A DNA stretch of 64,000 nt, taken from the NCBI RefSeq assembly GCF_009765755.1, contig NZ_LMUV01000002.1, forward strand, positions 643,693 to 707,692, written 5' to 3'. The notes under the pieces are model-generated. The model made no database searches. It was not told the origin of the DNA and worked only from the letters and a program-made list of their open reading frames with translations. This stretch comes from Rhodanobacter sp. L36 (lineage in GTDB: Bacteria > Pseudomonadota > Gammaproteobacteria > Xanthomonadales > Rhodanobacteraceae). Positions 1 through 64,000 of this stretch are shown here, in pieces. The stretch's first letter is position 1, and every line of letters starts with the position of its first letter. The position numbers and the translations under genes are program-made.

Positions 1-948
1 CCGAAACCTCTGCAGGCCGCTTGCGCCTATTCACCGGCGAGCGTCGGCAATGTGGGCGTCGGTTTTGATTTGCTCGGGCACAGCGTCACTGGCGCGGGTG
101 ATCGCGCCGAAATACGTCGCATTGACGAGCCGGTGGTGCGCATCGCCGACATTCGCGGCTGCGTCACCGACCTGCCGACGGACCCGCGACAGAACACCGC
201 CGGCGTCGCTTTGATGGCATTGCGCAAGGCGCTTGGACTGCAGCACGGTTTCGAACTGGTGTTGAACAAGGGCATCGCGCTCGGTTCGGGCATGGGCGGT
301 TCGGCTGCCTCGTGCGTGGCTGCGCTGGTGGCGGCGAATGCGTTGCTCGTGCAGCCGTTGCCGCGCGAATCGCTCTACGGTTTTGCGCTCGACGGCGAAG
401 CGGTCGCCAGCGGCAGTCGTCACGGCGACAACCTCGGCGCGATGTTGCTCGGTGGTCTGGTGATGGCGACGCACGATCGATTGTTGCGCATTGCGGTGCC
501 CGCCGAATGGCACTGTGCGCTGGTGCATCCGCACGTGGTTCTTGAAACGCGCAAGGCGCGCGCGGCGCTGGCCGGGCATTACGAACTTGGCGAATTCGTG
601 GCGCAGAGTTCGAATCTCGCGATGGTGCTCGCCGGTTGCTGGCACGGCGACGCGACGCTGGTGCGCGAGGGCCTGAAGGACGTGTTGGTGGAACCGCGGC
701 GTGCACCACTGATACCGAACTTCGCGAGAGTGAAGCAGGCTGCGCTGGATCATCGTGCCATGGGTGCGAGTATTTCCGGCGCGGGCCCGAGCGTGTTCGG
801 CTGGTACGAGAACCACGCCGATGCCGAAGCCGCGACGCGATCGATGCAGGCAGCCTTCGCCGATGCGGGGCTGGACAGCGATGCGCGCGTGTCGCCGATC
901 AACGGACCGGCGGCATCGTTGATCGCATCGATCGAGGTCGATGCATGA
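1..948 (+). CDS. thrB: Homoserine kinase ThrB (5' end outside window)
   Basis: ATP-dependent phosphorylation of L-homoserine to O-phosphohomoserine in threonine synthesis; cytoplasmic GHMP kinase. The frame is already open at base 1 and reads the conserved N-terminal strand [15 protein letters not shown], so the true start lies just upstream; an in-frame GTG at 52 would cut this block and is not the start. The GHMP phosphate loop [11 protein letters not shown] is clear at about 286-318. The 315 visible residues are close to the full family length (E. coli about 310), so only a few residues are missing. The stop overlaps the thrC start as ATGA, indicating translational coupling, and thrA is expected immediately upstream. 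Identity is confident. Confidence 0.95.
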
Positions 949-2270
949 GCGTGATCGCACCCTTGCGTTATCACAGCACGCGAAGTCCCACGCCATCAGT
1001 GCCGATCAGCCGAGCGATTGCCGCGGGACTCGCGCCCGACGGCGGCCTGTACGTGCCGGAGTTTTTGCCGCGCATCGATGCGGAGGCGTTCGACGCGAAC
1101 GGCACGCTGGCCGACACCGCCGCGACGCTTCTCGCCCCGTTTTTTGCGGGCGATCCACTCGCCGATGAACTGCCGGAGATTTGCGTCGAGGCGTTCACCT
1201 TCGACGCGCCGCTGCGTGAACTGCGCGCGCATCCGGGGTCGTCGATGCTGGAGCTCTTTCACGGGCCGACGTCGGCGTTCAAGGATTTCGGCGCACGTTT
1301 TCTTGCCGCTTGTCTGCAACGCCTGCCGCGTGAGAACTCACAGACGCTGACCATCCTCGTGGCGACATCCGGCGACACGGGTGCGGCGGTGGCTGCGGCA
1401 TTTCACCGTCAACCAGGCATTCATGTGGTGATTCTCTATCCCGATGGCAAAGTCTCGCCGCGGCAGGCGCATCAACTGGGCTGCTTCGGAGACAATATCC
1501 ATGCGCTGCGCGTGACTGGCCGATTCGACGACTGCCAGCGCATGGTGAAAACCGCGCTCAACGACACGACGTTGCCGGCCCGCGTGCCGCTTTCGTCGGC
1601 CAACAGCATCAGCCTCGGCCGTCTGCTTCCGCAGATGAGCTACTACGCACACGCCGCGCTGGGCTGGTGGCGCGAACACGACACACCGCTGAATTTCATC
1701 GTGCCCACCGGCAACCTCGGCAATGCCATGGCATGCCTGTGGGCGAAAGGCATGGGCTTGCCGATCGGCGAACTGCAGCTTGCCTGCAACGCCAATGCCA
1801 CCTTGCCCGACTATTTCGCCGGCGACCGATACGCACCGCGCGAGGCCATCGCCACGCTCGCCAATGCCATGGACGTCGGCGCGCCCAGCAACTTCGAACG
1901 GTTGCGCTGGACGTTTCCGGATGAAGCGCAACTGCGCGCACTGCTCGACGCACGCAGTGTCGACGATGCGACGATCCGCCTGATCATCGAAAGCCATGCG
2001 CGCGATCACGGCGAAGTGCTTTGCCCGCACACCGCGACGGCGATGCACGTACTCGACGAACTGCGTCGCGAAGGCAATGACATGCCGTGGGTCGTGGTGG
2101 CTACCGCGCATCCGGCTAAATTCGAAAGCGTGGTGGAGCCGTTGATCGGCCATGCCGTGGATGTGCCCGATGCGCTCGCCAACATGTTGCAACGTCCTGC
2201 CAGCGCCGAACCTCTGGCGGCGAGCGCCGACGCGTTGCGGCAATGGCTGCTCGAACACGCCGCCGGTTGA
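945..2270 (+). CDS. thrC: Threonine synthase ThrC
   Basis: PLP-dependent conversion of O-phosphohomoserine to threonine and phosphate, the last step of threonine synthesis. 441 residues, a normal length for the shorter proteobacterial type. The PLP lysine lies in [14 protein letters not shown] (Lys113), and the N-terminal block with [13 protein letters not shown] is typical of the family. ATG at 945 is chosen because it overlaps the thrB stop as ATGA; a longer frame upstream only reads antisense to nothing known and overlaps thrB. Its product is the substrate of IlvA encoded 14 kb downstream. It is followed at its stop codon by a strong hairpin and a convergent gene. Confidence 0.96.
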
Positions 2271-2292
2271 AGCGCGTCATCCTGACGCGCTT
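2270..2292. terminator. Hairpin between convergent thrC and the isochorismatase gene
   Basis: AAGCGCGTCA, a three-base loop, then TGACGCGCTT: a perfect 10-bp inverted repeat starting on the last base of the thrC stop codon and ending 10 bases before the end of the convergent gene. Neither strand has a T-run after it, so it may be a transcript-end stabiliser or a weak bidirectional terminator rather than a classical intrinsic terminator. Confidence 0.5.
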
Positions 2293-2302
2293 GTGAATTC
2301 CA

Positions 2303-2872
2303 TCAACTCAACGCTTCGAGGATGTCCGCGGTCGATCGCACGCGACCGAGCCGCGGAAAAATTGTCTCGACTGCGAACTTGTGCTGCTCGGCATTGGCTG
2401 CGCTCATCGCGTCCTCGGCCAGGATCAATGCGTAGTTGTGCTCGTACGCGGCGCGTGCGGTGGATTCGACACCGATGTTGGTGGAGATGCCGCCGAGTAC
2501 GATCTGCGTGATACCGCGACGACGCAACTGGAGATCCAGTTCGGTGCCATGGAACGCGCCCCACTGACGCTTGGTGATGTGAATGTCGCTGGGCGCCTCG
2601 GCCAGTTCATCCGCGAGCTCAAGCCAGTTATCGGGCAGCGATCGCGCCGGCGACGGTTGATCCACCGGCTGCTTGAGCGCATCGGCAAAGTCGGCCGCGA
2701 AGCCCACCCGAACCAGCACCACCGGCGCGCCGAGTGCGCGGAAGCGTGCTGCGAGCCGGCCGGCGCGCTCGTTCACATGGGCCGCGCTGTGCGGACCGCC
2801 TGCGTAAGGCGCGATACCCTTCTGCAAATCGATGAGCACCAGCGCGGTGCTGCGCGGATCAAGTTTTTCCAC
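2303..2872 (-). CDS. YecD-like isochorismatase-fold protein lacking the catalytic Cys
   Basis: 189 residues of the isochorismatase/cysteine-hydrolase fold: N-terminal [12 protein letters not shown] with the usual Asp, a Lys in [10 protein letters not shown], and the cis-peptide region [16 protein letters not shown]. In most family members the position before VE/ATA is the nucleophilic Cys; here it is Gly, as I recall for E. coli YecD, which the whole protein resembles (GGPH, KQPVD, RQWGAF blocks). It may therefore be a non-hydrolytic relative or use other chemistry. The start is GTG at 2872, preceded on the minus strand by GGAGAATACC. It is divergent from a TetR gene with which it shares an operator region, so that regulator probably controls it. 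The substrate is unknown. Confidence 0.85.
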
Positions 2873-2892
2873 GGTATTCTCCAGTCGGCAAG

Positions 2893-2932
2893 TGAGGATG
2901 CCCTCGCTTTTGGAATTATGAGGATGACCTCA
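2893..2932. promoter_or_regulatory. Paired operator GAGG-N4-CCTC
   Basis: Two near-identical inverted repeats lie between the divergent genes: TGAGGATGCCCTCG at 2893-2906 and TGAGGATGACCTCA at 2919-2932. Both have arms GAGG and CCTC with a four-base centre, 26 bp centre to centre (about 2.5 helical turns). The second covers the start codon of the TetR gene, and the first lies about 20 bp upstream of the isochorismatase start. This is the usual layout for TetR autorepression plus control of the divergent gene. The palindromes are seen directly; the binding protein is inferred. Confidence 0.6.
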
Positions 2933-3541
2933 CAAAAGTCAACCGCCAGCGCCAAGGCGCCGCAACGGCAACGCGGTCGCGAACGCGTGGCATCGCTGCT
3001 CGATGCCGCCGCGGCATGCTTCGTCGACAAAGGTTACGAAGCAGCCACGATGACCGAGATCGCAGCGCGTGCCGGCGCGGCGATCGGTTCGCTCTACCAG
3101 TTTTTTCCAACCAAGGAAGCGCTGGCGCATGCGCTGATGACGCAGTACACGCAATCCCTTCAGCAACACCTGCAGCAGCTTGCGGCGCAGTCCGGCGACT
3201 GGAATGACGACCAGCTCGGCACGCAGCTGATTCGCCTGCTGGTCGCCTTCCGCCGCCGACATCCGGCTTTTGCCGTGCTCGCCGAATCCCTCGCCTCGTT
3301 GCCTGCGGTGCGTGGCTTGGCGATCCGCCAACACCTGCGCGAAGGTTTGCAGGAACTACTCGGCCAGCGCATCACCCACCTGTCGTCCAGCGAGCTGCAT
3401 GCCGCCGCGGTCGTCGTGCTGCAGTTGATGAAGGCCGCGGTGGCGCTCAGCGCGGAGGTCGGCCTGGTGGGTCGCAAGTCGGCACTGGAGCAACTTGAAC
3501 GGGCGCTGCAGCTCTATCTGGCTTCGCTTGCGAAACGCTGA
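2918..3541 (+). CDS. TetR/AcrR family transcriptional regulator
   Basis: About 207 residues. The N-terminal helix-turn-helix spans roughly residues 20-65: [20 protein letters not shown], then the recognition part [21 protein letters not shown] and the trailing [10 protein letters not shown], all classic TetR features. The remaining residues form the helical ligand-binding and dimer domain (C-terminal TetR type). Two in-frame ATGs, 2918 and 2924, are both possible, and neither has a well-spaced ribosome site, so the start is uncertain by two codons. The gene is divergent from the isochorismatase-fold gene and its start sits inside an operator-like palindrome, implying autoregulation. The ligand is unknown. 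Confidence 0.9.
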
Positions 3542-3596
3542 AGCGATGGTTTTCGTGGTGCGGCGACATGCGCACCGGTATGGCCGCCGATGTTCG

Positions 3597-3618
3597 TCTG
3601 GACGGCTAGGCGTCCAGA
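3597..3618. promoter_or_regulatory. Inverted repeat TCTGGACG/CGTCCAGA, MetJ-box-like, upstream of the leu/ilv leader
   Basis: A perfect 8-bp inverted repeat with a six-base loop (GCTAGG), 56 bases after the TetR stop and about 40 bases upstream of the leu/ilv promoter. There is no T-run on either side, so it does not look like a terminator. Read as tandem octamers it gives GGACGGCT then AGGCGTCC, each 6/8 to the MetJ box AGACGTCT. A similar and better array lies at 27568. The assignment to MetJ is tentative. Confidence 0.35.
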
Positions 3619-3660
3619 TGAAATACCGCCGCCGAAGCCAATTGGTTTCAATTTAAACTG

Positions 3661-3690
3661 TTGACACGCTGCAAACACATCGCTTACGGT
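3661..3690 (+). promoter_or_regulatory. Candidate promoter of the leu/ilv operon
   Basis: Perfect -35 hexamer TTGACA at 3661-3666, an 18-bp spacer, then TACGGT at 3685-3690 as a weak -10. An AT-rich block (TTTCAATTTAAACTG) lies just upstream and could act as an UP element. The expected transcription start falls at about 3697, the A of the leader-peptide ATG. Confidence 0.5.
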
Positions 3691-3696
3691 CCAAGG

Positions 3697-3834
3697 ATGT
3701 CGCAACGCAACAACCCCTGCCGCTTCGTCCATATGCATCGTCTTTCGACGGTGAGCGGGCTGCTGCAGCTTCGCGGCACGCTTCTTCTTACCCTTGTACT
3801 CGTACTCCTTATTACCAACGGAGGTGCGGGCTGA
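3697..3834 (+). CDS. Leader peptide of the leu/ilv operon (attenuation control)
   Basis: A 45-residue open frame, ATG to TGA. Its second half carries the run LLLTLVLVLLI (seven Leu, two Val, one Ile, one Thr), exactly the amino acids made by the operon below. The codons are CTT, CTC, GTA and ATT, which are uncommon in this GC-rich window, so a shortage of charged Leu or Val tRNA should stall ribosomes here. No well-spaced Shine-Dalgarno precedes the ATG; the predicted transcript may begin at or next to it. An internal ATG at 3733 is an alternative start and keeps all control codons. The stop codon lies two bases after the antiterminator strand, as in classical amino acid attenuators. Confidence 0.85.
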   Translation: MSQRNNPCRFVHMHRLSTVSGLLQLRGTLLLTLVLVLLITNGGAG

Positions 3835-3913
3835 GGGCGTAATCCAGGTAACCAGAAACAAACCTGAAGATTCCCAAAGAACCCCGCACCGAAAACGGAT
3901 GCGGGGTTTTTTT
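3823..3913 (+). terminator. Attenuator: antiterminator/terminator switch of the leu/ilv operon
   Basis: The terminator stem is CCCCGCACCG (3882-3891), loop AAAA, then CGG-A-TGCGGGG (3896-3906), followed by seven T at 3907-3913. The octamer GGTGCGGG at 3823-3830, at the end of the leader peptide, is perfectly complementary to CCCGCACC at 3883-3890, so pairing of these two destroys the terminator. A ribosome stalled on the Leu/Val codons (3781-3813) leaves 3823-3830 free and permits read-through. A ribosome reaching the stop at 3832 covers it and lets the terminator form. The leuA start follows 35 bases later. Confidence 0.85.
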
Positions 3914-3947
3914 ATGCCTTCGGCGACGCACACACAGCGGAGCCAAC

Positions 3948-5540
3948 ATGAAAAGCATCGACCAGCAGCAAGCCCCGACCAGCGAAGCCGATGTAGCGGC
4001 CGATCGCGTGCGGATCTTCGACACCACCTTGCGCGATGGAGAACAGGCGCCGGGATTCTCGATGGATCGGCGGGCCAAACTGCGCATGGCGCTCGCGCTC
4101 GAAGCGCTGGGTGTGGACGTGCTCGAAGCCGGTTTCCCGCAGGCGTCGCCGGATGATTTCGGTGCGGTCGCGGAAATCGCCAAGGCGCTCAGGCACACCA
4201 CGGTCTGTGGTCTTGCGCGCTGTCAGAACGGCGACATCGACAGCGCGGCACGCGCGCTCGAGGCCGCTCGTCACTCACGCATCCACCTGTTCATTTCGAC
4301 CAGCCCGCTGCATCGCGAACACAAGCTCGGGATGAGCAAGGCGCAGGTATTCGATGCGGCCATCGCATCCATCGAGCGAGCGCGCCACTTGTGCGACGAA
4401 GTCGAATTCTCCGCTGAAGACGCCACCCGTACCGAGCCGGAATTTCTCGCCGAGATTTTCAGCGCCGCGGTGGCCGCTGGCGCCACCACGCTCAACGCGC
4501 CGGACACGGTCGGCTACAACACACCGGGCGAGATGGCGGATTTTTTCGCCTACCTGCGCCGTCATGTGCAAGGCGCGGACAAAGTGATTTTTTCCAGCCA
4601 CTGTCACGACGATCTCGGCATGGCCGTCGCCAACACGCTCGCGTCAATCAGCGCCGGCGTGCGCCAGGTGGAATGCACGATCAACGGTATCGGCGAGCGC
4701 GCTGGCAACGCGTCGCTGGAAGAAATCGTGATGGCGCTGAAAGTGCGCGCGCCCTACTTCGGCATCGACACGCGCATCGACACGCGCCGCCTGTACGGCA
4801 CATCGAAGCTGTTGACCGAACTGACCGGCCAACCGGTGCAGCGCAACAAGGCAATTGTCGGCGCCAACGCATTCGCGCACGAATCCGGTATCCATCAGCA
4901 CGGCATGCTGAAGCATCGCGGCACCTACGAAATCATGCGGCCGCAGGACGTCGGCATCGCCGAGACGACGCTGGTTCTGGGCAAGCATTCCGGCCGTGCC
5001 GCGCTGCGCCAGCGCCTGCAGACGCTCGGCCACACACCGGCGGATGCAGCGCTGGATGAAATTTTCGCGCGCTTCAAGGTGCTCGCCGATCGCGGGCGCG
5101 AGCTGCATGACGAAGATCTGCACGCGCTGGCGCGAGGCGAGGATCCCGATGCCACCGGTCCGTGGCGCATCGTGCAACTGCACAGCAGCTCGCATCTGGG
5201 CAGCGCGTCGGCATCGGTGAAACTCGCGCACGAGCACGGCCACGAAGTCAGCGAAGCGGCGATCGGCGACGGCCCGGTCGATGCGGTGCTGCGCGCCATT
5301 GAACGCGCCACCGGCACCGCGCTCGAACTCACGCGATTCCAGGTCGACGCGATGAGCGAAGGCGGCGATGCACACGGCCACGCGCAACTGCGAGCACGCC
5401 ATGCGTCGCGCGAGTGGCGCGGTGACGGCGTCAGCACCGACATCGTCGAAGCCACCGCGCTGGCCGCGCTTTCCATCGTCAACCGGATCGAACGGCAGAC
5501 GCCGGTCGCCATCAAGCACCCACAGGGAGTGACCGCATGA
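3948..5540 (+). CDS. leuA: 2-isopropylmalate synthase LeuA
   Basis: Condenses acetyl-CoA with 2-oxoisovalerate, the committed step of leucine synthesis. 530 residues, the long form with a C-terminal LeuA dimer domain that normally binds leucine for feedback inhibition. The N-terminal TIM-barrel signature [15 protein letters not shown] is at about residues 22-36, and the metal-binding [15 protein letters not shown] segment is at about 220. The start ATG follows GCGGAGCCAAC, a good ribosome site, 35 bases after the attenuator. It is the first structural gene of the ten-gene operon and overlaps ilvE as ATGA. Identity is certain. Confidence 0.97.
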
Positions 5541-6532
5541 ACGCAGCTTTTCTCTGGCACAACGGCCGGATCAAACCGTGGGCCGAGGCCAACGTCCACG
5601 TCAGCACGCACGCGCTGCATTACGGCTCGTCGGTGTTCGAAGGCGAGCGCGTATACGCAACACCCAAAGGGCCCGCGTACTTCCGTCTTGCCGAACACAC
5701 GCAGAGGTTGTTCGAGTCGGCGCGCATCTACGAAATCGAGATCGGTTACAGCGAAGATGAGATCAATGCCGCCTGCCTCGAACTGATTCGTGTGAACGAC
5801 ATGTCGTCCGCTTATGTGCGACCGATCGTGTTTCGCGGAGCGGGCGGACTTGGCGTGCTGCCGAGCAAAGGCGCGCCGGTGGAAGTGGCGATCATGGCGC
5901 TCAACTGGGGCGCGTATCTGGGCGAAGCAGCCGAGCGCGGCGCGGATGTCTGCGTGTCGTCATGGCAGAGGCCGGCGCCGAACACCATCCCGAGTTGGGC
6001 CAAGGCCGGCGGCAATTATCTGTCGAGCCAGTTGATCGGCATGGAGGCGCGACGCGGCGGCTACGACGAAGGCATCGCGCTCGGTCACAACGGCTTGCTG
6101 AGCGAAGGCGCCGGCGAGAATCTGTTCCTGGTCAAGCGCGGCAAGCTGCTCACGCCGCCGTCGAGCGCCGGCATCCTGGCCGGCATCACACGCGACGCGG
6201 TGATCACGCTCGCTGCGGACATGGGCATCGCGGTCGAGGAGCGCGACCTGCCGCGCGAATCGCTGTACACCGCCGACGAAGTGTTCATGACCGGCACCGC
6301 CGCGGAGATCACGCCGGTGCGTTCGGTCGATCGCAAGAACGTGGGCGCCGGCGTGCCCGGGCCAATCACTTGCGCGCTTCGACAGGCTTTCTTCGGTTTG
6401 TTCGATGGCCGAATCGAGGACCGCTGGAACTGGCTGAATTTTGTTGATGCGTCCGCCGCCAACGGCGCGTCGTCGCTGGCTCATACCCGCGCTCATGAAC
6501 GAGTGCACCAACCACTGGAGATCCCGGCGTGA
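5537..6532 (+). CDS. ilvE: Branched-chain amino acid aminotransferase IlvE
   Basis: PLP-dependent transamination giving Leu, Ile and Val from their 2-oxo acids. 331 residues, class IV aminotransferase. The PLP lysine is Lys156 in [11 protein letters not shown], and the substrate and phosphate region [12 protein letters not shown] and the C-terminal [12 protein letters not shown] are conserved. It has a tail of about 25 residues beyond the usual C-terminus (after the NWLNF segment). The start overlaps the leuA stop (ATGA) and the stop overlaps the leuC start (GTGA). Placing it between leuA and leuC lets a Leu-sensitive attenuator also set the last step for all three amino acids. Confidence 0.95.
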
Positions 6533-7944
6533 CCGCCAAGACCCTGTTCGAAAAAATCTGGGAGACGCATGTCGTCGCCGCCGAAACCGAGGCGACGCCA
6601 GCGATCCTCTATGTGGATTTGCATCTGGTGCATGAAGTCACTTCGCCACAGGCGTTCAGTGAATTGCGCGAGCGCGGACTGAAACTGCGGCGCCCCGATC
6701 GCATGCTGGCGACGCTGGATCACTCCACGCCGACACTTCCCGCGGCGGCGAACGGCGAACGTCCGTACGCCAACGACGAGGCGAAGGCACAGGTTGCGCA
6801 GCTGGAAACCAACTGTCGCGAATTCGGCATCGAACTGCATGGATGGGACAGCGCGGACCGCGGCATCGTGCACGTGATCGGGCCGGAACTCGGCGCAACG
6901 CAGCCGGGCATGACCATCGTCTGCGGCGACAGCCATACCTCCACGCACGGCGCATTCGGCGCACTCGCGTTCGGCATCGGCACCACCGAAGTCGGCCACG
7001 TGATGGCGACACAGTGCCTGCTGCAGAGAAAGGCAAAAACACTCGCGATCCATGTCGACGGCAAGCTGCCCGACGGCGTCGGCGCGAAGGACCTGATCCT
7101 GCACATCATCGGCAGCATCGGCGTGGACGGCGGCACCGGCCACGTCATCGAATATCGCGGCGCAGCGATCGAGGCGTTGTCGATGGACGAACGCATGACC
7201 GTCTGCAACATGTCGATCGAAGCCGGCGCGCGCGCCGGACTGATCGCACCGGACGATGTCACGTTCGACTGGTTGAAAGGTCGTCCGCACGCACCATCAG
7301 GTGCCGCATGGGACGAGGCAGTGATGCACTGGCGCGCACTGCGCACCGATGATGGCGCGGGCTTCGATCGCGAAGTGCGCATCAACGCCGCGGAGGTCAA
7401 ACCGACTGTTACCTACGGCACGCATCCGGGCATGGCGATCGCGATGGATGCGCCGGTGCCCGCTGCGCGCAATGTGCAGGAACGCCGTGCGCTCGACTAC
7501 ATGCGCAGCGAGGCCGGCAAGCCGATGCAGGGCACGCCGGTCGATGTGGTGTTCGTTGGCAGTTGCACCAATTCGCGACTCTCGGATCTGCGCGAAGCGG
7601 CGAGCGTGTTGAACGGCCGGCACGTTGCCAGCGGCGTGCGCATGCTGGTCGTGCCCGGTTCCGAAGCCGTGCGTCGCGACGCCGAGCGCGAAGGCCTGCA
7701 TCACGTGTTCACCAACGCCGGCGCCGAGTGGCGCGTGCCGGGTTGCTCGATGTGCATCGCGATGAATGGCGATCTCGCGCAACCGGGCCAACTCGTGGTC
7801 TCCACCTCCAATCGGAATTTCGAAGGTCGCCAAGGCAAGGGCGCACGCACCGTGCTGGCGAGCCCGGCGACCGCTGCGGCATCCGCGATCGCAGGACGTA
7901 TCGCCGATCCGCGCGAATATCTGACGCAGGAGCAAGCCGCATGA
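6529..7944 (+). CDS. leuC: 3-isopropylmalate dehydratase large subunit LeuC
   Basis: Aconitase-family large subunit that isomerises 2- to 3-isopropylmalate with LeuD. 471 residues. The three [4Fe-4S] cysteines are visible: Cys346 in [13 protein letters not shown] and Cys406/Cys409 in [13 protein letters not shown], the same spacing as E. coli LeuC. Start is GTG at 6529, overlapping the ilvE stop as GTGA and preceded by CTGGAGATCCCGGC. The stop overlaps leuD as ATGA, so the two subunits are translationally coupled. Identity is certain. Confidence 0.97.
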
Positions 7945-8525
7945 AGCCGGTCATCCGCCTCCACTCGCGCACCGCCGTGCTGGTCGACGAAAACATCGAC
8001 ACCGACCGCATCATTCCCGCGCGTTTCCTCACCACCACCGAGCGCAACGGTCTTGGCAAGTTGTGTTTCCACGACTGGCGTTACCAGCCGGACGGCAGCG
8101 ACAACCCGGCGTTTCCGCTCAACCAGCCGCAGGCGCGCGGTTGCGCGATCCTCGTCGCGGGGCGCAACTTCGGTTGTGGTTCGTCGCGCGAACACGCGCC
8201 GTGGGCACTGCTCGACTACGGCATCCACGCCGTGCTGTGCAGCGAGATCGCGGACATCTTCCGCAACAACGCGCTGAAGAACGGCCTGCTGGCGATCATG
8301 GTGAGCGAGGCCGAGCATCGCTGGCTGCTCGAGCATCCCGGCATCGAACTCTCCATCGACGTGCGCGACGAATACATCGCGCTGCCCGATGGCGGACGCA
8401 TCGCTTTCCAGCTCGAGCCGTTCGCGCGGCATTGCCTGCTCAACGGCGTCGACCAGCTCGGCTATCTGCTGCAGCACGCCGACGCCATCACCACTTACGA
8501 AAAATCTCTGGAGAAAGCCGCATGA
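7941..8525 (+). CDS. leuD: 3-isopropylmalate dehydratase small subunit LeuD
   Basis: Swivelling small subunit of isopropylmalate isomerase. 194 residues, beginning [20 protein letters not shown]. The family motif [15 protein letters not shown], which binds substrate, is present near residue 72. ATG at 7941 is fixed by the ATGA overlap with leuC; the frame stays open upstream inside leuC, but that part reads no known domain. It ends in another ATGA overlap, with leuB. Identity is certain. Confidence 0.97.
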
Positions 8526-9619
8526 AAGCGCATGTCGTCACCCTGCCCGGCGATGGCGTCGGTCCGGAAGTCACCGCCGCCGCCGTGGCCGTATTGCATG
8601 CCGTGGCCGCGCGCTACGGGCACGAATTCAGCTTCGACGAACAGCTGATCGGCGGGGCCGCGATCGACGCCACCGGCGAACCACTGCCTACCGCATCCCT
8701 TGCCGCATGCAAGGCCGCCGACGCCGTATTGCTCGGTGCCGTCGGCGGCCCGAAGTGGTCCGATCCGAATGCCAAGGTTCGCCCGGAGCAGGGCTTGCTC
8801 GCGTTGCGCGCCGCACTCGGCGTCTATGCCAACCTGCGCCCTCTGACGGTGCATCCATCGCTCGCTGCGTTGTCGCCGCTGAAAAACGAAAAGCTGAAGA
8901 ACGTCGACGTGTTGTTCGTGCGCGAACTCACCGGCGGCGCGTACTTCGGCGCGAAGACACGCACCGCCGATACCGCGACCGACGAATGCAAGTACACCGT
9001 CATGGAAATCGAGCGCGTGGTGCGTCGTGCGTTCGACCTGGCGCGCGGACGCCGTCGTCATGTCACCTCGGTCGACAAGGCCAACGTGCTGGAAACCTCG
9101 CGGCTGTGGCGCAGCACGGTGCAGCGCATCGCCGCCGACTATCCGGATGTCACGGTCGAGCACCAGCTGGTCGATTCGATGGCGATGCTGCTGCTGACGC
9201 AGCCGTCGCGCTACGACGTGGTGGTCACGGAAAACCTGTTCGGCGACATCCTCACCGATGAAGCCGCCGCGCTCGCCGGCTCGCTCGGCTTGCTGCCATC
9301 CGCATCGCTGGGCGATGGTTCGGCCGGCTTGTACGAACCGATCCATGGCTCCGCGCCGGACATCGCCGGCCAGGGCGTCGCCAATCCGATCGGCGCGATT
9401 CTTTCCGCGGCGATGTTGCTGCGCCATTCGCTGCAACTCGAAGCCGAAGCAGTCGCGATCGAAGCCGCCGTCGACCAGGTGCTGCGCAACGGACCGCACA
9501 CGCGTGACATCGGTGGCGACGCCGGCACCGACACGGTGCGCGACGCCGTGCTTGCCGCGGTGGAAGAACACGCCGATGCCGCCGATTCCTTTTTCGCCGG
9601 AGCCCGCGCATGCGGATGA
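8522..9619 (+). CDS. leuB: 3-isopropylmalate dehydrogenase LeuB
   Basis: NAD-dependent oxidative decarboxylation of 3-isopropylmalate, the third leucine-specific step. 365 residues, beginning [17 protein letters not shown], with the substrate loop RELTGGAYFG, the TDECKYTVMEIERV segment and the metal-binding ENLFGDILTDEAAALAGSLG. The start overlaps the leuD stop as ATGA; the open frame upstream of 8522 is spurious. It is followed by a 93-base gap with a terminator-like hairpin before ilvD, the longest gap in the operon. Confidence 0.97.
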   Translation: MKAHVVTLPGDGVGPEVTAAAVAVLHAVAARYGHEFSFDEQLIGGAAIDATGEPLPTASLAACKAADAVLLGAVGGPKWSDPNAKVRPEQGLLALRAALGVYANLRPLTVHPSLAALSPLKNEKLKNVDVLFVRELTGGAYFGAKTRTADTATDECKYTVMEIERVVRRAFDLARGRRRHVTSVDKANVLETSRLWRSTVQRIAADYPDVTVEHQLVDSMAMLLLTQPSRYDVVVTENLFGDILTDEAAALAGSLGLLPSASLGDGSAGLYEPIHGSAPDIAGQGVANPIGAILSAAMLLRHSLQLEAEAVAIEAAVDQVLRNGPHTRDIGGDAGTDTVRDAVLAAVEEHADAADSFFAGARACG

Positions 9620-9640
9620 CGGCACACGCTTCCCCATGGT

Positions 9641-9668
9641 TGGACACACGGAGGTGTCCATTCTTTTT
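9641..9668 (+). terminator. Hairpin with T-run between leuB and ilvD
   Basis: TGGACAC, loop ACGGAG, GTGTCCA, then TTCTTTTT: a 7-bp stem followed by a T-rich tract in the only sizeable gap of the operon. It looks like a weak intrinsic terminator that could lower expression of the ilv half relative to the leu half, or separate two transcripts. No convincing promoter is visible between it and ilvD. Confidence 0.45.
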
Positions 9669-9712
9669 CCGCCACGGAATGACTTCTTTTTCCACGACGA
9701 CACGGAACTAGC

Positions 9713-11431
9713 ATGCGCAGTGATGTGATGAAAACCGGGCCCGATCGTGCGCCAGCGCGCGCGATGCTTCGCGCCACCGGACTGGACGACGCAGACATCG
9801 CCAAGCCGCTGGTTGCGGTCGTGCATACCTGGTCCAACGTGAGTCCGTGCAACCTCAACCTGCGCGAACTGGCACAGGCCGCGATCGAAGGCGTGCGCGC
9901 CGCCGGCGGTACGCCGGTCGAGTTCAACACGATTGCCGTCACCGACGGCATCGCGATGGGCACGCCGGGCATGCGCGCGTCGCTGGTCAGTCGCGAGGTG
10001 ATCGCCGATTCGATCGAGCTGGCAGTGGACGGCCATTCGCTCGACGCAATGGTGGTGCTTTGCGGCTGCGACAAGACGATTCCCGCCGCCGCGATGGCGA
10101 TGGCGCGATTGAATATTCCATCGGTCGCACTCTACGGCGGCACCATCGCGCACGGCACGCACGACCAGCATCCGATCACCATCCAGCAGGTGTTCGAAGC
10201 GGTCGGTGCGCACGGCGCGGGCAAGATCAGCGACGCCGAACTCACCTCGGTCGAACGTGATGCCTGCCCCGGTGCCGGTGCATGCGGCGGGCAGTTCACT
10301 GCCAATACGATGGCGATGGTGCTGTCCACGCTGGGCTTGTCGCCGATGGGTTTCAACGACATTCCGGCCACGCACCCCGCCAAGTCCGCGGCAGCGAAGC
10401 GTTGCGGCGAACTGGTGATGGAATGCTTCGCCGCCCAGCGCACGCCACGCGAATTGCTGACGCGCACCTCGCTGCGCAACGCCGCGCGCATGGTCGCCGC
10501 GACGGCGGGTTCCACCAATGCCGTGCTGCATCTGCTGGCGATCGCGCGCGAAGCCGGCGTCGAGTGGACGCTGGAAGATTTCGAACCTGCATCGGCCGAC
10601 ACGCCGGTGATCGCCGATCTGTTGCCCGGCGGTCGCTACACCGCGGTGGAAATGTTCGGCGCGGGTGGCAGTGCGCGCGTGGCGCAGGAACTGATCAGCG
10701 CCGGCATGCTGGAAGACACGCCCACCGTCACCGGCCGCAGTCTGTTCGAAGAAGCGGCCGCCGCGCCGCGCACCGACAATCAACATGTCGTGCTTCCGGT
10801 CAGCGCGCCGCTGAAACCGCGCGGCGGTTATTCGATTCTCTACGGCAACCTCGCACCGGAAGGCTGCATCCTCAAACTGGCCGGCAAGGGCACGACGCAT
10901 TTCGAAGGCGTTGCGCGCGTGTTCGAAAGCGAGGAGCACGCGTTTGCCGCCGTGCAGGGCGGCACCCTGGTCAAGGGCGACGTCGTCGTGATCCGCAACG
11001 AAGGCCCGGCCGGCGGACCCGGCATGCGCGAGATGCTCGGTGTCACCGCCGCGCTGATCGGCCGTGGCCTGGGCGACGACGTGGCGCTGATCACCGACGG
11101 CCGTTTCAGTGGCGCCACGCATGGATTCATGGTCGGCCACATCGCACCCGAAGCAGCACGCGGCGGCCCGATCGGTTTGCTGAAAGATGGCGACCGCATC
11201 GTGATCGACGCCGCCAGCCGCGAGATTTCCACCGACGCCGATCTCACCGAGCGCCGCACCCACTGGCATCCGCCGCAACCGAAAGTGAGTCACGGCGCAC
11301 TGGCCAAGTACGCCTTGCTCGTCGGCTCCGCCTCGGACGGCGCCAGCACCCATCCCTCATCGTCGCCGGTACGTTCAGCCGTCTCGACGTCCAAACATCC
11401 CAACCAGAAAAACGCAGGAGTCTCCGCATGA
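9713..11431 (+). CDS. ilvD: Dihydroxy-acid dehydratase IlvD
   Basis: Fe-S dehydratase forming 2-oxoisovalerate and 2-oxo-3-methylvalerate. 572 residues. Conserved Cys-containing blocks are [20 protein letters not shown] and [16 protein letters not shown], and the C-terminal [16 protein letters not shown] is intact. The length fits the shorter IlvD group, with a Ser-rich tail of about 25 residues that is unusual. ATG at 9713 is taken as start, and a second in-frame ATG at 9728 ([13 protein letters not shown]) is possible. The stop overlaps ilvC as ATGA. It acts right after IlvC in both Ile and Val routes. Confidence 0.95.
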
Positions 11432-12453
11432 GCAGCACACCTTCCTCCGACACCCAGCCTTACGCCGGCCGCATCGCCGTACTCGGTTATGGCAGCCAGG
11501 GTCGCGCGCACGCGCTGAACCTGCGCGACTCCGGCCTCGACGTGGTGGTCGGCCTGCGGCCTGGCGGCCCGACCTGGAAAAAAGCCGAGGCCGACGGCTT
11601 CGCCGTGGTCGAACCGGCGCACGCCGTCAAAGGCGCCGACCTCGTCGCCGTGCTGACGCCGGACATGGTGCAGCCCGCGCTCTACAAGGACGCCATCGAA
11701 CCGAACATCAAACCCGGCGCCGCGTTGTTGTTCGCGCACGGTTTCAACATCCACTTCGGTCAGATCAAGCCGCGAGAAGACATCGACGTGATCCTGGTGG
11801 CACCGAAGGGACCGGGCGCACTCGTACGCACCGAGTACGAGCGCGGTCGTGGCGTGCCTTCCATCTGGGCCGTGCATCAAGACGTGAGTGGCGAAGCTGA
11901 AGCAAAGACCAAGGCCTACGCCGACGGCATCGGTGGTGGACGCGCCATGCTGATCAAGACCGACTTCAAGGAAGAGACCGAAACGGATTTGTTCGGCGAA
12001 CAGGCCGTGTTGTGCGGCGGTGCCAGCGAGTTGGTGATCAAGGGTTTCGAGACCCTCGTGGAAGCCGGTTACCAGCCGGAGATCGCGTATTACGAAGTGA
12101 TGCACGAACTGAAGCTGATCGTCGACCTGTTCTACGAAGGCGGCATCACCCGCATGCTGGAGTTCATCTCCGAAACCGCGCAGTACGGCGATTACGTGAG
12201 TGGTCCGCGCATCGTCGACGCCGACACCAAGGCGCGCATGAAGGCCGTGCTGACCGATATCCAGGACGGCACGTTCGCCAGGAACTGGACGGCTGAATAC
12301 AAGGCGGGCCTGCCGAACTACAAGAAGTTCAAGCAGGCCGATCTCGATCATCCGATCGAGAAAGTCGGCGCGAAGCTTCGCGCGCGCATGCCGTGGCTGC
12401 AGACGTCGAACGACAAACCCGCTGCTGCAACGCCGCTGAAAAAAGTTGGCTGA
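11428..12453 (+). CDS. ilvC: Ketol-acid reductoisomerase IlvC (class I)
   Basis: NADPH-dependent rearrangement and reduction of acetohydroxy acids. 341 residues, the short class I form. Rossmann motif [21 protein letters not shown] is near the N-terminus. The knotted C-terminal domain carries [19 protein letters not shown] and [17 protein letters not shown] with the Mg-binding Asp and Glu. ATG at 11428 overlaps the ilvD stop (ATGA) and follows GCAGGAGTCTCCGC, a clear ribosome site. The same frame is open far upstream but is only an antisense-free run inside ilvD. Confidence 0.97.
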
Positions 12454-12523
12454 CTTGCTTCAACTCACTTCCTTCCGCGTGGCGGGAAGTGAACTTTTTT
12501 ACGCACGAATGAAGGACCCCGAT

Positions 12524-14392
12524 GTGAACGCGCAACCACTGAAAGCCGAGATCGCCGCGGATCATCATCCACTGGCCGGTCAACCGATGACTGGTGCCGA
12601 GGTGATCGTGCAAGTGCTCGCCGACGAAGGCGTGAGTGTGATGTTCGGCTATTCCGGCGGCGCGATTCTGCCGGTGTATGACGCGCTGTTTCGCTACAAC
12701 GCCGAGCATCCCGGCGAAGGCGGCGTCGAGCCGATGCCGCTGATCGTGCCGGCCAACGAACAAGGCGCGGGTTTCATGGCGGCCGGCTATGCGCGCGCGT
12801 CGGGCAAGGTCGGCGTGGCGGTGGTCACGTCCGGCCCGGGCGCCACCAACATGGTGACGCCAGTGCGCGACTCGATGGCCGACTCCGTGCCACTGGTGGT
12901 GATCTGCGGCCAGGTCGCCCGGGCCTCGATCGGCAGTGATGCATTTCAGGAAGCGCCGATCAGCAACATCATGGGCGCGTGCGCGAAGCACGTGTTTCTG
13001 GTTACCGATCCGGGACGACTCGAAGTGACCCTGCGCACCGCGTTCGAGATCGCACGCAGCGGTCGGCCTGGCCCGGTGGTGATCGACGTGCCGAAGGATG
13101 TGCAGAACGCCGCGCTGAACTTTCGCGGCGAAGGTCGCCTGCCGATTCCGGGTTATCGCGCGCGCCTGCAAACGGTGCAGTCGGCGCATGTAAGTGATGC
13201 CGAATGTGCAACGTTCTTCGCGGCGCTGGAGCAATCGAAACGCCCGCTGATTTATGCAGGTGGTGGCCTGATCGCCTCCGGCGCATCCGCGGCACTGCGC
13301 GCGTTCGTCGATGACTTCGGTCTGCCGGTCACCACCACGCTGATGGGTCTGGGCGCGTTCGACACCACCGATTCGCTCGCGTTGCACATGCTTGGCATGC
13401 ACGGCACCGCATACGCGAACTACGCCGTGGACGATTGCGACTTCATGCTGACACTGGGCGCGCGCTTCGACGATCGCGTGGCCGGCGTACCGGACAAATT
13501 CGCGCCGACGGCGAAGTTCATCGCGCAGATCGATATCGATCCGGCCGAGATCGGCAAGGTCAAGCCGGTGCATTGGCATCACAACGGTGATCTGCGCCTG
13601 ACGCTGGATCGGTTGCGCCAGTACGGCACGCGCCACGGCTTTCGTCCGCGTCAGGACGGTCGCTATGCAACGTGGCACGCACAGATTGCCGAACTCAAGC
13701 GCGCCCACGCGATGAACTACGACCGCGACAGCGCGATGATCCAGCCGTATGCGGTGATCGAGGCGATCAATCGCATCACGCAGGGTCGCGCGGTGATCAG
13801 CACCGGCGTGGGCCAGCACCAGATGTGGGCGGCGCAATATTTCGATTTCCGAGAACCGCGGCATTGGCTCAGTTCCGGCTCGATGGGCACGATGGGTTTC
13901 GGCCTGCCAGCGGCCATCGGCGCGCAGTTCGCGCGGCCGGATGCCGTGGTGATCGACATCGATGGCGACTCCAGCATTCGCATGAACATCGGCGAGCTCG
14001 AAACCGTCACGACCTATGGTCTGCCAGTGAAAGTGGTGGTACTCAACAACGTCGGCGACGGCATGGTGCGGCAGTGGCAAAAACTGTTCTTCAAGGGCCG
14101 CTTCGCCAGCTCCGACAAAAGCCTGCATCGCAAGGACTTCATCAAGGCCGCACAGGCCGACGGTTTCGAATGGGCGAAGCGGCTGGAGAACAAGGACGAA
14201 CTGTCGAAAACCATCATTGACTTCCTCGCCTTCGACGGCCCGGCATTTCTCGAAGTGATGATCGATCCGGATGCCGGGGTGTATCCGATGGTCGGACCCG
14301 GCGCGAGTTACGCACAGATGATCACCGGCGACTGCATCGCCTCGCGCCAGCAGGTCGCCGAAAGCGAAGCTGCGCGCGACGACATGTTCTGA
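12524..14392 (+). CDS. ilvB: Acetolactate synthase large subunit
   Basis: ThDP-dependent catalytic subunit forming acetolactate and acetohydroxybutyrate. About 622 residues: an N-terminal ThDP-pyrimidine domain from MTGAEVIVQVLADEGV with the catalytic Glu in VPANEQGAGFMAAGYAR, a central FAD-binding domain, and a C-terminal ThDP-PP domain with DGDSSIRMN and LNNVGDGMVRQWQ. I place the start at GTG 12524 because AAGGA lies seven bases upstream; an in-frame ATG at 12509 would add five residues. It could equally be called ilvG or ilvI. The small subunit follows six bases after the stop. Confidence 0.93.
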   Translation: MNAQPLKAEIAADHHPLAGQPMTGAEVIVQVLADEGVSVMFGYSGGAILPVYDALFRYNAEHPGEGGVEPMPLIVPANEQGAGFMAAGYARASGKVGVAVVTSGPGATNMVTPVRDSMADSVPLVVICGQVARASIGSDAFQEAPISNIMGACAKHVFLVTDPGRLEVTLRTAFEIARSGRPGPVVIDVPKDVQNAALNFRGEGRLPIPGYRARLQTVQSAHVSDAECATFFAALEQSKRPLIYAGGGLIASGASAALRAFVDDFGLPVTTTLMGLGAFDTTDSLALHMLGMHGTAYANYAVDDCDFMLTLGARFDDRVAGVPDKFAPTAKFIAQIDIDPAEIGKVKPVHWHHNGDLRLTLDRLRQYGTRHGFRPRQDGRYATWHAQIAELKRAHAMNYDRDSAMIQPYAVIEAINRITQGRAVISTGVGQHQMWAAQYFDFREPRHWLSSGSMGTMGFGLPAAIGAQFARPDAVVIDIDGDSSIRMNIGELETVTTYGLPVKVVVLNNVGDGMVRQWQKLFFKGRFASSDKSLHRKDFIKAAQADGFEWAKRLENKDELSKTIIDFLAFDGPAFLEVMIDPDAGVYPMVGPGASYAQMITGDCIASRQQVAESEAARDDMF

Positions 14393-14397
14393 TCAGG

Positions 14398-14670
14398 ATG
14401 ACGACGAACCACGCCATGCGCCACACACTTTCCATCCTGTTGCAGAACGAGGCCGGCGCGCTGGTCCGCGTGGCCGGCCTGTTTGCCGCGCGCAGCCACA
14501 ACATCGACTCACTCACCGTTGCTGCGACCAATGATCCGGCGATTTCCCAACTCACGCTGGTGGTTCACGGCGACGAAGACACGCTGGAACAGATCTTGCG
14601 GCAGACACGCAAGCTGATCGACGTACTCGACGTGATCACGCTGTCGCTGGTCGGCGACACGGTCGCCTGA
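14398..14670 (+). CDS. ilvN: Acetolactate synthase small (regulatory) subunit, ACT domain
   Basis: 90 residues, essentially one ACT domain: HTLSILLQNEAGALVRVAGLFAARSHNIDSL is the usual N-terminal half that binds the feedback amino acid. This is the short IlvM/IlvN size, without the C-terminal domain of IlvH-type subunits, so feedback control may be limited. It starts six bases after ilvB, preceded by GATCAGG, and lies 20 bases before ilvA. The name ilvM would be equally valid. Expected to bind the large subunit and raise its activity. Confidence 0.93.
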   Translation: MTTNHAMRHTLSILLQNEAGALVRVAGLFAARSHNIDSLTVAATNDPAISQLTLVVHGDEDTLEQILRQTRKLIDVLDVITLSLVGDTVA

Positions 14671-14690
14671 CCGATGACGGAACATCGCCC

Positions 14691-16259
14691 ATGAACGCGC
14701 ATGTGGAAGCGCGGCCGCCGACGCACCCAATGATTTCCGGCCGCGAGCTTTTGCGTCGCGCATCGACGGCACAGGTCTACGACGTGGCGCGCGAAACCGC
14801 GCTCGAATCCGCACCGCTGATGTCTGCTCGGCTGGCCTGCAACGTGCTGCTGAAACGCGAGGATCAGCAGCCGGTGTTTTCGTTCAAGCTGCGCGGCGCG
14901 TACAACCGCATGGTGCAACTCGACGCGTCGCAACGCGCGCGCGGCGTGATCGCCGCCTCCGCCGGCAACCACGCGCAAGGTGTGGCACTGGCCGCAGCGA
15001 AACTCGGCATCCGCGCCACCATCGTGATGCCGGTAACCGCGCCGCAAGTGAAGATCGATGCCGTTCGCCGCCTCGGTGGCGACGCGGTAAACATCGTGCT
15101 TGCCGGCGACTCATACAGCGATGCGCAGTTGGAAGCGGCACGTTTGCAATCCGTCGGGCTGCAGACGTTCGTGCATCCGTTCGACGACGCCGACGTGATC
15201 GCCGGCCAGGCCACCGTCGCGCTGGAAATCCTGAAACAGCATCCGGGTCCGTTGCACGCCGTGTTCGTGCCGGTCGGCGGTGGTGGCCTGCTCGCCGGGA
15301 TCGCGAGCTGCATCAAGTTGCTGCGACCCGAAGTGAAAGTGATCGGCGTGCAGGCAACGGATTCGAATGCGATGACGCAATCGCTCGCCGCTGGAAAACG
15401 CATCGCGTTGACCGACGTCGGCCTGTTCGCCGATGGCACGGCGGTGAAGCAGGTCGGCGAGCTCACCTTCGCGTTGTGCCGGCAATATGTCGACGACATG
15501 CTCACCGTCGACACCGACGCGATCTGCGCATCGATCCGCGACATCTACCAGGAAACCCGCAGCGTGCCGGAGCCAGCCGGCGCCCTGGCACTCGCCGGCC
15601 TGAAGCAATATGTCGCCACCCACGGCGCATGCGATGGTGCGCTGGTCGCTATCGTCTCGGGCGCCAACATGAATTTTGATCGGCTGCGCTTTGTCGCCGA
15701 GCGCGCCGAAGTCGGCGAGCAGCGCGAAGCGGTGTTTGCGGTGACGATCCCCGAACAGCGCGGCAGCTTCCGCCGCTTCTGCGCCGCGCTCGGTCAGCAC
15801 AGCATCACCGAGTTCAACTACCGCATCGGCGATGCCGCCCAGGCGCATCTGTTTGTCGGCGTGCAGACATCGCATCGCAGCGAACGCGAGGCGCTGATCG
15901 CCGCTTTCCATGCGCAGAATTTCGGCGTGCTCGACCTCACCGATGACGAGCTGGCCAAGCTGCACTTGCGACACATGATCGGTGGCCACTCCGCACTCGC
16001 GCACAACGAACGTCTCTACCGTTTCGAATTTCCGGAGCGGCCCGGCGCGTTGATCCGTTTCCTGCGCCACTTGCATCCGGACTGGAACGTGAGCCTGTTT
16101 CACTACCGCAACCACGGTGCCGACTATGGCCGCATCCTCGTCGGCATCCAGGTGCCCGACGACGAGCAGGCATTGTTCCAGCGCTTCCTCGACACGCTCG
16201 GCTATCCCTGCGTGGATGAAAGCGATCATCCGGCGTATCGGCTGCTGCTGCGCAAGTAA
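14691..16259 (+). CDS. ilvA: Threonine ammonia-lyase, biosynthetic (IlvA)
   Basis: PLP enzyme deaminating threonine to 2-oxobutyrate, the entry to isoleucine. 522 residues: a catalytic domain with the PLP lysine in FSFKLRGAYN, the Ser loop ASAGNHAQG and the phosphate loop VPVGGGGLLAG, then two C-terminal ACT-like regulatory domains (about residues 335-510) expected to bind Ile and Val. The length matches the feedback-regulated biosynthetic form, not the catabolic TdcB. It is the last gene of the operon, 20 bases after ilvN. Its substrate is made by thrB/thrC at the start of the window. Confidence 0.96.
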   Translation: MNAHVEARPPTHPMISGRELLRRASTAQVYDVARETALESAPLMSARLACNVLLKREDQQPVFSFKLRGAYNRMVQLDASQRARGVIAASAGNHAQGVALAAAKLGIRATIVMPVTAPQVKIDAVRRLGGDAVNIVLAGDSYSDAQLEAARLQSVGLQTFVHPFDDADVIAGQATVALEILKQHPGPLHAVFVPVGGGGLLAGIASCIKLLRPEVKVIGVQATDSNAMTQSLAAGKRIALTDVGLFADGTAVKQVGELTFALCRQYVDDMLTVDTDAICASIRDIYQETRSVPEPAGALALAGLKQYVATHGACDGALVAIVSGANMNFDRLRFVAERAEVGEQREAVFAVTIPEQRGSFRRFCAALGQHSITEFNYRIGDAAQAHLFVGVQTSHRSEREALIAAFHAQNFGVLDLTDDELAKLHLRHMIGGHSALAHNERLYRFEFPERPGALIRFLRHLHPDWNVSLFHYRNHGADYGRILVGIQVPDDEQALFQRFLDTLGYPCVDESDHPAYRLLLRK

Positions 16260-16277
16260 CTGCGCCGGCTTTTTTTT
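16250..16277 (+). terminator. Weak terminator after ilvA
   Basis: GCGCA and TGCGC flank the ilvA stop codon, followed by CGGC and eight T at 16270-16277. The stem is only 5 bp, but the T-run is strong and the position at the operon end is right. Confidence 0.45.
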
Positions 16278-16343
16278 AAGGACACAACGCGAGCTGCGAC
16301 TGGCGACCGCGTTTCCCGCAATCGGTCACGTTAGACTGATGCG

Positions 16344-17372
16344 ATGTCACCCACCCCCCGCAAGCGCCAGCCACGCAAGCCGAATCCGTCGCCTGCGACG
16401 CGTCCGCGACCGGGTGCGCCGCGAGCGGTCGCGCGCAAGGCACCGGTTCCCGCTGACAGTTCGACGCGCGCCACACGCGTACTGAACTGGCTGCTGCGAA
16501 AACTGCCGACGCGGTACCGCGACAAGGCGCTGGATTATCTGGTGCTCACGCGCATGGATCGCCCGATCGGCGCGCTGCTGCTGCTGTGGCCGACATGGTG
16601 GGCGCTGTGGCTGGCCGCCGGCGATTTTCCGCCGTGGAAACCGCTGATCATTTTCACGCTGGGCGTGTTCGCGATGCGGGCGGCCGGCTGTGCGATCAAC
16701 GACTACGCCGATCGCAAGCTCGATCCGCAGGTGGCGCGCACGGCCGGCCGGCCGATCGCCAGCGGTCGCGTGACGCCGCGCGAAGCGCTGGTGGTGTTCG
16801 CCGTGTTGCTGGTATTCGCCTTTGTGCTGGTGCTCTTCACCAATCGCTTCACGATCGAATTGTCGTTCGTCGGCGCGGCGCTGGCGGCGCTGTACCCGTT
16901 TACCAAACGCTACACGTCGATGCCGCAAGTGGTGCTCGGCGCAGCGTTCGGCTGGTCGATACCGATGGCCTTTGCGGCTGTCACCCATCACGTGCCGCCA
17001 GTAGGCTGGCTATTGTTCATCGGCAACATCATCTGGTCGGTGGTGTACGACACCGAATACGCGATGGTCGATCGCGACGACGACATCAAGGCCGGCGCGA
17101 AATCCACCGCGATCCTGTTCGGCGACGCCGACCTGCCGATACTCGGCGTGTTGATGGGCACGTTTCTGCTGACCATGTTGTTCGTCGGACAACGTGCCGC
17201 GCTGGGCTGGCCGTACTGGTCGGGCCTGCTGATCGCCGCCGCCCTGTTCGGCTATCAGCTGTGGATGATTCGCGGCCGCGCACGCGACACCTGCCTCCGT
17301 GCATTCCGCCACAACAACTGGCTCGGTCTGGTCGTGTGGATCGGCATTGTGCTCGCGCTGGCGGTGCGCTGA
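16344..17372 (+). CDS. ubiA: 4-hydroxybenzoate octaprenyltransferase UbiA
   Basis: Integral membrane prenyltransferase joining 4-hydroxybenzoate and a polyprenyl diphosphate in ubiquinone synthesis. 342 residues. The two Asp-rich motifs are present: NDYADRKLDPQVARTAGRP and YDTEYAMVDRDDDIKAGAKS. About eight hydrophobic segments run from LLLLWPTWWALWL onward. The first 55 residues are a Pro/Arg/Lys-rich extension not found in the roughly 290-residue E. coli protein; a start nearer residue 40 would shorten it, but no internal Met fits well before MDRPIG. It ends two bases from the convergent comF-type gene. Confidence 0.93.
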   Translation: MSPTPRKRQPRKPNPSPATRPRPGAPRAVARKAPVPADSSTRATRVLNWLLRKLPTRYRDKALDYLVLTRMDRPIGALLLLWPTWWALWLAAGDFPPWKPLIIFTLGVFAMRAAGCAINDYADRKLDPQVARTAGRPIASGRVTPREALVVFAVLLVFAFVLVLFTNRFTIELSFVGAALAALYPFTKRYTSMPQVVLGAAFGWSIPMAFAAVTHHVPPVGWLLFIGNIIWSVVYDTEYAMVDRDDDIKAGAKSTAILFGDADLPILGVLMGTFLLTMLFVGQRAALGWPYWSGLLIAAALFGYQLWMIRGRARDTCLRAFRHNNWLGLVVWIGIVLALAVR

Positions 17373-17374
17373 GT

Positions 17375-18088
17375 TCAACCCCGCGGCGACGGTGCGCGCG
17401 CCAGCGCCCAGACGTCGACGCGTTGCACACCATTACGCCTGAGCACGCGCGCGCATTCGGCGAGCGTGGCGCCCGTGGTCATCACGTCATCGAGAATCGC
17501 CACGTGCGCAGGCAACGCGACGCCTTCGCGCAAGACGAACGCACCGCGAACATTGCGGCGGCGGCTGAGCGCGTCGAGTTCGGTTTGCGCATCGGTAGCG
17601 CGGAAGCGTTGCAGAATGTCGTGACGCAGTGGCACATCCAGCGCGCGCGCGAGCGGTCGCGCCAATTCCAGCGCCTGGTTGTAACCGCGCTGGCGCAATC
17701 GCTTTTGATGCAGCGGCACGACCAGCAAGAGTTGCGGCAGCTGCACGGGACAAGGCTCGCGTTGCCACAGCGTCGACAACACGCGTCCGGCGGCAAGATC
17801 GGCGCCGAACTTGTAGCGAGATTCCAGTCGGTCCAATGGCCAGCCGTATCGAAATGGCGCCCAGGCCGCATGCCACGATGGCGTGCGTCGCAGGCATTGG
17901 CCGCACATCGGCGCGGACACCGCCAGTGGAAGTGCGCAGCGCGCGCAGCAACTGCGATTACGTGGCAGCTCTAACGCACATTCGCCACACAGGTCGATAC
18001 CCTCGGAGCCCGCCGCGCCGCAGAGCAGGCAGCGTGGCGGCAACACGAAACGCGTCAGTCGCCGCCATGATTTTTCTAGCGCTTCCAT
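17375..18088 (-). CDS. comF: ComF family phosphoribosyltransferase-like protein
   Basis: 237 residues. An N-terminal four-cysteine zinc module (CLLCGAAGSEGIDLCGECAL, then CCARCALP and CGQCLRR) precedes a type I phosphoribosyltransferase domain with the PRPP loop VAILDDVMTTGATLAE near the C-terminus. ComF/GntX proteins are linked to DNA uptake and use of imported DNA; the exact reaction is unknown. ATG at 18088 is chosen; a TTG at 18103 would add five residues. The gene shares the minus strand with the frameshifted small gene just upstream and may be transcribed with it. Confidence 0.88.
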   Translation of the reverse strand: MEALEKSWRRLTRFVLPPRCLLCGAAGSEGIDLCGECALELPRNRSCCARCALPLAVSAPMCGQCLRRTPSWHAAWAPFRYGWPLDRLESRYKFGADLAAGRVLSTLWQREPCPVQLPQLLLVVPLHQKRLRQRGYNQALELARPLARALDVPLRHDILQRFRATDAQTELDALSRRRNVRGAFVLREGVALPAHVAILDDVMTTGATLAECARVLRRNGVQRVDVWALARAPSPRG

Positions 18089-18099
18089 GCGCAATGTGG

Positions 18100-18305
18100 T
18101 CAACGCGCCGGCTTGAACAGCGCGGCGTCGAGGATCGACCAGAGGTGGATCAACCAGCCGAGCCAGAGGATCACAGCAGGCCGGCCAGCACGAACATCAC
18201 GATCGCGATCAGTAATCGTCCCTGCACCAGTTGGCCCAAGCCCGGGATGAAGAAGCTGCATATCGCCGCGAGCACATTGCCCGAGCTTCCCTGTCCTTCA
18301 CTCAT
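18100..18305 (-). pseudogene. Small membrane protein gene with an apparent one-base frameshift
   Basis: From ATG at 18305 the frame reads MSEGQGSSGNVLAAICSFF, then IPGLGQLVQGRLLIAIVMFV, and stops at TGA (18173-18171) after 44 residues. In the next frame the sequence continues without break as ILWLGWLIHLWSILDAALF and KPAR to a stop at 18102-18100. This is exactly the second hydrophobic helix and charged end expected of such a protein. Adding one base (CTG CTG TGG ATC) restores a single frame of about 68 residues with two membrane segments. It is either a real mutation, a programmed shift or a base missed in sequencing. RBS GAAGGACA-type sequence is not distinct. Function unknown. Confidence 0.65.
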
Positions 18306-18358
18306 GTCGATTCATCCCGCGCTGATTTCGATGCGCTGATGGTAACGGGATTGGCGTC

Positions 18359-18389
18359 GTCAACCAGAGTGTTGTCAGGTTTGGTTGAC
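18359..18389. promoter_or_regulatory. BirA-like biotin operator before bioB
   Basis: GTCAACCA (18359-18366) and TGGTTGAC (18382-18389) form a perfect 8-bp inverted repeat with a 15-base spacer. Each arm matches the BirA half-site GTAAACC/GGTTTAC at 6 of 7 positions, with one extra base between arms compared with E. coli. The right arm overlaps TTGACA (18385-18390), a consensus -35, so occupancy would block the bioB promoter. A BirA repressor is the natural candidate in gammaproteobacteria. Confidence 0.6.
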
Positions 18390-18444
18390 ACGCTCCGGAG
18401 CGACTTCCACACTCTTTCGCTTCACGCACCGGAGTTGCCGTTCC

Positions 18445-19479
18445 ATGGCCGATACCGCCATCCGTCACGACTGGACGCGCGCCGAAGTGGCGGCGCTGTT
18501 CGCACTGCCGTTCAACGAGCTGCTGCATCGCGCGCACTCGGTGCATCGTGAGAACCACGACCCGAACGCCGTACAGGTCTCCACGCTGTTGTCGATCAAG
18601 ACCGGCGGTTGTCCGGAAGATTGTGCGTACTGTCCGCAGGCCGCGCGCTACGACACCGGCGTGCAGGCACAGAAACTGATGAGCGTCGAAGCCGTGCTCG
18701 AACGCGCGCAGGCGGCGAAGGATGCCGGCGCCAGTCGTTTCTGCATGGGCGCGGCATGGCGCAGCCCGAAGGATCGCGACGTGGTGAAAGTCGCCGAAAT
18801 TGTGCGCGCAGTAAAAAGTCTCGGCCTGGAAACCTGTGCCACGCTCGGCATGCTCAGCGGCCCGCAGGCGGAGTCGCTGAAATCCGCCGGGCTCGATTAC
18901 TACAACCATAACCTCGACACCGCGCCGGAGTTCTACGGCGAGGTGATCCATACGCGCCAGTACCAGGATCGCCTCGACACGCTGGAGCATGTGCGCGACG
19001 CCGGCATGAAAACCTGCTGTGGCGGCATTGTCGGCATGGGCGAGTCGCGCGACCAGCGCGCCGGTTTGCTGCAGACGCTGGCCAATCTCCCCGAGCATCC
19101 GCAGTCGGTGCCGATCAATCAATTGGTGCAGGTGGAAGGTACGCCGTTGAATGGCATCGCCGCGCTCGATCCGTTCGAGTTCGTGCGCACGATCGCCGTG
19201 GCGCGGTTACTGATGCCCGCATCGATGGTGCGGCTCTCTGCCGGTCGTCAGCAGATGGACGATGCGGTGCAGGCGTTGTGCTTTTTCGCCGGAGCCAACT
19301 CGATTTTCTACGGCGAGAAACTGCTGACCACCGGCAACCCGGACGTGGCGCAGGATCGCGCGCTGTTCCGCCGTCTCGACCTGCATCCGATGGAGGTCGT
19401 CGAGGAAAGCACCACGGTGCATGCGGACATCCTCGAAACAGGTGCAGACGAACGTCGTGATCGCACCATCGCGGCCTGA
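18445..19479 (+). CDS. bioB: Biotin synthase BioB
   Basis: Radical-SAM enzyme inserting sulfur into dethiobiotin. 344 residues. The [4Fe-4S]-SAM motif is Cys56, Cys60 and Cys63 in [14 protein letters not shown], and the partner residues for the sulfur-donating cluster are in the usual places ([29 protein letters not shown], and Arg in SAGRQQM). The ATG follows CCGGAGTTGCCGTTCC. First gene of the biotin operon, about 55 bases after the BirA-like operator. bioF overlaps its 3' end by 23 bases. Confidence 0.97.
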
Positions 19480-20671
19480 TCTGCTTGATCGATTGGCCGT
19501 CCGGACGGCCGAACGCGAAGGCGCGCGACTGCTGCGTAAGTTGCGCACAATCGATCACGCGCAGGGCCCGTGGCTGGAAATCGACGGGCGACGCCTGCTG
19601 TCGTTCTGCAGCAACGATTACCTCGGGCTGGCACAGCATCCGCAACTGATTGCCGCATTCAAGCGCGTGGCCGACGACGAAGGTGTTGGGAGCACATCGG
19701 CGCACCTGATCTGCGGCCACCGCGCCGAGCATGCCGCGCTCGAAGAGGCGCTCGCCGACTGGACGGGACGCGAACGCGCGCTGCTGTTTTCCGCCGGCTA
19801 CATGGCGAACCTTGGCGTGTTGCAATCACTGCTCGCGCGCGGTGATGTATGCGTGCAGGACAAGCTCAATCACGCCTGTCTGCTCGATGGCGCGCAATGG
19901 TCCGGCGCGGAATTGAAACGCTATCCACATGCCGACATCGAGGGCGCTGCGCGCCAGTTAAGTGCACGCCGCGACGCAGCAGCATTGCTCGCCACCGATG
20001 GCGTTTTCAGCATGGATGGCGATATCGCGCCGCTGCGCGAACTGGCTGCACTGTGCAAGCGTGAAGATGCCACGCTGATGGTCGACGATGCGCACGGACT
20101 CGGTGTGCTTGGCGAGCGCGGCGCCGGCAGCGTGCACGCGGCAAATCTGGGCCAGAGCGACGTGCCGGTTTTGATGGCCACGCTGGGCAAGGCCCTCGGA
20201 TGTTTCGGCGCCTTCGTCGCCGGCTCCAACGAACTGATCGAAGGACTGATCCAGTTCGCGCGGCCGTACATCTACACCACCGCCATGCCGCCAGCTGTGG
20301 CGTCCGCCGCGCTCGTTGCGGTGAACCTTGCGCAGACAGAGTCTTGGCGGCGAGAAAAACTTGTCGCGCTGATCGAGCGTTTTCGCAGCGGCGCCAACCA
20401 GCTCGGCTTTGCATTGATGCCGAGCGTCGGCGCGATTCAGCCGCTGGCTTTTGGCGACGCACAGGCTGCGCTGGATGCTGCGAGTCATCTCGAAAAACAC
20501 GGCTTGCTGGCAACAGCCATTCGCCCGCCGACGGTTCCTTCCGGCAGCGCACGTCTGCGCATCACGCTATCGGCGGCGCACGACGAATCGCATGTCGATC
20601 AACTGCTGGGCGCATTGGAAACCTTGCGCCTGCCTGCCGCAGCGCAAGCGATCAGCGGCGCTCCCGTATAA
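19457..20671 (+). CDS. bioF: 8-amino-7-oxononanoate synthase BioF
   Basis: PLP-dependent condensation of pimeloyl-thioester with alanine. 404 residues from GTG at 19457, which reads [13 protein letters not shown] and matches the family N-terminus; an ATG at 19421 would overlap bioB by 59 bases. Conserved [14 protein letters not shown], the [20 protein letters not shown] block, [12 protein letters not shown] and the PLP lysine Lys245 in [13 protein letters not shown] are present. The 23-base overlap with bioB implies coupled translation. The stop codon region contains TATAAT at 20667-20672, which could serve the next gene. Confidence 0.94.
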
Positions 20672-20672
20672 T
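20667..20672 (+). promoter_or_regulatory. Isolated TATAAT at the bioF stop
   Basis: A perfect -10 hexamer lies across the bioF stop, 28 bases before the next ATG, but I see no matching -35 at 16-18 bp. It may be a weak internal promoter or chance. Confidence 0.25.
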
Positions 20673-20699
20673 CGCGGCCTGCTCCGCCGATGTTCCCGC

Positions 20700-21449
20700 A
20701 TGTCGACCGTCAATATCTCCGCCTATAAATTCATCAGCCTGGACGAGCTGCCGGCGCTGCGCGAGCGCGTGCTCGAACGCTGCACGAAGCTGGCGCTGAA
20801 AGGCACGATCCTGCTTGCGCCCGAAGGCATCAACCTTTTCCTTGCCGGCACGCGCGATGCAATAGATGGTTTCATGGCGTGGCTGCACGACGATCAGCGC
20901 TTTGTGGATATCGCGCCGAAGGAGTCGATCTCGGACGCGCCGCCGTTCGGACGCATGCGCGTACGGCTGAAGAAGGAAATCATCACGATGCGCTTGCCGA
21001 CCATTCGCCCTGAAGGCGGGCGCGCGCCGGCGGTCGATGCGGAGACATTGCAGCGCTGGCTTGCGCAGGGCCACGACGATGAAGGTCGCGAGGTGGTGAT
21101 GCTGGATACGCGCAATGATTACGAAGTCGCGGTCGGCAAGTTCAATGACGCGATCGATTATCGGCTGGCGAGCTTCACCGGTTTTCCTGCAGCGATCGCC
21201 GCTGATCGCGAACGCTACGAAGGTCGCACGGTGGTCTCGTACTGTACCGGCGGCATTCGCTGCGAGAAGGCCGTGCTGCACATGCAGTACCTCGGCATGC
21301 CGCATGTCTACCAGCTCGATGGCGGCATCCTGAAATATCTGGAACAGACAGATGGCGCGCACTGGCGTGGCGCCTGCTTCGTGTTCGATGAGCGCGTGGC
21401 GGTCGACACGCAACTTGCACCCGCATCGCCTGCAGCAAAAACACCATGA
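20700..21449 (+). CDS. trhO: Rhodanese-domain protein of the TrhO/UPF0176 family
   Basis: 249 residues. An N-terminal acylphosphatase-like domain ([35 protein letters not shown]) is followed by a rhodanese domain with [15 protein letters not shown] and the active-site loop [13 protein letters not shown] (Cys182, Cys188). TrhO (YceA) hydroxylates U34 of certain tRNAs, giving ho5U. This protein lacks the C-terminal zinc-like extension of the 350-residue E. coli form. It sits inside the biotin operon, 28 bases after bioF and overlapping bioH as ATGA. A role in sulfur supply to BioB is conceivable but not shown by sequence. Confidence 0.88.
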
Positions 21450-22231
21450 GTTTGCACATGGAGACACACGGTCACGGGCCGGTGCCGATGGTGATGCTGC
21501 ACGGCTGGGCGATGCATGGCGGCGTGCTTGCGCCGTTGGTCGAGGCTCTGCGCGAACATTGCACGATGCACGTGGTCGATCTGCCCGGCCACGGTTATTC
21601 GCGCGACAGCGACATTCCGCTGGAGCCGCGTGCCTGCGTCGCAGCCATTGCGGCGATCACGCCGCCGGCGATCTGGCTGGGCTGGTCGATGGGCGGCATC
21701 ATCGCGCTCACTGCGGCGCTCGACATGCCGCAGCAGGTGCATGCGCTGGCGATGGTGTGCGCGACGCCGAAATTCGTCCGCGATGAAAACTGGCCTTGGG
21801 GTGCCGACGATGCGTTGGTGCACCAGCTCGCGCTGGATCTCGAAACCGACTATCACGCCACGCTGGAACGTTTTCTCGCACTCGAAGCCATGGGTAGCGC
21901 CGACCCGCGCGCAGAATTGCGTCATCTGCGCACGCTCGCGTTCGCGCGTGGCGAACCGGATCTGCGCGTGCTGCAGGAAGGTATCCGTCTGCTGGAAACC
22001 AGCGACCAGCGCGAAGCGCTCACAAACCTCACGATGCCCAGCGCATGGATTGCCGGTCGGCGCGATCGTCTGGTCAAGCCGCAGGCGATGCAGTGGTCGG
22101 CCGAACAATCCGGCGGCAGTTTCGATGAAATTGCGCATGCGGGCCACGCGCCCTTTTTCGGATACGCCGATGCGGTGGCGCAGGCACTGCAGCCATGGCT
22201 GGCATCCACACACGCCAAGGTGACGCCATGA
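21446..22231 (+). CDS. bioH: Pimeloyl-ACP methyl ester esterase BioH
   Basis: Alpha/beta hydrolase that removes the methyl cap from pimeloyl-ACP and ends the BioC-BioH chain-building cycle. 261 residues. Oxyanion region [11 protein letters not shown], nucleophile Ser81 in [11 protein letters not shown], an acid residue in GRRDRLV and catalytic His in AGHAPFFG. The assignment is firm because bioC follows directly. ATGA overlaps join it to the genes on both sides, so five genes from bioB to bioC appear cotranscribed. Confidence 0.94.
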
Positions 22232-23109
22232 GCGATTTCGAACTCGATCGCGCGCAGGTGCGCCGGCACTTCGGTCGCGCCGCCACGACCTACGAAAACC
22301 ACGATGTCTTGCAGCGTGAAGTGCAGCAGGCCCTGCTCGAACGCCTGGCTTTCTACACGCAGATACCGCAGCAGGTGGTCGACGTCGGTGCCGGCACCGG
22401 TCGCGGCACCGCGTTACTGAAGCAACAATACCCGAAGGCCGAAGTAATCGCGGTCGATCTGGCCTTGCCGATGCTGCGCGCGGCGAAAAAGCACAGCAGC
22501 TGGTTGAAGCCCTTCATCCGCGTCTGCGCCGAAGCCACCACGCTGCCTTTCGCCGACCGCAGTGTCGACGTGCTGCATTCCAATTTGTGTTTCCAGTGGA
22601 TCGACGACTTGCCCGCCCTGTTCGGCGAATGCGCGCGCGTGCTGCGTCCCGGCGGATTGTTGCTGTTTTCCAGTTTCGGGCCGGACACGCTGAAGGAACT
22701 TCGCGCCGCTTGGGCCGAAGCCGACCAGCAGCCTCACGTGAGTCGTTTCCTCGATATGCACGATGTCGGCGACGCCATGCTCGCGGCGGGCCTGCGCGAT
22801 CCGGTGCTCGATGTGCATCGCTACACGCTCACTTACAGCGCACCACGCAAGTTGCTGGAAGAGCTGCAAGGCCTCGGCGCGACCAACGCCGACCAGGCGC
22901 GCGTACGCGGGCTCACCGGCAAGCATCGTTATCGACGGATGCTTGAAGCCTACGAAACGATGCGCGTGGATGGCCGCATACCCGCCACTTGGGAAGTCGT
23001 CAGCGCGCACGCATGGGGCCCGCCCGAAGGACAGTCGCGACGCGACGCCGACGGTGGCGACATCGCGAGCTTCCCGATCGAACGCCTGCGCGGCTCGCGT
23101 CGCAGTTGA
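22228..23109 (+). CDS. bioC: Malonyl-ACP O-methyltransferase BioC
   Basis: SAM-dependent methylation of the free carboxyl of malonyl-ACP, the first step of pimeloyl synthesis. 293 residues. N-terminal DRAQVRRHFGRAATTYENHD is the BioC signature. The SAM loop VVDVGAGTGRGTALL, the acidic AVDLALPML and the LHSNLCFQWIDDLPALF stretch are conserved. Starts in an ATGA overlap with bioH. It is the last gene of the biotin operon; a perfect GTTGATC/GATCAAC repeat lies across its 3' end (23105-23120). bioA and bioD are not in the window. Confidence 0.95.
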   Translation: MSDFELDRAQVRRHFGRAATTYENHDVLQREVQQALLERLAFYTQIPQQVVDVGAGTGRGTALLKQQYPKAEVIAVDLALPMLRAAKKHSSWLKPFIRVCAEATTLPFADRSVDVLHSNLCFQWIDDLPALFGECARVLRPGGLLLFSSFGPDTLKELRAAWAEADQQPHVSRFLDMHDVGDAMLAAGLRDPVLDVHRYTLTYSAPRKLLEELQGLGATNADQARVRGLTGKHRYRRMLEAYETMRVDGRIPATWEVVSAHAWGPPEGQSRRDADGGDIASFPIERLRGSRRS

Positions 23110-23120
23110 TCAGGATCAAC
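23105..23120. repeat. Tight palindrome at the end of bioC
   Basis: GTTGATC, two bases, GATCAAC: a perfect 7-bp inverted repeat overlapping the bioC stop codon. Two more GATC sites follow within 50 bases. The loop is too short for a good terminator hairpin; it could be a protein-binding site. Weak evidence only. Confidence 0.3.
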
Positions 23121-23225
23121 AGGCGATGCTTGATCGGCATCATTGAAACCGATCGTAAGCAAATCACAAGAATTCGGTAGCACCATCCGAACGCGCGTGT
23201 TGTGCGGCCACTCTGGGGTCTTTCG

Positions 23226-23867
23226 ATGAAACGGCTATGTTTGATTTCGTTGTGGCTGAGCCCGCTTCTTGCGACGACCATGTGGTCGTCCACCGTGCGA
23301 GCCGGTGACGGTCCATTCGGCATCGATCACCGACTCGCCTATGACAACCGCGGCATCTGGAAGCGAAGCAATCAGAAAGCGTTGGTCTACGGCACCCTCT
23401 TTACCATTGGCGCAGGGGCGTTTGCCTTCGGCGATGACGACAAGCTGGGCGACACGTTCTGGCGCTCGGTCGACGCGGTGGTTGTCAACACCGTGGCCGT
23501 GACGGCTGCCAAGCATGTTTTTCGACGTGAGCGCCCATCACAAACCGACGATCCCAACCGCTTCTTCAAAAGCAGCCACGACAGCAGTTTCCCCAGCGGC
23601 GAAGTCTCGACCATCTCCGCAGCCGTCACTCCTTTCATCGTCAACTACGGCGAAGATCACCCTGCCATCTACGCGCTTGCCCTGCTCCCCGCTTATGACG
23701 CTATCGCGCGACTCAAGACACGCGGCCATTGGCAGAGTGACGTGATTGTCGCCGCGGCTGTTGGTACAGGAATCGGCGTGTGGGCTGCGCGGCGGAAGTC
23801 GTCGCTGACCGTCGGCTGGCTGCCTGGCGGCTTGAGCGTTGGGTATATTCATCATTTCAATCCTTGA
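23226..23867 (+). CDS. PAP2-family phosphatase, exported or membrane-anchored
   Basis: 213 residues. A signal-like N-terminus (MKRLCLISLWLSPLLATTMW) precedes the PAP2 acid-phosphatase core: KHVFRRERP (motif 1, KX6RP type), SSFPSGEVSTIS (motif 2, normally PSGH) and SRX5HX3D-like AIARLKTRGHWQSDV (motif 3). His in motif 2 is replaced by Glu. Such enzymes dephosphorylate undecaprenyl diphosphate, lipid A or phosphatidyl lipids, and the genes next to it point to the envelope. ATG at 23226 follows TGGGGTCTTTCG. Convergent with the glycosyltransferase gene. The substrate is unknown. Confidence 0.8.
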   Translation: MKRLCLISLWLSPLLATTMWSSTVRAGDGPFGIDHRLAYDNRGIWKRSNQKALVYGTLFTIGAGAFAFGDDDKLGDTFWRSVDAVVVNTVAVTAAKHVFRRERPSQTDDPNRFFKSSHDSSFPSGEVSTISAAVTPFIVNYGEDHPAIYALALLPAYDAIARLKTRGHWQSDVIVAAAVGTGIGVWAARRKSSLTVGWLPGGLSVGYIHHFNP

Positions 23868-23931
23868 GAAACCCAGGCCCGTTGGTGCTGACGCCGGCGT
23901 CTTTCCGACACGTGCAGTCAGGGCGTGCTCG

Positions 23932-25020
23932 TCAGATCACGCTGAGCATCTGAATCGCGGCGAAGACAGGATTCTCGACAAGATCGGCCGCACGACGGAT
24001 CGAGAACGATTCACGGTAGAGTTCGACCGCTCTTCTTGCGGCTTGTTGCGGGGTCATGCCTTCGGTCACCAGATAGGCATTGTGTGATCCGTAGGGTCCA
24101 TAGACGCGCGCATCGGTGACAGAGAACATGCCGATGGTCGGAACTCCCGAAGCGGCAGCCAGATGCATCGCGCCGCAATCCGCACTGATCATCATGTCGA
24201 CACCCGCCATGGCCGATGCCATGCGGCGAATGCTGGTGGAATAATAGCCGGGCCATTTCGAATCCAGCATCGAACGACCGTGCACCGGAATGATTTCCAC
24301 CAGACTGCAATCCGGGCTTGCCGATTGCACGGCAGAGACAAAGGCATTCCACCAGTCCTGGTCGTAGCGCTTTCTTCCCGTGGCCTCCGCGAACAGTCCG
24401 ATCACGCCGCCGGTACTGGATTGAGCCGACGCGACCACGATGTCGCGTATCTGGTGTTCGCCCTGTCTTCGTTCCAACCCGGTCAGACGGATATCCAGCA
24501 CGGGAAAATTCTCAACTCGGTTGCCCACAGGCGCGGAATACCAGCGTACGAGCATGACCGCACGCTTCGCCATGTGAAGCGGCGCCATGGAACTCGGTAC
24601 CAGATGAGTCATGCCGCGACGTCGGCCTGAATCGTCGAAGCCAAGTTTGCGTCGCCCGTTGAATAATCGCGTCAGCAGACGGCTGAAGCCCGAACCGAGG
24701 CACGGATCAATTATCAGGTCATAACGCGTTTTTCGTATTTTCAGTATTTTTGAAAGGAAAACGAAAGGATGTTTGAAACCTCTGGGCGGAAGGCAATGAA
24801 TATGCCTGACATTCAAGAAGGTTTGAAAGATGTCATTGGCCGCATAACCTTCCGCAACGATGTCGATTTCCGCACCCTTGTATAGCCGTTCGAGCTCGGC
24901 AATCAGGGGCGTCATCAAAACCATGTTGCCGAGACGATGATTCGGCCGGCACACGAGGATGCGATAAATCTCGTTGGCTGGTATGGCATCGACTCGCGTG
25001 TGGACAAATGAGGGTTTCAC
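23932..25020 (-). CDS. Glycosyltransferase family 9 (heptosyltransferase-like)
   Basis: About 362 residues. N-terminal ILVCRPNHRLGNMVLMTPLI is the family-9 donor-domain opening. The C-terminal half carries GVIGLFAEATGRKRY, the VDMMISADCGAMHLAAASGVP motif split over the nucleotide-sugar site, and IGMFSVTDARVYGPYG. These enzymes add heptose or related sugars to the LPS core from the cytoplasmic face. The start is set at GTG 25020 because GGAGGT lies four bases upstream; an ATG at 25032 would place the ribosome site inside the gene. Codon use and lower GC differ from neighbours, as is common for LPS genes. Confidence 0.85.
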   Translation of the reverse strand: MKPSFVHTRVDAIPANEIYRILVCRPNHRLGNMVLMTPLIAELERLYKGAEIDIVAEGYAANDIFQTFLNVRHIHCLPPRGFKHPFVFLSKILKIRKTRYDLIIDPCLGSGFSRLLTRLFNGRRKLGFDDSGRRRGMTHLVPSSMAPLHMAKRAVMLVRWYSAPVGNRVENFPVLDIRLTGLERRQGEHQIRDIVVASAQSSTGGVIGLFAEATGRKRYDQDWWNAFVSAVQSASPDCSLVEIIPVHGRSMLDSKWPGYYSTSIRRMASAMAGVDMMISADCGAMHLAAASGVPTIGMFSVTDARVYGPYGSHNAYLVTEGMTPQQAARRAVELYRESFSIRRAADLVENPVFAAIQMLSVI

Positions 25021-25032
25021 GGATACCTCCAT

Positions 25033-25412
25033 GCCGCCGTTGCACCAGCGCAACGTAACGGAGCCGGTAATGCGGCTTTAGAACGCAAGTGTGTCGCCAG
25101 AATCTTTGTTGCCGGTTAGCCGTTGTTATTTATCCGTTCGACGGCATGGCACTTATCACTCGACACATATAAACGCAGACAGGAATGGTTTACCGACTCG
25201 ATTAAATATTTTTTAGGAATGCGGAACATTTATGACAAATTGTTTTCACAGTGCTGGCAGCGACGTTGAATGCATATAAATGTCATGGTCTGTATCGCCG
25301 CGCGGTTCGACCGCACGGAACGATGGCCGCAGCGACCGGATCTCTGCGGGCCGGGGTCAGGATGTTTTTCGACGATGCGCCAAGCGCCCTCAGCCTGCCC
25401 GGAGTACCGAGC
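25033..25412. promoter_or_regulatory. AT-rich divergent control region with a PmrA-box-like repeat
   Basis: 380 bases separate the glycosyltransferase and the response regulator genes. The middle part (about 25120-25280) is clearly AT-rich for this genome. ATTAAA (25201-25206), five bases, TTTAGG (25212-25217) resembles the 11-bp-spaced direct repeat YTTAAK-N5-YTTAAK of PmrA-type regulators, at 4/6 and 5/6. No open frame with family features is visible. An in-frame ATG at 25362 could extend the response regulator but would add residues before its first beta strand. Confidence 0.35.
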
Positions 25413-26078
25413 GTGAACGTACTCATTGTTGAAGACTCGATGCGTCTTCGTGACTCGCTGGCTCGCGGGCTCACGGCCGCCGGCTTCACGGTTGACCAGG
25501 CCGCCGACGGCGTAGCGGCCTGCCATCACCTGGACAGCTTCGGCTACGAACAGGTGGTGCTGGATCTGGGCATGCCGCGCAAAGATGGCCTGGCCGTGCT
25601 GCATCACCTTCGTCATCGCAGCGACCGCCCGCGCGTGCTGGTTCTCTCGGCGCGCGATCAGGTATCCGACAAGATCGGCGCGCTGAACAAGGGCGCCGAC
25701 GACTATCTGGTCAAGCCGTTCGCGTTCGACGAGCTGGTGGCGCGATTGCATGCGCTGGCCCGACGTCCGCAGGAAGCCAAGCTGCTTTCGTTGTCGGTCG
25801 GAATGCTGAACCTCAATCCCCGGGCGCGGATGGTCGATGTTGCCGGTGTCCCGCTGATGCTGACGCCCAGGCAATATTCGCTGCTCGAATTGTTGCTGCG
25901 CCATCGCGGTCGTGTTTTTACGCGAGCCGAAATACTGGATCGTCTGTCGGGCACGCAGTCGGATGCGTCCGACAAGAGCATCGAAGTTGTTGTCTTCGGG
26001 TTGCGCCGCAAGCTCGCCGAGGCAGGTCTCATCGACGTCATCGAAACACGCCGCAGCTCCGGCTACCTGATCAAATGA
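25413..26078 (+). CDS. OmpR/PhoB-type response regulator
   Basis: 221 residues. Receiver domain MNVLIVEDSMRLRDSL with acidic pair Glu7/Asp8, phospho-acceptor Asp51 in VVLDLGMPRKDG, Ser79 and Lys101 in DDYLVKPFAF. The C-terminal winged helix (about 125-220) includes MLTPRQYSLLELLLRHRGRV and VVVFGLRRKL. The start is GTG, preceded by CCGGAGTACCGAGC. The stop overlaps the sensor kinase start (ATGA). QseB/PmrA-like in layout, and the neighbouring envelope genes suggest an LPS or cationic-peptide response; this is inference. Confidence 0.93.
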   Translation: MNVLIVEDSMRLRDSLARGLTAAGFTVDQAADGVAACHHLDSFGYEQVVLDLGMPRKDGLAVLHHLRHRSDRPRVLVLSARDQVSDKIGALNKGADDYLVKPFAFDELVARLHALARRPQEAKLLSLSVGMLNLNPRARMVDVAGVPLMLTPRQYSLLELLLRHRGRVFTRAEILDRLSGTQSDASDKSIEVVVFGLRRKLAEAGLIDVIETRRSSGYLIK

Positions 26079-27535
26079 TCAGCCCGATGTCGATCAGGCT
26101 GCGCATCACGCTGTTCCTGGTGGGCGCCATCGTGCTCACACTGGGCAGCGCGACCTGGCTGCTCGATGCGCATATCGACAATGAAGTGGCCGCGCAGGCG
26201 GATACCAACCTTCTCGAACGTGCCCAGGCGCTGTCCGACATCTTTCGCATGGGACCCATCGCGACGCAGTCTGCTCTCGGCACGGGCCGCATGCCGCAGT
26301 TCCTCGCAGATGATGGCATCGTCTATTTCAACATCCGGTGCGGCGACGAACACGTGTTGTCATCGCCTGCGGCCGCGGACTTGCATTGGCCGACCATGTC
26401 AGCGGGCAAGCCTGTGTTCGCCGACATGTCGGATGCCAAAGGCAGCGAATTGCGGGGAGTGAGCCTCAGTTTTCCGCCCTCGTCGCTCACCGGAAGCGGC
26501 AAGGGCACGTCATCCGCGTCCAGCTGCCATCTTGGGCTGGCCGTCGATCTCAAGGAAGTGAGAAGTTTTCAGACCTCGATGGACCGCATCGAATACGGCT
26601 GTGTTCTGATCGCCGTGCTTATCGTCGCGCTGCTTGCCCCGTTACTGATTCGGCGTGGTTTGAAGCCACTGACCCGGCTCGCTGAAGCCGTGCAGCTGAT
26701 CGGACCCGAGTCACCCGAACGACGACTGGATACCGACAGTTCCTCGGAGCTCAAGCCGCTGATCATGCGCTTCAACGAGGTGCTTTCACGCATGGAAGAG
26801 GGCCTGATGCGCGAACGCCAGTTCGCGAGTGGGGTTGCGCACGAGCTGCGTACACCGCTCGCCGAGATGCACACGATGATCGAGGTGGAGCTGCGGTATC
26901 CAAGTCACGCTGATCTGCGCGCGTTTCTGGCCGTTATCGGCAACATCGGCATGGAGATGGAACGCCTCGTCACTGCGTTGCTGCTTTTGACGCGTATCGA
27001 GGCGGGCATCGAGCGTGTGCAATATCAATCCATCGACATCGGAGCCTTGACGCGAAAATTGCTGGAACGTCTTGGTGAGGACATCCATCGGCGGCATCTC
27101 GACGTGACCCTTGGCACTCGGCAAGCACTGATCTGGCAAGCGGACCCGACCCTGCTGGAAGTCGTCCTGGGCAACCTGCTGGGCAATGCCGTGGCCTATG
27201 CACCTGTCGGCAGTCGCCTCCGGGTGAGCTACCAGTCGAATAGCTGGACGCTGCAAAACGATGCGCCAGGCCTCGATGAGGACGATGTGCTGCTGATGCA
27301 TCGACGATTCTGGCGCAAGGGCCAGGATGCTGGCGTACATACGGGGCTGGGCGTTGCGCTGGCCACTGCGGCGGCAGGCATTCAGTCCATGCACCTCAGC
27401 TTGAAGTTGATGAGTGGCCAACTGCATGCCGTAGTGCGCACTGATCGACCCGCTTCACTATCTGTCACCGACAGCAGTTCCGGCACAGGAGCGTCTTCGC
27501 CGCGAGCACTCGCCTCCGAGTGCTTGAGTCGCTGA
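26075..27535 (+). CDS. Sensor histidine kinase
   Basis: 486 residues. First membrane helix ITLFLVGAIVLTLGSATWLL, a periplasmic domain of about 140 residues, second helix CVLIAVLIVALLAPLL, HAMP linker, then the phospho-acceptor His256 in ASGVAHELRTPLAEMH. The ATP-binding domain has the N box VLGNLLGNAVAYAPVG and degenerate G boxes (NDAPGLDEDD, HTGLGVALA), as in the QseC/PmrB group. The last 30 residues are Ser-rich and probably disordered. Translationally coupled to the response regulator. The signal is unknown. Confidence 0.92.
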   Translation: MISPMSIRLRITLFLVGAIVLTLGSATWLLDAHIDNEVAAQADTNLLERAQALSDIFRMGPIATQSALGTGRMPQFLADDGIVYFNIRCGDEHVLSSPAAADLHWPTMSAGKPVFADMSDAKGSELRGVSLSFPPSSLTGSGKGTSSASSCHLGLAVDLKEVRSFQTSMDRIEYGCVLIAVLIVALLAPLLIRRGLKPLTRLAEAVQLIGPESPERRLDTDSSSELKPLIMRFNEVLSRMEEGLMRERQFASGVAHELRTPLAEMHTMIEVELRYPSHADLRAFLAVIGNIGMEMERLVTALLLLTRIEAGIERVQYQSIDIGALTRKLLERLGEDIHRRHLDVTLGTRQALIWQADPTLLEVVLGNLLGNAVAYAPVGSRLRVSYQSNSWTLQNDAPGLDEDDVLLMHRRFWRKGQDAGVHTGLGVALATAAAGIQSMHLSLKLMSGQLHAVVRTDRPASLSVTDSSSGTGASSPRALASECLSR

Positions 27536-27567
27536 TCTTTGTGTACTTGCAGCATCTTCTCTGTGAT

Positions 27568-27591
27568 AGACGTCTGGACGTCCATATGTAT
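27568..27591. promoter_or_regulatory. Tandem MetJ-like boxes upstream of the TonB-dependent receptor
   Basis: Three contiguous octamers: AGACGTCT (27568-27575, identical to the MetJ box consensus), GGACGTCC (27576-27583, 6/8) and ATATGTAT (27584-27591, 5/8). MetJ binds such head-to-tail octamers cooperatively. The array lies about 180 bases before the receptor start and just after the sensor kinase gene. Whether this lineage uses MetJ or another methionine/SAH regulator I cannot tell from the sequence. Confidence 0.45.
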
Positions 27592-27770
27592 ATTCCGTTT
27601 GCACGCAAATTCCTGCGCAAGATCGCGCGATGTCATCGTTTTGACTCGTGACGCGCACACGTCATAAATGTTTCATCTCCGCATGAAAGCATCCCCGGGT
27701 CGCTTGACCACCGGCGCGCTGCGAACAGGTTTCGCAATCTCGCGCGCCGACATTCCTCGAGGAGATGCCC

Positions 27771-30125
27771 GTGTTGAACAAGTCTGTTCTCGCTCTTGCC
27801 GTGTGCCTGGCGCTGTCGTCGGTGTTGCATGCCACCGATACGACGACGCCGGCGACTACAAGCGCCGGCGACGCCAGCTCCACATCGAAAGATGCCAAGG
27901 ATCTGGCGGCGGTGTCGGTGGTGGGTAGTGGTGAATCGCGCCAGGTACAGCGCGTCACGCCCAAGAGCCTCGCGGTATTGCCGCCCGGCACGAGCTTGCA
28001 GAAGGTGCTCAATTACCTGCCCGGCGTGAATGCACAATCAGTCGATGCGATGGGGCTCAACGAGCAGTCGATGACAATGAGCCTGCGCGGCTTCAGTTCC
28101 ACCCAGCTCGGCTACACGCTGGACGGCATGCCGCTCGGCGACAGCTCGTACAACAACTACAACGGCCTGTCGATCAGCCGCGCGTTGATCCCGGAGAATT
28201 TCGGTGGCGCGGAACTCGCCGAAGGCATCGGCAACCTGGGCACGCCATCGACCAGCGATCTCGGCGGCACCGTGGCGTATACCTCGAGCAACCCGGACAA
28301 GACCATGGGTGCGCGCATCACCCAGACCATGGGCAGCGACATGACCCATCGCACCTACGCGCGTTTCGATACCGGCGACTATCACGGCTTCTCGATGTAC
28401 CTGTCGGGCGCACGCACTTCGCAGGATCTGTGGAACGACCAGAGCGCGTACAACAATTCCAGCGAGAAGCAGTTCAACGGCAAGGCCGTCTACGATTTCG
28501 ACGGCGGCCACATCACGGCGTTCGCCGATACCTCGCGCACCTCGCAGGCGGATGATTTCTATCTGTCGAAGAACGAACTCTCCCGCGGCCTCGGCTACAA
28601 CTGGGGCGGTTACGCGCCGGACTGGAGCAAGGCGCTGAGCCGCGCCTATTGCAACACCGGCAGTTTCGTCGCCTCCAGATGCGACAGCAGTGGACCCGAT
28701 CAGGATGCCGATGGCGCGTTCACCGGTGGCCAGATCATGCGCAACGACGACCTGTATTACATCGCCGGCGATTTCTTCCCCACCGACGACCTCACCGTGC
28801 ACGCGCAGGTGTATCACCACGAGGACGCCGGCACCGGCAACAACTGGAACAGCGGCACATTCTCCAACAAGGGCACGCCCGAACAACTGCCGGTGATCAT
28901 TCGCGAGACGCTCTACACCATCAACCGCACCGGCGCGATCCTATCGGCCAACTGGGATATCGGCGTCAACCACATCGAGGGTGGCCTCTGGTACGAGCAC
29001 AACGTGAGCAGCGCGTCGCGCTACAGCTTCACCGACGTGACCGGACCACGCAGCCTCAGCGGTTTCCTGAGTGGCCAGCCCGATACCGGCACGTTCGATC
29101 AGCGCACCGTGTGGGAAACCAAGCAGGCGTATTTGCAGGACACCATCAAGCTGCTCGACGACAAACTGTCGATCGACGCCGGCGTCAAAAGCCCGCACGT
29201 CACTTCCGATGCGCAGGCGTTGCCCGGCATTGCGAAGACGCCGATCTCGCCCAGTTCCAGCGGCCAGTTCGCCACCGGCAGCTTGCGCGCGAGCAAGGCG
29301 TTTCTGCCGGAGGCCGGCGTGCATTACCAGCTCGGCGATGGCCAGGAAATCTTTGGCAGTTATGCGAAAAACATTGCCATGTTCCAGGGTGGTTTCAAGC
29401 TCGGTCCGCAAGCGGTGAGCCAGGCCACGTGGAACGCGCAGACCACGCCGCTGGTACCGCAGGAATCGCGTTCGCTTGAAGCGGGTTATCGCGTGGTGCA
29501 GGACACCTTCCAGGCTTCGGCCGCGCTGTACAAGGTGGCGTTCGACAATCGCCTGCTGCAATACAACCCGTGCGACTCTCGCCAGCCGGTCGGGCCGACT
29601 TGCGGCAACCGTTTCTACAACGTGGGCGGCGTCGACAGCCATGGCGTGGAACTCACGTTCCTGTGGACGCCGGTGGAATTCTTCAGCTGGTACAACTCGG
29701 CCTCGTACAACCGCTCCACCTACAACAGCGACTACGTGCAGGCGGGCGTGCTCGAACCCACCGCGGGCAAAATCCAGGTGGATACGCCGACCAAGCTTTT
29801 CTCCAGCGTGCTCAGCTTCAACGAGGGCCCATGGTTCGCGTCGCTGCAGGGCAAGTACACAGGCAAGCGCTATTACACGTACACCAACGACCAGGGCTTT
29901 GGCGGGTTCACCGTGTTCGATGCGGGCGCCGGCTACGACTTCGGTCGTGTCTCGTTTGCCAAGGATGTGCGCCTCTCGTTCAACGTCACCAACCTGACCG
30001 ATAAACGCTACGCAGCGAATTTCGACAACAGCGTATTCGCACCGACTGACCCGACCGGCGCGATCTATGTGTTCCATGCCTCGGCGCCGCGACAGATGTT
30101 CGGCACGCTCGACATCCGCATCTGA
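27771..30125 (+). CDS. TonB-dependent outer-membrane receptor
   Basis: 784 residues. Signal peptide MLNKSVLALAVCLALSSVLHA, a Thr/Ser-rich spacer, then a plug domain with a TonB-box-like DLAAVSVVG and QSMTMSLRGFSSTQLGYTLDG. The beta barrel follows and ends FGTLDIRI rather than with the usual terminal Phe. GTG at 27771 is preferred to ATG 27765, because CGAGGAG sits six bases before the GTG and would overlap the ATG. It takes up a large or scarce ligand using TonB energy; the ligand is unknown. The MetJ-like boxes upstream and a phytase-like secreted protein 63 bases downstream are the only clues. Confidence 0.93.
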   Translation: MLNKSVLALAVCLALSSVLHATDTTTPATTSAGDASSTSKDAKDLAAVSVVGSGESRQVQRVTPKSLAVLPPGTSLQKVLNYLPGVNAQSVDAMGLNEQSMTMSLRGFSSTQLGYTLDGMPLGDSSYNNYNGLSISRALIPENFGGAELAEGIGNLGTPSTSDLGGTVAYTSSNPDKTMGARITQTMGSDMTHRTYARFDTGDYHGFSMYLSGARTSQDLWNDQSAYNNSSEKQFNGKAVYDFDGGHITAFADTSRTSQADDFYLSKNELSRGLGYNWGGYAPDWSKALSRAYCNTGSFVASRCDSSGPDQDADGAFTGGQIMRNDDLYYIAGDFFPTDDLTVHAQVYHHEDAGTGNNWNSGTFSNKGTPEQLPVIIRETLYTINRTGAILSANWDIGVNHIEGGLWYEHNVSSASRYSFTDVTGPRSLSGFLSGQPDTGTFDQRTVWETKQAYLQDTIKLLDDKLSIDAGVKSPHVTSDAQALPGIAKTPISPSSSGQFATGSLRASKAFLPEAGVHYQLGDGQEIFGSYAKNIAMFQGGFKLGPQAVSQATWNAQTTPLVPQESRSLEAGYRVVQDTFQASAALYKVAFDNRLLQYNPCDSRQPVGPTCGNRFYNVGGVDSHGVELTFLWTPVEFFSWYNSASYNRSTYNSDYVQAGVLEPTAGKIQVDTPTKLFSSVLSFNEGPWFASLQGKYTGKRYYTYTNDQGFGGFTVFDAGAGYDFGRVSFAKDVRLSFNVTNLTDKRYAANFDNSVFAPTDPTGAIYVFHASAPRQMFGTLDIRI

Positions 30126-30188
30126 TGAAACCTCGCGCCATTCGCGCATGCGTCTGGCGCCGTGGCTCCATATCGAAACGGGAACCGC

Positions 30189-31715
30189 ATGAAATCCCTG
30201 CTGCTCGCTCTGCTTGTTTCCGGCCAGGCGTTTGCGACGACAAGCGTCACGACGCCCCATCTGGAACACGGCGACGAATCGCGCACGGTGACCGTGCGAG
30301 GCCAGCAATTCGTCAACGAGGGTCTGGTCGGAACCGGCAGGCTTTCAGCGCAAACCGTGGATTTTCTCGGCGACACACTGGGCTCGTTCTCTTCGCTGGC
30401 GATCGACAAGAAGCGCTGGCGCAAGGTGGGCGATCACTACGAAGGCACGCTGTGGACGCTGCCTGATCGCGGTCGCAACGATCCGGCGGCCAACCTGTTT
30501 TATGACTACGCGGCACGCCTGCATCGTTTCCACATTCGCTTCAAACCTTACGTCGGCAAGGCGCTGGCGGCGGACGTCCATTCGCAGGCGCAGGTGTCGA
30601 TCGTTCCCGATGGCGGCATCGAATTGCGCGATTTTCATGGCCGGCCGTTCACCGGTGCCGATCCGGGCACCGGCACGATCACCGAGCACGGCGTCCTGCT
30701 GCCGTCGCCGCATCAAGGCATCGGCGCAGGCAAGATTTCGATCGATGCGGAGTCGTTGCAGTTCACTCGCGATGGCAGTTTCTACGTCGGTGACGAGTAC
30801 GCAGCCAACGTGTATTTCTTTGATCCACGCGGGCACCTGCGCGGCGTACTCGTACCGCCACCCGCGGTGACGCCGCGCACGCATGGAAAGATCGACTTCA
30901 ATTCGCTGGCCGCGCCGGACAGCGGCCGTCGCAATAATCAGGGCGTCGAAGGCATGTCGCTGTCGCCCGATGGCACGCGCTTGTTCGTGGCCTTGCAAAG
31001 CGCGCTGATCCAGGATTCCGCGCGTCATCCCGAGGACAAGGACGACGCCAGCGGTCGCGTTGTGACGCGTGTGATGGTCTACGACGTGACCCGGCAACCA
31101 GTGCCAGCACGACCGATCGCGCACTACGTGATCGAACTTCCCGCGTACCGCGACCAGGGCGACGGCAAGCCGGCCAACAAGACCGCTGCCGAAAGTGAAA
31201 TACGCGCATTGAACGATCATCAATTGCTCATACTCGCGCGCGATGGTAACGGCCTTGGCACGGATAACGACAAGCCGATCGTCTACAAGAGCATGTTGCT
31301 GGTCGATACCGATGGCGCCACCAATCTCGCCGGCACGACTTACGAAAACACCACGGCCTCCGTTCTCGAATCACCGGGCAAATCAATCCTGAAACACGAC
31401 ATCCATCCGATGTCGTGGGTCGAACTGGTCAACATGCTCAATCCCGATCAACTCGCGCGTTTCGGCATGAACCTCACGACGCAACCCAGAAATCAGCCGC
31501 TGACGATCTCGGAGAAATGGGAAGCGATGGACTTCGCGCCGGCGTTTGATGCTGCGAACCCGGATGACTTTTTCCTGTTCGTCGGCAACGACAACGACTT
31601 CATCGCGCGCCATTGCGTGATGGAGAAGCAGAGCTGCGATTCGAATTTCGACAACGACAACATGCTGCTCGTCTACCGGCTCACGCTTCCGGGCATGACA
31701 CAGACGACACACTGA
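30189..31715 (+). CDS. Secreted esterase-like phytase-family protein
   Basis: 508 residues with signal peptide MKSLLLALLVSGQAFA. The body matches the esterase-like activity of phytase family (beta-propeller): SFSSLAIDKKRW, GTLWTLPDRGRND, the central GKISIDAESLQFTRDGSFYVGDEY, NNQGVEGMSLSPDGTRLFV and C-terminal EKWEAMDFAPAFDAANPDDF. Family members act in the periplasm or outside on phosphomonoesters or lipid phosphates, with little biochemistry known. It starts 63 bases after the receptor gene on the same strand, so cotranscription is likely. The join suggests that it processes the ligand the receptor imports. Confidence 0.82.
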   Translation: MKSLLLALLVSGQAFATTSVTTPHLEHGDESRTVTVRGQQFVNEGLVGTGRLSAQTVDFLGDTLGSFSSLAIDKKRWRKVGDHYEGTLWTLPDRGRNDPAANLFYDYAARLHRFHIRFKPYVGKALAADVHSQAQVSIVPDGGIELRDFHGRPFTGADPGTGTITEHGVLLPSPHQGIGAGKISIDAESLQFTRDGSFYVGDEYAANVYFFDPRGHLRGVLVPPPAVTPRTHGKIDFNSLAAPDSGRRNNQGVEGMSLSPDGTRLFVALQSALIQDSARHPEDKDDASGRVVTRVMVYDVTRQPVPARPIAHYVIELPAYRDQGDGKPANKTAAESEIRALNDHQLLILARDGNGLGTDNDKPIVYKSMLLVDTDGATNLAGTTYENTTASVLESPGKSILKHDIHPMSWVELVNMLNPDQLARFGMNLTTQPRNQPLTISEKWEAMDFAPAFDAANPDDFFLFVGNDNDFIARHCVMEKQSCDSNFDNDNMLLVYRLTLPGMTQTTH

Positions 31716-31716
31716 T

Positions 31717-31743
31717 CCACGACGCCGGCATGCAGGCGCGTGG
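31717..31743 (+). terminator. Hairpin between the phytase-like gene and the next gene
   Basis: CCACG-A-CGCC, loop GGCATGCA, GGCG-CGTGG: nine paired bases with one bulged A, followed eight bases later by TTTTT. It may terminate partially or protect the upstream message. The next gene begins at 31780. Confidence 0.4.
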
Positions 31744-31779
31744 TCGACATCCTTTTTCTCCACCACCAAGGCGCACGAC

Positions 31780-32655
31780 ATGAAACGATCGCTTGCCTGC
31801 ACTCTCGCAATCACTGGCCTGTTTGGCAGTTTCGCCAGCCACGCCAACTCCCCCGCCTACGTCGACAGCAAGGAATACAAAGTCCTGCTGACGCCGAGCC
31901 TGTTCGCCAGCAACCCTGCCAGCGCCGCCAGCTCGTTGCTGCAGGCGCTGTCGACGCGACTGACCCAGTTGAACTTCGACAAGACCATCACCGGCAGTTT
32001 CGCCGCCGATGGGCTGGACGTGGTTAGTTACTACGACACCGCCGGCACCTGCGTCGTGCGCAACAACAAATACGCCGTGCGCTATCGCACCGGCGACGAC
32101 AACGACATCGAGTTCAAATTCAGCCATCCGGATGAAGAGCTCTCTTCGTTCACTGACGTGTCGGGCTCCGGCAAACACAACAGCGGCAAGCTGGAAACCG
32201 ACGTCAGCCCGAGCAGCCTGGTCTATTCAAACTCCAGCAAACAGGACCCGGCATCCGGCGGCGCGCCGGCCACCGTCAGCGCATTGATCTCGCAGTTTCC
32301 GGGCGCCAGCGTGCTCTCTGCTTCTTCGTCGCAATCGCTGGTGAAAGTCAACGGTCTCAGCCTCACGCAACACGAATACGACGGCCCCAGCTCCGACCTC
32401 GGCCAGTCGGTCGCCGACTTCACGCTGACCCTGTGGTACATCGGCAGCAGCAGCACACCGTCCCTGGCCGAGCTGTCGTTTCGCATCGACGCCGACAGCA
32501 GCTCTTACTTCACCACGCCGGTCATGCAGCGCTCGCAAATATTGATGCAGGCGATGAGCACGCTGACCAGCTGGGATCTCTCGCCGTCCACCACCAAGAC
32601 CGCATGGGTCTACGACTACCACTCGGCGACCTACCCGAACGACTTCTGCAACTGA
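31780..32655 (+). CDS. Secreted protein of unknown function, possible CYTH/tunnel-like fold
   Basis: 291 residues with signal peptide MKRSLACTLAITGLFGSFASHA. The mature part contains VVSYYDTAGTCVVRNNKYAV, then RYRTGDDNDIEFKFSHPDEE: a tyrosine-aspartate-threonine turn, a paired Arg-x-Arg strand and an E-x-K strand. This is the order seen in CYTH/VTC triphosphate-tunnel proteins, where these basic and acidic side chains line the tunnel and bind polyphosphate or nucleotides and metal. The rest is Ser-rich beta structure. I do not recognise a named family, and the fold call is tentative. Lying downstream of a receptor and a phytase-like enzyme, it could take part in handling a phosphorylated substrate. 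Confidence 0.6.
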   Translation: MKRSLACTLAITGLFGSFASHANSPAYVDSKEYKVLLTPSLFASNPASAASSLLQALSTRLTQLNFDKTITGSFAADGLDVVSYYDTAGTCVVRNNKYAVRYRTGDDNDIEFKFSHPDEELSSFTDVSGSGKHNSGKLETDVSPSSLVYSNSSKQDPASGGAPATVSALISQFPGASVLSASSSQSLVKVNGLSLTQHEYDGPSSDLGQSVADFTLTLWYIGSSSTPSLAELSFRIDADSSSYFTTPVMQRSQILMQAMSTLTSWDLSPSTTKTAWVYDYHSATYPNDFCN

Positions 32656-32676
32656 GTCATTCGGTTCTCGATACCG

Positions 32677-32705
32677 AAAAAACAAACTCCCGCGGATGGC
32701 GGGAG
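32677..32705 (-). terminator. Intrinsic terminator of the minus-strand gene
   Basis: CTCCCGC / GCGGGAG, a 7-bp stem, followed on the minus strand by TTTGTTTTTT (plus 32686-32677). It terminates the hypothetical gene that ends at 32756 and also separates it from the convergent secreted-protein gene. Confidence 0.75.
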
Positions 32706-32755
32706 TGATGACAATCACCCACTGAATTTTTCCCCGGATGTTGCGCAAGCGCGAT

Positions 32756-33265
32756 TCATTCCGCCGCGAACGCAAACGTCGTCGGCACGTTGGCATCGAT
32801 CCAGCCGATGATGAAAACTTCAAGCCCCATCCGCTGCGGCACCTCGATACCGACGCTTCGAACAAACGCTGAGGCCGCCTTGATAAACGATTGCTTCGAC
32901 TGGCTGGATGCCTGTCGAGCGACCGCCTGCTGCTGTCGCAGTTGCACGATATGCGGTGATGGTTGGCCCGGCTTGGCGTATTTCTGATAGCGCCGCAATT
33001 CACCGGCGACGACGTCCGTGTCGAATGACGCCTGCCACACGGCCTTGTGCGCCTTCAACAATTCGATCAGCTGATCGACGGCTTGCGAGGGTTCGCCGGC
33101 TTCGTTCGCGGCTGCCATGACGCGCGCCATCGATGGTGGCATCGATGCGTGCGCGACGCGGCCCGTGGACGCATCGAGGTGTTCCAGATAGTTCAGAAAG
33201 TCCAACTGTCGAAAGGGCTTCGCAGGTGGCATGGTGAGCCCGTGGTTCTGGTGGTGGTTGACCAT
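32756..33265 (-). CDS. Hypothetical protein, about 169 residues
   Basis: No family recognised. Starting at ATG 33265 the protein opens MVNHHQNHGLTMPPAKPFRQ; an ATG at 33232 (MPPAKPFRQLDFLNYLEHLD) is the other candidate start, and neither has a clear ribosome site. The sequence looks mainly helical, with a Gln/Ser-rich stretch (QLRQQQAVARQASSQSKQ) and a hydrophobic C-terminal part (MGLEVFIIGWIDANVPTTFA). No signal peptide or membrane helix is evident. It is a single-gene unit with its own terminator and an inverted repeat just upstream, so it is likely real. Confidence 0.65.
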   Translation of the reverse strand: MVNHHQNHGLTMPPAKPFRQLDFLNYLEHLDASTGRVAHASMPPSMARVMAAANEAGEPSQAVDQLIELLKAHKAVWQASFDTDVVAGELRRYQKYAKPGQPSPHIVQLRQQQAVARQASSQSKQSFIKAASAFVRSVGIEVPQRMGLEVFIIGWIDANVPTTFAFAAE

Positions 33266-33269
33266 ACGC

Positions 33270-33289
33270 CACTGTCGCATCGGACAGTG
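33270..33289. promoter_or_regulatory. Inverted repeat CACTGTC/GACAGTG
   Basis: A perfect 7-bp inverted repeat with a six-base loop (GCATCG), five bases upstream of the minus-strand hypothetical gene and about 190 bases before the divergent gene. Possible operator for the hypothetical gene; no binding protein can be assigned. Confidence 0.35.
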
Positions 33290-33480
33290 AAAACTGTGGC
33301 GCGATTTGTCGCAATGTGATTCCGTCGAAGTTCGGGACTCACTCCTTCAACCAATCATCTGGCGCCGACATCCATGCTGCGCGCACGGCGTCGATTCCTC
33401 TAGAATCCCAGCCTGGCGTGTCGCCTGCGCATGCGGCACGACCCGCACACACGCGTTGCATCGGTATCACAGGGGGTCCG

Positions 33481-34440
33481 ATGATCGAGCTGGAAATTCA
33501 GGGCCTCGCGCAAAATCGCGATGGCCTGCTGATTGATGTGGGCCGACTCGTGATGGCTCATGGTTTTACCTTGCAGCGCCAGCGACTGGTGCAGGATCCT
33601 CACGGGACACTTCTGACCATCGTGGTGCGCGGTCCGCGCGGCGGCAAGAAATCATTGCAGGCCGCGCTGGACGACTGCGAGCGCCTCGTCAGTGTGCAGA
33701 TATTTCCCTTCGTGGAAGGTGAAACGAGACCGCATTTCGCGGCCTCGCTGCCGCGTGCGGCTTACGTGCCACCACCAGTGCCCGTTGCCGCGATCGCGCC
33801 CGTATCAACCGCGACGATGCCACCGGTGGAAGTTGAGGCGTCTGACCCCATCGTCGATGAGTCGACCACGGACACATCAGCTCTGCAGGGAATATCCGCG
33901 ACAGGACCGGATTTCGATTTCATCCAGCCGGCACCACAACCTTCGGCACCGCCTGTAGCCGACGTCGTGTTGCCGTTCGTTGAACTCGTGCCGCTGGCTC
34001 CCGACGAGCTGGCTGTCGAAAAAGTTTTGCGTTCGCTGGACTCCAACTATCCGAACATCACGCCGGAACTCCTGGCACTGCAGCAATCGGTGAACGAGGC
34101 GTCGCGCGAATCCTCGCTGGCACTGGCAGGTCAGCGCACGGGAAACTGGGTGTTCGCACGCGAGTACAGCCTGGATGACGAGCTCGATCTGCGTGAAGCG
34201 ATCGAGCGCATCGGCGTGCCGGCGTTGCGTGCGTTGGTCGAGGTGGATCTGAAGGGAAACCAGCTGCATATCCACGACAGCCCACTCTGCGGCAAGGACG
34301 GTCAATCAGGTTGCGGATTCTTCGGTGGCTTTCTCGAAGGACTGCTCGGGCCTGCGATCGCTCCGGCAAGCTTGATGATTTTCCCGGTGTGTTGCCGAAG
34401 TTTCGGGGCGGATGCGTGTGTGCTGGATTTGTCGGATTGA
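33481..34440 (+). CDS. ACT-like plus V4R-like two-domain protein of unknown function
   Basis: 319 residues in three parts. Residues 1-85 (MIELEIQGLAQNRDGLLIDV through VSVQIFPFVEGE) look like an ACT-type small-molecule domain. Residues 90-165 are a Pro/Ala/Asp-rich linker. The C-terminal part ends with a V4R-like segment: HDSPLCGKDGQSGCGFFGGF, LEGLLGPAIAP and VCCRSFGADACVLDL, where the paired Cys and Gly positions resemble the 4-vinyl-reductase (V4R) ligand-binding domain. The ATG follows CAGGGGGTCCG. No DNA-binding domain is present, so it may be a ligand-sensing adaptor. Both domain calls are by eye and tentative. Confidence 0.6.
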   Translation: MIELEIQGLAQNRDGLLIDVGRLVMAHGFTLQRQRLVQDPHGTLLTIVVRGPRGGKKSLQAALDDCERLVSVQIFPFVEGETRPHFAASLPRAAYVPPPVPVAAIAPVSTATMPPVEVEASDPIVDESTTDTSALQGISATGPDFDFIQPAPQPSAPPVADVVLPFVELVPLAPDELAVEKVLRSLDSNYPNITPELLALQQSVNEASRESSLALAGQRTGNWVFAREYSLDDELDLREAIERIGVPALRALVEVDLKGNQLHIHDSPLCGKDGQSGCGFFGGFLEGLLGPAIAPASLMIFPVCCRSFGADACVLDLSD

Positions 34441-34462
34441 GGTGCGGTGTCGCGCCGCTTTT

Positions 34463-34523
34463 CGTCATTCAGGCGAAGGCCGGAAACGCCTTGTCCGCCC
34501 GTCATTCCGGCGAAGGCCGGAAT
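34463..34523. repeat. REP-type palindrome, one good and one degenerate copy
   Basis: GTCATTCCGGCGAAGGCCGG at 34501-34520 contains the perfect palindrome ATTCCGGC-GAAG-GCCGGAAT (34504-34523). A second copy with one change (GTCATTCAGGCGAAGGCCGG) starts at 34463, 38 bases upstream in the same orientation. This sequence type is a common dispersed extragenic palindrome in high-GC gammaproteobacteria. The rest of the 309-base gap (34441-34749) is lower in GC and shows no gene. Confidence 0.75.
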
Positions 34524-34749
34524 CCAGCGTTCAATCTATGCCGCGCTTCAAAGCAAAAGCTTTCGTACGCTTGCGGAGCGCGAATCACTTTCTTTTGTGA
34601 AGCTGTGCAGACCGGACAAATGGGTAGGAGTACGAAACGCCTCGCTTAAAAAGCTGCGATAAAAGATAGCCAGGCAGGCTATCGAAAGCTTGTCGATCTC
34701 TTTGTACGCTTCGATCAGGCGACTGCACCTTGCCGTGGAGTTTCAACAT

Positions 34750-35313
34750 ATGCTTCGAAAATTTTTTACGGCCATATCCACACGAGCACCCATTTCAATC
34801 TCGAACAATCCTGCAAACCAGCGCCAAGCCTTGATGGTTTCAGGGCCTGGCCTCTGCAATTTCATCGCGATGGAGTACTACTCCGGCATCTTGAACCGGA
34901 CGTTCCGGATCTCCGGGTTCGAGAATGGCATCTTCGGCGTGCGCATTTTGCAAATGATCTCCAACCCTGGGTTCATGTCACCGCGATTGGCAATCGATCC
35001 GCATTTTTATGTCAATCCAGTGATGCTAGCCCGCTATGTCGAGATGAAATCGGACCCATCCTGTTTTCTCCATCTGGATAAGGCCAATTTTTGCTATGCG
35101 ATGGGAGACATCTCATCCATCTCCATCGACCTGACGCCCAAATGGGGCATGGGCAACGTGCGCTATTCTGGACGTATCCTTATTGGCCTCAAGTCCGGCA
35201 TGGCTAGAGAGTTCATCTTGCTTGGCCTACAAGACACCCAAGCCATCGCAGACGAACTCAATACCTTGTGGCAGTCGCAGATTCACCGAATGCCGGAACA
35301 CCTGTCAGCATAG
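34750..35313 (+). CDS. Orphan hypothetical protein in lower-GC DNA
   Basis: 187 residues from ATG 34750 (MLRKFFTAISTRAPISISNN), with GGAG nine bases upstream; an ATG at 34690 would add 20 residues. No family is recognised. The sequence is rich in aromatic and Met residues (FIAMEYYSGILNRTFRI, ILQMISNPGF), and its end (GRILIGLKSGMAREFILLGL then QDTQAIADELNTLW) resembles the closing strand and helix of a PH-like domain, which is only a shape impression. Codon use is less GC-biased than the neighbours and REP palindromes lie just upstream, both consistent with recent acquisition. Convergent with tag. Confidence 0.6.
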   Translation: MLRKFFTAISTRAPISISNNPANQRQALMVSGPGLCNFIAMEYYSGILNRTFRISGFENGIFGVRILQMISNPGFMSPRLAIDPHFYVNPVMLARYVEMKSDPSCFLHLDKANFCYAMGDISSISIDLTPKWGMGNVRYSGRILIGLKSGMAREFILLGLQDTQAIADELNTLWQSQIHRMPEHLSA

Positions 35314-35327
35314 TGAGCGAACTCGCA

Positions 35328-35912
35328 TCACTCACACGCACAGCGCTTGTGCCGAAAACACCCCACTAGATGATCATTGATCATCCCGGTCGCCTGCATC
35401 ATCGAATAGCTGATCGTGGTGCCGACAAAACGGAAGCCGCGTTTCTTCAGCGTCTTGCTCATGTGGTCGGATAGCGGTGTGCTGGCTGGTACGTCGCTCA
35501 TCTCGCGCCAGCGGTTGACCAGGGTCTTGCCGTTGACGAAGGACCACAGATAGGCGTCCAGACTTCCAAACTCCTTGATCACGCCGATTGCCGTGATCGC
35601 GTTGTCGCGGGTGGACCAGATCTTGAGGCGGTTGCGGATGATGCCGGGATCGAGCATCAGTTTTTCCAGTTGCTTGTCTTTCATCGCGGCGACGCGCGCG
35701 ATGTCGAAATCGTGGAACGCCTTGCGATAGTTGTCGCGCTTGGCCAGTACCGTGCGCCAGGAAAGCCCGGCCTGTGCGCCTTCGAGGCAGAGGAACTCGA
35801 ACAACGTGCGATCGTCGTGCACCGGCGTGCCCCACTCGGTGTCGTGGTAGTCACGCAGCAGCTCATCGGTGGTAGCCCAATGGCAGCGTTTCGGTTCGGC
35901 AGTCTTGGTCAT
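35328..35912 (-). CDS. tag: DNA-3-methyladenine glycosylase I (Tag)
   Basis: Removes 3-methyladenine from alkylated DNA as the first step of base-excision repair. 194 residues, normal length. Zinc ligands are in KRCHW near the N-terminus and in HLVGCFRHKRC at the C-terminus. The core DYHDTEWGTPVHDD, LEGAQAGLSWRTVLAKR and RFVGTTISYSMMQATGMIND is highly conserved. ATG at 35912 is chosen; a GTG at 35939 would add nine residues. Divergent from the EamA transporter, with 77 bases between. Confidence 0.96.
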   Translation of the reverse strand: MTKTAEPKRCHWATTDELLRDYHDTEWGTPVHDDRTLFEFLCLEGAQAGLSWRTVLAKRDNYRKAFHDFDIARVAAMKDKQLEKLMLDPGIIRNRLKIWSTRDNAITAIGVIKEFGSLDAYLWSFVNGKTLVNRWREMSDVPASTPLSDHMSKTLKKRGFRFVGTTISYSMMQATGMINDHLVGCFRHKRCACE

Positions 35913-35989
35913 GGCGGGCCCTGGATGGAAGTCCGGCACACCCTAACCGACACCGCTAGACTTGTCGCTTCCTCATCAGCGACATCACC

Positions 35990-36877
35990 ATGCCGAGTCG
36001 TTTCTCATCGCAGCGCGGCGCGATTCTGGCGCTGCTCGCCACGCTCGCGTTGTGGTCGTACAGCTGGATCGTGATGAAGCAGGTGTTGGCACACGCCGGG
36101 CCTTTCGATTTCGCAGCGTTGCGCTACCTGCTCGGTGCGTCCGTTTTGTTCGCGGCACTGTTGTTGTCGCGACAATCGTTGCGTCCGCCACCCTTGTTGC
36201 CGACCGTGTTGATCGGGCTGTGCCAGACCGCGGCATTTCAGGGCCTGGAACAGTGGGCGTTGATCAGCGGAGGCGCCGGCCACGTGGCGTTGCTCGCGTA
36301 CACGATGCCGTTCTGGGCCGTGTTGCTCGCGTGGTTGATGATCGGCGAACGACCCACGCGTCGGCACTGGATCGGCATGGCGCTGGCGGCGGTCGGCCTG
36401 CTCTGCATCATCGAACCGTGGCGCAGCATGGGCAGTGCGACGAGCACGATCCTGGCGATCGCCGGCGGTGTGGCGTGGGCTGCCGGCACGGTGTTGAGCA
36501 AGCGCCTGATGCGCCGCACGTCGCCGCCGTTGCTGGCGTTGACCGCGTGGCAGATGCTTGCGGGCGGCGTTGCGCTCGGTATCGTCGCGCTGGTCGTGCC
36601 GCAGCGCGCGATCGAATGGAACGGCGCCTTCATCGGTGGCCTGATCTACAGCGTGGTGATGGCATCGAGCCTGGCGTGGTGGCTGTGGTCGATCGTGCTG
36701 CAGCGAATGTCCACCGCGGTGGCGAGCCTTTCCAGCCTCGGCGTGCCGATCATCAGCGTGTTGCTGGCGTGGCTGATCCTCCGCGAGCAGCCGACCATGA
36801 TGGAAGCGATCGGCATCGTGTTCGTGCTACTCGGGCTGGTCGCGGTCAGTGGTGTCGGAACGAAGCGCGCCGGCTGA
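35990..36877 (+). CDS. EamA/DMT-superfamily transporter
   Basis: 295 residues, about ten hydrophobic helices arranged as two EamA repeats (residues 12-140 and 155-288). Typical marks are LALWSYSWIVMKQVL in helix 1, the ALLAYTMPFWAVLLAWLMIGE segment closing the first repeat, and VPIISVLLAWLILREQP closing the second. Drug/metabolite exporters of this group often export amino acids or related metabolites; the substrate here is unknown. The dehydratase gene converges on it 30 bases downstream. Confidence 0.9.
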   Translation: MPSRFSSQRGAILALLATLALWSYSWIVMKQVLAHAGPFDFAALRYLLGASVLFAALLLSRQSLRPPPLLPTVLIGLCQTAAFQGLEQWALISGGAGHVALLAYTMPFWAVLLAWLMIGERPTRRHWIGMALAAVGLLCIIEPWRSMGSATSTILAIAGGVAWAAGTVLSKRLMRRTSPPLLALTAWQMLAGGVALGIVALVVPQRAIEWNGAFIGGLIYSVVMASSLAWWLWSIVLQRMSTAVASLSSLGVPIISVLLAWLILREQPTMMEAIGIVFVLLGLVAVSGVGTKRAG

Positions 36878-36907
36878 GTTTCGCATTCAGATATGGCAAC
36901 ACGGGAG

Positions 36908-37876
36908 TTACCAGGGAAGGTCGTGCAGATCCACGTTGCCGCCGGTGAGCACCACGCCAACGCGTTTGCCGGCGAACAAGTCGCGTCGCTTGAGTATCGC
37001 CGCGAACACCGTGGCGCTGGAAACTTCGACGACCTGCTTCAACTCCGACCACAGCAGCTGCATGGCCGCCACGGTATCCGCGTCCGCGACGGTGATGACC
37101 TGCACACGATAGGTGCGTAACGCATCGAGATTGCGCTCACCGATCAAGGCGCGCAGTCCGTCGCACAGCGTGTCGGGCACAACGCTGGCAACACGCGCAC
37201 CGTGCGCCAATGACTGCGCTGCGTCGTCGGCGCCTTGCGGTTCGGCACCGAACAACGTGATCGATGAATCGACACCGTGCGCGGCAATCGCGACGCCACT
37301 GGCGAGGCCGCCGCCGCCGACCGGCGTGATCAACGCGTCGAGTCCACCGGACTGACGCAGCAGTTCCAGCGCGAGCGTGCCCTGCCCGGCCATGACGCGC
37401 GTATCGGCATACGGGTGAACCATGATGGCGCCGGTAGCGCGTTGCACGTCGTGCGACATCGCCTCGCGCGCTGCCTGCGTCGGCGCGCAACGATGCAAGA
37501 TCGCACCGGCGCGCTCGATGGCTTCGACCTTCGCACGCACGGCGCCTTCCGGCACGACTACATGCGCGGCAATGCCGCGCGTCGCGGCAGCCAGTGCGAG
37601 CGCGTTGCCATGGTTGCCGGACGAATGCGTGACCACGCCACGGGCGGCTTCGTCATCGCTCAGCGACCACACCGCATTGCACGCACCACGAAACTTGAAC
37701 GCGCCGCCGCGCTGCAGGTTCTCGGATTTAAAATGCAGTTGCGCGCCGCTCAGTGCATCCAGCGCCGGGCTGCGAAGGATCGGCGTGACATACGCATGTG
37801 GCGCGATGCGCGCGGCCGCATCGCGAATCTGTTCGAGGCTTGGCAATGCATCGACGGCTGCAAGCTGCGCGCTCAT
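36908..37876 (-). CDS. PLP-dependent threonine/serine dehydratase family protein
   Basis: 322 residues, fold type II PLP enzyme: lysine in GGAFKFRGACNAVWSL, Ser loop THSSGNHGNALALAAA, phosphate loop TPVGGGGLASGVAI, and C-terminal VGVVLTGGNVDLHDLPW. It lacks ACT domains, so it belongs with catabolic dehydratases or serine racemases rather than IlvA. The reaction (threonine, serine or hydroxyaspartate) cannot be fixed by eye. ATG at 37876 overlaps the stop of the aldose-epimerase gene (ATGA), so the two are cotranscribed although they have no obvious shared pathway. Confidence 0.88.
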   Translation of the reverse strand: MSAQLAAVDALPSLEQIRDAAARIAPHAYVTPILRSPALDALSGAQLHFKSENLQRGGAFKFRGACNAVWSLSDDEAARGVVTHSSGNHGNALALAAATRGIAAHVVVPEGAVRAKVEAIERAGAILHRCAPTQAAREAMSHDVQRATGAIMVHPYADTRVMAGQGTLALELLRQSGGLDALITPVGGGGLASGVAIAAHGVDSSITLFGAEPQGADDAAQSLAHGARVASVVPDTLCDGLRALIGERNLDALRTYRVQVITVADADTVAAMQLLWSELKQVVEVSSATVFAAILKRRDLFAGKRVGVVLTGGNVDLHDLPW

Positions 37877-38874
37877 GAGCGCTCGATCTCCACGCCGCAA
37901 CGAAAGCGGCGCTCGGCGCCGGGCAGCAGGCGGATCGCATCGGCGCAGTCGGGACGATCGAACGCATTGGCCATGCTTTCCATCGGCTCCAGCGCGACCG
38001 AGCGCCGCACGTCGCGACTCGCCGTATCGGCGGTGAATGCATGCATCAGGCCGTGCTCCTGCCACACCGCAATGCCGAGGCCGTTGGATGGATTGCGCAG
38101 GTGCGTGCGGATGCGGCCATCGGCATCGGCATCGAGGTCGGTGTATTCCTGATCGATGACGGCGTTGCCGATCGCACGAAGCTCGCGAAAATCCAGCGCG
38201 GGCACATCGTCCAGCGGCACGTAGGTCGCCGCCCCGGGCAGAGCGATCAGGTTGGCGTCGGTGCGGATCATCGTCTGCGCGGGAATCCGCAATTGCCACT
38301 CATCAACGACGCTGCTGTTGGCGAGACGAAAGTACGGATGCCAGCCGAAGAAACACGGCGCGGCACTGTCGCCGACGTTGTGCATGTGGACATCGAGTGT
38401 GAGGCCGACCGCGTCGAGCGTGAAGGTGACCGCCAGATCGATCGAGTGCGGATAACCCGGCTGCGGGCGAATTGCGTCGGTCGTCAACGTCACGCTTGCG
38501 CGTTCGTCGTCGGACATGATCGAGGCAATACTGAAATCGACACCGCGCACGAAGCCGTGGCGGCTGGCGCGCTGATCACCGGTGACGCCGGGTTGAAGAT
38601 CTTCGAATCGACCATCGTAGGTGTAGCGCGCGTCGTCGATGCGGCCAGCGAACGGCACCATGATCGCGAATCGCGAACCAGGACGGCTGGCGATTTCCGC
38701 AGCGTCGCGATAGCCGTCGGCGAGGTCGTGCGTGACGCCATCGATGGTCACTTCGAACTTCAGCAAGGTGGCGCCATGGCACGCGATGCTCACGCGCCGC
38801 GCGTTGTCGACATCCTCAAGAACCACGATCGGCTGGTTGCCTATGGAGGCGCGGGTTGCGGCGTAATGGCCCAT
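37873..38874 (-). CDS. Aldose 1-epimerase family protein
   Basis: 333 residues of the galactose-mutarotase fold. SRFAIMVPFAGRIDDARYTY contains the conserved N/D-R substrate segment (here GRIDD instead of GRI/A-N), SRHGFVRGVDF holds the first catalytic His, and CFFGWHPYFRLA the second. The C-terminal VALEPMESMANAFDRPDCA carries the catalytic Glu region. It interconverts anomers of an aldose or acts on a sugar phosphate; the substrate is unknown. GGCAGGAGAATTCG precedes the ATG. Divergent from pepN, with 65 bases between. Confidence 0.88.
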   Translation of the reverse strand: MGHYAATRASIGNQPIVVLEDVDNARRVSIACHGATLLKFEVTIDGVTHDLADGYRDAAEIASRPGSRFAIMVPFAGRIDDARYTYDGRFEDLQPGVTGDQRASRHGFVRGVDFSIASIMSDDERASVTLTTDAIRPQPGYPHSIDLAVTFTLDAVGLTLDVHMHNVGDSAAPCFFGWHPYFRLANSSVVDEWQLRIPAQTMIRTDANLIALPGAATYVPLDDVPALDFRELRAIGNAVIDQEYTDLDADADGRIRTHLRNPSNGLGIAVWQEHGLMHAFTADTASRDVRRSVALEPMESMANAFDRPDCADAIRLLPGAERRFRCGVEIERS

Positions 38875-38939
38875 CGAATTCTCCTGCCATTGAAAGCCGT
38901 CATGTTAGCCTGCCCGCCTCCGATTTCATTGTTGCCTCC

Positions 38940-41579
38940 ATGAACGACACGCAAGAAAACGCGGCGATCCGCCTGGCCGACTACCGCGCACCCGCCTGGC
39001 ACGTCGATTCCATCGAGATGGATTTCGACCTCGATATCGAGAGCAGCGAATTGTCGACCCGCCTGCTGCTCCGCCGCGATCCGGCGCAGGATTCACCATT
39101 GCGATTGAACGGCGAGAATCTCGAACTGCTTTCGATCGCGCTGGATGGAAAGACACTTGATGCCGACGCTTATCGCTTCGTTGACGATCTGCTCGAAATC
39201 GACAATGCGCGCGACGGCAGCGTGCTGGAAACGCGCGTGCGATTGCGGCCGGCCGCAAACACGGCGCTGGAAGGTCTTTATCTTTCCGGCTCGCACGACG
39301 CCGGATTCCTGTTGACGCAATGCGAAGCGGAAGGTTTCCGGCACATCACGTTTTTTCCCGATCGCCCCGACGTGCAATCGCGCTACACGGTGACGTTGCG
39401 CGCGAATCGCGAGCGCTTTCCGGTATTGCTGGCCGGCGGCAATCCGGATGGCGTGGGTGATCTGGACAATGGCTGGCATTGGGTCCGGTTCGTCGATCCG
39501 CATCCGAAACCGAGTTACCTGTTCGCGCTGGTCGCCGGCCGTCTCGATAAAATCACGCGCGATTACGTGACTGCCGACGGTCGTAAGGTCGTGCTGAATA
39601 TCTGGGCCGAGTCCGACGCGATCGATCGCTGTCATTACGCAATGGATGCGCTCGAGCGTTCGATGCGCTGGGATGAACGGGCGTTCGGCCGCAACTACGA
39701 CCTGGATGTTTTCCATATCGTCGCCACGCACGATTTCAACATGGGCGCGATGGAGAACAAGGGCCTCAACATCTTCAACGCGAAGTACTTGCTGGCCGAC
39801 CAGGACAGCAGCACCGACGACGAGTACCGTCACGTCGAGGCGGTGGTCGCGCACGAGTATTTCCACAACTGGAGTGGCAACCGGGTGACTTGTCGCGACT
39901 GGTTCCAGTTGTCGCTGAAGGAAGGCCTGACGGTATTTCGCGAACAAAGTTTTTCGGCCGACATGAATTCCGCACCGCTGAAACGCATCGAGGACGTATC
40001 GCTGTTGCGTCGTGCGCAGTTCCCCGAGGATGCCGGCCCGATCGCTCATCCGGTGCGGCCCGCGCAATACAGCGAGATCAACAATTTCTACACCGCGACC
40101 GTGTACGAGAAAGGCGCCGAACTGGTGCGCATGCTTTCTGGGCATCTCGGCAAGCAGGGATTCCGGCGCGGCATGGATCTATATTTCGAACGCAACGATG
40201 GTCGCGCCGCGACGCTGGAGGATTTTCTCGGCTCGTTGGGCGAGGCCAATCAGGTGGATCTGATGCCGTATCTCGCCTGGTATGCACAGGCGGGCACGCC
40301 ACGACTGAAGGCCGAAGGCCGCCACGATGCCGAGAGCCGCACCTATACGCTTCGCCTTATTCAACATGGCTCGAACGGTCATGAGGAGAAGCCCGCGCTG
40401 CCGATTCCGGTCAAGGTGGGGCTGTTCGATCGTGATGGCGAAATGCTCGACCTGCATATGGACGGCCAAACGTCCCACGGCGAAAAAGAGACAGTCGTCT
40501 TGCTGGATCAGGCGCAAGCGTCATTCGTTTTCCGCGACGTGGTCGAAGCACCGGTGCCATCGTTGTTGCGCGGTTTCTCCGCGCCGGTGATTCTGGAATA
40601 CGAATACGCACCGGCCGAACTGGCGTTGCTGCTGGCTCACGATCCCGATGGTTTCAATCAATGGGAAGCCGGCCAGCAACTGGCGTGTCGCGCTTACGAA
40701 AACCTTCGCGATGGCGTCGCGGACGACGCGTTGATCGCATGGACCGATGCGCTGGCGCTGCTCTTTGAAGCGACGGAGATCGACCAGGCACTGTTGGCCG
40801 ATCTGCTGACGCCACCGGGTGAAATTGAACTGGCCGAGCGCGAGGCGTCAGTTGATCCGCAGCGCATTCATGCGCTACATCGGCAGCTTCAACTCAGACT
40901 CGCCGAACGCATTGGCGCTCGCGCACTGGCAGAAAAATACGAGATGCTGCACAAGTGCAGCACAATCAAACTCGATGCGACGAGTCAGGCGCAGCGTCGA
41001 CTCAAACGCCGCACGCTGGAATTGCTGGGGCTGGTCGATAGCGCCGAAACGCAACGGCGGGCCGTCACGCAGTATCGCGAAGCGCCGGGGATGACGGATC
41101 GACTCGCGGCTCTCAATGTCTTGTTGCGTAGTGATGCGCCGCAAGCCGGGTCTGCCGTGGCGCAATATCGGGCGCGCTATGCAGATAACGCACTTGCACT
41201 CGACAAGTGGTTCGCCCTGCAGGCGCAGGTACCCGGGGATGCGACGCTCGATCGCGTAAAGATGCTGGAACAGGATGCTTCGTTTACCTTGCGCAATCCG
41301 AATCGCGTGCAGTCACTGTTCGGCGCATTCGTACGCGGAAACCCCAGCGGCTTTCACCGCGCGGATGGTGCGGGTTATCGACTGCTGGCCGATCGGTTGC
41401 TTGGGCTCGATGCGCTGAATCCGCAGGTCGCGGCGCGATTGGCGACTGCGTTCAACGGCTGGCAGAGACTGGAGCCGTGTCGGCGCGAACTGGCGCATGC
41501 GGTCATCAGCGAACTAGCCGGTAACGACGCGCTATCCCGTAACCTCTCGGAAATCATCGTCAGCATGATGCAAGGCTGA
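38940..41579 (+). CDS. pepN: Aminopeptidase N (PepN)
   Basis: M1-family zinc aminopeptidase, cytoplasmic, removing N-terminal residues from peptides. 879 residues. The substrate-anchoring GAMENKGLN is followed by zinc site HEYFHNW (His305, Glu306, His309), close to E. coli positions, with the third ligand in LKEGLTVFREQ. C-terminal DUF3458-type superhelix follows. The annotated start ATG 38940 reads MNDTQENAAIRLADY, as in homologues; the frame is open upstream but uninformative. Ends 62 bases from a convergent small gene. Confidence 0.96.
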   Translation: MNDTQENAAIRLADYRAPAWHVDSIEMDFDLDIESSELSTRLLLRRDPAQDSPLRLNGENLELLSIALDGKTLDADAYRFVDDLLEIDNARDGSVLETRVRLRPAANTALEGLYLSGSHDAGFLLTQCEAEGFRHITFFPDRPDVQSRYTVTLRANRERFPVLLAGGNPDGVGDLDNGWHWVRFVDPHPKPSYLFALVAGRLDKITRDYVTADGRKVVLNIWAESDAIDRCHYAMDALERSMRWDERAFGRNYDLDVFHIVATHDFNMGAMENKGLNIFNAKYLLADQDSSTDDEYRHVEAVVAHEYFHNWSGNRVTCRDWFQLSLKEGLTVFREQSFSADMNSAPLKRIEDVSLLRRAQFPEDAGPIAHPVRPAQYSEINNFYTATVYEKGAELVRMLSGHLGKQGFRRGMDLYFERNDGRAATLEDFLGSLGEANQVDLMPYLAWYAQAGTPRLKAEGRHDAESRTYTLRLIQHGSNGHEEKPALPIPVKVGLFDRDGEMLDLHMDGQTSHGEKETVVLLDQAQASFVFRDVVEAPVPSLLRGFSAPVILEYEYAPAELALLLAHDPDGFNQWEAGQQLACRAYENLRDGVADDALIAWTDALALLFEATEIDQALLADLLTPPGEIELAEREASVDPQRIHALHRQLQLRLAERIGARALAEKYEMLHKCSTIKLDATSQAQRRLKRRTLELLGLVDSAETQRRAVTQYREAPGMTDRLAALNVLLRSDAPQAGSAVAQYRARYADNALALDKWFALQAQVPGDATLDRVKMLEQDASFTLRNPNRVQSLFGAFVRGNPSGFHRADGAGYRLLADRLLGLDALNPQVAARLATAFNGWQRLEPCRRELAHAVISELAGNDALSRNLSEIIVSMMQG

Positions 41580-41610
41580 TCGATGCGAAGCAGGCCACTG
41601 ATTGCATTCA

Positions 41611-41630
41611 GCATGGCGAGCTTGCCATGC
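41611..41630. terminator. Hairpin between convergent pepN and the small gene
   Basis: GCATGGC, loop GAGCTT, GCCATGC: a 7-bp perfect stem in the 62-base gap. No T-run on either side; possibly a weak bidirectional end signal. Confidence 0.35.
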
Positions 41631-41641
41631 AAAGGAAACAA

Positions 41642-41827
41642 TCAGACGGCCAGATGATCCAGCGCTTCGAGCAGGCTTTGCATGCGCGATTCGAGATCGG
41701 GTTCGATCACGCTGCGCTGGCTTTCGTCGTAGTCGTTGAGGTTGTCCATGGCCATCTCGACCTCGCCAAGTTCGACGAGCAGATCGTGGCGCGGATAAAC
41801 CGGTTGGAAATCGAAACTCATGTCCAT
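41642..41827 (-). CDS. Small acidic protein, 61 residues
   Basis: Starts MDMSFDFQPVYPRHDLLVEL and ends ESRMQSLLEALDHLAV; strongly acidic and probably helical, with no signal peptide or membrane helix. A strong ribosome site GGGGGAAG lies four bases before the ATG on the minus strand, and a perfect TGTGA-N6-TCACA site lies 51 bases upstream, so this short frame is very likely a real, regulated gene. No family recognised. Partner-binding or regulatory roles are common for such proteins, but nothing specific can be claimed. Confidence 0.65.
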   Translation of the reverse strand: MDMSFDFQPVYPRHDLLVELGEVEMAMDNLNDYDESQRSVIEPDLESRMQSLLEALDHLAV

Positions 41828-41877
41828 GTCGCTTCCCCCTGAAGTGGTGAGAAGGGAAATGCAATGGCCGTGCCAAA

Positions 41878-41893
41878 TGTGATCCGCATCACA
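41878..41893. promoter_or_regulatory. Perfect Clp/CRP site TGTGA-N6-TCACA
   Basis: TGTGATCCGCATCACA, preceded by AAA as in the CRP consensus. Xanthomonads use the CRP-like protein Clp at the same TGTGA-N6-TCACA sequence. The site lies 51 bases upstream of the 61-residue gene (minus strand) and about 120 bases upstream of the candidate small RNA (plus strand), so it could control either. Confidence 0.65.
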
Positions 41894-42012
41894 CGCACTT
41901 ACTGGCTGCGCCCACAGGACTGACGCACCACGTCAGCAGCTGCCACGAGTCGACACAAAATCCCTTTTCAGTCACCCGTTGTTCACGCACTTGCGGTAAA
42001 TATCAAACCTCG

Positions 42013-42164
42013 CCCGGGCCGCAGTCAGCGACCCGGACGCAACGATTTCGCTTTCTGGCGCCCGGCAATACGGTCATCCTGGATTCCCCCTGTTCCTGAG
42101 ACCGCCCGGCGCCAGATCTACATAGACAAGACCCCGCGGTGCATGCCGCGGGGTCTTGTCGTTT
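42013..42164 (+). ncRNA. Candidate small RNA with a C-rich loop
   Basis: No coding frame with family features. TTGTTC (41979) and TATCAA (42001) at 16-bp spacing give a possible promoter with a start near 42013. Structure: CCGGG/CCCGG hairpin near the 5' end. Then TCTGGCGCC pairs with GGCGCCAGA about 60 bases apart, an inner GGTC/GACC pairing and a loop containing TTCCCCCTGTTCC. It ends in the 15-bp hairpin at 42125-42160. C-rich loops of this kind occur in Xanthomonas sRNAs such as sX13, which pair with G-rich ribosome sites. I cannot claim homology, and the exact 5' end is a guess. Confidence 0.45.
42125..42164 (+). terminator. Very strong hairpin, probable terminator
   Basis: GACAAGACCCCGCGG, loop TGCATG, CCGCGGGGTCTTGTC: a perfect 15-bp stem, followed by GTTTC. 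The T-tract is weak but stem stability is high. It closes the candidate small RNA and insulates mnmG. Confidence 0.65.
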
Positions 42165-42181
42165 CAGCCTCCACAAAAGGC

Positions 42182-42205
42182 GACGGCACCCCGAAGGGTG
42201 CCGTC
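42182..42205 (+). terminator. Second hairpin, GACGGCACCC-CGAA-GGGTGCCGTC
   Basis: A perfect 10-bp stem with a CGAA tetraloop, 21 bases after the previous hairpin, then ATTGCTACCTTTCCT. Either a back-up terminator or part of the mnmG upstream region. The 200 bases from here to mnmG also contain GATCGAAC/GTTCGATC (8 bp) and no gene that I can support. Confidence 0.5.
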
Positions 42206-42403
42206 ATTGCTACCTTTCCTGGTACGCGATCGAACCCCTGTCCGTTCGATCTCGGCGCGCGTGTCGCGCAGCGTCTGCCCTTGAAAGTGCAAGATTGAAG
42301 AAGCAGGAAGCGTGCCACTCCCGGCCGCCGAAATCGCAATCAGCACATTGGCGGTACCATGGCGCCCCTGCGCGTCACCTTTTTGCTCTGTCAGGTCAGT
42401 TCG

Positions 42404-44281
42404 ATGCATCACCCGACCCACTACGACGTCATCGTGATCGGTGGCGGCCACGCCGGCACCGAGGCGGCGCTCGCCGCTGCGCGAACCGGTGCGCGTACGC
42501 TGCTGCTCAGCCACAACATCGAAACCATCGGGCAGATGAGCTGCAACCCGGCGATCGGCGGCATCGGCAAGGGTCACCTGGTCAAGGAGATCGATGCACT
42601 CGGCGGTGCGATGGCCCACGCCGCCGACCTTGCTGGCATCCAGTGGCGCACGTTGAACGCGTCGAAGGGCCCGGCCGTACGCGCCACGCGCTGCCAGGCT
42701 GATCGCGCGCTCTACAAGGCGGCGATCCGGCAGATCGTCGAGTCGGAGCCGAATCTCGATTTGTTCCAGCAGTCGGTGGACGATCTGATCATCGAGAACG
42801 GACGCGTCACCGGCGTGGTCACGCAGATGGGGCTTTCGTTTCGCGCGAATGCCGTGGTGCTCACCGCGGGGACGTTTCTCGCGGGCAAGATCCATATCGG
42901 GCCGGCACAATACGCAGGTGGCAGGGCGGGCGATCCGCCGGCCAGCGCGCTCGCGCAGAAACTGCGCGAGCTGCCGATCGCCGCCGATCGTCTGAAAACC
43001 GGCACGCCGCCACGGATCGACATGCGCAGCGTGAATTTCGACGGATTGGAAGAGCAGCCGGGCGACAATCCGGCGCCGGTGTTTTCCTATCTCGGTTCGC
43101 GCAGCGAACATCCGCGCCAGGTGAGCTGCTGGATCACGCACACCAGCGAGCAGACCCACGACCTGATCCGCGGCGCGCTGGATCGCTCACCGCTGTATAC
43201 CGGGCAGATCGAAGGCGTTGGCCCGCGTTACTGCCCGTCGATCGAGGACAAGGTGGTGCGTTTCGCCGAGAAGAATTCGCACCAGATCTTCATCGAACCC
43301 GAAGGGCTGGACACGTTCGAGATTTATCCCAACGGCATCTCGACATCGCTCCCTTTCGACGTGCAGCTTGCGCTAGTGCGTTCGATCAAGGGCTTCGAAA
43401 ACGCGCACATCACGCGGCCGGGATATGCCATTGAATACGACTACTTCGATCCGCGCGGCTTGCAGCCGTGGCTGGAGACGAAGGCGATCGCCGGACTGTA
43501 CTTCGCCGGACAGATCAACGGCACCACCGGTTATGAAGAAGCCGGCGCGCAAGGCCTCATCGCCGGATTGAATGCCGCCCGCGCGACGCGTGGCGAAGCG
43601 CCGTGGTTTCCGCGCCGCGACGAGGCGTACATCGGCGTGCTGATCGATGACCTCACCAGCAACGGCACCATCGAGCCCTATCGCATGTTCACTTCGCGCG
43701 CGGAGTATCGGTTGCATCTGCGCGAGGACAATGCGGATTTGCGCCTGAGCGAGACAGGTCACGCGCTGGGCGTCGTGCCACAGGCGCGCTTCGAGGCGAT
43801 GCTGACGAAACGCGAAGCGGTCGAGCGCGAAACCCAACGGCTTGGCACATTGTGGTCAGCACCGAACAATGCATTGGGCGCCGCGATCGAACGCCAACTC
43901 GGCGTAGTCGTCAGCCGCGAAACCAGCGCGCTGGATTTGCTGCGCCGACCAGAGCTCAACTACACGAAACTCATGAGCGTCGATGGCCTTGGTCCGGCGG
44001 TATCGAGCGACGATGTCGCCGCCCAGGTCGAAGTGCAGGTGAAGTACGCCGGCTATCTCGAGCGGCAGCGCGAGGAGATCGATCGTCAGCGCCGACACGA
44101 ACACACCGGCATTCCATCGAACTTCGACTACGACAAGGTGCGCGGGCTTTCGGCCGAAGTTCTGCTCAAGCTCAAGCGAACGCTGCCGGCGACGATCGGT
44201 CAGGCCGCGCGCGTCAGCGGTGTGACACCCTCAGCGATTTCGTTGCTGCTGGTGCATCTCAAGCGACGCAACGCGGCCTGA
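42404..44281 (+). CDS. mnmG: tRNA uridine-5-carboxymethylaminomethyl modification enzyme MnmG (GidA)
   Basis: FAD-dependent partner of MnmE that modifies U34 of tRNAs reading two-fold codons. 625 residues. FAD-binding [20 protein letters not shown] at the N-terminus, the [16 protein letters not shown] block, Cys-containing segment ending [19 protein letters not shown], and [21 protein letters not shown] are all present. The helical C-terminal domain binds MnmE and tRNA. ATG at 42404 reads [16 protein letters not shown] single gene here; mnmE is not in the window. Confidence 0.97.
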
Positions 44282-44402
44282 GGGCGCATGAGCGAAACGC
44301 TGCGTCCGTAACGTCCGCGGCTAGAGACTTCGGGACCGATGGCCTACGGCTTCTCATGGGCTCGTGGCATCATTCGGCTTTCACCAGCATGGGGAGCGCG
44401 CA

Positions 44403-45173
44403 ATGGAAATCTGGATCGGTCGTGATGGCGAGCGACATGGGCCGTACAAGGAAGACGACGTGCGCCAGTGGTTGCGCAGCGGACAGGTCAGTCGCGATGA
44501 CCTGGCGTGGTACGAAGGGCTTGCCGATTGGCAGCCGCTGTCCGTGCTGTTTCCGGATGTGGTACCGGATGCATCCGCTGCTCCCGCAACACCGATGGCA
44601 GCCACTCCCTTGCCGCAAACCACGACGGCAGCGCTGGAGGATCACGCAGGTTTCTGGAAACGCGTGGCAGCTTACATCCTCGACTTCATCATCCTGCTGA
44701 TTCCCAGCACCATCATTCAAAAGATGATGGGAAGTGACGCAGCGCAGGAAACCATGAAGCAGACCATCATGGCGACTCCCAACGACATGCAGGTGTTTGT
44801 CGCTGCGTACCAACAGTACTACGCCACCATGTGGCCTGCCTTGCTCATCGTTACCGTGGTGACGTGGATTTATTTCGCTGCATGTGAAAGTTCGACCTGG
44901 CAGGCGACCGTCGGAAAGCTGGCGCTGGGTATCCGCGTAGTGGACGAACAAGGCGGGCGCATTTCATTTCTGCGCGCGACTGGACGGTTCTTTGCGAAAT
45001 ACCTCAGCAGCCTGATCATTCTCATCGGCTTCCTGATGGTCGCGTGGACACGGCGCAAGCAAGGCTTGCACGACATCATCTGCAACACGTTGGTCCTGAA
45101 CGGTCGCGCCAGCGAATTCAAACCAACGGCCCCCTCTTCGACATCGGGCGGCAGCAATACTTTCAGCGCCTGA
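44403..45173 (+). CDS. GYF_2-RDD family membrane protein
   Basis: 256 residues. Residues 1-50 ([39 protein letters not shown]) form a GYF_2 domain, a small peptide-binding module facing the cytoplasm. After a Pro/Thr linker, residues 80-235 are an RDD domain with [19 protein letters not shown], a second helix near [17 protein letters not shown], and a third ([16 protein letters not shown]). GGGGAG precedes the ATG. The function of RDD proteins is mostly unknown, some being ion transporters or scaffolds. It stands alone with a strong terminator. Confidence 0.88.
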
Positions 45174-45190
45174 TCAAGTGTGGACCCATG

Positions 45191-45224
45191 CGGCGCCGGA
45201 GCCACGCTCCGGCGCCGTTTTCTT
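45191..45224 (+). terminator. Intrinsic terminator after the RDD gene
   Basis: CGGCGCCGGAGC, loop CAC, GCTCCGGCGCCG, then TTTTCTT: a perfect 12-bp stem with a T-tract, a classical rho-independent terminator. Confidence 0.9.
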
Positions 45225-45319
45225 GTGCCATATCCAACTGCGTCGATGCGACCGCTTGTTATCATCGACGGCTATTACCGATCCGACGCGCTTCATCATC
45301 CAAGGAATTGATCGTCTCC

Positions 45320-47647
<2,328 letters not shown>

Positions 47648-47744
47648 GCGGCCGCGCGTTGCGATGCAGCATGCGCTTCCGTATGGGGTGCATTAACGTA
47701 ACGAACATATAACAAGGCCATTCCGGCCCAGGGAGTGTTAACCC

Positions 47745-49763
47745 ATGCTTCGCACCCGCCACCTTGCCGGCGCCATTGCCGCTACCTTGCTCTTCAGCGG
47801 CGCGGCCGTCGCCACTGATTTCACCCATCTCATCGTTTTCGGTGACAGCCTCAGCGACGATGGCAACATTTCCCTCGCAACGGCGCCCGGCATCCAGCCA
47901 CCGCTGCGCTTCACGACCAATCCGGGCAGCATCGGTATCGAGAATGTCGCCAACCAACTAGGCCTGAGCCTGAGCCCATCGCTGCTGGGCGGCACCGACT
48001 ACGCATGGGGCGGCGCGGGCGTGCTGGTCAACTCACCGGGTACGCCGGCGGCGGTGCCAACGCTGACGACTCAGGTGGGCGCGTATCTTTCGGCCGGCTC
48101 GGCCGACAGCAAGGCGCTGTATTCGATCTGGGGCGGTGCGAATGACATCTTCTATCACGCCACAGCCGCAGGCGGCGCCGCCGTGGCGCAGCAATTGATC
48201 GCGCAGGCCGTCGCCGCACAGGTCGCGGCCGCCGAAGCGGGTGGATTGCCGCCGAGCCAGGTTCCCGCATTCACCGCGCAGATCACGCCGATCATAGCGG
48301 CGCAAGTCAACGCTGCAGTTGCAGCGCAGGCTGGCGTCACAGGACTGGAGACTGCCGATCAGGCGCAGGCGGGCGTCGCAGCCGCTGCGCAGCAGGAAGT
48401 GAAGCTCATCAGTCAGCTGCAATCCGCGGGCGTCAAAAACATCCTCGTCTACAACCTGCCGAACATCGGCACCACGCCTTCCGCCACGGAACAGGGCGCA
48501 TCGGCCGCAGCGTCGCTGGCCGGACTCAGCCAGTTGTTCAATGGCCAGCTCAACTCGGGTCTGGGCCAGATGAAGGTTGGCATCATCCCGATCAATGCCT
48601 ACGGCCTGCTGTCGGAAGTCGTCGCAAACCCGACCGCCTACGGATTCACCAACGCCACCGATCCCGCTTGCGGCGTGGGTTCCAGTTCGGTGCAGTGCGG
48701 ACCGCAGGGCTCGGGCTTGCCGTATACCTACGCCGCGGGTGCCGACCAGAGTTACGTGTTCGCCGACGGCGTACATCCCACCACGGCCGCGCACGCGTTG
48801 CTTAGTCAATACGTGCTGTCGGTGCTACAGGCGCCGGAACAGATTTCGCTGCTTGGCGAAGCGCCGTTGCAGGTCAGCACAGTGCAGAACCGCGTCGTGC
48901 GCAACCAGATGGTCGCCGACAACGACGGCGGCGAGACACGTGCGTTCGTGAACATCGACTACGCCCGTCAGCGTTTCGACGCCAATAACGGTGCGCCGAA
49001 AACCAACAGCAATGATGTGAACTTCACGCTCGGCGCAGACATCCGTGCCGCTGAGCATATTTCCGCGGGTGTGGCGCTTGGCGTCGCACAAAACAACGCC
49101 TACGTTTCCGGCGGTGGCGGTTACAAGCTTCAGGACATCAGCGGTCTGGGTTATGTCACCTATCATCAAGGTGGCGGCTATATCGGTGGCTACGCGAACT
49201 TCGGCCAGTCCAACTTCAAGGACATCGATCGTCGCATCGATCTGGGCACCATGCAGCGCAATGAAACAGGCAAAGCCGACGGTTCGCACCTCGGCGGCGG
49301 GTTCACCGGCGGCTACTGGTTCGATTTCTCCAACTTGCGCACCGGGCCGTTTGCCAACGTCGACTGGGAAAGCATCAAGGTCAATGGCTACAGCGAAAAC
49401 GGCAACGACAGCAGCGCCATGTGGTTCGGCCGCCAGCAGCGCGACGCGCTCGTCAGCACGCTGGGCTGGCGTCTGCAGGGTCATTTCGATGCAGGCAATC
49501 TGGCGTTGTCGCCGTATGCGGAACTGGCCTGGAACCATGACAGCAAGGCGGATGCCCGACTCGTCACCGCCGGCCTCAACAGCATGAACGGCACGTTCGC
49601 CCTAACCGGTTTCCTTCCCGACAAAACCTGGGGCACGGCGGATCTGGGCGTCACCGCGCAGCTCACGCCAACCGTCACCAGCTGGATCGGTTACAGCGGC
49701 CGCTTCAGCGATGACAGCCAGAAGTACAACAGCGTCAACATGGGCGTGAAGATCCTGTTCTGA
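47745..49763 (+). CDS. GDSL-type esterase autotransporter (EstA-like)
   Basis: 672 residues. Signal peptide MLRTRHLAGAIAATLLFSGAAVA, then an SGNH/GDSL passenger: nucleophile Ser35 in VFGDSLSDDGN, Asn in WGGANDIF, and Asp341/His344 in FADGVHPTTAAH. The passenger has an Ala/Gln-rich insertion (about residues 145-225). The last 270 residues form an autotransporter barrel ending NSVNMGVKILF. EstA-type enzymes sit in the outer membrane with the esterase outside and affect rhamnolipid, motility and lipid hydrolysis. CAGGGAG precedes the ATG. Shares a bidirectional terminator with the convergent lipoprotein gene. Confidence 0.92.
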   Translation: MLRTRHLAGAIAATLLFSGAAVATDFTHLIVFGDSLSDDGNISLATAPGIQPPLRFTTNPGSIGIENVANQLGLSLSPSLLGGTDYAWGGAGVLVNSPGTPAAVPTLTTQVGAYLSAGSADSKALYSIWGGANDIFYHATAAGGAAVAQQLIAQAVAAQVAAAEAGGLPPSQVPAFTAQITPIIAAQVNAAVAAQAGVTGLETADQAQAGVAAAAQQEVKLISQLQSAGVKNILVYNLPNIGTTPSATEQGASAAASLAGLSQLFNGQLNSGLGQMKVGIIPINAYGLLSEVVANPTAYGFTNATDPACGVGSSSVQCGPQGSGLPYTYAAGADQSYVFADGVHPTTAAHALLSQYVLSVLQAPEQISLLGEAPLQVSTVQNRVVRNQMVADNDGGETRAFVNIDYARQRFDANNGAPKTNSNDVNFTLGADIRAAEHISAGVALGVAQNNAYVSGGGGYKLQDISGLGYVTYHQGGGYIGGYANFGQSNFKDIDRRIDLGTMQRNETGKADGSHLGGGFTGGYWFDFSNLRTGPFANVDWESIKVNGYSENGNDSSAMWFGRQQRDALVSTLGWRLQGHFDAGNLALSPYAELAWNHDSKADARLVTAGLNSMNGTFALTGFLPDKTWGTADLGVTAQLTPTVTSWIGYSGRFSDDSQKYNSVNMGVKILF

Positions 49764-49810
49764 TCGAAACCGGTCGGCATGCCCGACCGATTCCAGTCAC
49801 AGCACTCGCC

Positions 49811-49850
49811 AAACAAAAAGCCGCCCATTCACATGGGCGGCTTTTTGTTT
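49811..49850. terminator. Bidirectional intrinsic terminator
   Basis: AAACAAAAAGCCGCCCA, loop TTCACA, TGGGCGGCTTTTTGTTT: a 17-base perfect inverted repeat whose A- and T-rich ends give a T-tract in both directions. It terminates the esterase autotransporter on the plus strand and the lipoprotein gene on the minus strand. Confidence 0.9.
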
Positions 49851-49865
49851 GGACGTCCAGACGGC

Positions 49866-50768
49866 TTATTTTTTCTTGCCGTTCGTCGCCAGGTTGAGAA
49901 TTTCCACACCCTGCTTGTGCAGCGAAGCAGCGGCGTCGCCATCGAGGTCCTGCGTGTTGCCACCGGCCTGATGCTGCTTCAACACCAGTGTGCCGCTGTC
50001 ATCCCAGCCTACGCTGTCGGTCGAGGTTGGCTTGGCATCCTTGTTGGATTTCTTCTGCTGCACGGCGGCCCAGAGCTTGCCATCCTTGTACGCGTAGTCG
50101 GTGCTGGTGAAACCCTTGTCGCCGTAATCCACCAGCTCGCGAATGAACTTCACTTCACCGGCCTGACGGAACACCTGCCAGCCGCGCGAAATATCCTTGT
50201 CGAGCTTGGTGCCGTTGCTGACCTTCATGCCGCCGATCTGCTTCTGCACGCCATCGAATTCGGCAAGCACCTTTTCGCCGGGTGTCTGTTCGGCAACCAG
50301 CTCGACCGCCACGCCAGTGTTCTTGTTGCCCTTGGTCAGCACGGGTGCCTGAATCGGCATCGCGTAGTGGCGATCGCCATCGGTCAGCGATGCCTGTACC
50401 ACGTACAGATCGTCCGCCTTGACCTCGGCCTTGTTGAAGGTCAGCTGGAACGCTTGCGGGAACGTGCCGGCCGGAGCCGTCTTGGTCGCCAGAGGCGCCG
50501 CGCCGGAAGCCGTGGCGGAAACGTCCACCAGGTTGATCACCAACGTGGCATTCGGCGAAAGCGAACCGGCACCGCGCACCGACACCGTGCCGCTAACCTC
50601 GTTGGCCGGGCCGACAGGTGCAGCAGCAGGTGCAGCGGCGGCTGTGGCTGCTGTAGTCGGAGCAGCAGCGTTGCTATCCGCCGGCTGTGCCGACTCTGAC
50701 GAACTACCGTGGCAGCCATTCAGAGCAAGTGCGGCGACGGACATCAGCGACAAAACCATCTTGCGCAT
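49866..50768 (-). CDS. YbaY-like lipoprotein
   Basis: 300 residues. N-terminal signal MRKMVLSLMSVAALALNGC with a lipobox-type LNGC gives a lipoprotein, followed by an Ala/Pro/Thr-rich linker to about residue 60. EVSGTVSVRGAGSLSPNATL through the GVAVELV segment matches the YbaY/YscW-type beta sandwich. The C-terminal part is an unassigned domain (KVLAEFDGVQKQIGG, QVFRQAGEVKFIREL, YAYKDGKLWAAVQ). ATG at 50768 is chosen over one at 50795, as the signal peptide starts there. Function in envelope assembly or stress is plausible for the family but unproven. Confidence 0.75.
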   Translation of the reverse strand: MRKMVLSLMSVAALALNGCHGSSSESAQPADSNAAAPTTAATAAAAPAAAPVGPANEVSGTVSVRGAGSLSPNATLVINLVDVSATASGAAPLATKTAPAGTFPQAFQLTFNKAEVKADDLYVVQASLTDGDRHYAMPIQAPVLTKGNKNTGVAVELVAEQTPGEKVLAEFDGVQKQIGGMKVSNGTKLDKDISRGWQVFRQAGEVKFIRELVDYGDKGFTSTDYAYKDGKLWAAVQQKKSNKDAKPTSTDSVGWDDSGTLVLKQHQAGGNTQDLDGDAAASLHKQGVEILNLATNGKKK

Positions 50769-50991
50769 GGGAAAACCTCTTTCACGTGGAAACAAACACG
50801 AAACGGGTCAGGCGCCTGCGCGCCACGGCTTTTTCGCGGGGGAAGTTTCAAGCATAGCCGAAAAATACGGGCACGGAAAAGTCAAGCCAGCCAATGGCAT
50901 ATCCATGCGTGCCCGTACGCAGTTTTGCAATGCAGACTGAGCATTTCACGGGCCGCATTCAAATGGCGTGCACGACCTGTCGCGCGCGAGT

Positions 50992-52275
50992 TCATCCGCG
51001 CTGCAATGCGCGATACGCGATATCGCGACGGCAGAATGCGCCGTCGTAATGGATGCCATCGATTGCGTCATAAGCATCGCGGCGCGCGGCAGCGAGGTCG
51101 TTGCCGAGCGCGCAGACCGTGAGCACGCGGCCACCCGCGGTAACCACCTGTCCTTGCGCATCGAGACGCGTACCCGCGTGAAAAACTTTCACGTCCGCAC
51201 CATGGACCGCATCCAGTCCGCTGATCACATCGCCGGCGCGAACCTTGCCGGGATAACCGCCGGCAGCCATCACTACACCGATCGCCGGCCGTACATCCCA
51301 ACGCGCGTGAACATGTTCGAGCCGGCCATCCAGCGCAGCGTCGATCAGTTCAACCAGGTCAGACTTCAGCCGCAGCAAGATCGGCTGGGTTTCGGGATCG
51401 CCGAAGCGCACGTTGAATTCGATCACCTTCGGTGTGCCGTCCTTGTCGATCATCAAGCCGGCGTAGAGAAACCCGATGAACGGCGCGCCTTCGGCTGCCA
51501 TGCCACGGAGCGTTGGCTCGATCACTTCCTTGAGGATGCGCTGCTCGATCACGGGCGTGACCACCGGCGCCGGCGAATACGCGCCCATGCCGCCGGTGTT
51601 CGGACCAAGGTCGCCTTCATCGCGCCGCTTGTGATCCTGGCTGCTGGCCATCGGCAAGGCGTGGCTGCCATCGCTCATCACGATGTAGCTCGCCTCCTCG
51701 CCTTCGAGAAATTCCTCGATCACCACGCGCGCCGACGCGTCGCCGAAACTGTGCGCGCCGAGCATGTCGTGCAGCGCCAGTTCCGCATCGGCCAGAGTCA
51801 GCGCCACCACCACGCCCTTGCCTGCCGCGAGACCATCGGCCTTGATCACGATCGGTGCGCCGTGTTTTCTGACATGAGCCAGCGCAGGATTCAAATCGGT
51901 GAATACCGCGTAGCGCGACGTTGGAATGTTATGCCGGAGCAGGAAATCCTTCGCGAAAGCCTTGGAGCCTTCCAGTTGCGCGGCCACCGCGCGCGGACCG
52001 AAGATGCGCAAACCCGCCGCGCGGAATCGATCGACCACGCCGGCAACCAGCGGCACTTCCGGACCGACCACGGTCAGACCAATTTTCTCGCCCTTCGCAA
52101 ACGCAAACAGTTCGTCGATGTCATGTGCGGCAATATCTACGTTGCGCACGCCCTGCTCGTGCGCGGTGCCGGCATTGCCGGGCGCGACGATCACTTCGCT
52201 GACCTGCGGCGATTGCCGGAGTTTCCACGCCAGCGCGTGTTCGCGGCCGCCATTGCCGATGACGAGAACTTTCAT
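50992..52275 (-). CDS. purD: Phosphoribosylamine-glycine ligase PurD
   Basis: ATP-dependent joining of phosphoribosylamine and glycine, step two of purine synthesis. 427 residues, normal. N-terminal MKVLVIGNGGREHALAWKL, ATP-grasp domain with VIKADGLAAGKGVVVAL, SYIVMSDGSHALPMASSQDH, DGDLGPNTGGMGAYSPAPV-type loop and VIEFNVRFGDPETQ. ATG at 52275 follows CCGGAGTGCAGAC. purH, its usual neighbour, is not in the window. The gene upstream on the same strand is an AMP-ligase, 107 bases away. Confidence 0.97.
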   Translation of the reverse strand: MKVLVIGNGGREHALAWKLRQSPQVSEVIVAPGNAGTAHEQGVRNVDIAAHDIDELFAFAKGEKIGLTVVGPEVPLVAGVVDRFRAAGLRIFGPRAVAAQLEGSKAFAKDFLLRHNIPTSRYAVFTDLNPALAHVRKHGAPIVIKADGLAAGKGVVVALTLADAELALHDMLGAHSFGDASARVVIEEFLEGEEASYIVMSDGSHALPMASSQDHKRRDEGDLGPNTGGMGAYSPAPVVTPVIEQRILKEVIEPTLRGMAAEGAPFIGFLYAGLMIDKDGTPKVIEFNVRFGDPETQPILLRLKSDLVELIDAALDGRLEHVHARWDVRPAIGVVMAAGGYPGKVRAGDVISGLDAVHGADVKVFHAGTRLDAQGQVVTAGGRVLTVCALGNDLAAARRDAYDAIDGIHYDGAFCRRDIAYRALQRG

Positions 52276-52382
52276 GTCTGCACTCCGGATACATCGATGC
52301 GCCACGTGACGCAGGCGCGCATTGTAGCGACTGCCGCGTAGCGCCTATTCGCGAAAACGCCGACGTCGCGGATCGAACATCG

Positions 52383-53768
52383 TCAGACCGCGGGGTCGTG
52401 CTGCTGCAGGAGATCGAGCAGCGCTTCCCGCGGCAGTTTGCCGGTTTCGTTGCGCGGCAACGCGTGCACGAGACGCAGTGGGCGCGGCAGAAAGAGCGGG
52501 TCGATGGCCTGGCGCAGCGCATTCTGGATCACGTGTTCATCCAGACCCGGCGCCACGACGAGCGCGGCGATGCGATGCACGCCGAGCGCGTCGCCGCCGT
52601 CGAGCTGGAATACCACGCCATCCTTCACACCGGGAATCGCCAGCAAGCGCCGCGTGAGATCTCCGAGCGATGCGCGCTTGCCGGCAATCTCCAGCATGTC
52701 GGCATGCCGGCCGCACAACTGGAATCGCCGCCCGCCCGCGGAGAGACTGACAATATCGGCCAGCGAAACGGGCGAGGAAAGTTGCGGCGCCTCGATCAGC
52801 GTGCCATCGGGTTGGGGGTGCAACGTGACGCCGTCGTACAACTGCCAATCCTCGTCGACGCTCGGGCGACGGCTGGCGAAGACACAGGTTTCGGTGGAGC
52901 CGAACACTTCGAGCAGGGGCGCGTCGAAGCATGCTTCGGCGAGTCGCGCCAGTTCGATCGGCATCGGCGCGGTGGCGGACAACATCGCCGCGACTGCGGG
53001 AAACGTCACGCCCGATTCCACCATCGCGCGCAGATGTACGGGTGTGGTCACCAGCACACGCGGCGAAGGCAACGCGGCCAATGCAGCAGCCACATCGGCT
53101 GGAAAAAAAGGCCGCCCCGCATGGATGCCGACGCCACCGAGCAAGGGCAGCACCACCGACGTCTCCAGGCCGTACATGTGCTGCGGTGGCACGGTGGCGA
53201 CGATCTCGAAACGCTGGCCGACCGCCTGCTGCAACATCGCCAGGTTGCCTGCGTTGCTCGCATGGAAACTGCGCCAGGTCTTGACGTTTGCGCTCGGGAC
53301 TCCGGTCGAGCCGGACGTGTAGCCGATGGCGACCACCTGCTCGGCAGGAATGGACGGCCAAATGGTCGAATCGATCTCAGGCGCGAGAGGCATGTCCGAG
53401 AAACTCATGCGCTGATAACCCGCCGGCGCCGGATCGAGCGGCTGCTCGCCCAACGCATAGCAGCCGGGATGCGCGGCCATCACTTCGTCCACGGCCCGGG
53501 GCGCACGCGATGACGGCAGCAGATTGGTTTGTCCGCGCAAGGCGATGGCGCAGAACGCCACCAGGAACGCGTAACGGTCTTCGCACAGGTTGATGGCAGC
53601 CGGCGCCGACGGAAGCGACTCCGCCACCGCGTGTACATGCGCAACGAACACGTGCGCGCTGATCGGCTTGCCGTCGCGCCACGCAACGACGCAGTCGCCG
53701 TCGGTGGCATTCAGCAATGGCAGGTGCTGCAGCACCTCGCGCTCATAGGTTCCGTAAACGATGGCCAA
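52383..53768 (-). CDS. AMP-binding acyl/aryl synthetase family protein
   Basis: 461 residues, shorter than the usual 520-600. ATP-phosphate loop IGYTSGSTGVPSANVKTW (the usual PKG is PSA), VFGSTETCVFASRRP, the hinge QLCGRHADMLEIAGKRASLG, and catalytic Lys in NETGKLPREALLDLL. It would adenylate a carboxylic acid for transfer to CoA or a carrier protein. Similar short ligases occur in aryl-polyene and xanthomonadin pigment clusters; no other pigment gene is present here, so it may serve a distant cluster. The start is TTG at 53768, supported by AGGGAG seven bases upstream. Confidence 0.82.
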   Translation of the reverse strand: MAIVYGTYEREVLQHLPLLNATDGDCVVAWRDGKPISAHVFVAHVHAVAESLPSAPAAINLCEDRYAFLVAFCAIALRGQTNLLPSSRAPRAVDEVMAAHPGCYALGEQPLDPAPAGYQRMSFSDMPLAPEIDSTIWPSIPAEQVVAIGYTSGSTGVPSANVKTWRSFHASNAGNLAMLQQAVGQRFEIVATVPPQHMYGLETSVVLPLLGGVGIHAGRPFFPADVAAALAALPSPRVLVTTPVHLRAMVESGVTFPAVAAMLSATAPMPIELARLAEACFDAPLLEVFGSTETCVFASRRPSVDEDWQLYDGVTLHPQPDGTLIEAPQLSSPVSLADIVSLSAGGRRFQLCGRHADMLEIAGKRASLGDLTRRLLAIPGVKDGVVFQLDGGDALGVHRIAALVVAPGLDEHVIQNALRQAIDPLFLPRPLRLVHALPRNETGKLPREALLDLLQQHDPAV

Positions 53769-53902
53769 GCAACAACTCCCTGACGTATGACGGCTGTGAG
53801 TGCGGAAAGCATCGCTGCGCCGCCCACACCGTCACGTGAATGATCCAGATGATCTGACTTCAGCTGCGGCCTGCGACCCTCGCCCGGTCGAGCTCCCTTA
53901 TT

Positions 53903-54475
53903 TCAGGCACGAATGATAGCGCCCGACAGCGCGTCGCGAATCACGGTGGGTTGCTGCTGTCCGCCCAGAGTTGCGTCGAGGACGCCATCCAGGTTGTCTC
54001 CAAATGCATCGACCACATCCTGTACGGAACGCGCCGCGGGATGGCCATGCAGGTTGGCGCTGGTCGACACGATCGCTCCGCCAAAAGCGCGGCACAGCGC
54101 GGCGGCGGGTTCGTGTGCCGTCACTCGCAAGGCGATTCCCGGATGGTCGCCGGCGACCCACGCCGGCACCTGCGGCGAGCGCGAAAAAATCCAGGTTCGA
54201 GGGCCCGGCCAGCCGGCTTTTATTTCGTCCAGGATATGGGTCGGTATCGAGCCGGTTTCGATATAGCGCTCGATATCGGCGAACTCGGCGGCGATCAGCA
54301 ACACGCCTTGCGTCGGCGGACGCTGCTTGAGCGCGAACAGCCGCACGAATGCCGAATGGTTGTGCGGATCGCAGCCGAGGCCGAACACCGCTTCGGTGGG
54401 ATACGCAATGACGCCGCCGTTGTGCAATACATCGGCGGCGTCATCGAGCTCGTCGGAGGTGAATCGCCGCAGCAC
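53903..54475 (-). CDS. tsaC: Threonylcarbamoyl-AMP synthase TsaC (YrdC/Sua5 family)
   Basis: Makes threonylcarbamoyl-AMP from Thr, bicarbonate and ATP for t6A37 of tRNAs. 190 residues, the short YrdC-only form. GGVIAYPTEAVFGLGCDPHN, FALKQRPPTQGVLLIAAE and GALRVTAHE-type and GAIVSTSANLHGHPA segments line the basic cavity. The start is GTG at 54475, immediately after the topA stop (TGA GTG), which argues for coupled translation. Together with dprA and topA it forms a widely seen cluster. Confidence 0.94.
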   Translation of the reverse strand: MLRRFTSDELDDAADVLHNGGVIAYPTEAVFGLGCDPHNHSAFVRLFALKQRPPTQGVLLIAAEFADIERYIETGSIPTHILDEIKAGWPGPRTWIFSRSPQVPAWVAGDHPGIALRVTAHEPAAALCRAFGGAIVSTSANLHGHPAARSVQDVVDAFGDNLDGVLDATLGGQQQPTVIRDALSGAIIRA

Positions 54476-56986
54476 TCAGGGCTCGGCCTTCACCGACGCG
54501 GCCTTTTTGGTTGCCGATTTTTTCGCGGCAGCTTTCTTGGCGGTCTTTTTCGTGGAGGCTTTCTTGGTGGCTTTCTTGGCTGTGGATTTTTTCGCGGCCG
54601 GTTTCTTAGCAGCCGCCTTCTTGACCGTCGAAGTTTCCTTTTTCGCAGTCGTTTTCTTGGTCGCGCCCTTCTTGCCGAAGCGACCTTTTCGCACCGGCGC
54701 AGCGGCGAGCAATTCAAGGCACTGCGCTTGCGTCAGTTCCTTCGGCTCCTGATCCTTCGGTATGCGTGCGTTCTTTTCGCCATCGGTGATGTACGCGCCG
54801 TAGCGACCGTTGAGCACCTGCACGCCATCGCCGAAATCGAGGATCAACCGGTTGGCAAGCATCTCCATTTTCTCCTGCACGATTTGCAGGGCACGCGGCA
54901 GTTCGATCGTGTATGGGTCGTCCTCAGGCTTGAGCGAGGCATAGGTGCTGCCCTGCTTCACGAACGGACCGAAGCGACCCACGCCGACGCTCACTTCGTC
55001 GCCGTTGTCCGACTGCCCGAGCTTGCGCGGCATCTTGAACAACTCAAGCGCATCGACAAGGCTGATCGTGTGCATGCTCTGGCCTGTGCGCAGGCTGGCG
55101 AAGGTCGGTTTGTCTTCGTCTTCCTTTGTGCCGATCTGCGCGAACGGCCCGTAGCGACCGAGACGCACCGACACTGGTTTGCCGGTTTTCGGATCGATGC
55201 CCAGATCGCGCGCGCCAGTGGCTTCGTTGCGATCGACCGACTCGGTCTTCTCGTCGACCTGTTGCTTGAACGGCTGCCAGAACCGCTCCATCAACGGCAC
55301 CCACGCTTCCTCGCCACGGCTGACGGCGTCGAGCTCGTCCTCGAGTTTGGCGGTGAAGTCGTAGTCGACGTAGCGCGTGAAATGCGCGGTCAGGAATTTG
55401 CTGACCGCGCGACCGACGTCGCTTGGTTTGAAGCGACGGCTGTCGAGAAAAACGTATTCGCGATTCTGCAGCACCTGGATGATGCTGGCGTACGTCGACG
55501 GTCGGCCGATGCCGTGTTCTTCCAGCGCCTTGACCAGGCTGGCTTCGGAATAGCGCGGCGGTGGTTCGGTGAAATGCTGATCGGCCGCGATCTCGTGCAG
55601 CGGCACCTGCTCGTCCACTTGCATGCGCGGCAGACGGCGACCTTCGTCGTCATCCTCGGCGCTCTTCTGGTCGCGACCTTCTTCGTACACGGCGAGAAAG
55701 CCCGGATCGATCACGGTGGTCCCGCTGGCGCGGAACGACGCATCGCCACCGGCGACGTCCTTCAGTGCAAATTCGACCGACACCGTGTTGAGCGTGGCAT
55801 GAATCATCTGGCAGGCGACGGTGCGCTTCCAGATCAATTCGTAAAGCTTGCGCTGGTCGTCGTTGAGGAACGCCGCCACTAACTTGGGCGTGTACATCGC
55901 TGACGTGGGGCGAATGGCCTCATGCGCTTCCTGCGCGTTTTTCGATTTGGTCTTGTAGACCTGCGGACCATCCGGCAGCGCCTTGGTGCCGAAATCGCGC
56001 GCGATCAACTGACGCAGTTCGGCTACGGCGTCATCGCCGAGCATCGTCGAATCGGTACGCATGTAAGTGATCAGGCCGACGTTGCCTTCGTCGCCCAGCG
56101 CAACGCCTTCGTACAGACCTTGCGCCACTTTCATGGTGCGGCTGGTGGTGAAACCCAGCTTGCGTGCGGCTTCCTGTTGCAGCGTGGACGTGGTGAAGGG
56201 CGCGGCAGGCCGACGCTTGCGCTCTTTCGAACTGACATCGCTGACCGTCAGACGGCCACGCGCAGCCTGCTTCAATGCATCGCGCGCCGCATGGGCATCC
56301 GCTTCATTGGTGAGGTCGAACTGTTCGAACTTCTTGCCGTTGAGCTTGCTCAGGCGCGCGGTGAAATCGCCTTCGGCGTGCTTGAGCTGCGCTTCGATGG
56401 ACCAGTATTCGCGCGCCTTGAACGCTTCGATTTCATCTTCGCGCTCCACGATCATGCGCAGCGCGGGCGATTGAACGCGCCCGGCGGACAGGCCGCGTTG
56501 CACCTTGCGCCAGAGCACCGGCGACAAATTGAAGCCGACCAGATAATCCAGCGCCCGCCGCGCCTGCTGCGCATCGACCAGATCATGCGAAAGCTGGCGC
56601 GGCGCGGCCACCGCCGCCTTGATCGCCTTGGGCGTGATCTCGGAAAAAACAACCCGATGCACGCGCTTGCCGTCAGTCAGGCCGCGCTCTTTCAGGATTT
56701 CGCTGATATGCCACGAAATGGCTTCGCCTTCGCGATCCAAGTCGGTCGCCAGATAGATGTCATCGGCAAGCTTGGCCGCCTTGGCGATGGCGTCAACGTG
56801 TTTCTCGTTGCGCTCGATGATCTCGTACGCCATCGCAAACCCGTTGTCGGGGTCGACCGCGCCTTCCTTCGGCCGCAGATCCCGCACGTGGCCGTAGGAA
56901 GCCAGCACGTGAAAATCCTTGCCGAGGTATTTGTTGATCGTCTTGGCCTTGGCCGGCGATTCGACGATGAGCAGGTTTTTTGCCAT
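54476..56986 (-). CDS. topA: DNA topoisomerase I TopA with Lys/Ala-rich tail
   Basis: 836 residues. Toprim domain MAKNLLIVESPAKAKTINKY, the acidic LATDLDREGEAISWH, and active-site Tyr308 in GLITYMRTDST. The C-terminal third lacks the zinc fingers of E. coli and instead has repeats of about 60 residues (VRLGRYGPFAQIGT, VGVGRFGPFVKQGS, VLNGRYGAYITDGE). The last 75 residues are a histone-H1-like Lys/Ala tail (KKAAAKKPAAKKS type). Relaxes negative supercoils. ATG at 56986 is set by the conserved N-terminus. The tail should strengthen DNA binding. Confidence 0.96.
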   Translation of the reverse strand: MAKNLLIVESPAKAKTINKYLGKDFHVLASYGHVRDLRPKEGAVDPDNGFAMAYEIIERNEKHVDAIAKAAKLADDIYLATDLDREGEAISWHISEILKERGLTDGKRVHRVVFSEITPKAIKAAVAAPRQLSHDLVDAQQARRALDYLVGFNLSPVLWRKVQRGLSAGRVQSPALRMIVEREDEIEAFKAREYWSIEAQLKHAEGDFTARLSKLNGKKFEQFDLTNEADAHAARDALKQAARGRLTVSDVSSKERKRRPAAPFTTSTLQQEAARKLGFTTSRTMKVAQGLYEGVALGDEGNVGLITYMRTDSTMLGDDAVAELRQLIARDFGTKALPDGPQVYKTKSKNAQEAHEAIRPTSAMYTPKLVAAFLNDDQRKLYELIWKRTVACQMIHATLNTVSVEFALKDVAGGDASFRASGTTVIDPGFLAVYEEGRDQKSAEDDDEGRRLPRMQVDEQVPLHEIAADQHFTEPPPRYSEASLVKALEEHGIGRPSTYASIIQVLQNREYVFLDSRRFKPSDVGRAVSKFLTAHFTRYVDYDFTAKLEDELDAVSRGEEAWVPLMERFWQPFKQQVDEKTESVDRNEATGARDLGIDPKTGKPVSVRLGRYGPFAQIGTKEDEDKPTFASLRTGQSMHTISLVDALELFKMPRKLGQSDNGDEVSVGVGRFGPFVKQGSTYASLKPEDDPYTIELPRALQIVQEKMEMLANRLILDFGDGVQVLNGRYGAYITDGEKNARIPKDQEPKELTQAQCLELLAAAPVRKGRFGKKGATKKTTAKKETSTVKKAAAKKPAAKKSTAKKATKKASTKKTAKKAAAKKSATKKAASVKAEP

Positions 56987-57115
56987 GAAGCGGGATTTCC
57001 GTAAGCGAACCACCGGTGCTTGCGCGCCGGACATCTATATATAGTTGAAACCACGTCGTGGCCGCGGCTGTCAAGCCCGCGCCGATCCACATGACGCGTG
57101 AGTCACGCAATGACG

Positions 57116-58282
57116 TCAGCTTTTCGTCACCGCATCAGGCAGCCGCTGGTAGCGATTGCCCGGCAAACTTTCCACACGCGCATCCAGTTCGAGCATCAGC
57201 AGCATCGAACCAAGCAACGCCGCGGATTGCCCGGTCCGCTGGACAAGTTCGTCCAACGTCACGGGCTCGTAGCCGAGTTCAGTCCAAAGTCGCCGATATT
57301 CGGGCGTCTGCGAATCCGCAAGGCTGTCTGATTTTTCGAACTCTGCAGCTGCGACCGAACTTTCCGACGACGCATCATGGCCCAGTCGTGCAGCCAATTC
57401 GCCGCCAAGCATGCGCGCTGCGGGCACCAATGTCTCCACAATCTCGGCAACGTCCTCCACCAATCGGGCACCATCACGGATCAACCTGTGGCAACCGCGA
57501 GCCAGCGGATTGTGGATGGAACCGGGCAGCGCAAACACTTCGCGACCCTGTTCGGCCGCCAGCCTGGCCGTGATCAGTGAACCGGATTTGAGGCCCGCCT
57601 CGATCACCAGCGTGCCGAGCGAAAGGCCTGCGATGATCCGGTTGCGCCGGGGGAAATGATTGGCGCGCGCCGCCGTGCCCGGTGGAAATTCGCTGACCAG
57701 CGCACCGTGCGCGGCGATCCTTTTCGCCAGTGCATGGTGCTTGCGCGGATAGACGCGATCCGGTCCGGTACCGATCACGGCGAGAGTCCGTGCGCCGATG
57801 TCCAGCGCTGCGATGTGAGCGGCGCCATCGATGCCATCGGCCATGCCGCTGGTGATCGCGAAACCGGCTTCGGCCAAAGCACGCGCGAACGCACGCGCGT
57901 GCGCCAGGCCACTGATACTCGCGCCGCGCGCGCCGACGATCGCCACCTGCGGATACAACAGCAGACTCGCATCGCCGATCACGAACAACGCCGCCGGTGG
58001 TTGCGGGATATTTTCGAGCTGCGGCGGGAAATCATCCTCCGTGCAGCGCAGCAGCCGATGTCCCGGCTGGGCAAGCCAGGCCAGATCCGCACGCAGCAAT
58101 TCATCATCGGGTTGTTGCAGCCATGCCCGTGCCGATTCGTCGAGACGTGCCGATCGACGCAGCCGCGCCAGAGCGCCTTCAATGTTGCCGGTCTTGTCCA
58201 GCAGATGGCGCAGCCCGCCGGGGCCGAGGCCTGGCGTGCGCAACGCCACCATCCATGCGCGCAGTTCGTCCGTGTCGTTCAT
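57116..58282 (-). CDS. dprA: DNA-processing protein DprA
   Basis: Loads RecA on incoming single-stranded DNA during natural transformation. 388 residues. N-terminal SAM-like region, Rossmann core with VAIVGARGASISG, ITSGMADGIDGAAHIAALD, FPRRNRIIAGLSLGTLVIEA, and a C-terminal winged-helix (DELVQRTGQSAALLGSMLLM). Starting ATG at 58282 reads MNDTDELRAWM; one at 58309 would add nine residues. Its presence with comF suggests that the organism may be naturally transformable, although the uptake genes are not in the window. Confidence 0.95.
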   Translation of the reverse strand: MNDTDELRAWMVALRTPGLGPGGLRHLLDKTGNIEGALARLRRSARLDESARAWLQQPDDELLRADLAWLAQPGHRLLRCTEDDFPPQLENIPQPPAALFVIGDASLLLYPQVAIVGARGASISGLAHARAFARALAEAGFAITSGMADGIDGAAHIAALDIGARTLAVIGTGPDRVYPRKHHALAKRIAAHGALVSEFPPGTAARANHFPRRNRIIAGLSLGTLVIEAGLKSGSLITARLAAEQGREVFALPGSIHNPLARGCHRLIRDGARLVEDVAEIVETLVPAARMLGGELAARLGHDASSESSVAAAEFEKSDSLADSQTPEYRRLWTELGYEPVTLDELVQRTGQSAALLGSMLLMLELDARVESLPGNRYQRLPDAVTKS

Positions 58283-58381
58283 GCCTTGCAGTGTACGAAG
58301 CAGACGCAAAAAGAAACGGCGCGGTGATGGCCGCGCCGTTGTGTAGGGATGTTGCGCGACCGCCTCCAGGAGGCGCCAGAT

Positions 58382-59515
58382 TTACTCAGGCATGCGCAGG
58401 CGATTGCCCTTGTGCACCGGACGCAGGCTGTCCATGACCAGGCCGTAGCTCACGCGGTCGAAGGTGCGGAACACCATGACGTGACCGACGTATTCGTTGG
58501 GCAACGTGACCGTTTTGCCCACGCCGCGGCGCCAGCTGTTGCTGGCCACGTCGTCATGGATGGTTTCGCCCGGCTCCTCGATGGTGAAGGTGGTGCCGTT
58601 GTCGACGCCGTCCTTCGCACCGACCGACAACACCACGACCTGCCTCGAACCCACAGCGTCCATCGCATCGGCGAAAGCGTTCACGCGCGCGTTGTCCGGC
58701 ACTGCCGACTTCGGCGCATGCGGGTAATAGAAAGCGTCGTACGGTGCATCATCGACGGGCAGCACGCGGTCGCCGCTGCGGATTTCCATGGTGGAATCCA
58801 GCAGCAGCAGCGTCGACGGATCACCCGTGCGCAGTGTCTCGGCGTTGCCGATCACGCTGACTTCGACACCCAGATCGTCGCCGCGGCCGTAGTGGCCGTC
58901 GTTGCGCGAATCTTCGTCCCACGGCGTGTTGACCATGGCGACGTTGCTGTCCAACTCATGGCCGACGATTTCGTTTTCGGCGTCCTTCGCATCGCCCTGC
59001 TCGAATCCGCGGAACACATGCGTCGGACGCACGATGGCCCAGCGCTGTCCCGGCGCGCCCTGCAAACCGCGCACGTAGATGTTCTGGCCGACCGCGCCGC
59101 GCAGACGGGCTTCTTCCAGGCCGACCACATACGGCGCATTTCGCACTGCGTTGGAATCCATTACTCGCATGTCCTTCAGGAACATGCGCAGTTCGGACAG
59201 CGGAATCGCCGGCACGGCCTCGCCTTCGGCGTGCACGCGCGGCTCAAGGCCCACGTGCGGACCACCGTTCAAGAATGAAAGATTAAGCACGTCGCCGGGA
59301 TAGATCAGATGCGGATTGCGCACCTGCGGATTGGCCTGCCAGATTTCAGGCCACAACCAGGGTTTGGCGAGGAACTTGGAAGAGATATCCCAGAGCGTGT
59401 CGCCTCTGCGCACGGTGTACGTGTCGGGATGATTGGCTCGCAGTTGCGCGCCCGCCGCGTACACGGCAACGGTGACCAGCATGCCGGCCAGCAACACGAA
59501 TATTTTCTTGATCAT
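58382..59515 (-). CDS. LysM-domain secreted protein
   Basis: 377 residues with signal peptide MIKKIFVLLAGMLVTVAVYA. LysM domain at about residues 31-80: DTYTVRRGDTLWDISSKFLA through YPGDVLNL, including the extra WLWPEIWQANPQV seen in this subgroup. The remainder is an unassigned periplasmic domain (IVRPTHVFRGFEQGD, DSTMEIRSGDRVLP). Family members bind peptidoglycan; the gene is commonly adjacent to dprA in gammaproteobacteria. Start ATG at 59515 follows GGGGGATTCCCACCA. Divergent from def. Confidence 0.88.
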   Translation of the reverse strand: MIKKIFVLLAGMLVTVAVYAAGAQLRANHPDTYTVRRGDTLWDISSKFLAKPWLWPEIWQANPQVRNPHLIYPGDVLNLSFLNGGPHVGLEPRVHAEGEAVPAIPLSELRMFLKDMRVMDSNAVRNAPYVVGLEEARLRGAVGQNIYVRGLQGAPGQRWAIVRPTHVFRGFEQGDAKDAENEIVGHELDSNVAMVNTPWDEDSRNDGHYGRGDDLGVEVSVIGNAETLRTGDPSTLLLLDSTMEIRSGDRVLPVDDAPYDAFYYPHAPKSAVPDNARVNAFADAMDAVGSRQVVVLSVGAKDGVDNGTTFTIEEPGETIHDDVASNSWRRGVGKTVTLPNEYVGHVMVFRTFDRVSYGLVMDSLRPVHKGNRLRMPE

Positions 59516-59624
59516 TGGTGGGAATCCCCCTTCCCCAGATGCTCGGCCGAGTGTAACCGAACCGTTAAGACACGCAACAGGCGCGAGTTGGCAAAAATCG
59601 TCTGCAGGCAAGGCCATACAGCCG

Positions 59625-59630
59625 TACAAT
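59625..59630 (+). promoter_or_regulatory. -10 element for def-fmt-rsmB
   Basis: TACAAT at 59625-59630, 76 bases before the def start, is a good -10; the -35 (TCTGCA) at 18-bp spacing is weak. Confidence 0.35.
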
Positions 59631-59705
59631 GCGCGTCCATTCTAAGTTGCCGGCGGGCTGGGTTGTCACCGATTTGCCCGCAATTTCGGCGCCGAGGTGA
59701 GAACC

Positions 59706-60215
59706 ATGTCTGTTTTACCCATTCTCGAATTTCCGGACGCGCGTCTGCGCACGCGTGCTGAACCGGTGCGGGCGTTCGACGCCGACCTCAAGCAGTTTGT
59801 TGCCGATTTGTTCGAGACGATGTACGTGGCGAACGGCGTCGGCCTGGCCGCGACCCAGGTCAACGTGCATCAGCGCGTGCTGGTGGCGGACATGAGCGAG
59901 GATCGCAAGCACGCACTGGCGCTGATCAATCCGCAAATTCTCGAGAAGGAAGGCTCGCAGGTTTATCAGGAAGGCTGCCTGTCGTTTCCCGGCCTGTACG
60001 CCGATGTGACTCGCGCGCTGAAGGTGAAAGTCAAAGCACAGGATGTGCAAGGCAACGAATTCGTCATCGATGTCGATGGTCCGCTGGCGGTCTGCATCCA
60101 GCACGAGATGGATCATCTGGACGGCAAGGTTTTTGTCGATTACCTGTCGTCCCTGAAACGCGCGCTGCTGTTGAAGCGCCTGGACAAGCAACGCAAGCAG
60201 GCGGCGAGTGCTTGA
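59706..60215 (+). CDS. def: Peptide deformylase Def
   Basis: Removes the N-terminal formyl group from new proteins. 169 residues. Motif 1 GVGLAATQV, motif 2 [10 protein letters not shown] with the metal Cys, motif 3 [16 protein letters not shown] with the metal His pair and catalytic Glu. ATG at 59706 follows CGAGGTGAGAACC. The stop is overlapped by the TTG start of fmt, its metabolic counterpart. Confidence 0.97.
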
Positions 60216-61168
60216 ACGACTTGGATGCAAGCAAGCCACCTCTGCGACTGATCTTCGCCGGCACGCCCGAATTCTCTTTGCCTTGCCTCGCTGCCTGTCG
60301 CGACAGCGGCGCCGAGGTTGTTGCGGTCTACACGCAACCTGACCGGCCAGCCGGACGCGGACGCAAGCTCATGCCCGGCCCGGTCAAGCAGGCGGCGCTG
60401 TCAGCCGGCTTCGCTGTCGAGCAACCCGAGTCACTGAAATCCGCCGATGCGCAACAAACCATGTCGGACTATCGCGCCGACCTGCTGGTGGTTGTGGCCT
60501 ATGGCTTGATCCTTCCACGCAAAGTGCTGAAGTTGCCGTTGCACGGTTGCTGGAACGTGCATGCGAGCCTGTTGCCGCGGTGGCGCGGCGCGGCGCCGAT
60601 CCAGCGTGCGATCCTGGCCGGCGATACCGAAAGCGGCGTGGATCTGATGCAGATGGAAGCCGGTCTGGATACCGGCCCGGTGTTGCTCGAACGACGCACG
60701 CCGATCGCAGCAACGGACACCGGCGGTTCGTTGCACGATCGCCTTTCGATGCTGGGCGCCGAAGCGCTTGCCGAAGGCCTGAGCCATCTTCTGCAGGGCC
60801 GCGTGTTGACGCCAAGAATGCAGGACGAGAGCGGCGTGGTGTACGCGCACAAGCTGGACAAGTCGGAAGCACGATTGGATTTCCAGCGCACCGCGATCGA
60901 ACTGGAACGACAGGTCCGCGCATTCGATCCATGGCCCGTGGCGGAGGCGTCGATCGGCGGCGAGTCGCTGAAAATATGGTCCGCGCAAGCCGTGGATTTA
61001 CAACACGACGCCGAACCAGGCGCGATGCTCGCTGCTGGGCGCGACGGCATCGACATCGCATGCGCTCAAGGCACGCTGCGCGTGACCTCGCTGCAACGAC
61101 CCGGCGGCAAGCGCATCGGCGCAGCGGACTATCTCAACGCGCGTCCCGACCTGCGCCGTTCCCGATGA
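60212..61168 (+). CDS. fmt: Methionyl-tRNA formyltransferase Fmt
   Basis: Formylates initiator Met-tRNA with 10-formyl-THF. 318 residues. N-terminal [19 protein letters not shown], the formyl-THF loop [21 protein letters not shown] with catalytic His, and a C-terminal OB-like tRNA-binding domain. The start is TTG at 60212, overlapping the def stop as TTGA; no in-frame ATG or GTG lies nearby that keeps the conserved N-terminus. The stop overlaps rsmB as ATGA. Confidence 0.96.
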
Positions 61169-62466
61169 AAATCGACACCCGCGCGCTCGCCGCGAAAGGG
61201 CTTGCCGAGATCGCGATGCGCGGTGCGTCGCTGCGTGACGTGATGGAACGCAGCGCGCCACGCCTGCCCGATCCGCGCGATCGTGCCCTGCTGATGGCGC
61301 TGCTCAGCGAAGGTGCGCGCTGGTGGCTGCGCTTTGATGCGGCCATCGATGGATTGCTCGAAAAACCGTTGCGGCACAAGGACCCGTCCGTGCACGCGCT
61401 CATGGTGCTGGGTCTGGTGCAGCTGGAAATCCTGGAGTTGCAGGATTACGCGGCCGTCGCTGCGACCGTCGAAGCGGTGCGTTCGCTGAAACGGCCGCAA
61501 CTGTCCGGCTTGGTCAACGCGGTGCTTCGCCGCTGGCAGCGCGAGCGCGTGTCGCTGCTCGCCGCGCTCGACGCCCAACCACAGACGCGCCATGCGCATC
61601 CCGCGTGGCTGGCCGCTGCGCTGGCACGCGACTGGCCAACCGAGTCCGAAGCAGTGATGGTCGCCGACAATCGCGAGCCACCGTTGACGTTGCGCGTGAA
61701 CCGTCAGCGCAGCACGCGCGCGGATTTGCTTGCGCAATTTCAGCAAGCTGGCCACGCCGCCACCGAACATCCATGGCTGGCGGATGCACTGGTCCTGCCG
61801 CATAGCACCGACGTCACGCGCATGCCCGGCTTCGACGATGGCGCGTTCGCCGTGCAGGACGGCGCCGCGCAAGTGGCCGCCGATCTCGCCGATCTTCGCG
61901 ATGGCCTGCGCGTGCTCGACGCCTGCGCCGCGCCGGGTGGCAAGGCTTGTCATTTGCTCGAACGCGCGCAGATCGAACTCACCGCGCTGGAAGTCGATCC
62001 GAAACGCGCCGAGCGGATTCGCGAAAACCTCATGCGCTTGCGTCTGGATGGCCGGATTGTGGTCGGCGATGCCGGCGCGCCGCGCGGTTGGTGGAACGGG
62101 CAGCCGTTCGATCGCATCCTCCTCGACGCGCCGTGCTCGGCGACGGGCGTGCTGCGTCGGCGACCCGATGTGCGATTGCATCGTCGCGAAAGCGACATCG
62201 CCGCCATGCACGCGCAGCAGCGGCGGATCCTGTCCGCGTTGTGGCCGTTGCTGGCAGTCGGCGGAAAACTCGTCTACATCACCTGCTCGGTCTTGCGCCC
62301 CGAAAACGAAACCATCGTCAACGAATTGCTGGCCGCACAATCGGACGCGAAGGCGATCGCCTTTACGCTGCCGACGGGTCAGGCCGCCGCCGTGGGTTGG
62401 CAAATACTGCCCGGCGATGGCGACCTCGACGGCATGTATTACGCGGTGATCGAAAAGCATTCCTGA
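61165..62466 (+). CDS. rsmB: 16S rRNA m5C967 methyltransferase RsmB
   Basis: SAM-dependent methylation of C967 of 16S rRNA. 433 residues: an N-terminal NusB-like helical domain, then a Rossmann domain with [39 protein letters not shown] (first catalytic Cys) and [12 protein letters not shown] (second catalytic Cys). The ATG at 61165 overlaps the fmt stop. Third gene of the classic def-fmt-rsmB operon. Confidence 0.96.
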
Positions 62467-62547
62467 TCGAAGGTTCGACGCCTCGATGCGTTGACCATCT
62501 TCGAACCGTCGCATTCCGCGGGCTATGCTTTCGCTGCTGTTCGACCG

Positions 62548-64000
62548 ATGGAATCTGCACTCGTGAAGTCGCATGTACCGTTGTCCCGGTCTCGTCCGCT
62601 GTGGCTGAGCGACGCCCGCCGGGAATTGATTCTTTTCGCCGTGTTCGCGTTGCTGGTGCTCGGCCTGGGCATCGGTCTGCGCGATCCGTGGCCGTCGGAC
62701 GAACCACGTTTTGCGCTGGCCGCACGCTGGATGGCGGAACACGGCGAGTGGCTGTTTCCGCATCGCGGCCACGAACTGTATGCGGACAAGCCGCCGGTTT
62801 TCATGTGGCTTCAGGCATCGGCTTATCAACTCGTTGGCAACTGGCGCGTCGCCTTTCTGTTGCCTTCGTTGCTGGCCGCGCTGGGCGCACTGGCGCTGGT
62901 CTACGACCTTGCACGCCGATGCTGGAGTCACCGCAGTGCACTGCTTGCCGCGGCGACCTTGCTGGTCACGATCCACTTCACCTACCAGATGCGCAACGCG
63001 CAGATCGATCCGCTGCTGCTCGGCTGGATCACCCTCGCCAATTACGGAATGCTGCGCCATCTGCTGGTCGGGCCGTCGTGGCAATGGTTTGCCGTGGGCT
63101 GTTTTTTCGCGGGCGTCGGCGTAATCACCAAAGGCGTGGGCGTGCTCGCGATGCTGATGCTGGTTCCCTATCTGCTGGCTCGCAAACAGCGCTGGAACCA
63201 GTTGGCCATCATCCACGGCGGATGGCGCTGGATCGGCGGCCTGGCGTGTTTTTTCGTTCCGATTCTGGCCTGGCTGTTGCCGATGCTGCTGGCGGCGCGC
63301 GCCAATGGCGATGCGCAACATGCCGAGTACGTGCAGGACATTCTTTTCGGCCAGACCGTGCATCGCTACGCGGCACCGCCGGGGCACTTCCATTCGCCGC
63401 TCTATTTCCTCGGCGTCATCATCTTCGACTGGATGCCGTTGTCGCTGCTGCTGCCGTGGGCGATACCGGCATGGTGGCGGCGATGCAAACGTCGCGATGC
63501 GCGTTTCCTGCTGCCGCTTGGCTGGACCTTTCTGGTCGTGGTGTTTTTCTCGCTGAGCCCGGGCAAGCGAGATGTCTACATTTTGCCGGCCCTGCCGATG
63601 ATCGCCTTCGCACTCGCGCCACTGTTGCCGGCACTGTTGCGAATGCTCCGCGTGCGTGCGGCCATCCTGGCGCTGACATTTGTGATGTCGGCGAGCCTGG
63701 CGGTTACGTCCGCCGTGGCTTTGGACGTCCATCCGGCGTGGGCGGCGCGGTTCGAACATGAACTCGATCCACGCATCTGGTGGCTGTTCCTGGCTATCGG
63801 CCTGGCCGGCTTTCTGATCACCGCCATTACCCGGCTGCGACAGGCACCGCTGGGATGGCTGTTGTTCGCCGCCACTTTGTGGAGCATGCACGGCCTATGG
63901 GGTTATCCACTGCTCAACGACGACCGTTCGGCCCGCGATGTGATGACGCGTGCGCGCGCCATCGCCGGCCCGGTTGCGACCATCGGGCTGGTCGCGTGGA
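62548..64000 (+). CDS. ArnT/PMT-type membrane glycosyltransferase (3' end outside window)
   Basis: Open to the right edge; 484 residues visible from ATG 62548 (MESALVKSHVPLSRSRPLWL). GLRDPWPSDEPRFALAARWM carries the Asp-Glu active-site pair of the GT-C (ArnT, PMT_2) family, HRGHELYADKPPVFMWLQAS is the next conserved loop, and about 11 hydrophobic helices follow. These enzymes transfer a sugar from an undecaprenyl or dolichyl carrier to lipid A or protein in the periplasm. With no stop in the window its C-terminal domain is unseen. ArnT-like identity is likely; the exact acceptor and sugar are unknown. Confidence 0.85.
   Translation, partial: MESALVKSHVPLSRSRPLWLSDARRELILFAVFALLVLGLGIGLRDPWPSDEPRFALAARWMAEHGEWLFPHRGHELYADKPPVFMWLQASAYQLVGNWRVAFLLPSLLAALGALALVYDLARRCWSHRSALLAAATLLVTIHFTYQMRNAQIDPLLLGWITLANYGMLRHLLVGPSWQWFAVGCFFAGVGVITKGVGVLAMLMLVPYLLARKQRWNQLAIIHGGWRWIGGLACFFVPILAWLLPMLLAARANGDAQHAEYVQDILFGQTVHRYAAPPGHFHSPLYFLGVIIFDWMPLSLLLPWAIPAWWRRCKRRDARFLLPLGWTFLVVVFFSLSPGKRDVYILPALPMIAFALAPLLPALLRMLRVRAAILALTFVMSASLAVTSAVALDVHPAWAARFEHELDPRIWWLFLAIGLAGFLITAITRLRQAPLGWLLFAATLWSMHGLWGYPLLNDDRSARDVMTRARAIAGPVATIGLVAW

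Follow-up and report, generated by a model that had tools for sequence, protein, structure and literature searches.

A probable ribosome-mediated attenuator with an apparently leaderless leader peptide before the leu/ilv operon of Rhodanobacter sp. L36

The ten-gene leucine/isoleucine/valine (leu/ilv) operon in the window, that is, the whole stretch of 64,000 nucleotides of Rhodanobacter sp. L36 DNA that was analysed, is very probably controlled by a ribosome-mediated transcription attenuator whose RNA, judging from the sequence and its relatives, would start at or within one base of the leader peptide ATG. A short open reading frame in which codons for the regulated amino acids are clustered in a run precedes the biosynthetic genes, and a terminator lies between this frame and the first gene. 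In order, leuA is preceded by TTGACA, TACGGT, the ATG at 3697, a frame of 45 codons (from ATG 3697-3699 to TGA 3832-3834) and, after an intervening stretch, the seven-T terminator (Table 1). A preliminary description of this DNA had proposed such an attenuator from a 45-residue frame carrying LLLTLVLVLLI, a ten-gene operon downstream and a seven-T terminator. These features were recovered at 3697-3834 (run at 3781-3813), at 3948-16259 on the same strand and with the T-run at 3907-3913, respectively, and ribosome-mediated attenuation is supported by the frame, the run and the complementarity of segments 2 and 3, which were found in 81/81 close loci; among these relatives, checked for loss of the frame or of the complementarity, both are kept throughout. 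The preliminary description overlooked the 1:2 hairpin, the apparent leaderless nature of the leader and a codon choice that goes beyond rarity.

Locus, conservation and spread

Table 1. Coordinates of the leader, its predicted RNA elements and the operon genes in the window
Feature	Position	Strand	Basis
-35 element TTGACA	3661..3666	+	sequence; hexamer position in 81/81 close loci
-10-like element TACGGT, 18-base spacer	3685..3690	+	sequence; TAnnnT counts
45-aa leader peptide ORF; transcript predicted to start at its ATG or within one base of it	3697..3834	+	translation, length conservation, pN/pS
Control codons LLLTLVLVLLI (CTT/CTC, GTA, ATT)	3781..3813	+	translation, codon counts
Segment 1, 5' side of protector hairpin 1:2	3799..3808	+	fold; consensus
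Segment 2, pairing as 3' arm in 1:2 (3820-3830) and as 5' arm in the antiterminator (3823-3832)	3820..3832	+	sequence, fold
Inner part of the antiterminator, short helices GGG/CCC and CAGGT/ACCTG	3833..3877	+	fold
Segment 3, common to antiterminator and terminator (core 3883-3890)	3878..3891	+	sequence, fold, pairing
Intrinsic terminator, stem 3880-3891/3896-3908, T-run 3907-3913	3880..3913	+	fold
leuA, 2-isopropylmalate synthase	3948..5540	+	TIGR00973 above cut-off
ilvE, leuC, leuD, leuB, ilvD, ilvC, ilvB, acetolactate synthase small subunit, ilvA	5537..16259	+	

The genome of the window is 3.98 Mb in size, and the best matches of its LeuA, in the LeuA search, come mainly from Rhodanobacter and Dyella. 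The ten operon genes lie on one strand, with leuA first and ilvA last, and mostly overlap or nearly touch, the largest gap being the 93 bases between leuB and ilvD. The gene for the acetolactate synthase small subunit (14398-14670) encodes only 90 residues, which match no more than the first half of the profile usual for the family. Upstream of the leader, a gene that by eye encodes a TetR-type regulator (about 2960-3541, same strand) has its 3' end 119 bases before the -35 element.

The close set comprises 81 loci, namely the window and the best 80 of 284 confirmed LeuA relatives. In all 81 the -35 element, the frame, the control run, the antiterminator strand and the terminator are kept; the segment 2 motif GGnGGTGCGGG occurs exactly once in each searched region, and the terminator could be parsed every time. 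Since the same element stands before leuA in 80/80 fetched relatives (the best 80 of 284), its presence in the window is not a matter of chance. The sets are slightly redundant: L171 and L004 are one and the same locus, and L079 and L080 do not differ over the leader.

A covariance model, R1, built from 42 of the 81 close sequences (alignment A1), was used to scan 397 of the order's genomes with an E-value limit of 0.01. Matches were obtained in 306 genomes belonging to 79 of the order's 99 genera, and none in the remaining 91/397, under strict filters that lose weak matches. Seventy of the 306 matching genomes were read in sequence, with the fetched loci L112-L141 (30) left out: 40 loci hand-picked for diversity (hereafter "distant") and 30 further hand-picked loci, mostly from other families with weak matches. 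All 40 distant loci precede a leu/ilv gene (22 leuA, 6 ilvD, 12 ilvC), as do 28 of the further 30 (16 ilvD, 8 ilvC, 2 leuA, 2 ilvB-like), so that 68/70 read loci stand before leuA, ilvD, ilvC or ilvB-like genes. The two others, L223 and L228, have no leu/ilv gene beside the match and were excluded from the strand-pairing and the leader/promoter counts. The latter cover 148 loci (81 close, 40 distant and 27 far), with L221 left out as it has no ATG; the leader ATG was chosen blind to the promoter, as the in-frame ATG giving the length nearest to 45. In genome G041, the source of L203, some 5.4 kb of contig C9 (about 102.3-107.7 kb) hold three R1 matches, which are spread over both strands and lie close to divergent ilvD and leuA; the attenuator may have been duplicated there, one copy per operon.

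Searching the window's own genome with the model revealed no second copy of the attenuator, the remaining matches being the terminator's reverse strand and two at E of about 0.4. Other attenuators of this genome were sought as a control for leaderlessness; the roughly 600 bases upstream of hisG (L234) and of the better trpE match (L235) showed no obvious leader rich in His or Trp. An open reading frame just 5' of hisG resembles, by eye, a TrpR-type regulator.

Leader peptide, promoter and control codons

The leader has 45 codons in 75 of the 81 close loci, 46 in four, 50 in one and 43 in one. Over the 100 nearest pairs, pN/pS for codons 2-26 is 0.60 in the leader's own frame and 1.21 and 0.87 in the other two, while 100 codons of leuA give 0.16; as the own-frame value is the lowest of the three and yet above that of leuA, the pattern of substitution suggests a leader that is translated and weakly constrained. 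The N-terminus M-[STP]-[QH]-R is found in 81/81 close leaders (MSQRNS in 36), in 16/40 distant and in 3/27 far ones. The peptide end LITNGGAG is near-invariant in the close set and is replaced elsewhere by GAGRASV or other ends. A start at the second in-frame ATG (3733) was considered and rejected, as the close relatives share the ATG equivalent to 3697. In 11 ilvC-headed loci (L174, L180-L182, L185, L186, L188, L189 and L196-L198), whose peptides end in GAGRASV or similar, the stop codon lies 13 bases past segment 2 instead of one, and thus the geometry of a ribosome at the stop differs there.

The position of the promoter points to a transcript that begins with the leader itself. When the 70 bases upstream of each leader ATG were searched, the best or tied-best TTGACA-like hexamer was 36 or 37 bases away in 81/81 close loci (74 unique, 7 ties), and 35-38 bases away in 38/40 distant (one by tie) and 22/27 far loci; 141/148 loci therefore have a spacing consistent with a start at the leader ATG. 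A TAnnnT ending 4-9 bases before the ATG is present in 81/81 close, 24/40 distant and 3/27 far loci (108/148), so that support for a -10 element is good close to the window and poor further away. At the usual distance between a -10 element and the start of transcription, the predicted start falls at the leader ATG or one base before it. The words GGAG, GAGG or AGGA at -18 to -4 of the leader ATG were found in 0/81 close and 0/27 far loci and in 1/40 distant loci (L172), versus 16/18 leuA starts alignable from their first residue. In the window, AAGG, a word outside this chosen set, abuts the leader ATG and is too close to serve as a Shine-Dalgarno site. Taken together, the leader open reading frame is probably leaderless in the window and in most relatives examined. 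A simple pattern scan reported neither the leader promoter nor the leader terminator on the + strand, because the -10 element is weak and the stem is bulged; it did report sites at 3761-3778 on the + strand and at 3899-3883 on the - strand.

The codons of the run are strongly biased. In the 16 codons before segment 2, the 81 loci contain 546 Leu codons (CTT 258, CTC 284, CTG 4), Val is encoded by GTA in 155/166 cases and Ile by ATT in 110/117, while in leuA of the 80 relatives CTG makes up 2472/3526 Leu codons (70%), GTA 180/2898 Val codons and ATT 116/1862 Ile codons. CTG is ordinary in the front part of the leaders (131/237 Leu codons, 79 of 81 loci) and near-absent in the run, which makes the bias local to the run. 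The preliminary description had called the control codons uncommon; this holds for CTT, GTA and ATT, but not for CTC, which ranks second among the Leu codons of leuA and makes up 26% of those in four of the window's operon genes, so that the choice is not just one of rarity. An explanation by the 1:2 hairpin was also rejected: when 3778-3816 was recoded synonymously, the stability of the native fold was equalled or exceeded in 2000/2000 usage-weighted, 1576/2000 uniform and 1512/2000 CTT/CTC-GTA-ATT-restricted cases, and the bias persists outside the 1:2 stem (CTT 200, CTC 100, CTG 4).

Among 47 tRNA matches in the genome there is one gene each for tRNA-Leu with anticodons CAA, TAA, TAG, CAG and GAG, and one each for tRNA-Val with TAC, GAC and CAC. 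By the usual wobble rules a GAG anticodon reads CTT and CTC. The single tRNA-Leu(GAG) gene should thus serve both, and the run appears to take its Leu codons from one isoacceptor's set only. The idea that uncommon codons sharpen the response, put forward in the preliminary description, is too simple, as CTC is common, and Elf and Ehrenberg (PMC1183508) call the rare-codon account an oversimplification, arguing that the decisive factor is which isoacceptor loses its charging first. The codon pattern of the run fits this selective-charging idea. Two distant leaders, L163 and L194, have runs made mostly of CTA, with ATC and GTC, instead of CTT/CTC with GTA, possibly a switch of the sensed isoacceptor; leaders of the ilvC group carry some GTG in the run. 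The codon restriction is therefore not absolute across the order.

Competing hairpins and their co-variation

The preliminary description had noted perfect complementarity between the end of the leader frame and the 5' arm of the terminator, and both sequence and fold bear this out: GGTGCGGG (3823-3830) is perfectly complementary to CCCGCACC (3883-3890), which is shared with the terminator's 5' arm. The stop codon stands, as had been described, beside the antiterminator strand, with one base (C3831) between that strand and the TGA at 3832. The terminator hairpin has a predicted energy of -20.1 kcal/mol, which 0/200 shuffles reach (z -5.3). For 3807-3895 the predicted energy is -27.4 kcal/mol, with 3/200 shuffles as stable, and in this fold 3823-3830 pairs with 3883-3890 and 3831-3832 with 3878-3879. 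When 3773-3914 is folded, the 1:2 hairpin (3799-3808/3820-3830) is present and overlaps the control codons; being found beside 2:3 and 3:4, it completes the classical set of three hairpins. The 1:2 hairpin is the consensus fold of the 42 close sequences and has an equivalent in the 14 ilvC-headed loci of alignment A2; its pairs are mostly invariant and thus give little co-variation support. By eye, the inner AGGT...ACCT helix is kept in most rows of A1. Two close-set variants touch the terminator: L046 has a changed base in the 3' arm (GCGGGATTTT), which should weaken termination, and L041 has a base-pair change at the foot of the stem.

Pairing between segments 2 and 3 was counted in 147 of 149 loci that could be parsed without gaps (L183 and L203 left out), taking as segment 2 the G-run nearest to the expected place and preferring a run that follows a C. 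None of the five counted positions varies among the 81 close loci, so that co-variation support for 2:3 has to come from the distant loci. Over the 147 loci, position 3 is T-A in 121, A-T in 7 and C-G in 2, with 2 wobble and 15 unpaired; position 4 is G-C in 124 and T-A in 5, with 4 wobble and 14 unpaired; position 5 is unpaired in 15. Both strands changed together in L167 and in five loci like L206, and in L167, L226 and L227 the change at position 3 is matched by strand 4 as well. For the 27 distinct strand pairs the paired fraction is 0.67 versus a shuffled mean of 0.61, and 19/5000 shuffles reach the observed value; for all 66 loci outside the close set, which are not independent, the figures are 0.84 versus 0.76 and 0/5000. 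The compensatory changes suggested as a check in the preliminary description are consequently found in part: some distant loci show coordinated changes, but the close set does not vary and several far loci, such as L205, L211, L225 and L231, pair poorly. The antiterminator shares the terminator's 5' arm and shows compensatory change, which is weak in the most distant families. In the close set, position 3 of segment 3 is A in 81/81 loci and segment 2 can pair with it in all 81, while segment 4 offers no ungapped pairing to this A in 37/81 (C in 21, A in 16); the A seems to be held by the antiterminator.

Proposed mechanism, alternatives and known systems

According to the mechanism proposed, RNA polymerase would start at or within one base of the leader ATG, as the promoter spacing suggests, and a ribosome would load directly on the 5' end of the RNA, with no Shine-Dalgarno site. 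With ample charged leucyl-, valyl- and isoleucyl-tRNA, the ribosome would reach the stop at 3832 and cover segment 2; the 3:4 terminator would then form and transcription would end near 3907-3913. If charged tRNA for CTT/CTC (chiefly tRNA-Leu GAG), GTA or ATT ran short, the ribosome would stall in 3781-3813 and open the 1:2 hairpin, segment 2 would pair with segment 3, and the operon would be transcribed, as no terminator would form. When the leader is not translated, 1:2 would form and lead to termination. By analogy with known attenuators, such stalling and response to starvation are to be expected here.

The same attenuator could instead have an ordinary 5' untranslated region, with transcription starting further upstream and ribosomes initiating as usual. 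The poor -10 element, seen in just 24/40 distant and 3/27 far loci, the simple scan's failure to report a promoter and the AAGG directly before the window's ATG, outside the Shine-Dalgarno test, would all agree with this, but the -35-like hexamer keeps a nearly constant distance from the ATG in all close and most distant and far loci, Shine-Dalgarno words occur at 1/148 leader ATGs versus 16/18 leuA ATGs, and the AAGG is too close to be of use; an ordinary untranslated region is thus unlikely. It is improbable that the peptide encoded by the leader, or its terminated RNA, also acts in trans, as peTrpL and rnTrpL do in Sinorhizobium meliloti. The N-terminus shared by all close leaders and the low own-frame pN/pS could be read as signs of a peptide with a function of its own; the peptide nevertheless changes faster than LeuA (0.60 vs 0.16), and this N-terminus is absent from most distant and far leaders.

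Two further readings dispense with codon-dependent stalling. Arrest by the nascent peptide itself could be imagined, given a strongly hydrophobic run that adjoins the near-invariant LITNGGAG end in the close set, and it is nonetheless very improbable: the number and order of L/V/I codons vary, the C-terminal end becomes GAGRASV or others elsewhere, and the synonymous choice is nearly fixed. The invariance of the end extends to the wobble T of GGT, which pairs with segment 3, and this points to RNA and tRNA rather than to the peptide. The least credible reading is a plain terminator or a metabolite-binding leader RNA for which translation is irrelevant. A strong terminator does stand between promoter and leuA; however, the frame stays open and changes its length only in-frame (43, 45, 46 and 50 codons), the control run is biased, and no Rfam family matches the window at its gathering score. 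Ribosome-mediated attenuation with a probable start at, or within a base of, the leader ATG is therefore the reading retained.

In Rfam 15, no family attains its gathering score in the window, with 15 bits versus 50 for RF00512 (Leu_leader) and 21.7 bits versus 55 for RF00506 (Thr_leader), the latter on the terminator part only; as the element falls below every gathering score, routine annotation may miss it. Among the titles and abstract openings covered by a literature search, none concerned the element in this order; subscription literature lay mostly outside that search, and a prior description is possible. Vitreschak and others reportedly catalogued proteobacterial amino acid attenuators of this same class (FEMS Microbiol Lett, 2004), with relatives such as Xanthomonas said to be covered, so the catalogue may already list relatives from the order. 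We know of no leaderless attenuator leader in Gammaproteobacteria.

A wider reading, towards which the evidence leans to a modest degree, is that a whole gammaproteobacterial order uses leaderless leaders for its branched-chain operons, that in the window's family, at the least, the Leu codons of these leaders belong to one isoacceptor alone, the switch reading the charging of tRNA-Leu(GAG), and that the module has been kept at leuA, ilvD or ilvC through rearrangement of the operons. Its probability is lowered by the weak -10 element far from the window and by the CTA and GTG of some distant leaders. If it is true, the switch senses the charging of one tRNA and not the leucine supply in general. 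The depth of the comparison is what is useful here, as one attenuator can be traced through an order with differing operon heads beneath it. The element offers natural tests both of the selective-charging theory, in the near-exclusive CTT/CTC, GTA and ATT of the run as against codon usage downstream, and of the question whether attenuation can operate with a leader peptide lacking a ribosome-binding site.

The ilvGMEDA and leu leader peptides of E. coli and Salmonella are about 30 residues long. The element described here resembles those systems in its leader rich in the regulated amino acids, its biased control codons, its 1:2, 2:3 and 3:4 hairpins and its terminator before the first gene. 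It differs in its longer peptide (45 residues), in a run of CTT/CTC, GTA and ATT rather than CUA, in having one leader for both leu and ilv genes, and in the apparent lack of a Shine-Dalgarno site and of a 5' untranslated region. The leu control codons of attenuators of the E. coli/Salmonella type are discussed in PMC1183508. For Corynebacterium glutamicum ilvBNC, PMC11857589 describes a branched-chain leader whose start codon lies one nucleotide from the transcription start, with control codons CUU and GUA and a three-hairpin model; that peptide has 15 residues and belongs to another phylum. The attenuator RNA of S. meliloti trpLE(G) also begins with the leader ATG and is leaderless, according to PMC7298713, but it responds to tryptophan, encodes a 14-residue peptide, and both peptide and RNA act in trans. 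A similar account of attenuation, with a ribosome footprint of 26 nucleotides, is given for Mycobacterium tuberculosis ilvB1 in PMC13236596. Set beside these systems, the mechanism proposed for Rhodanobacter is classical and of a known kind, and its points of interest are the apparent leaderless design and the isoacceptor-restricted codons.
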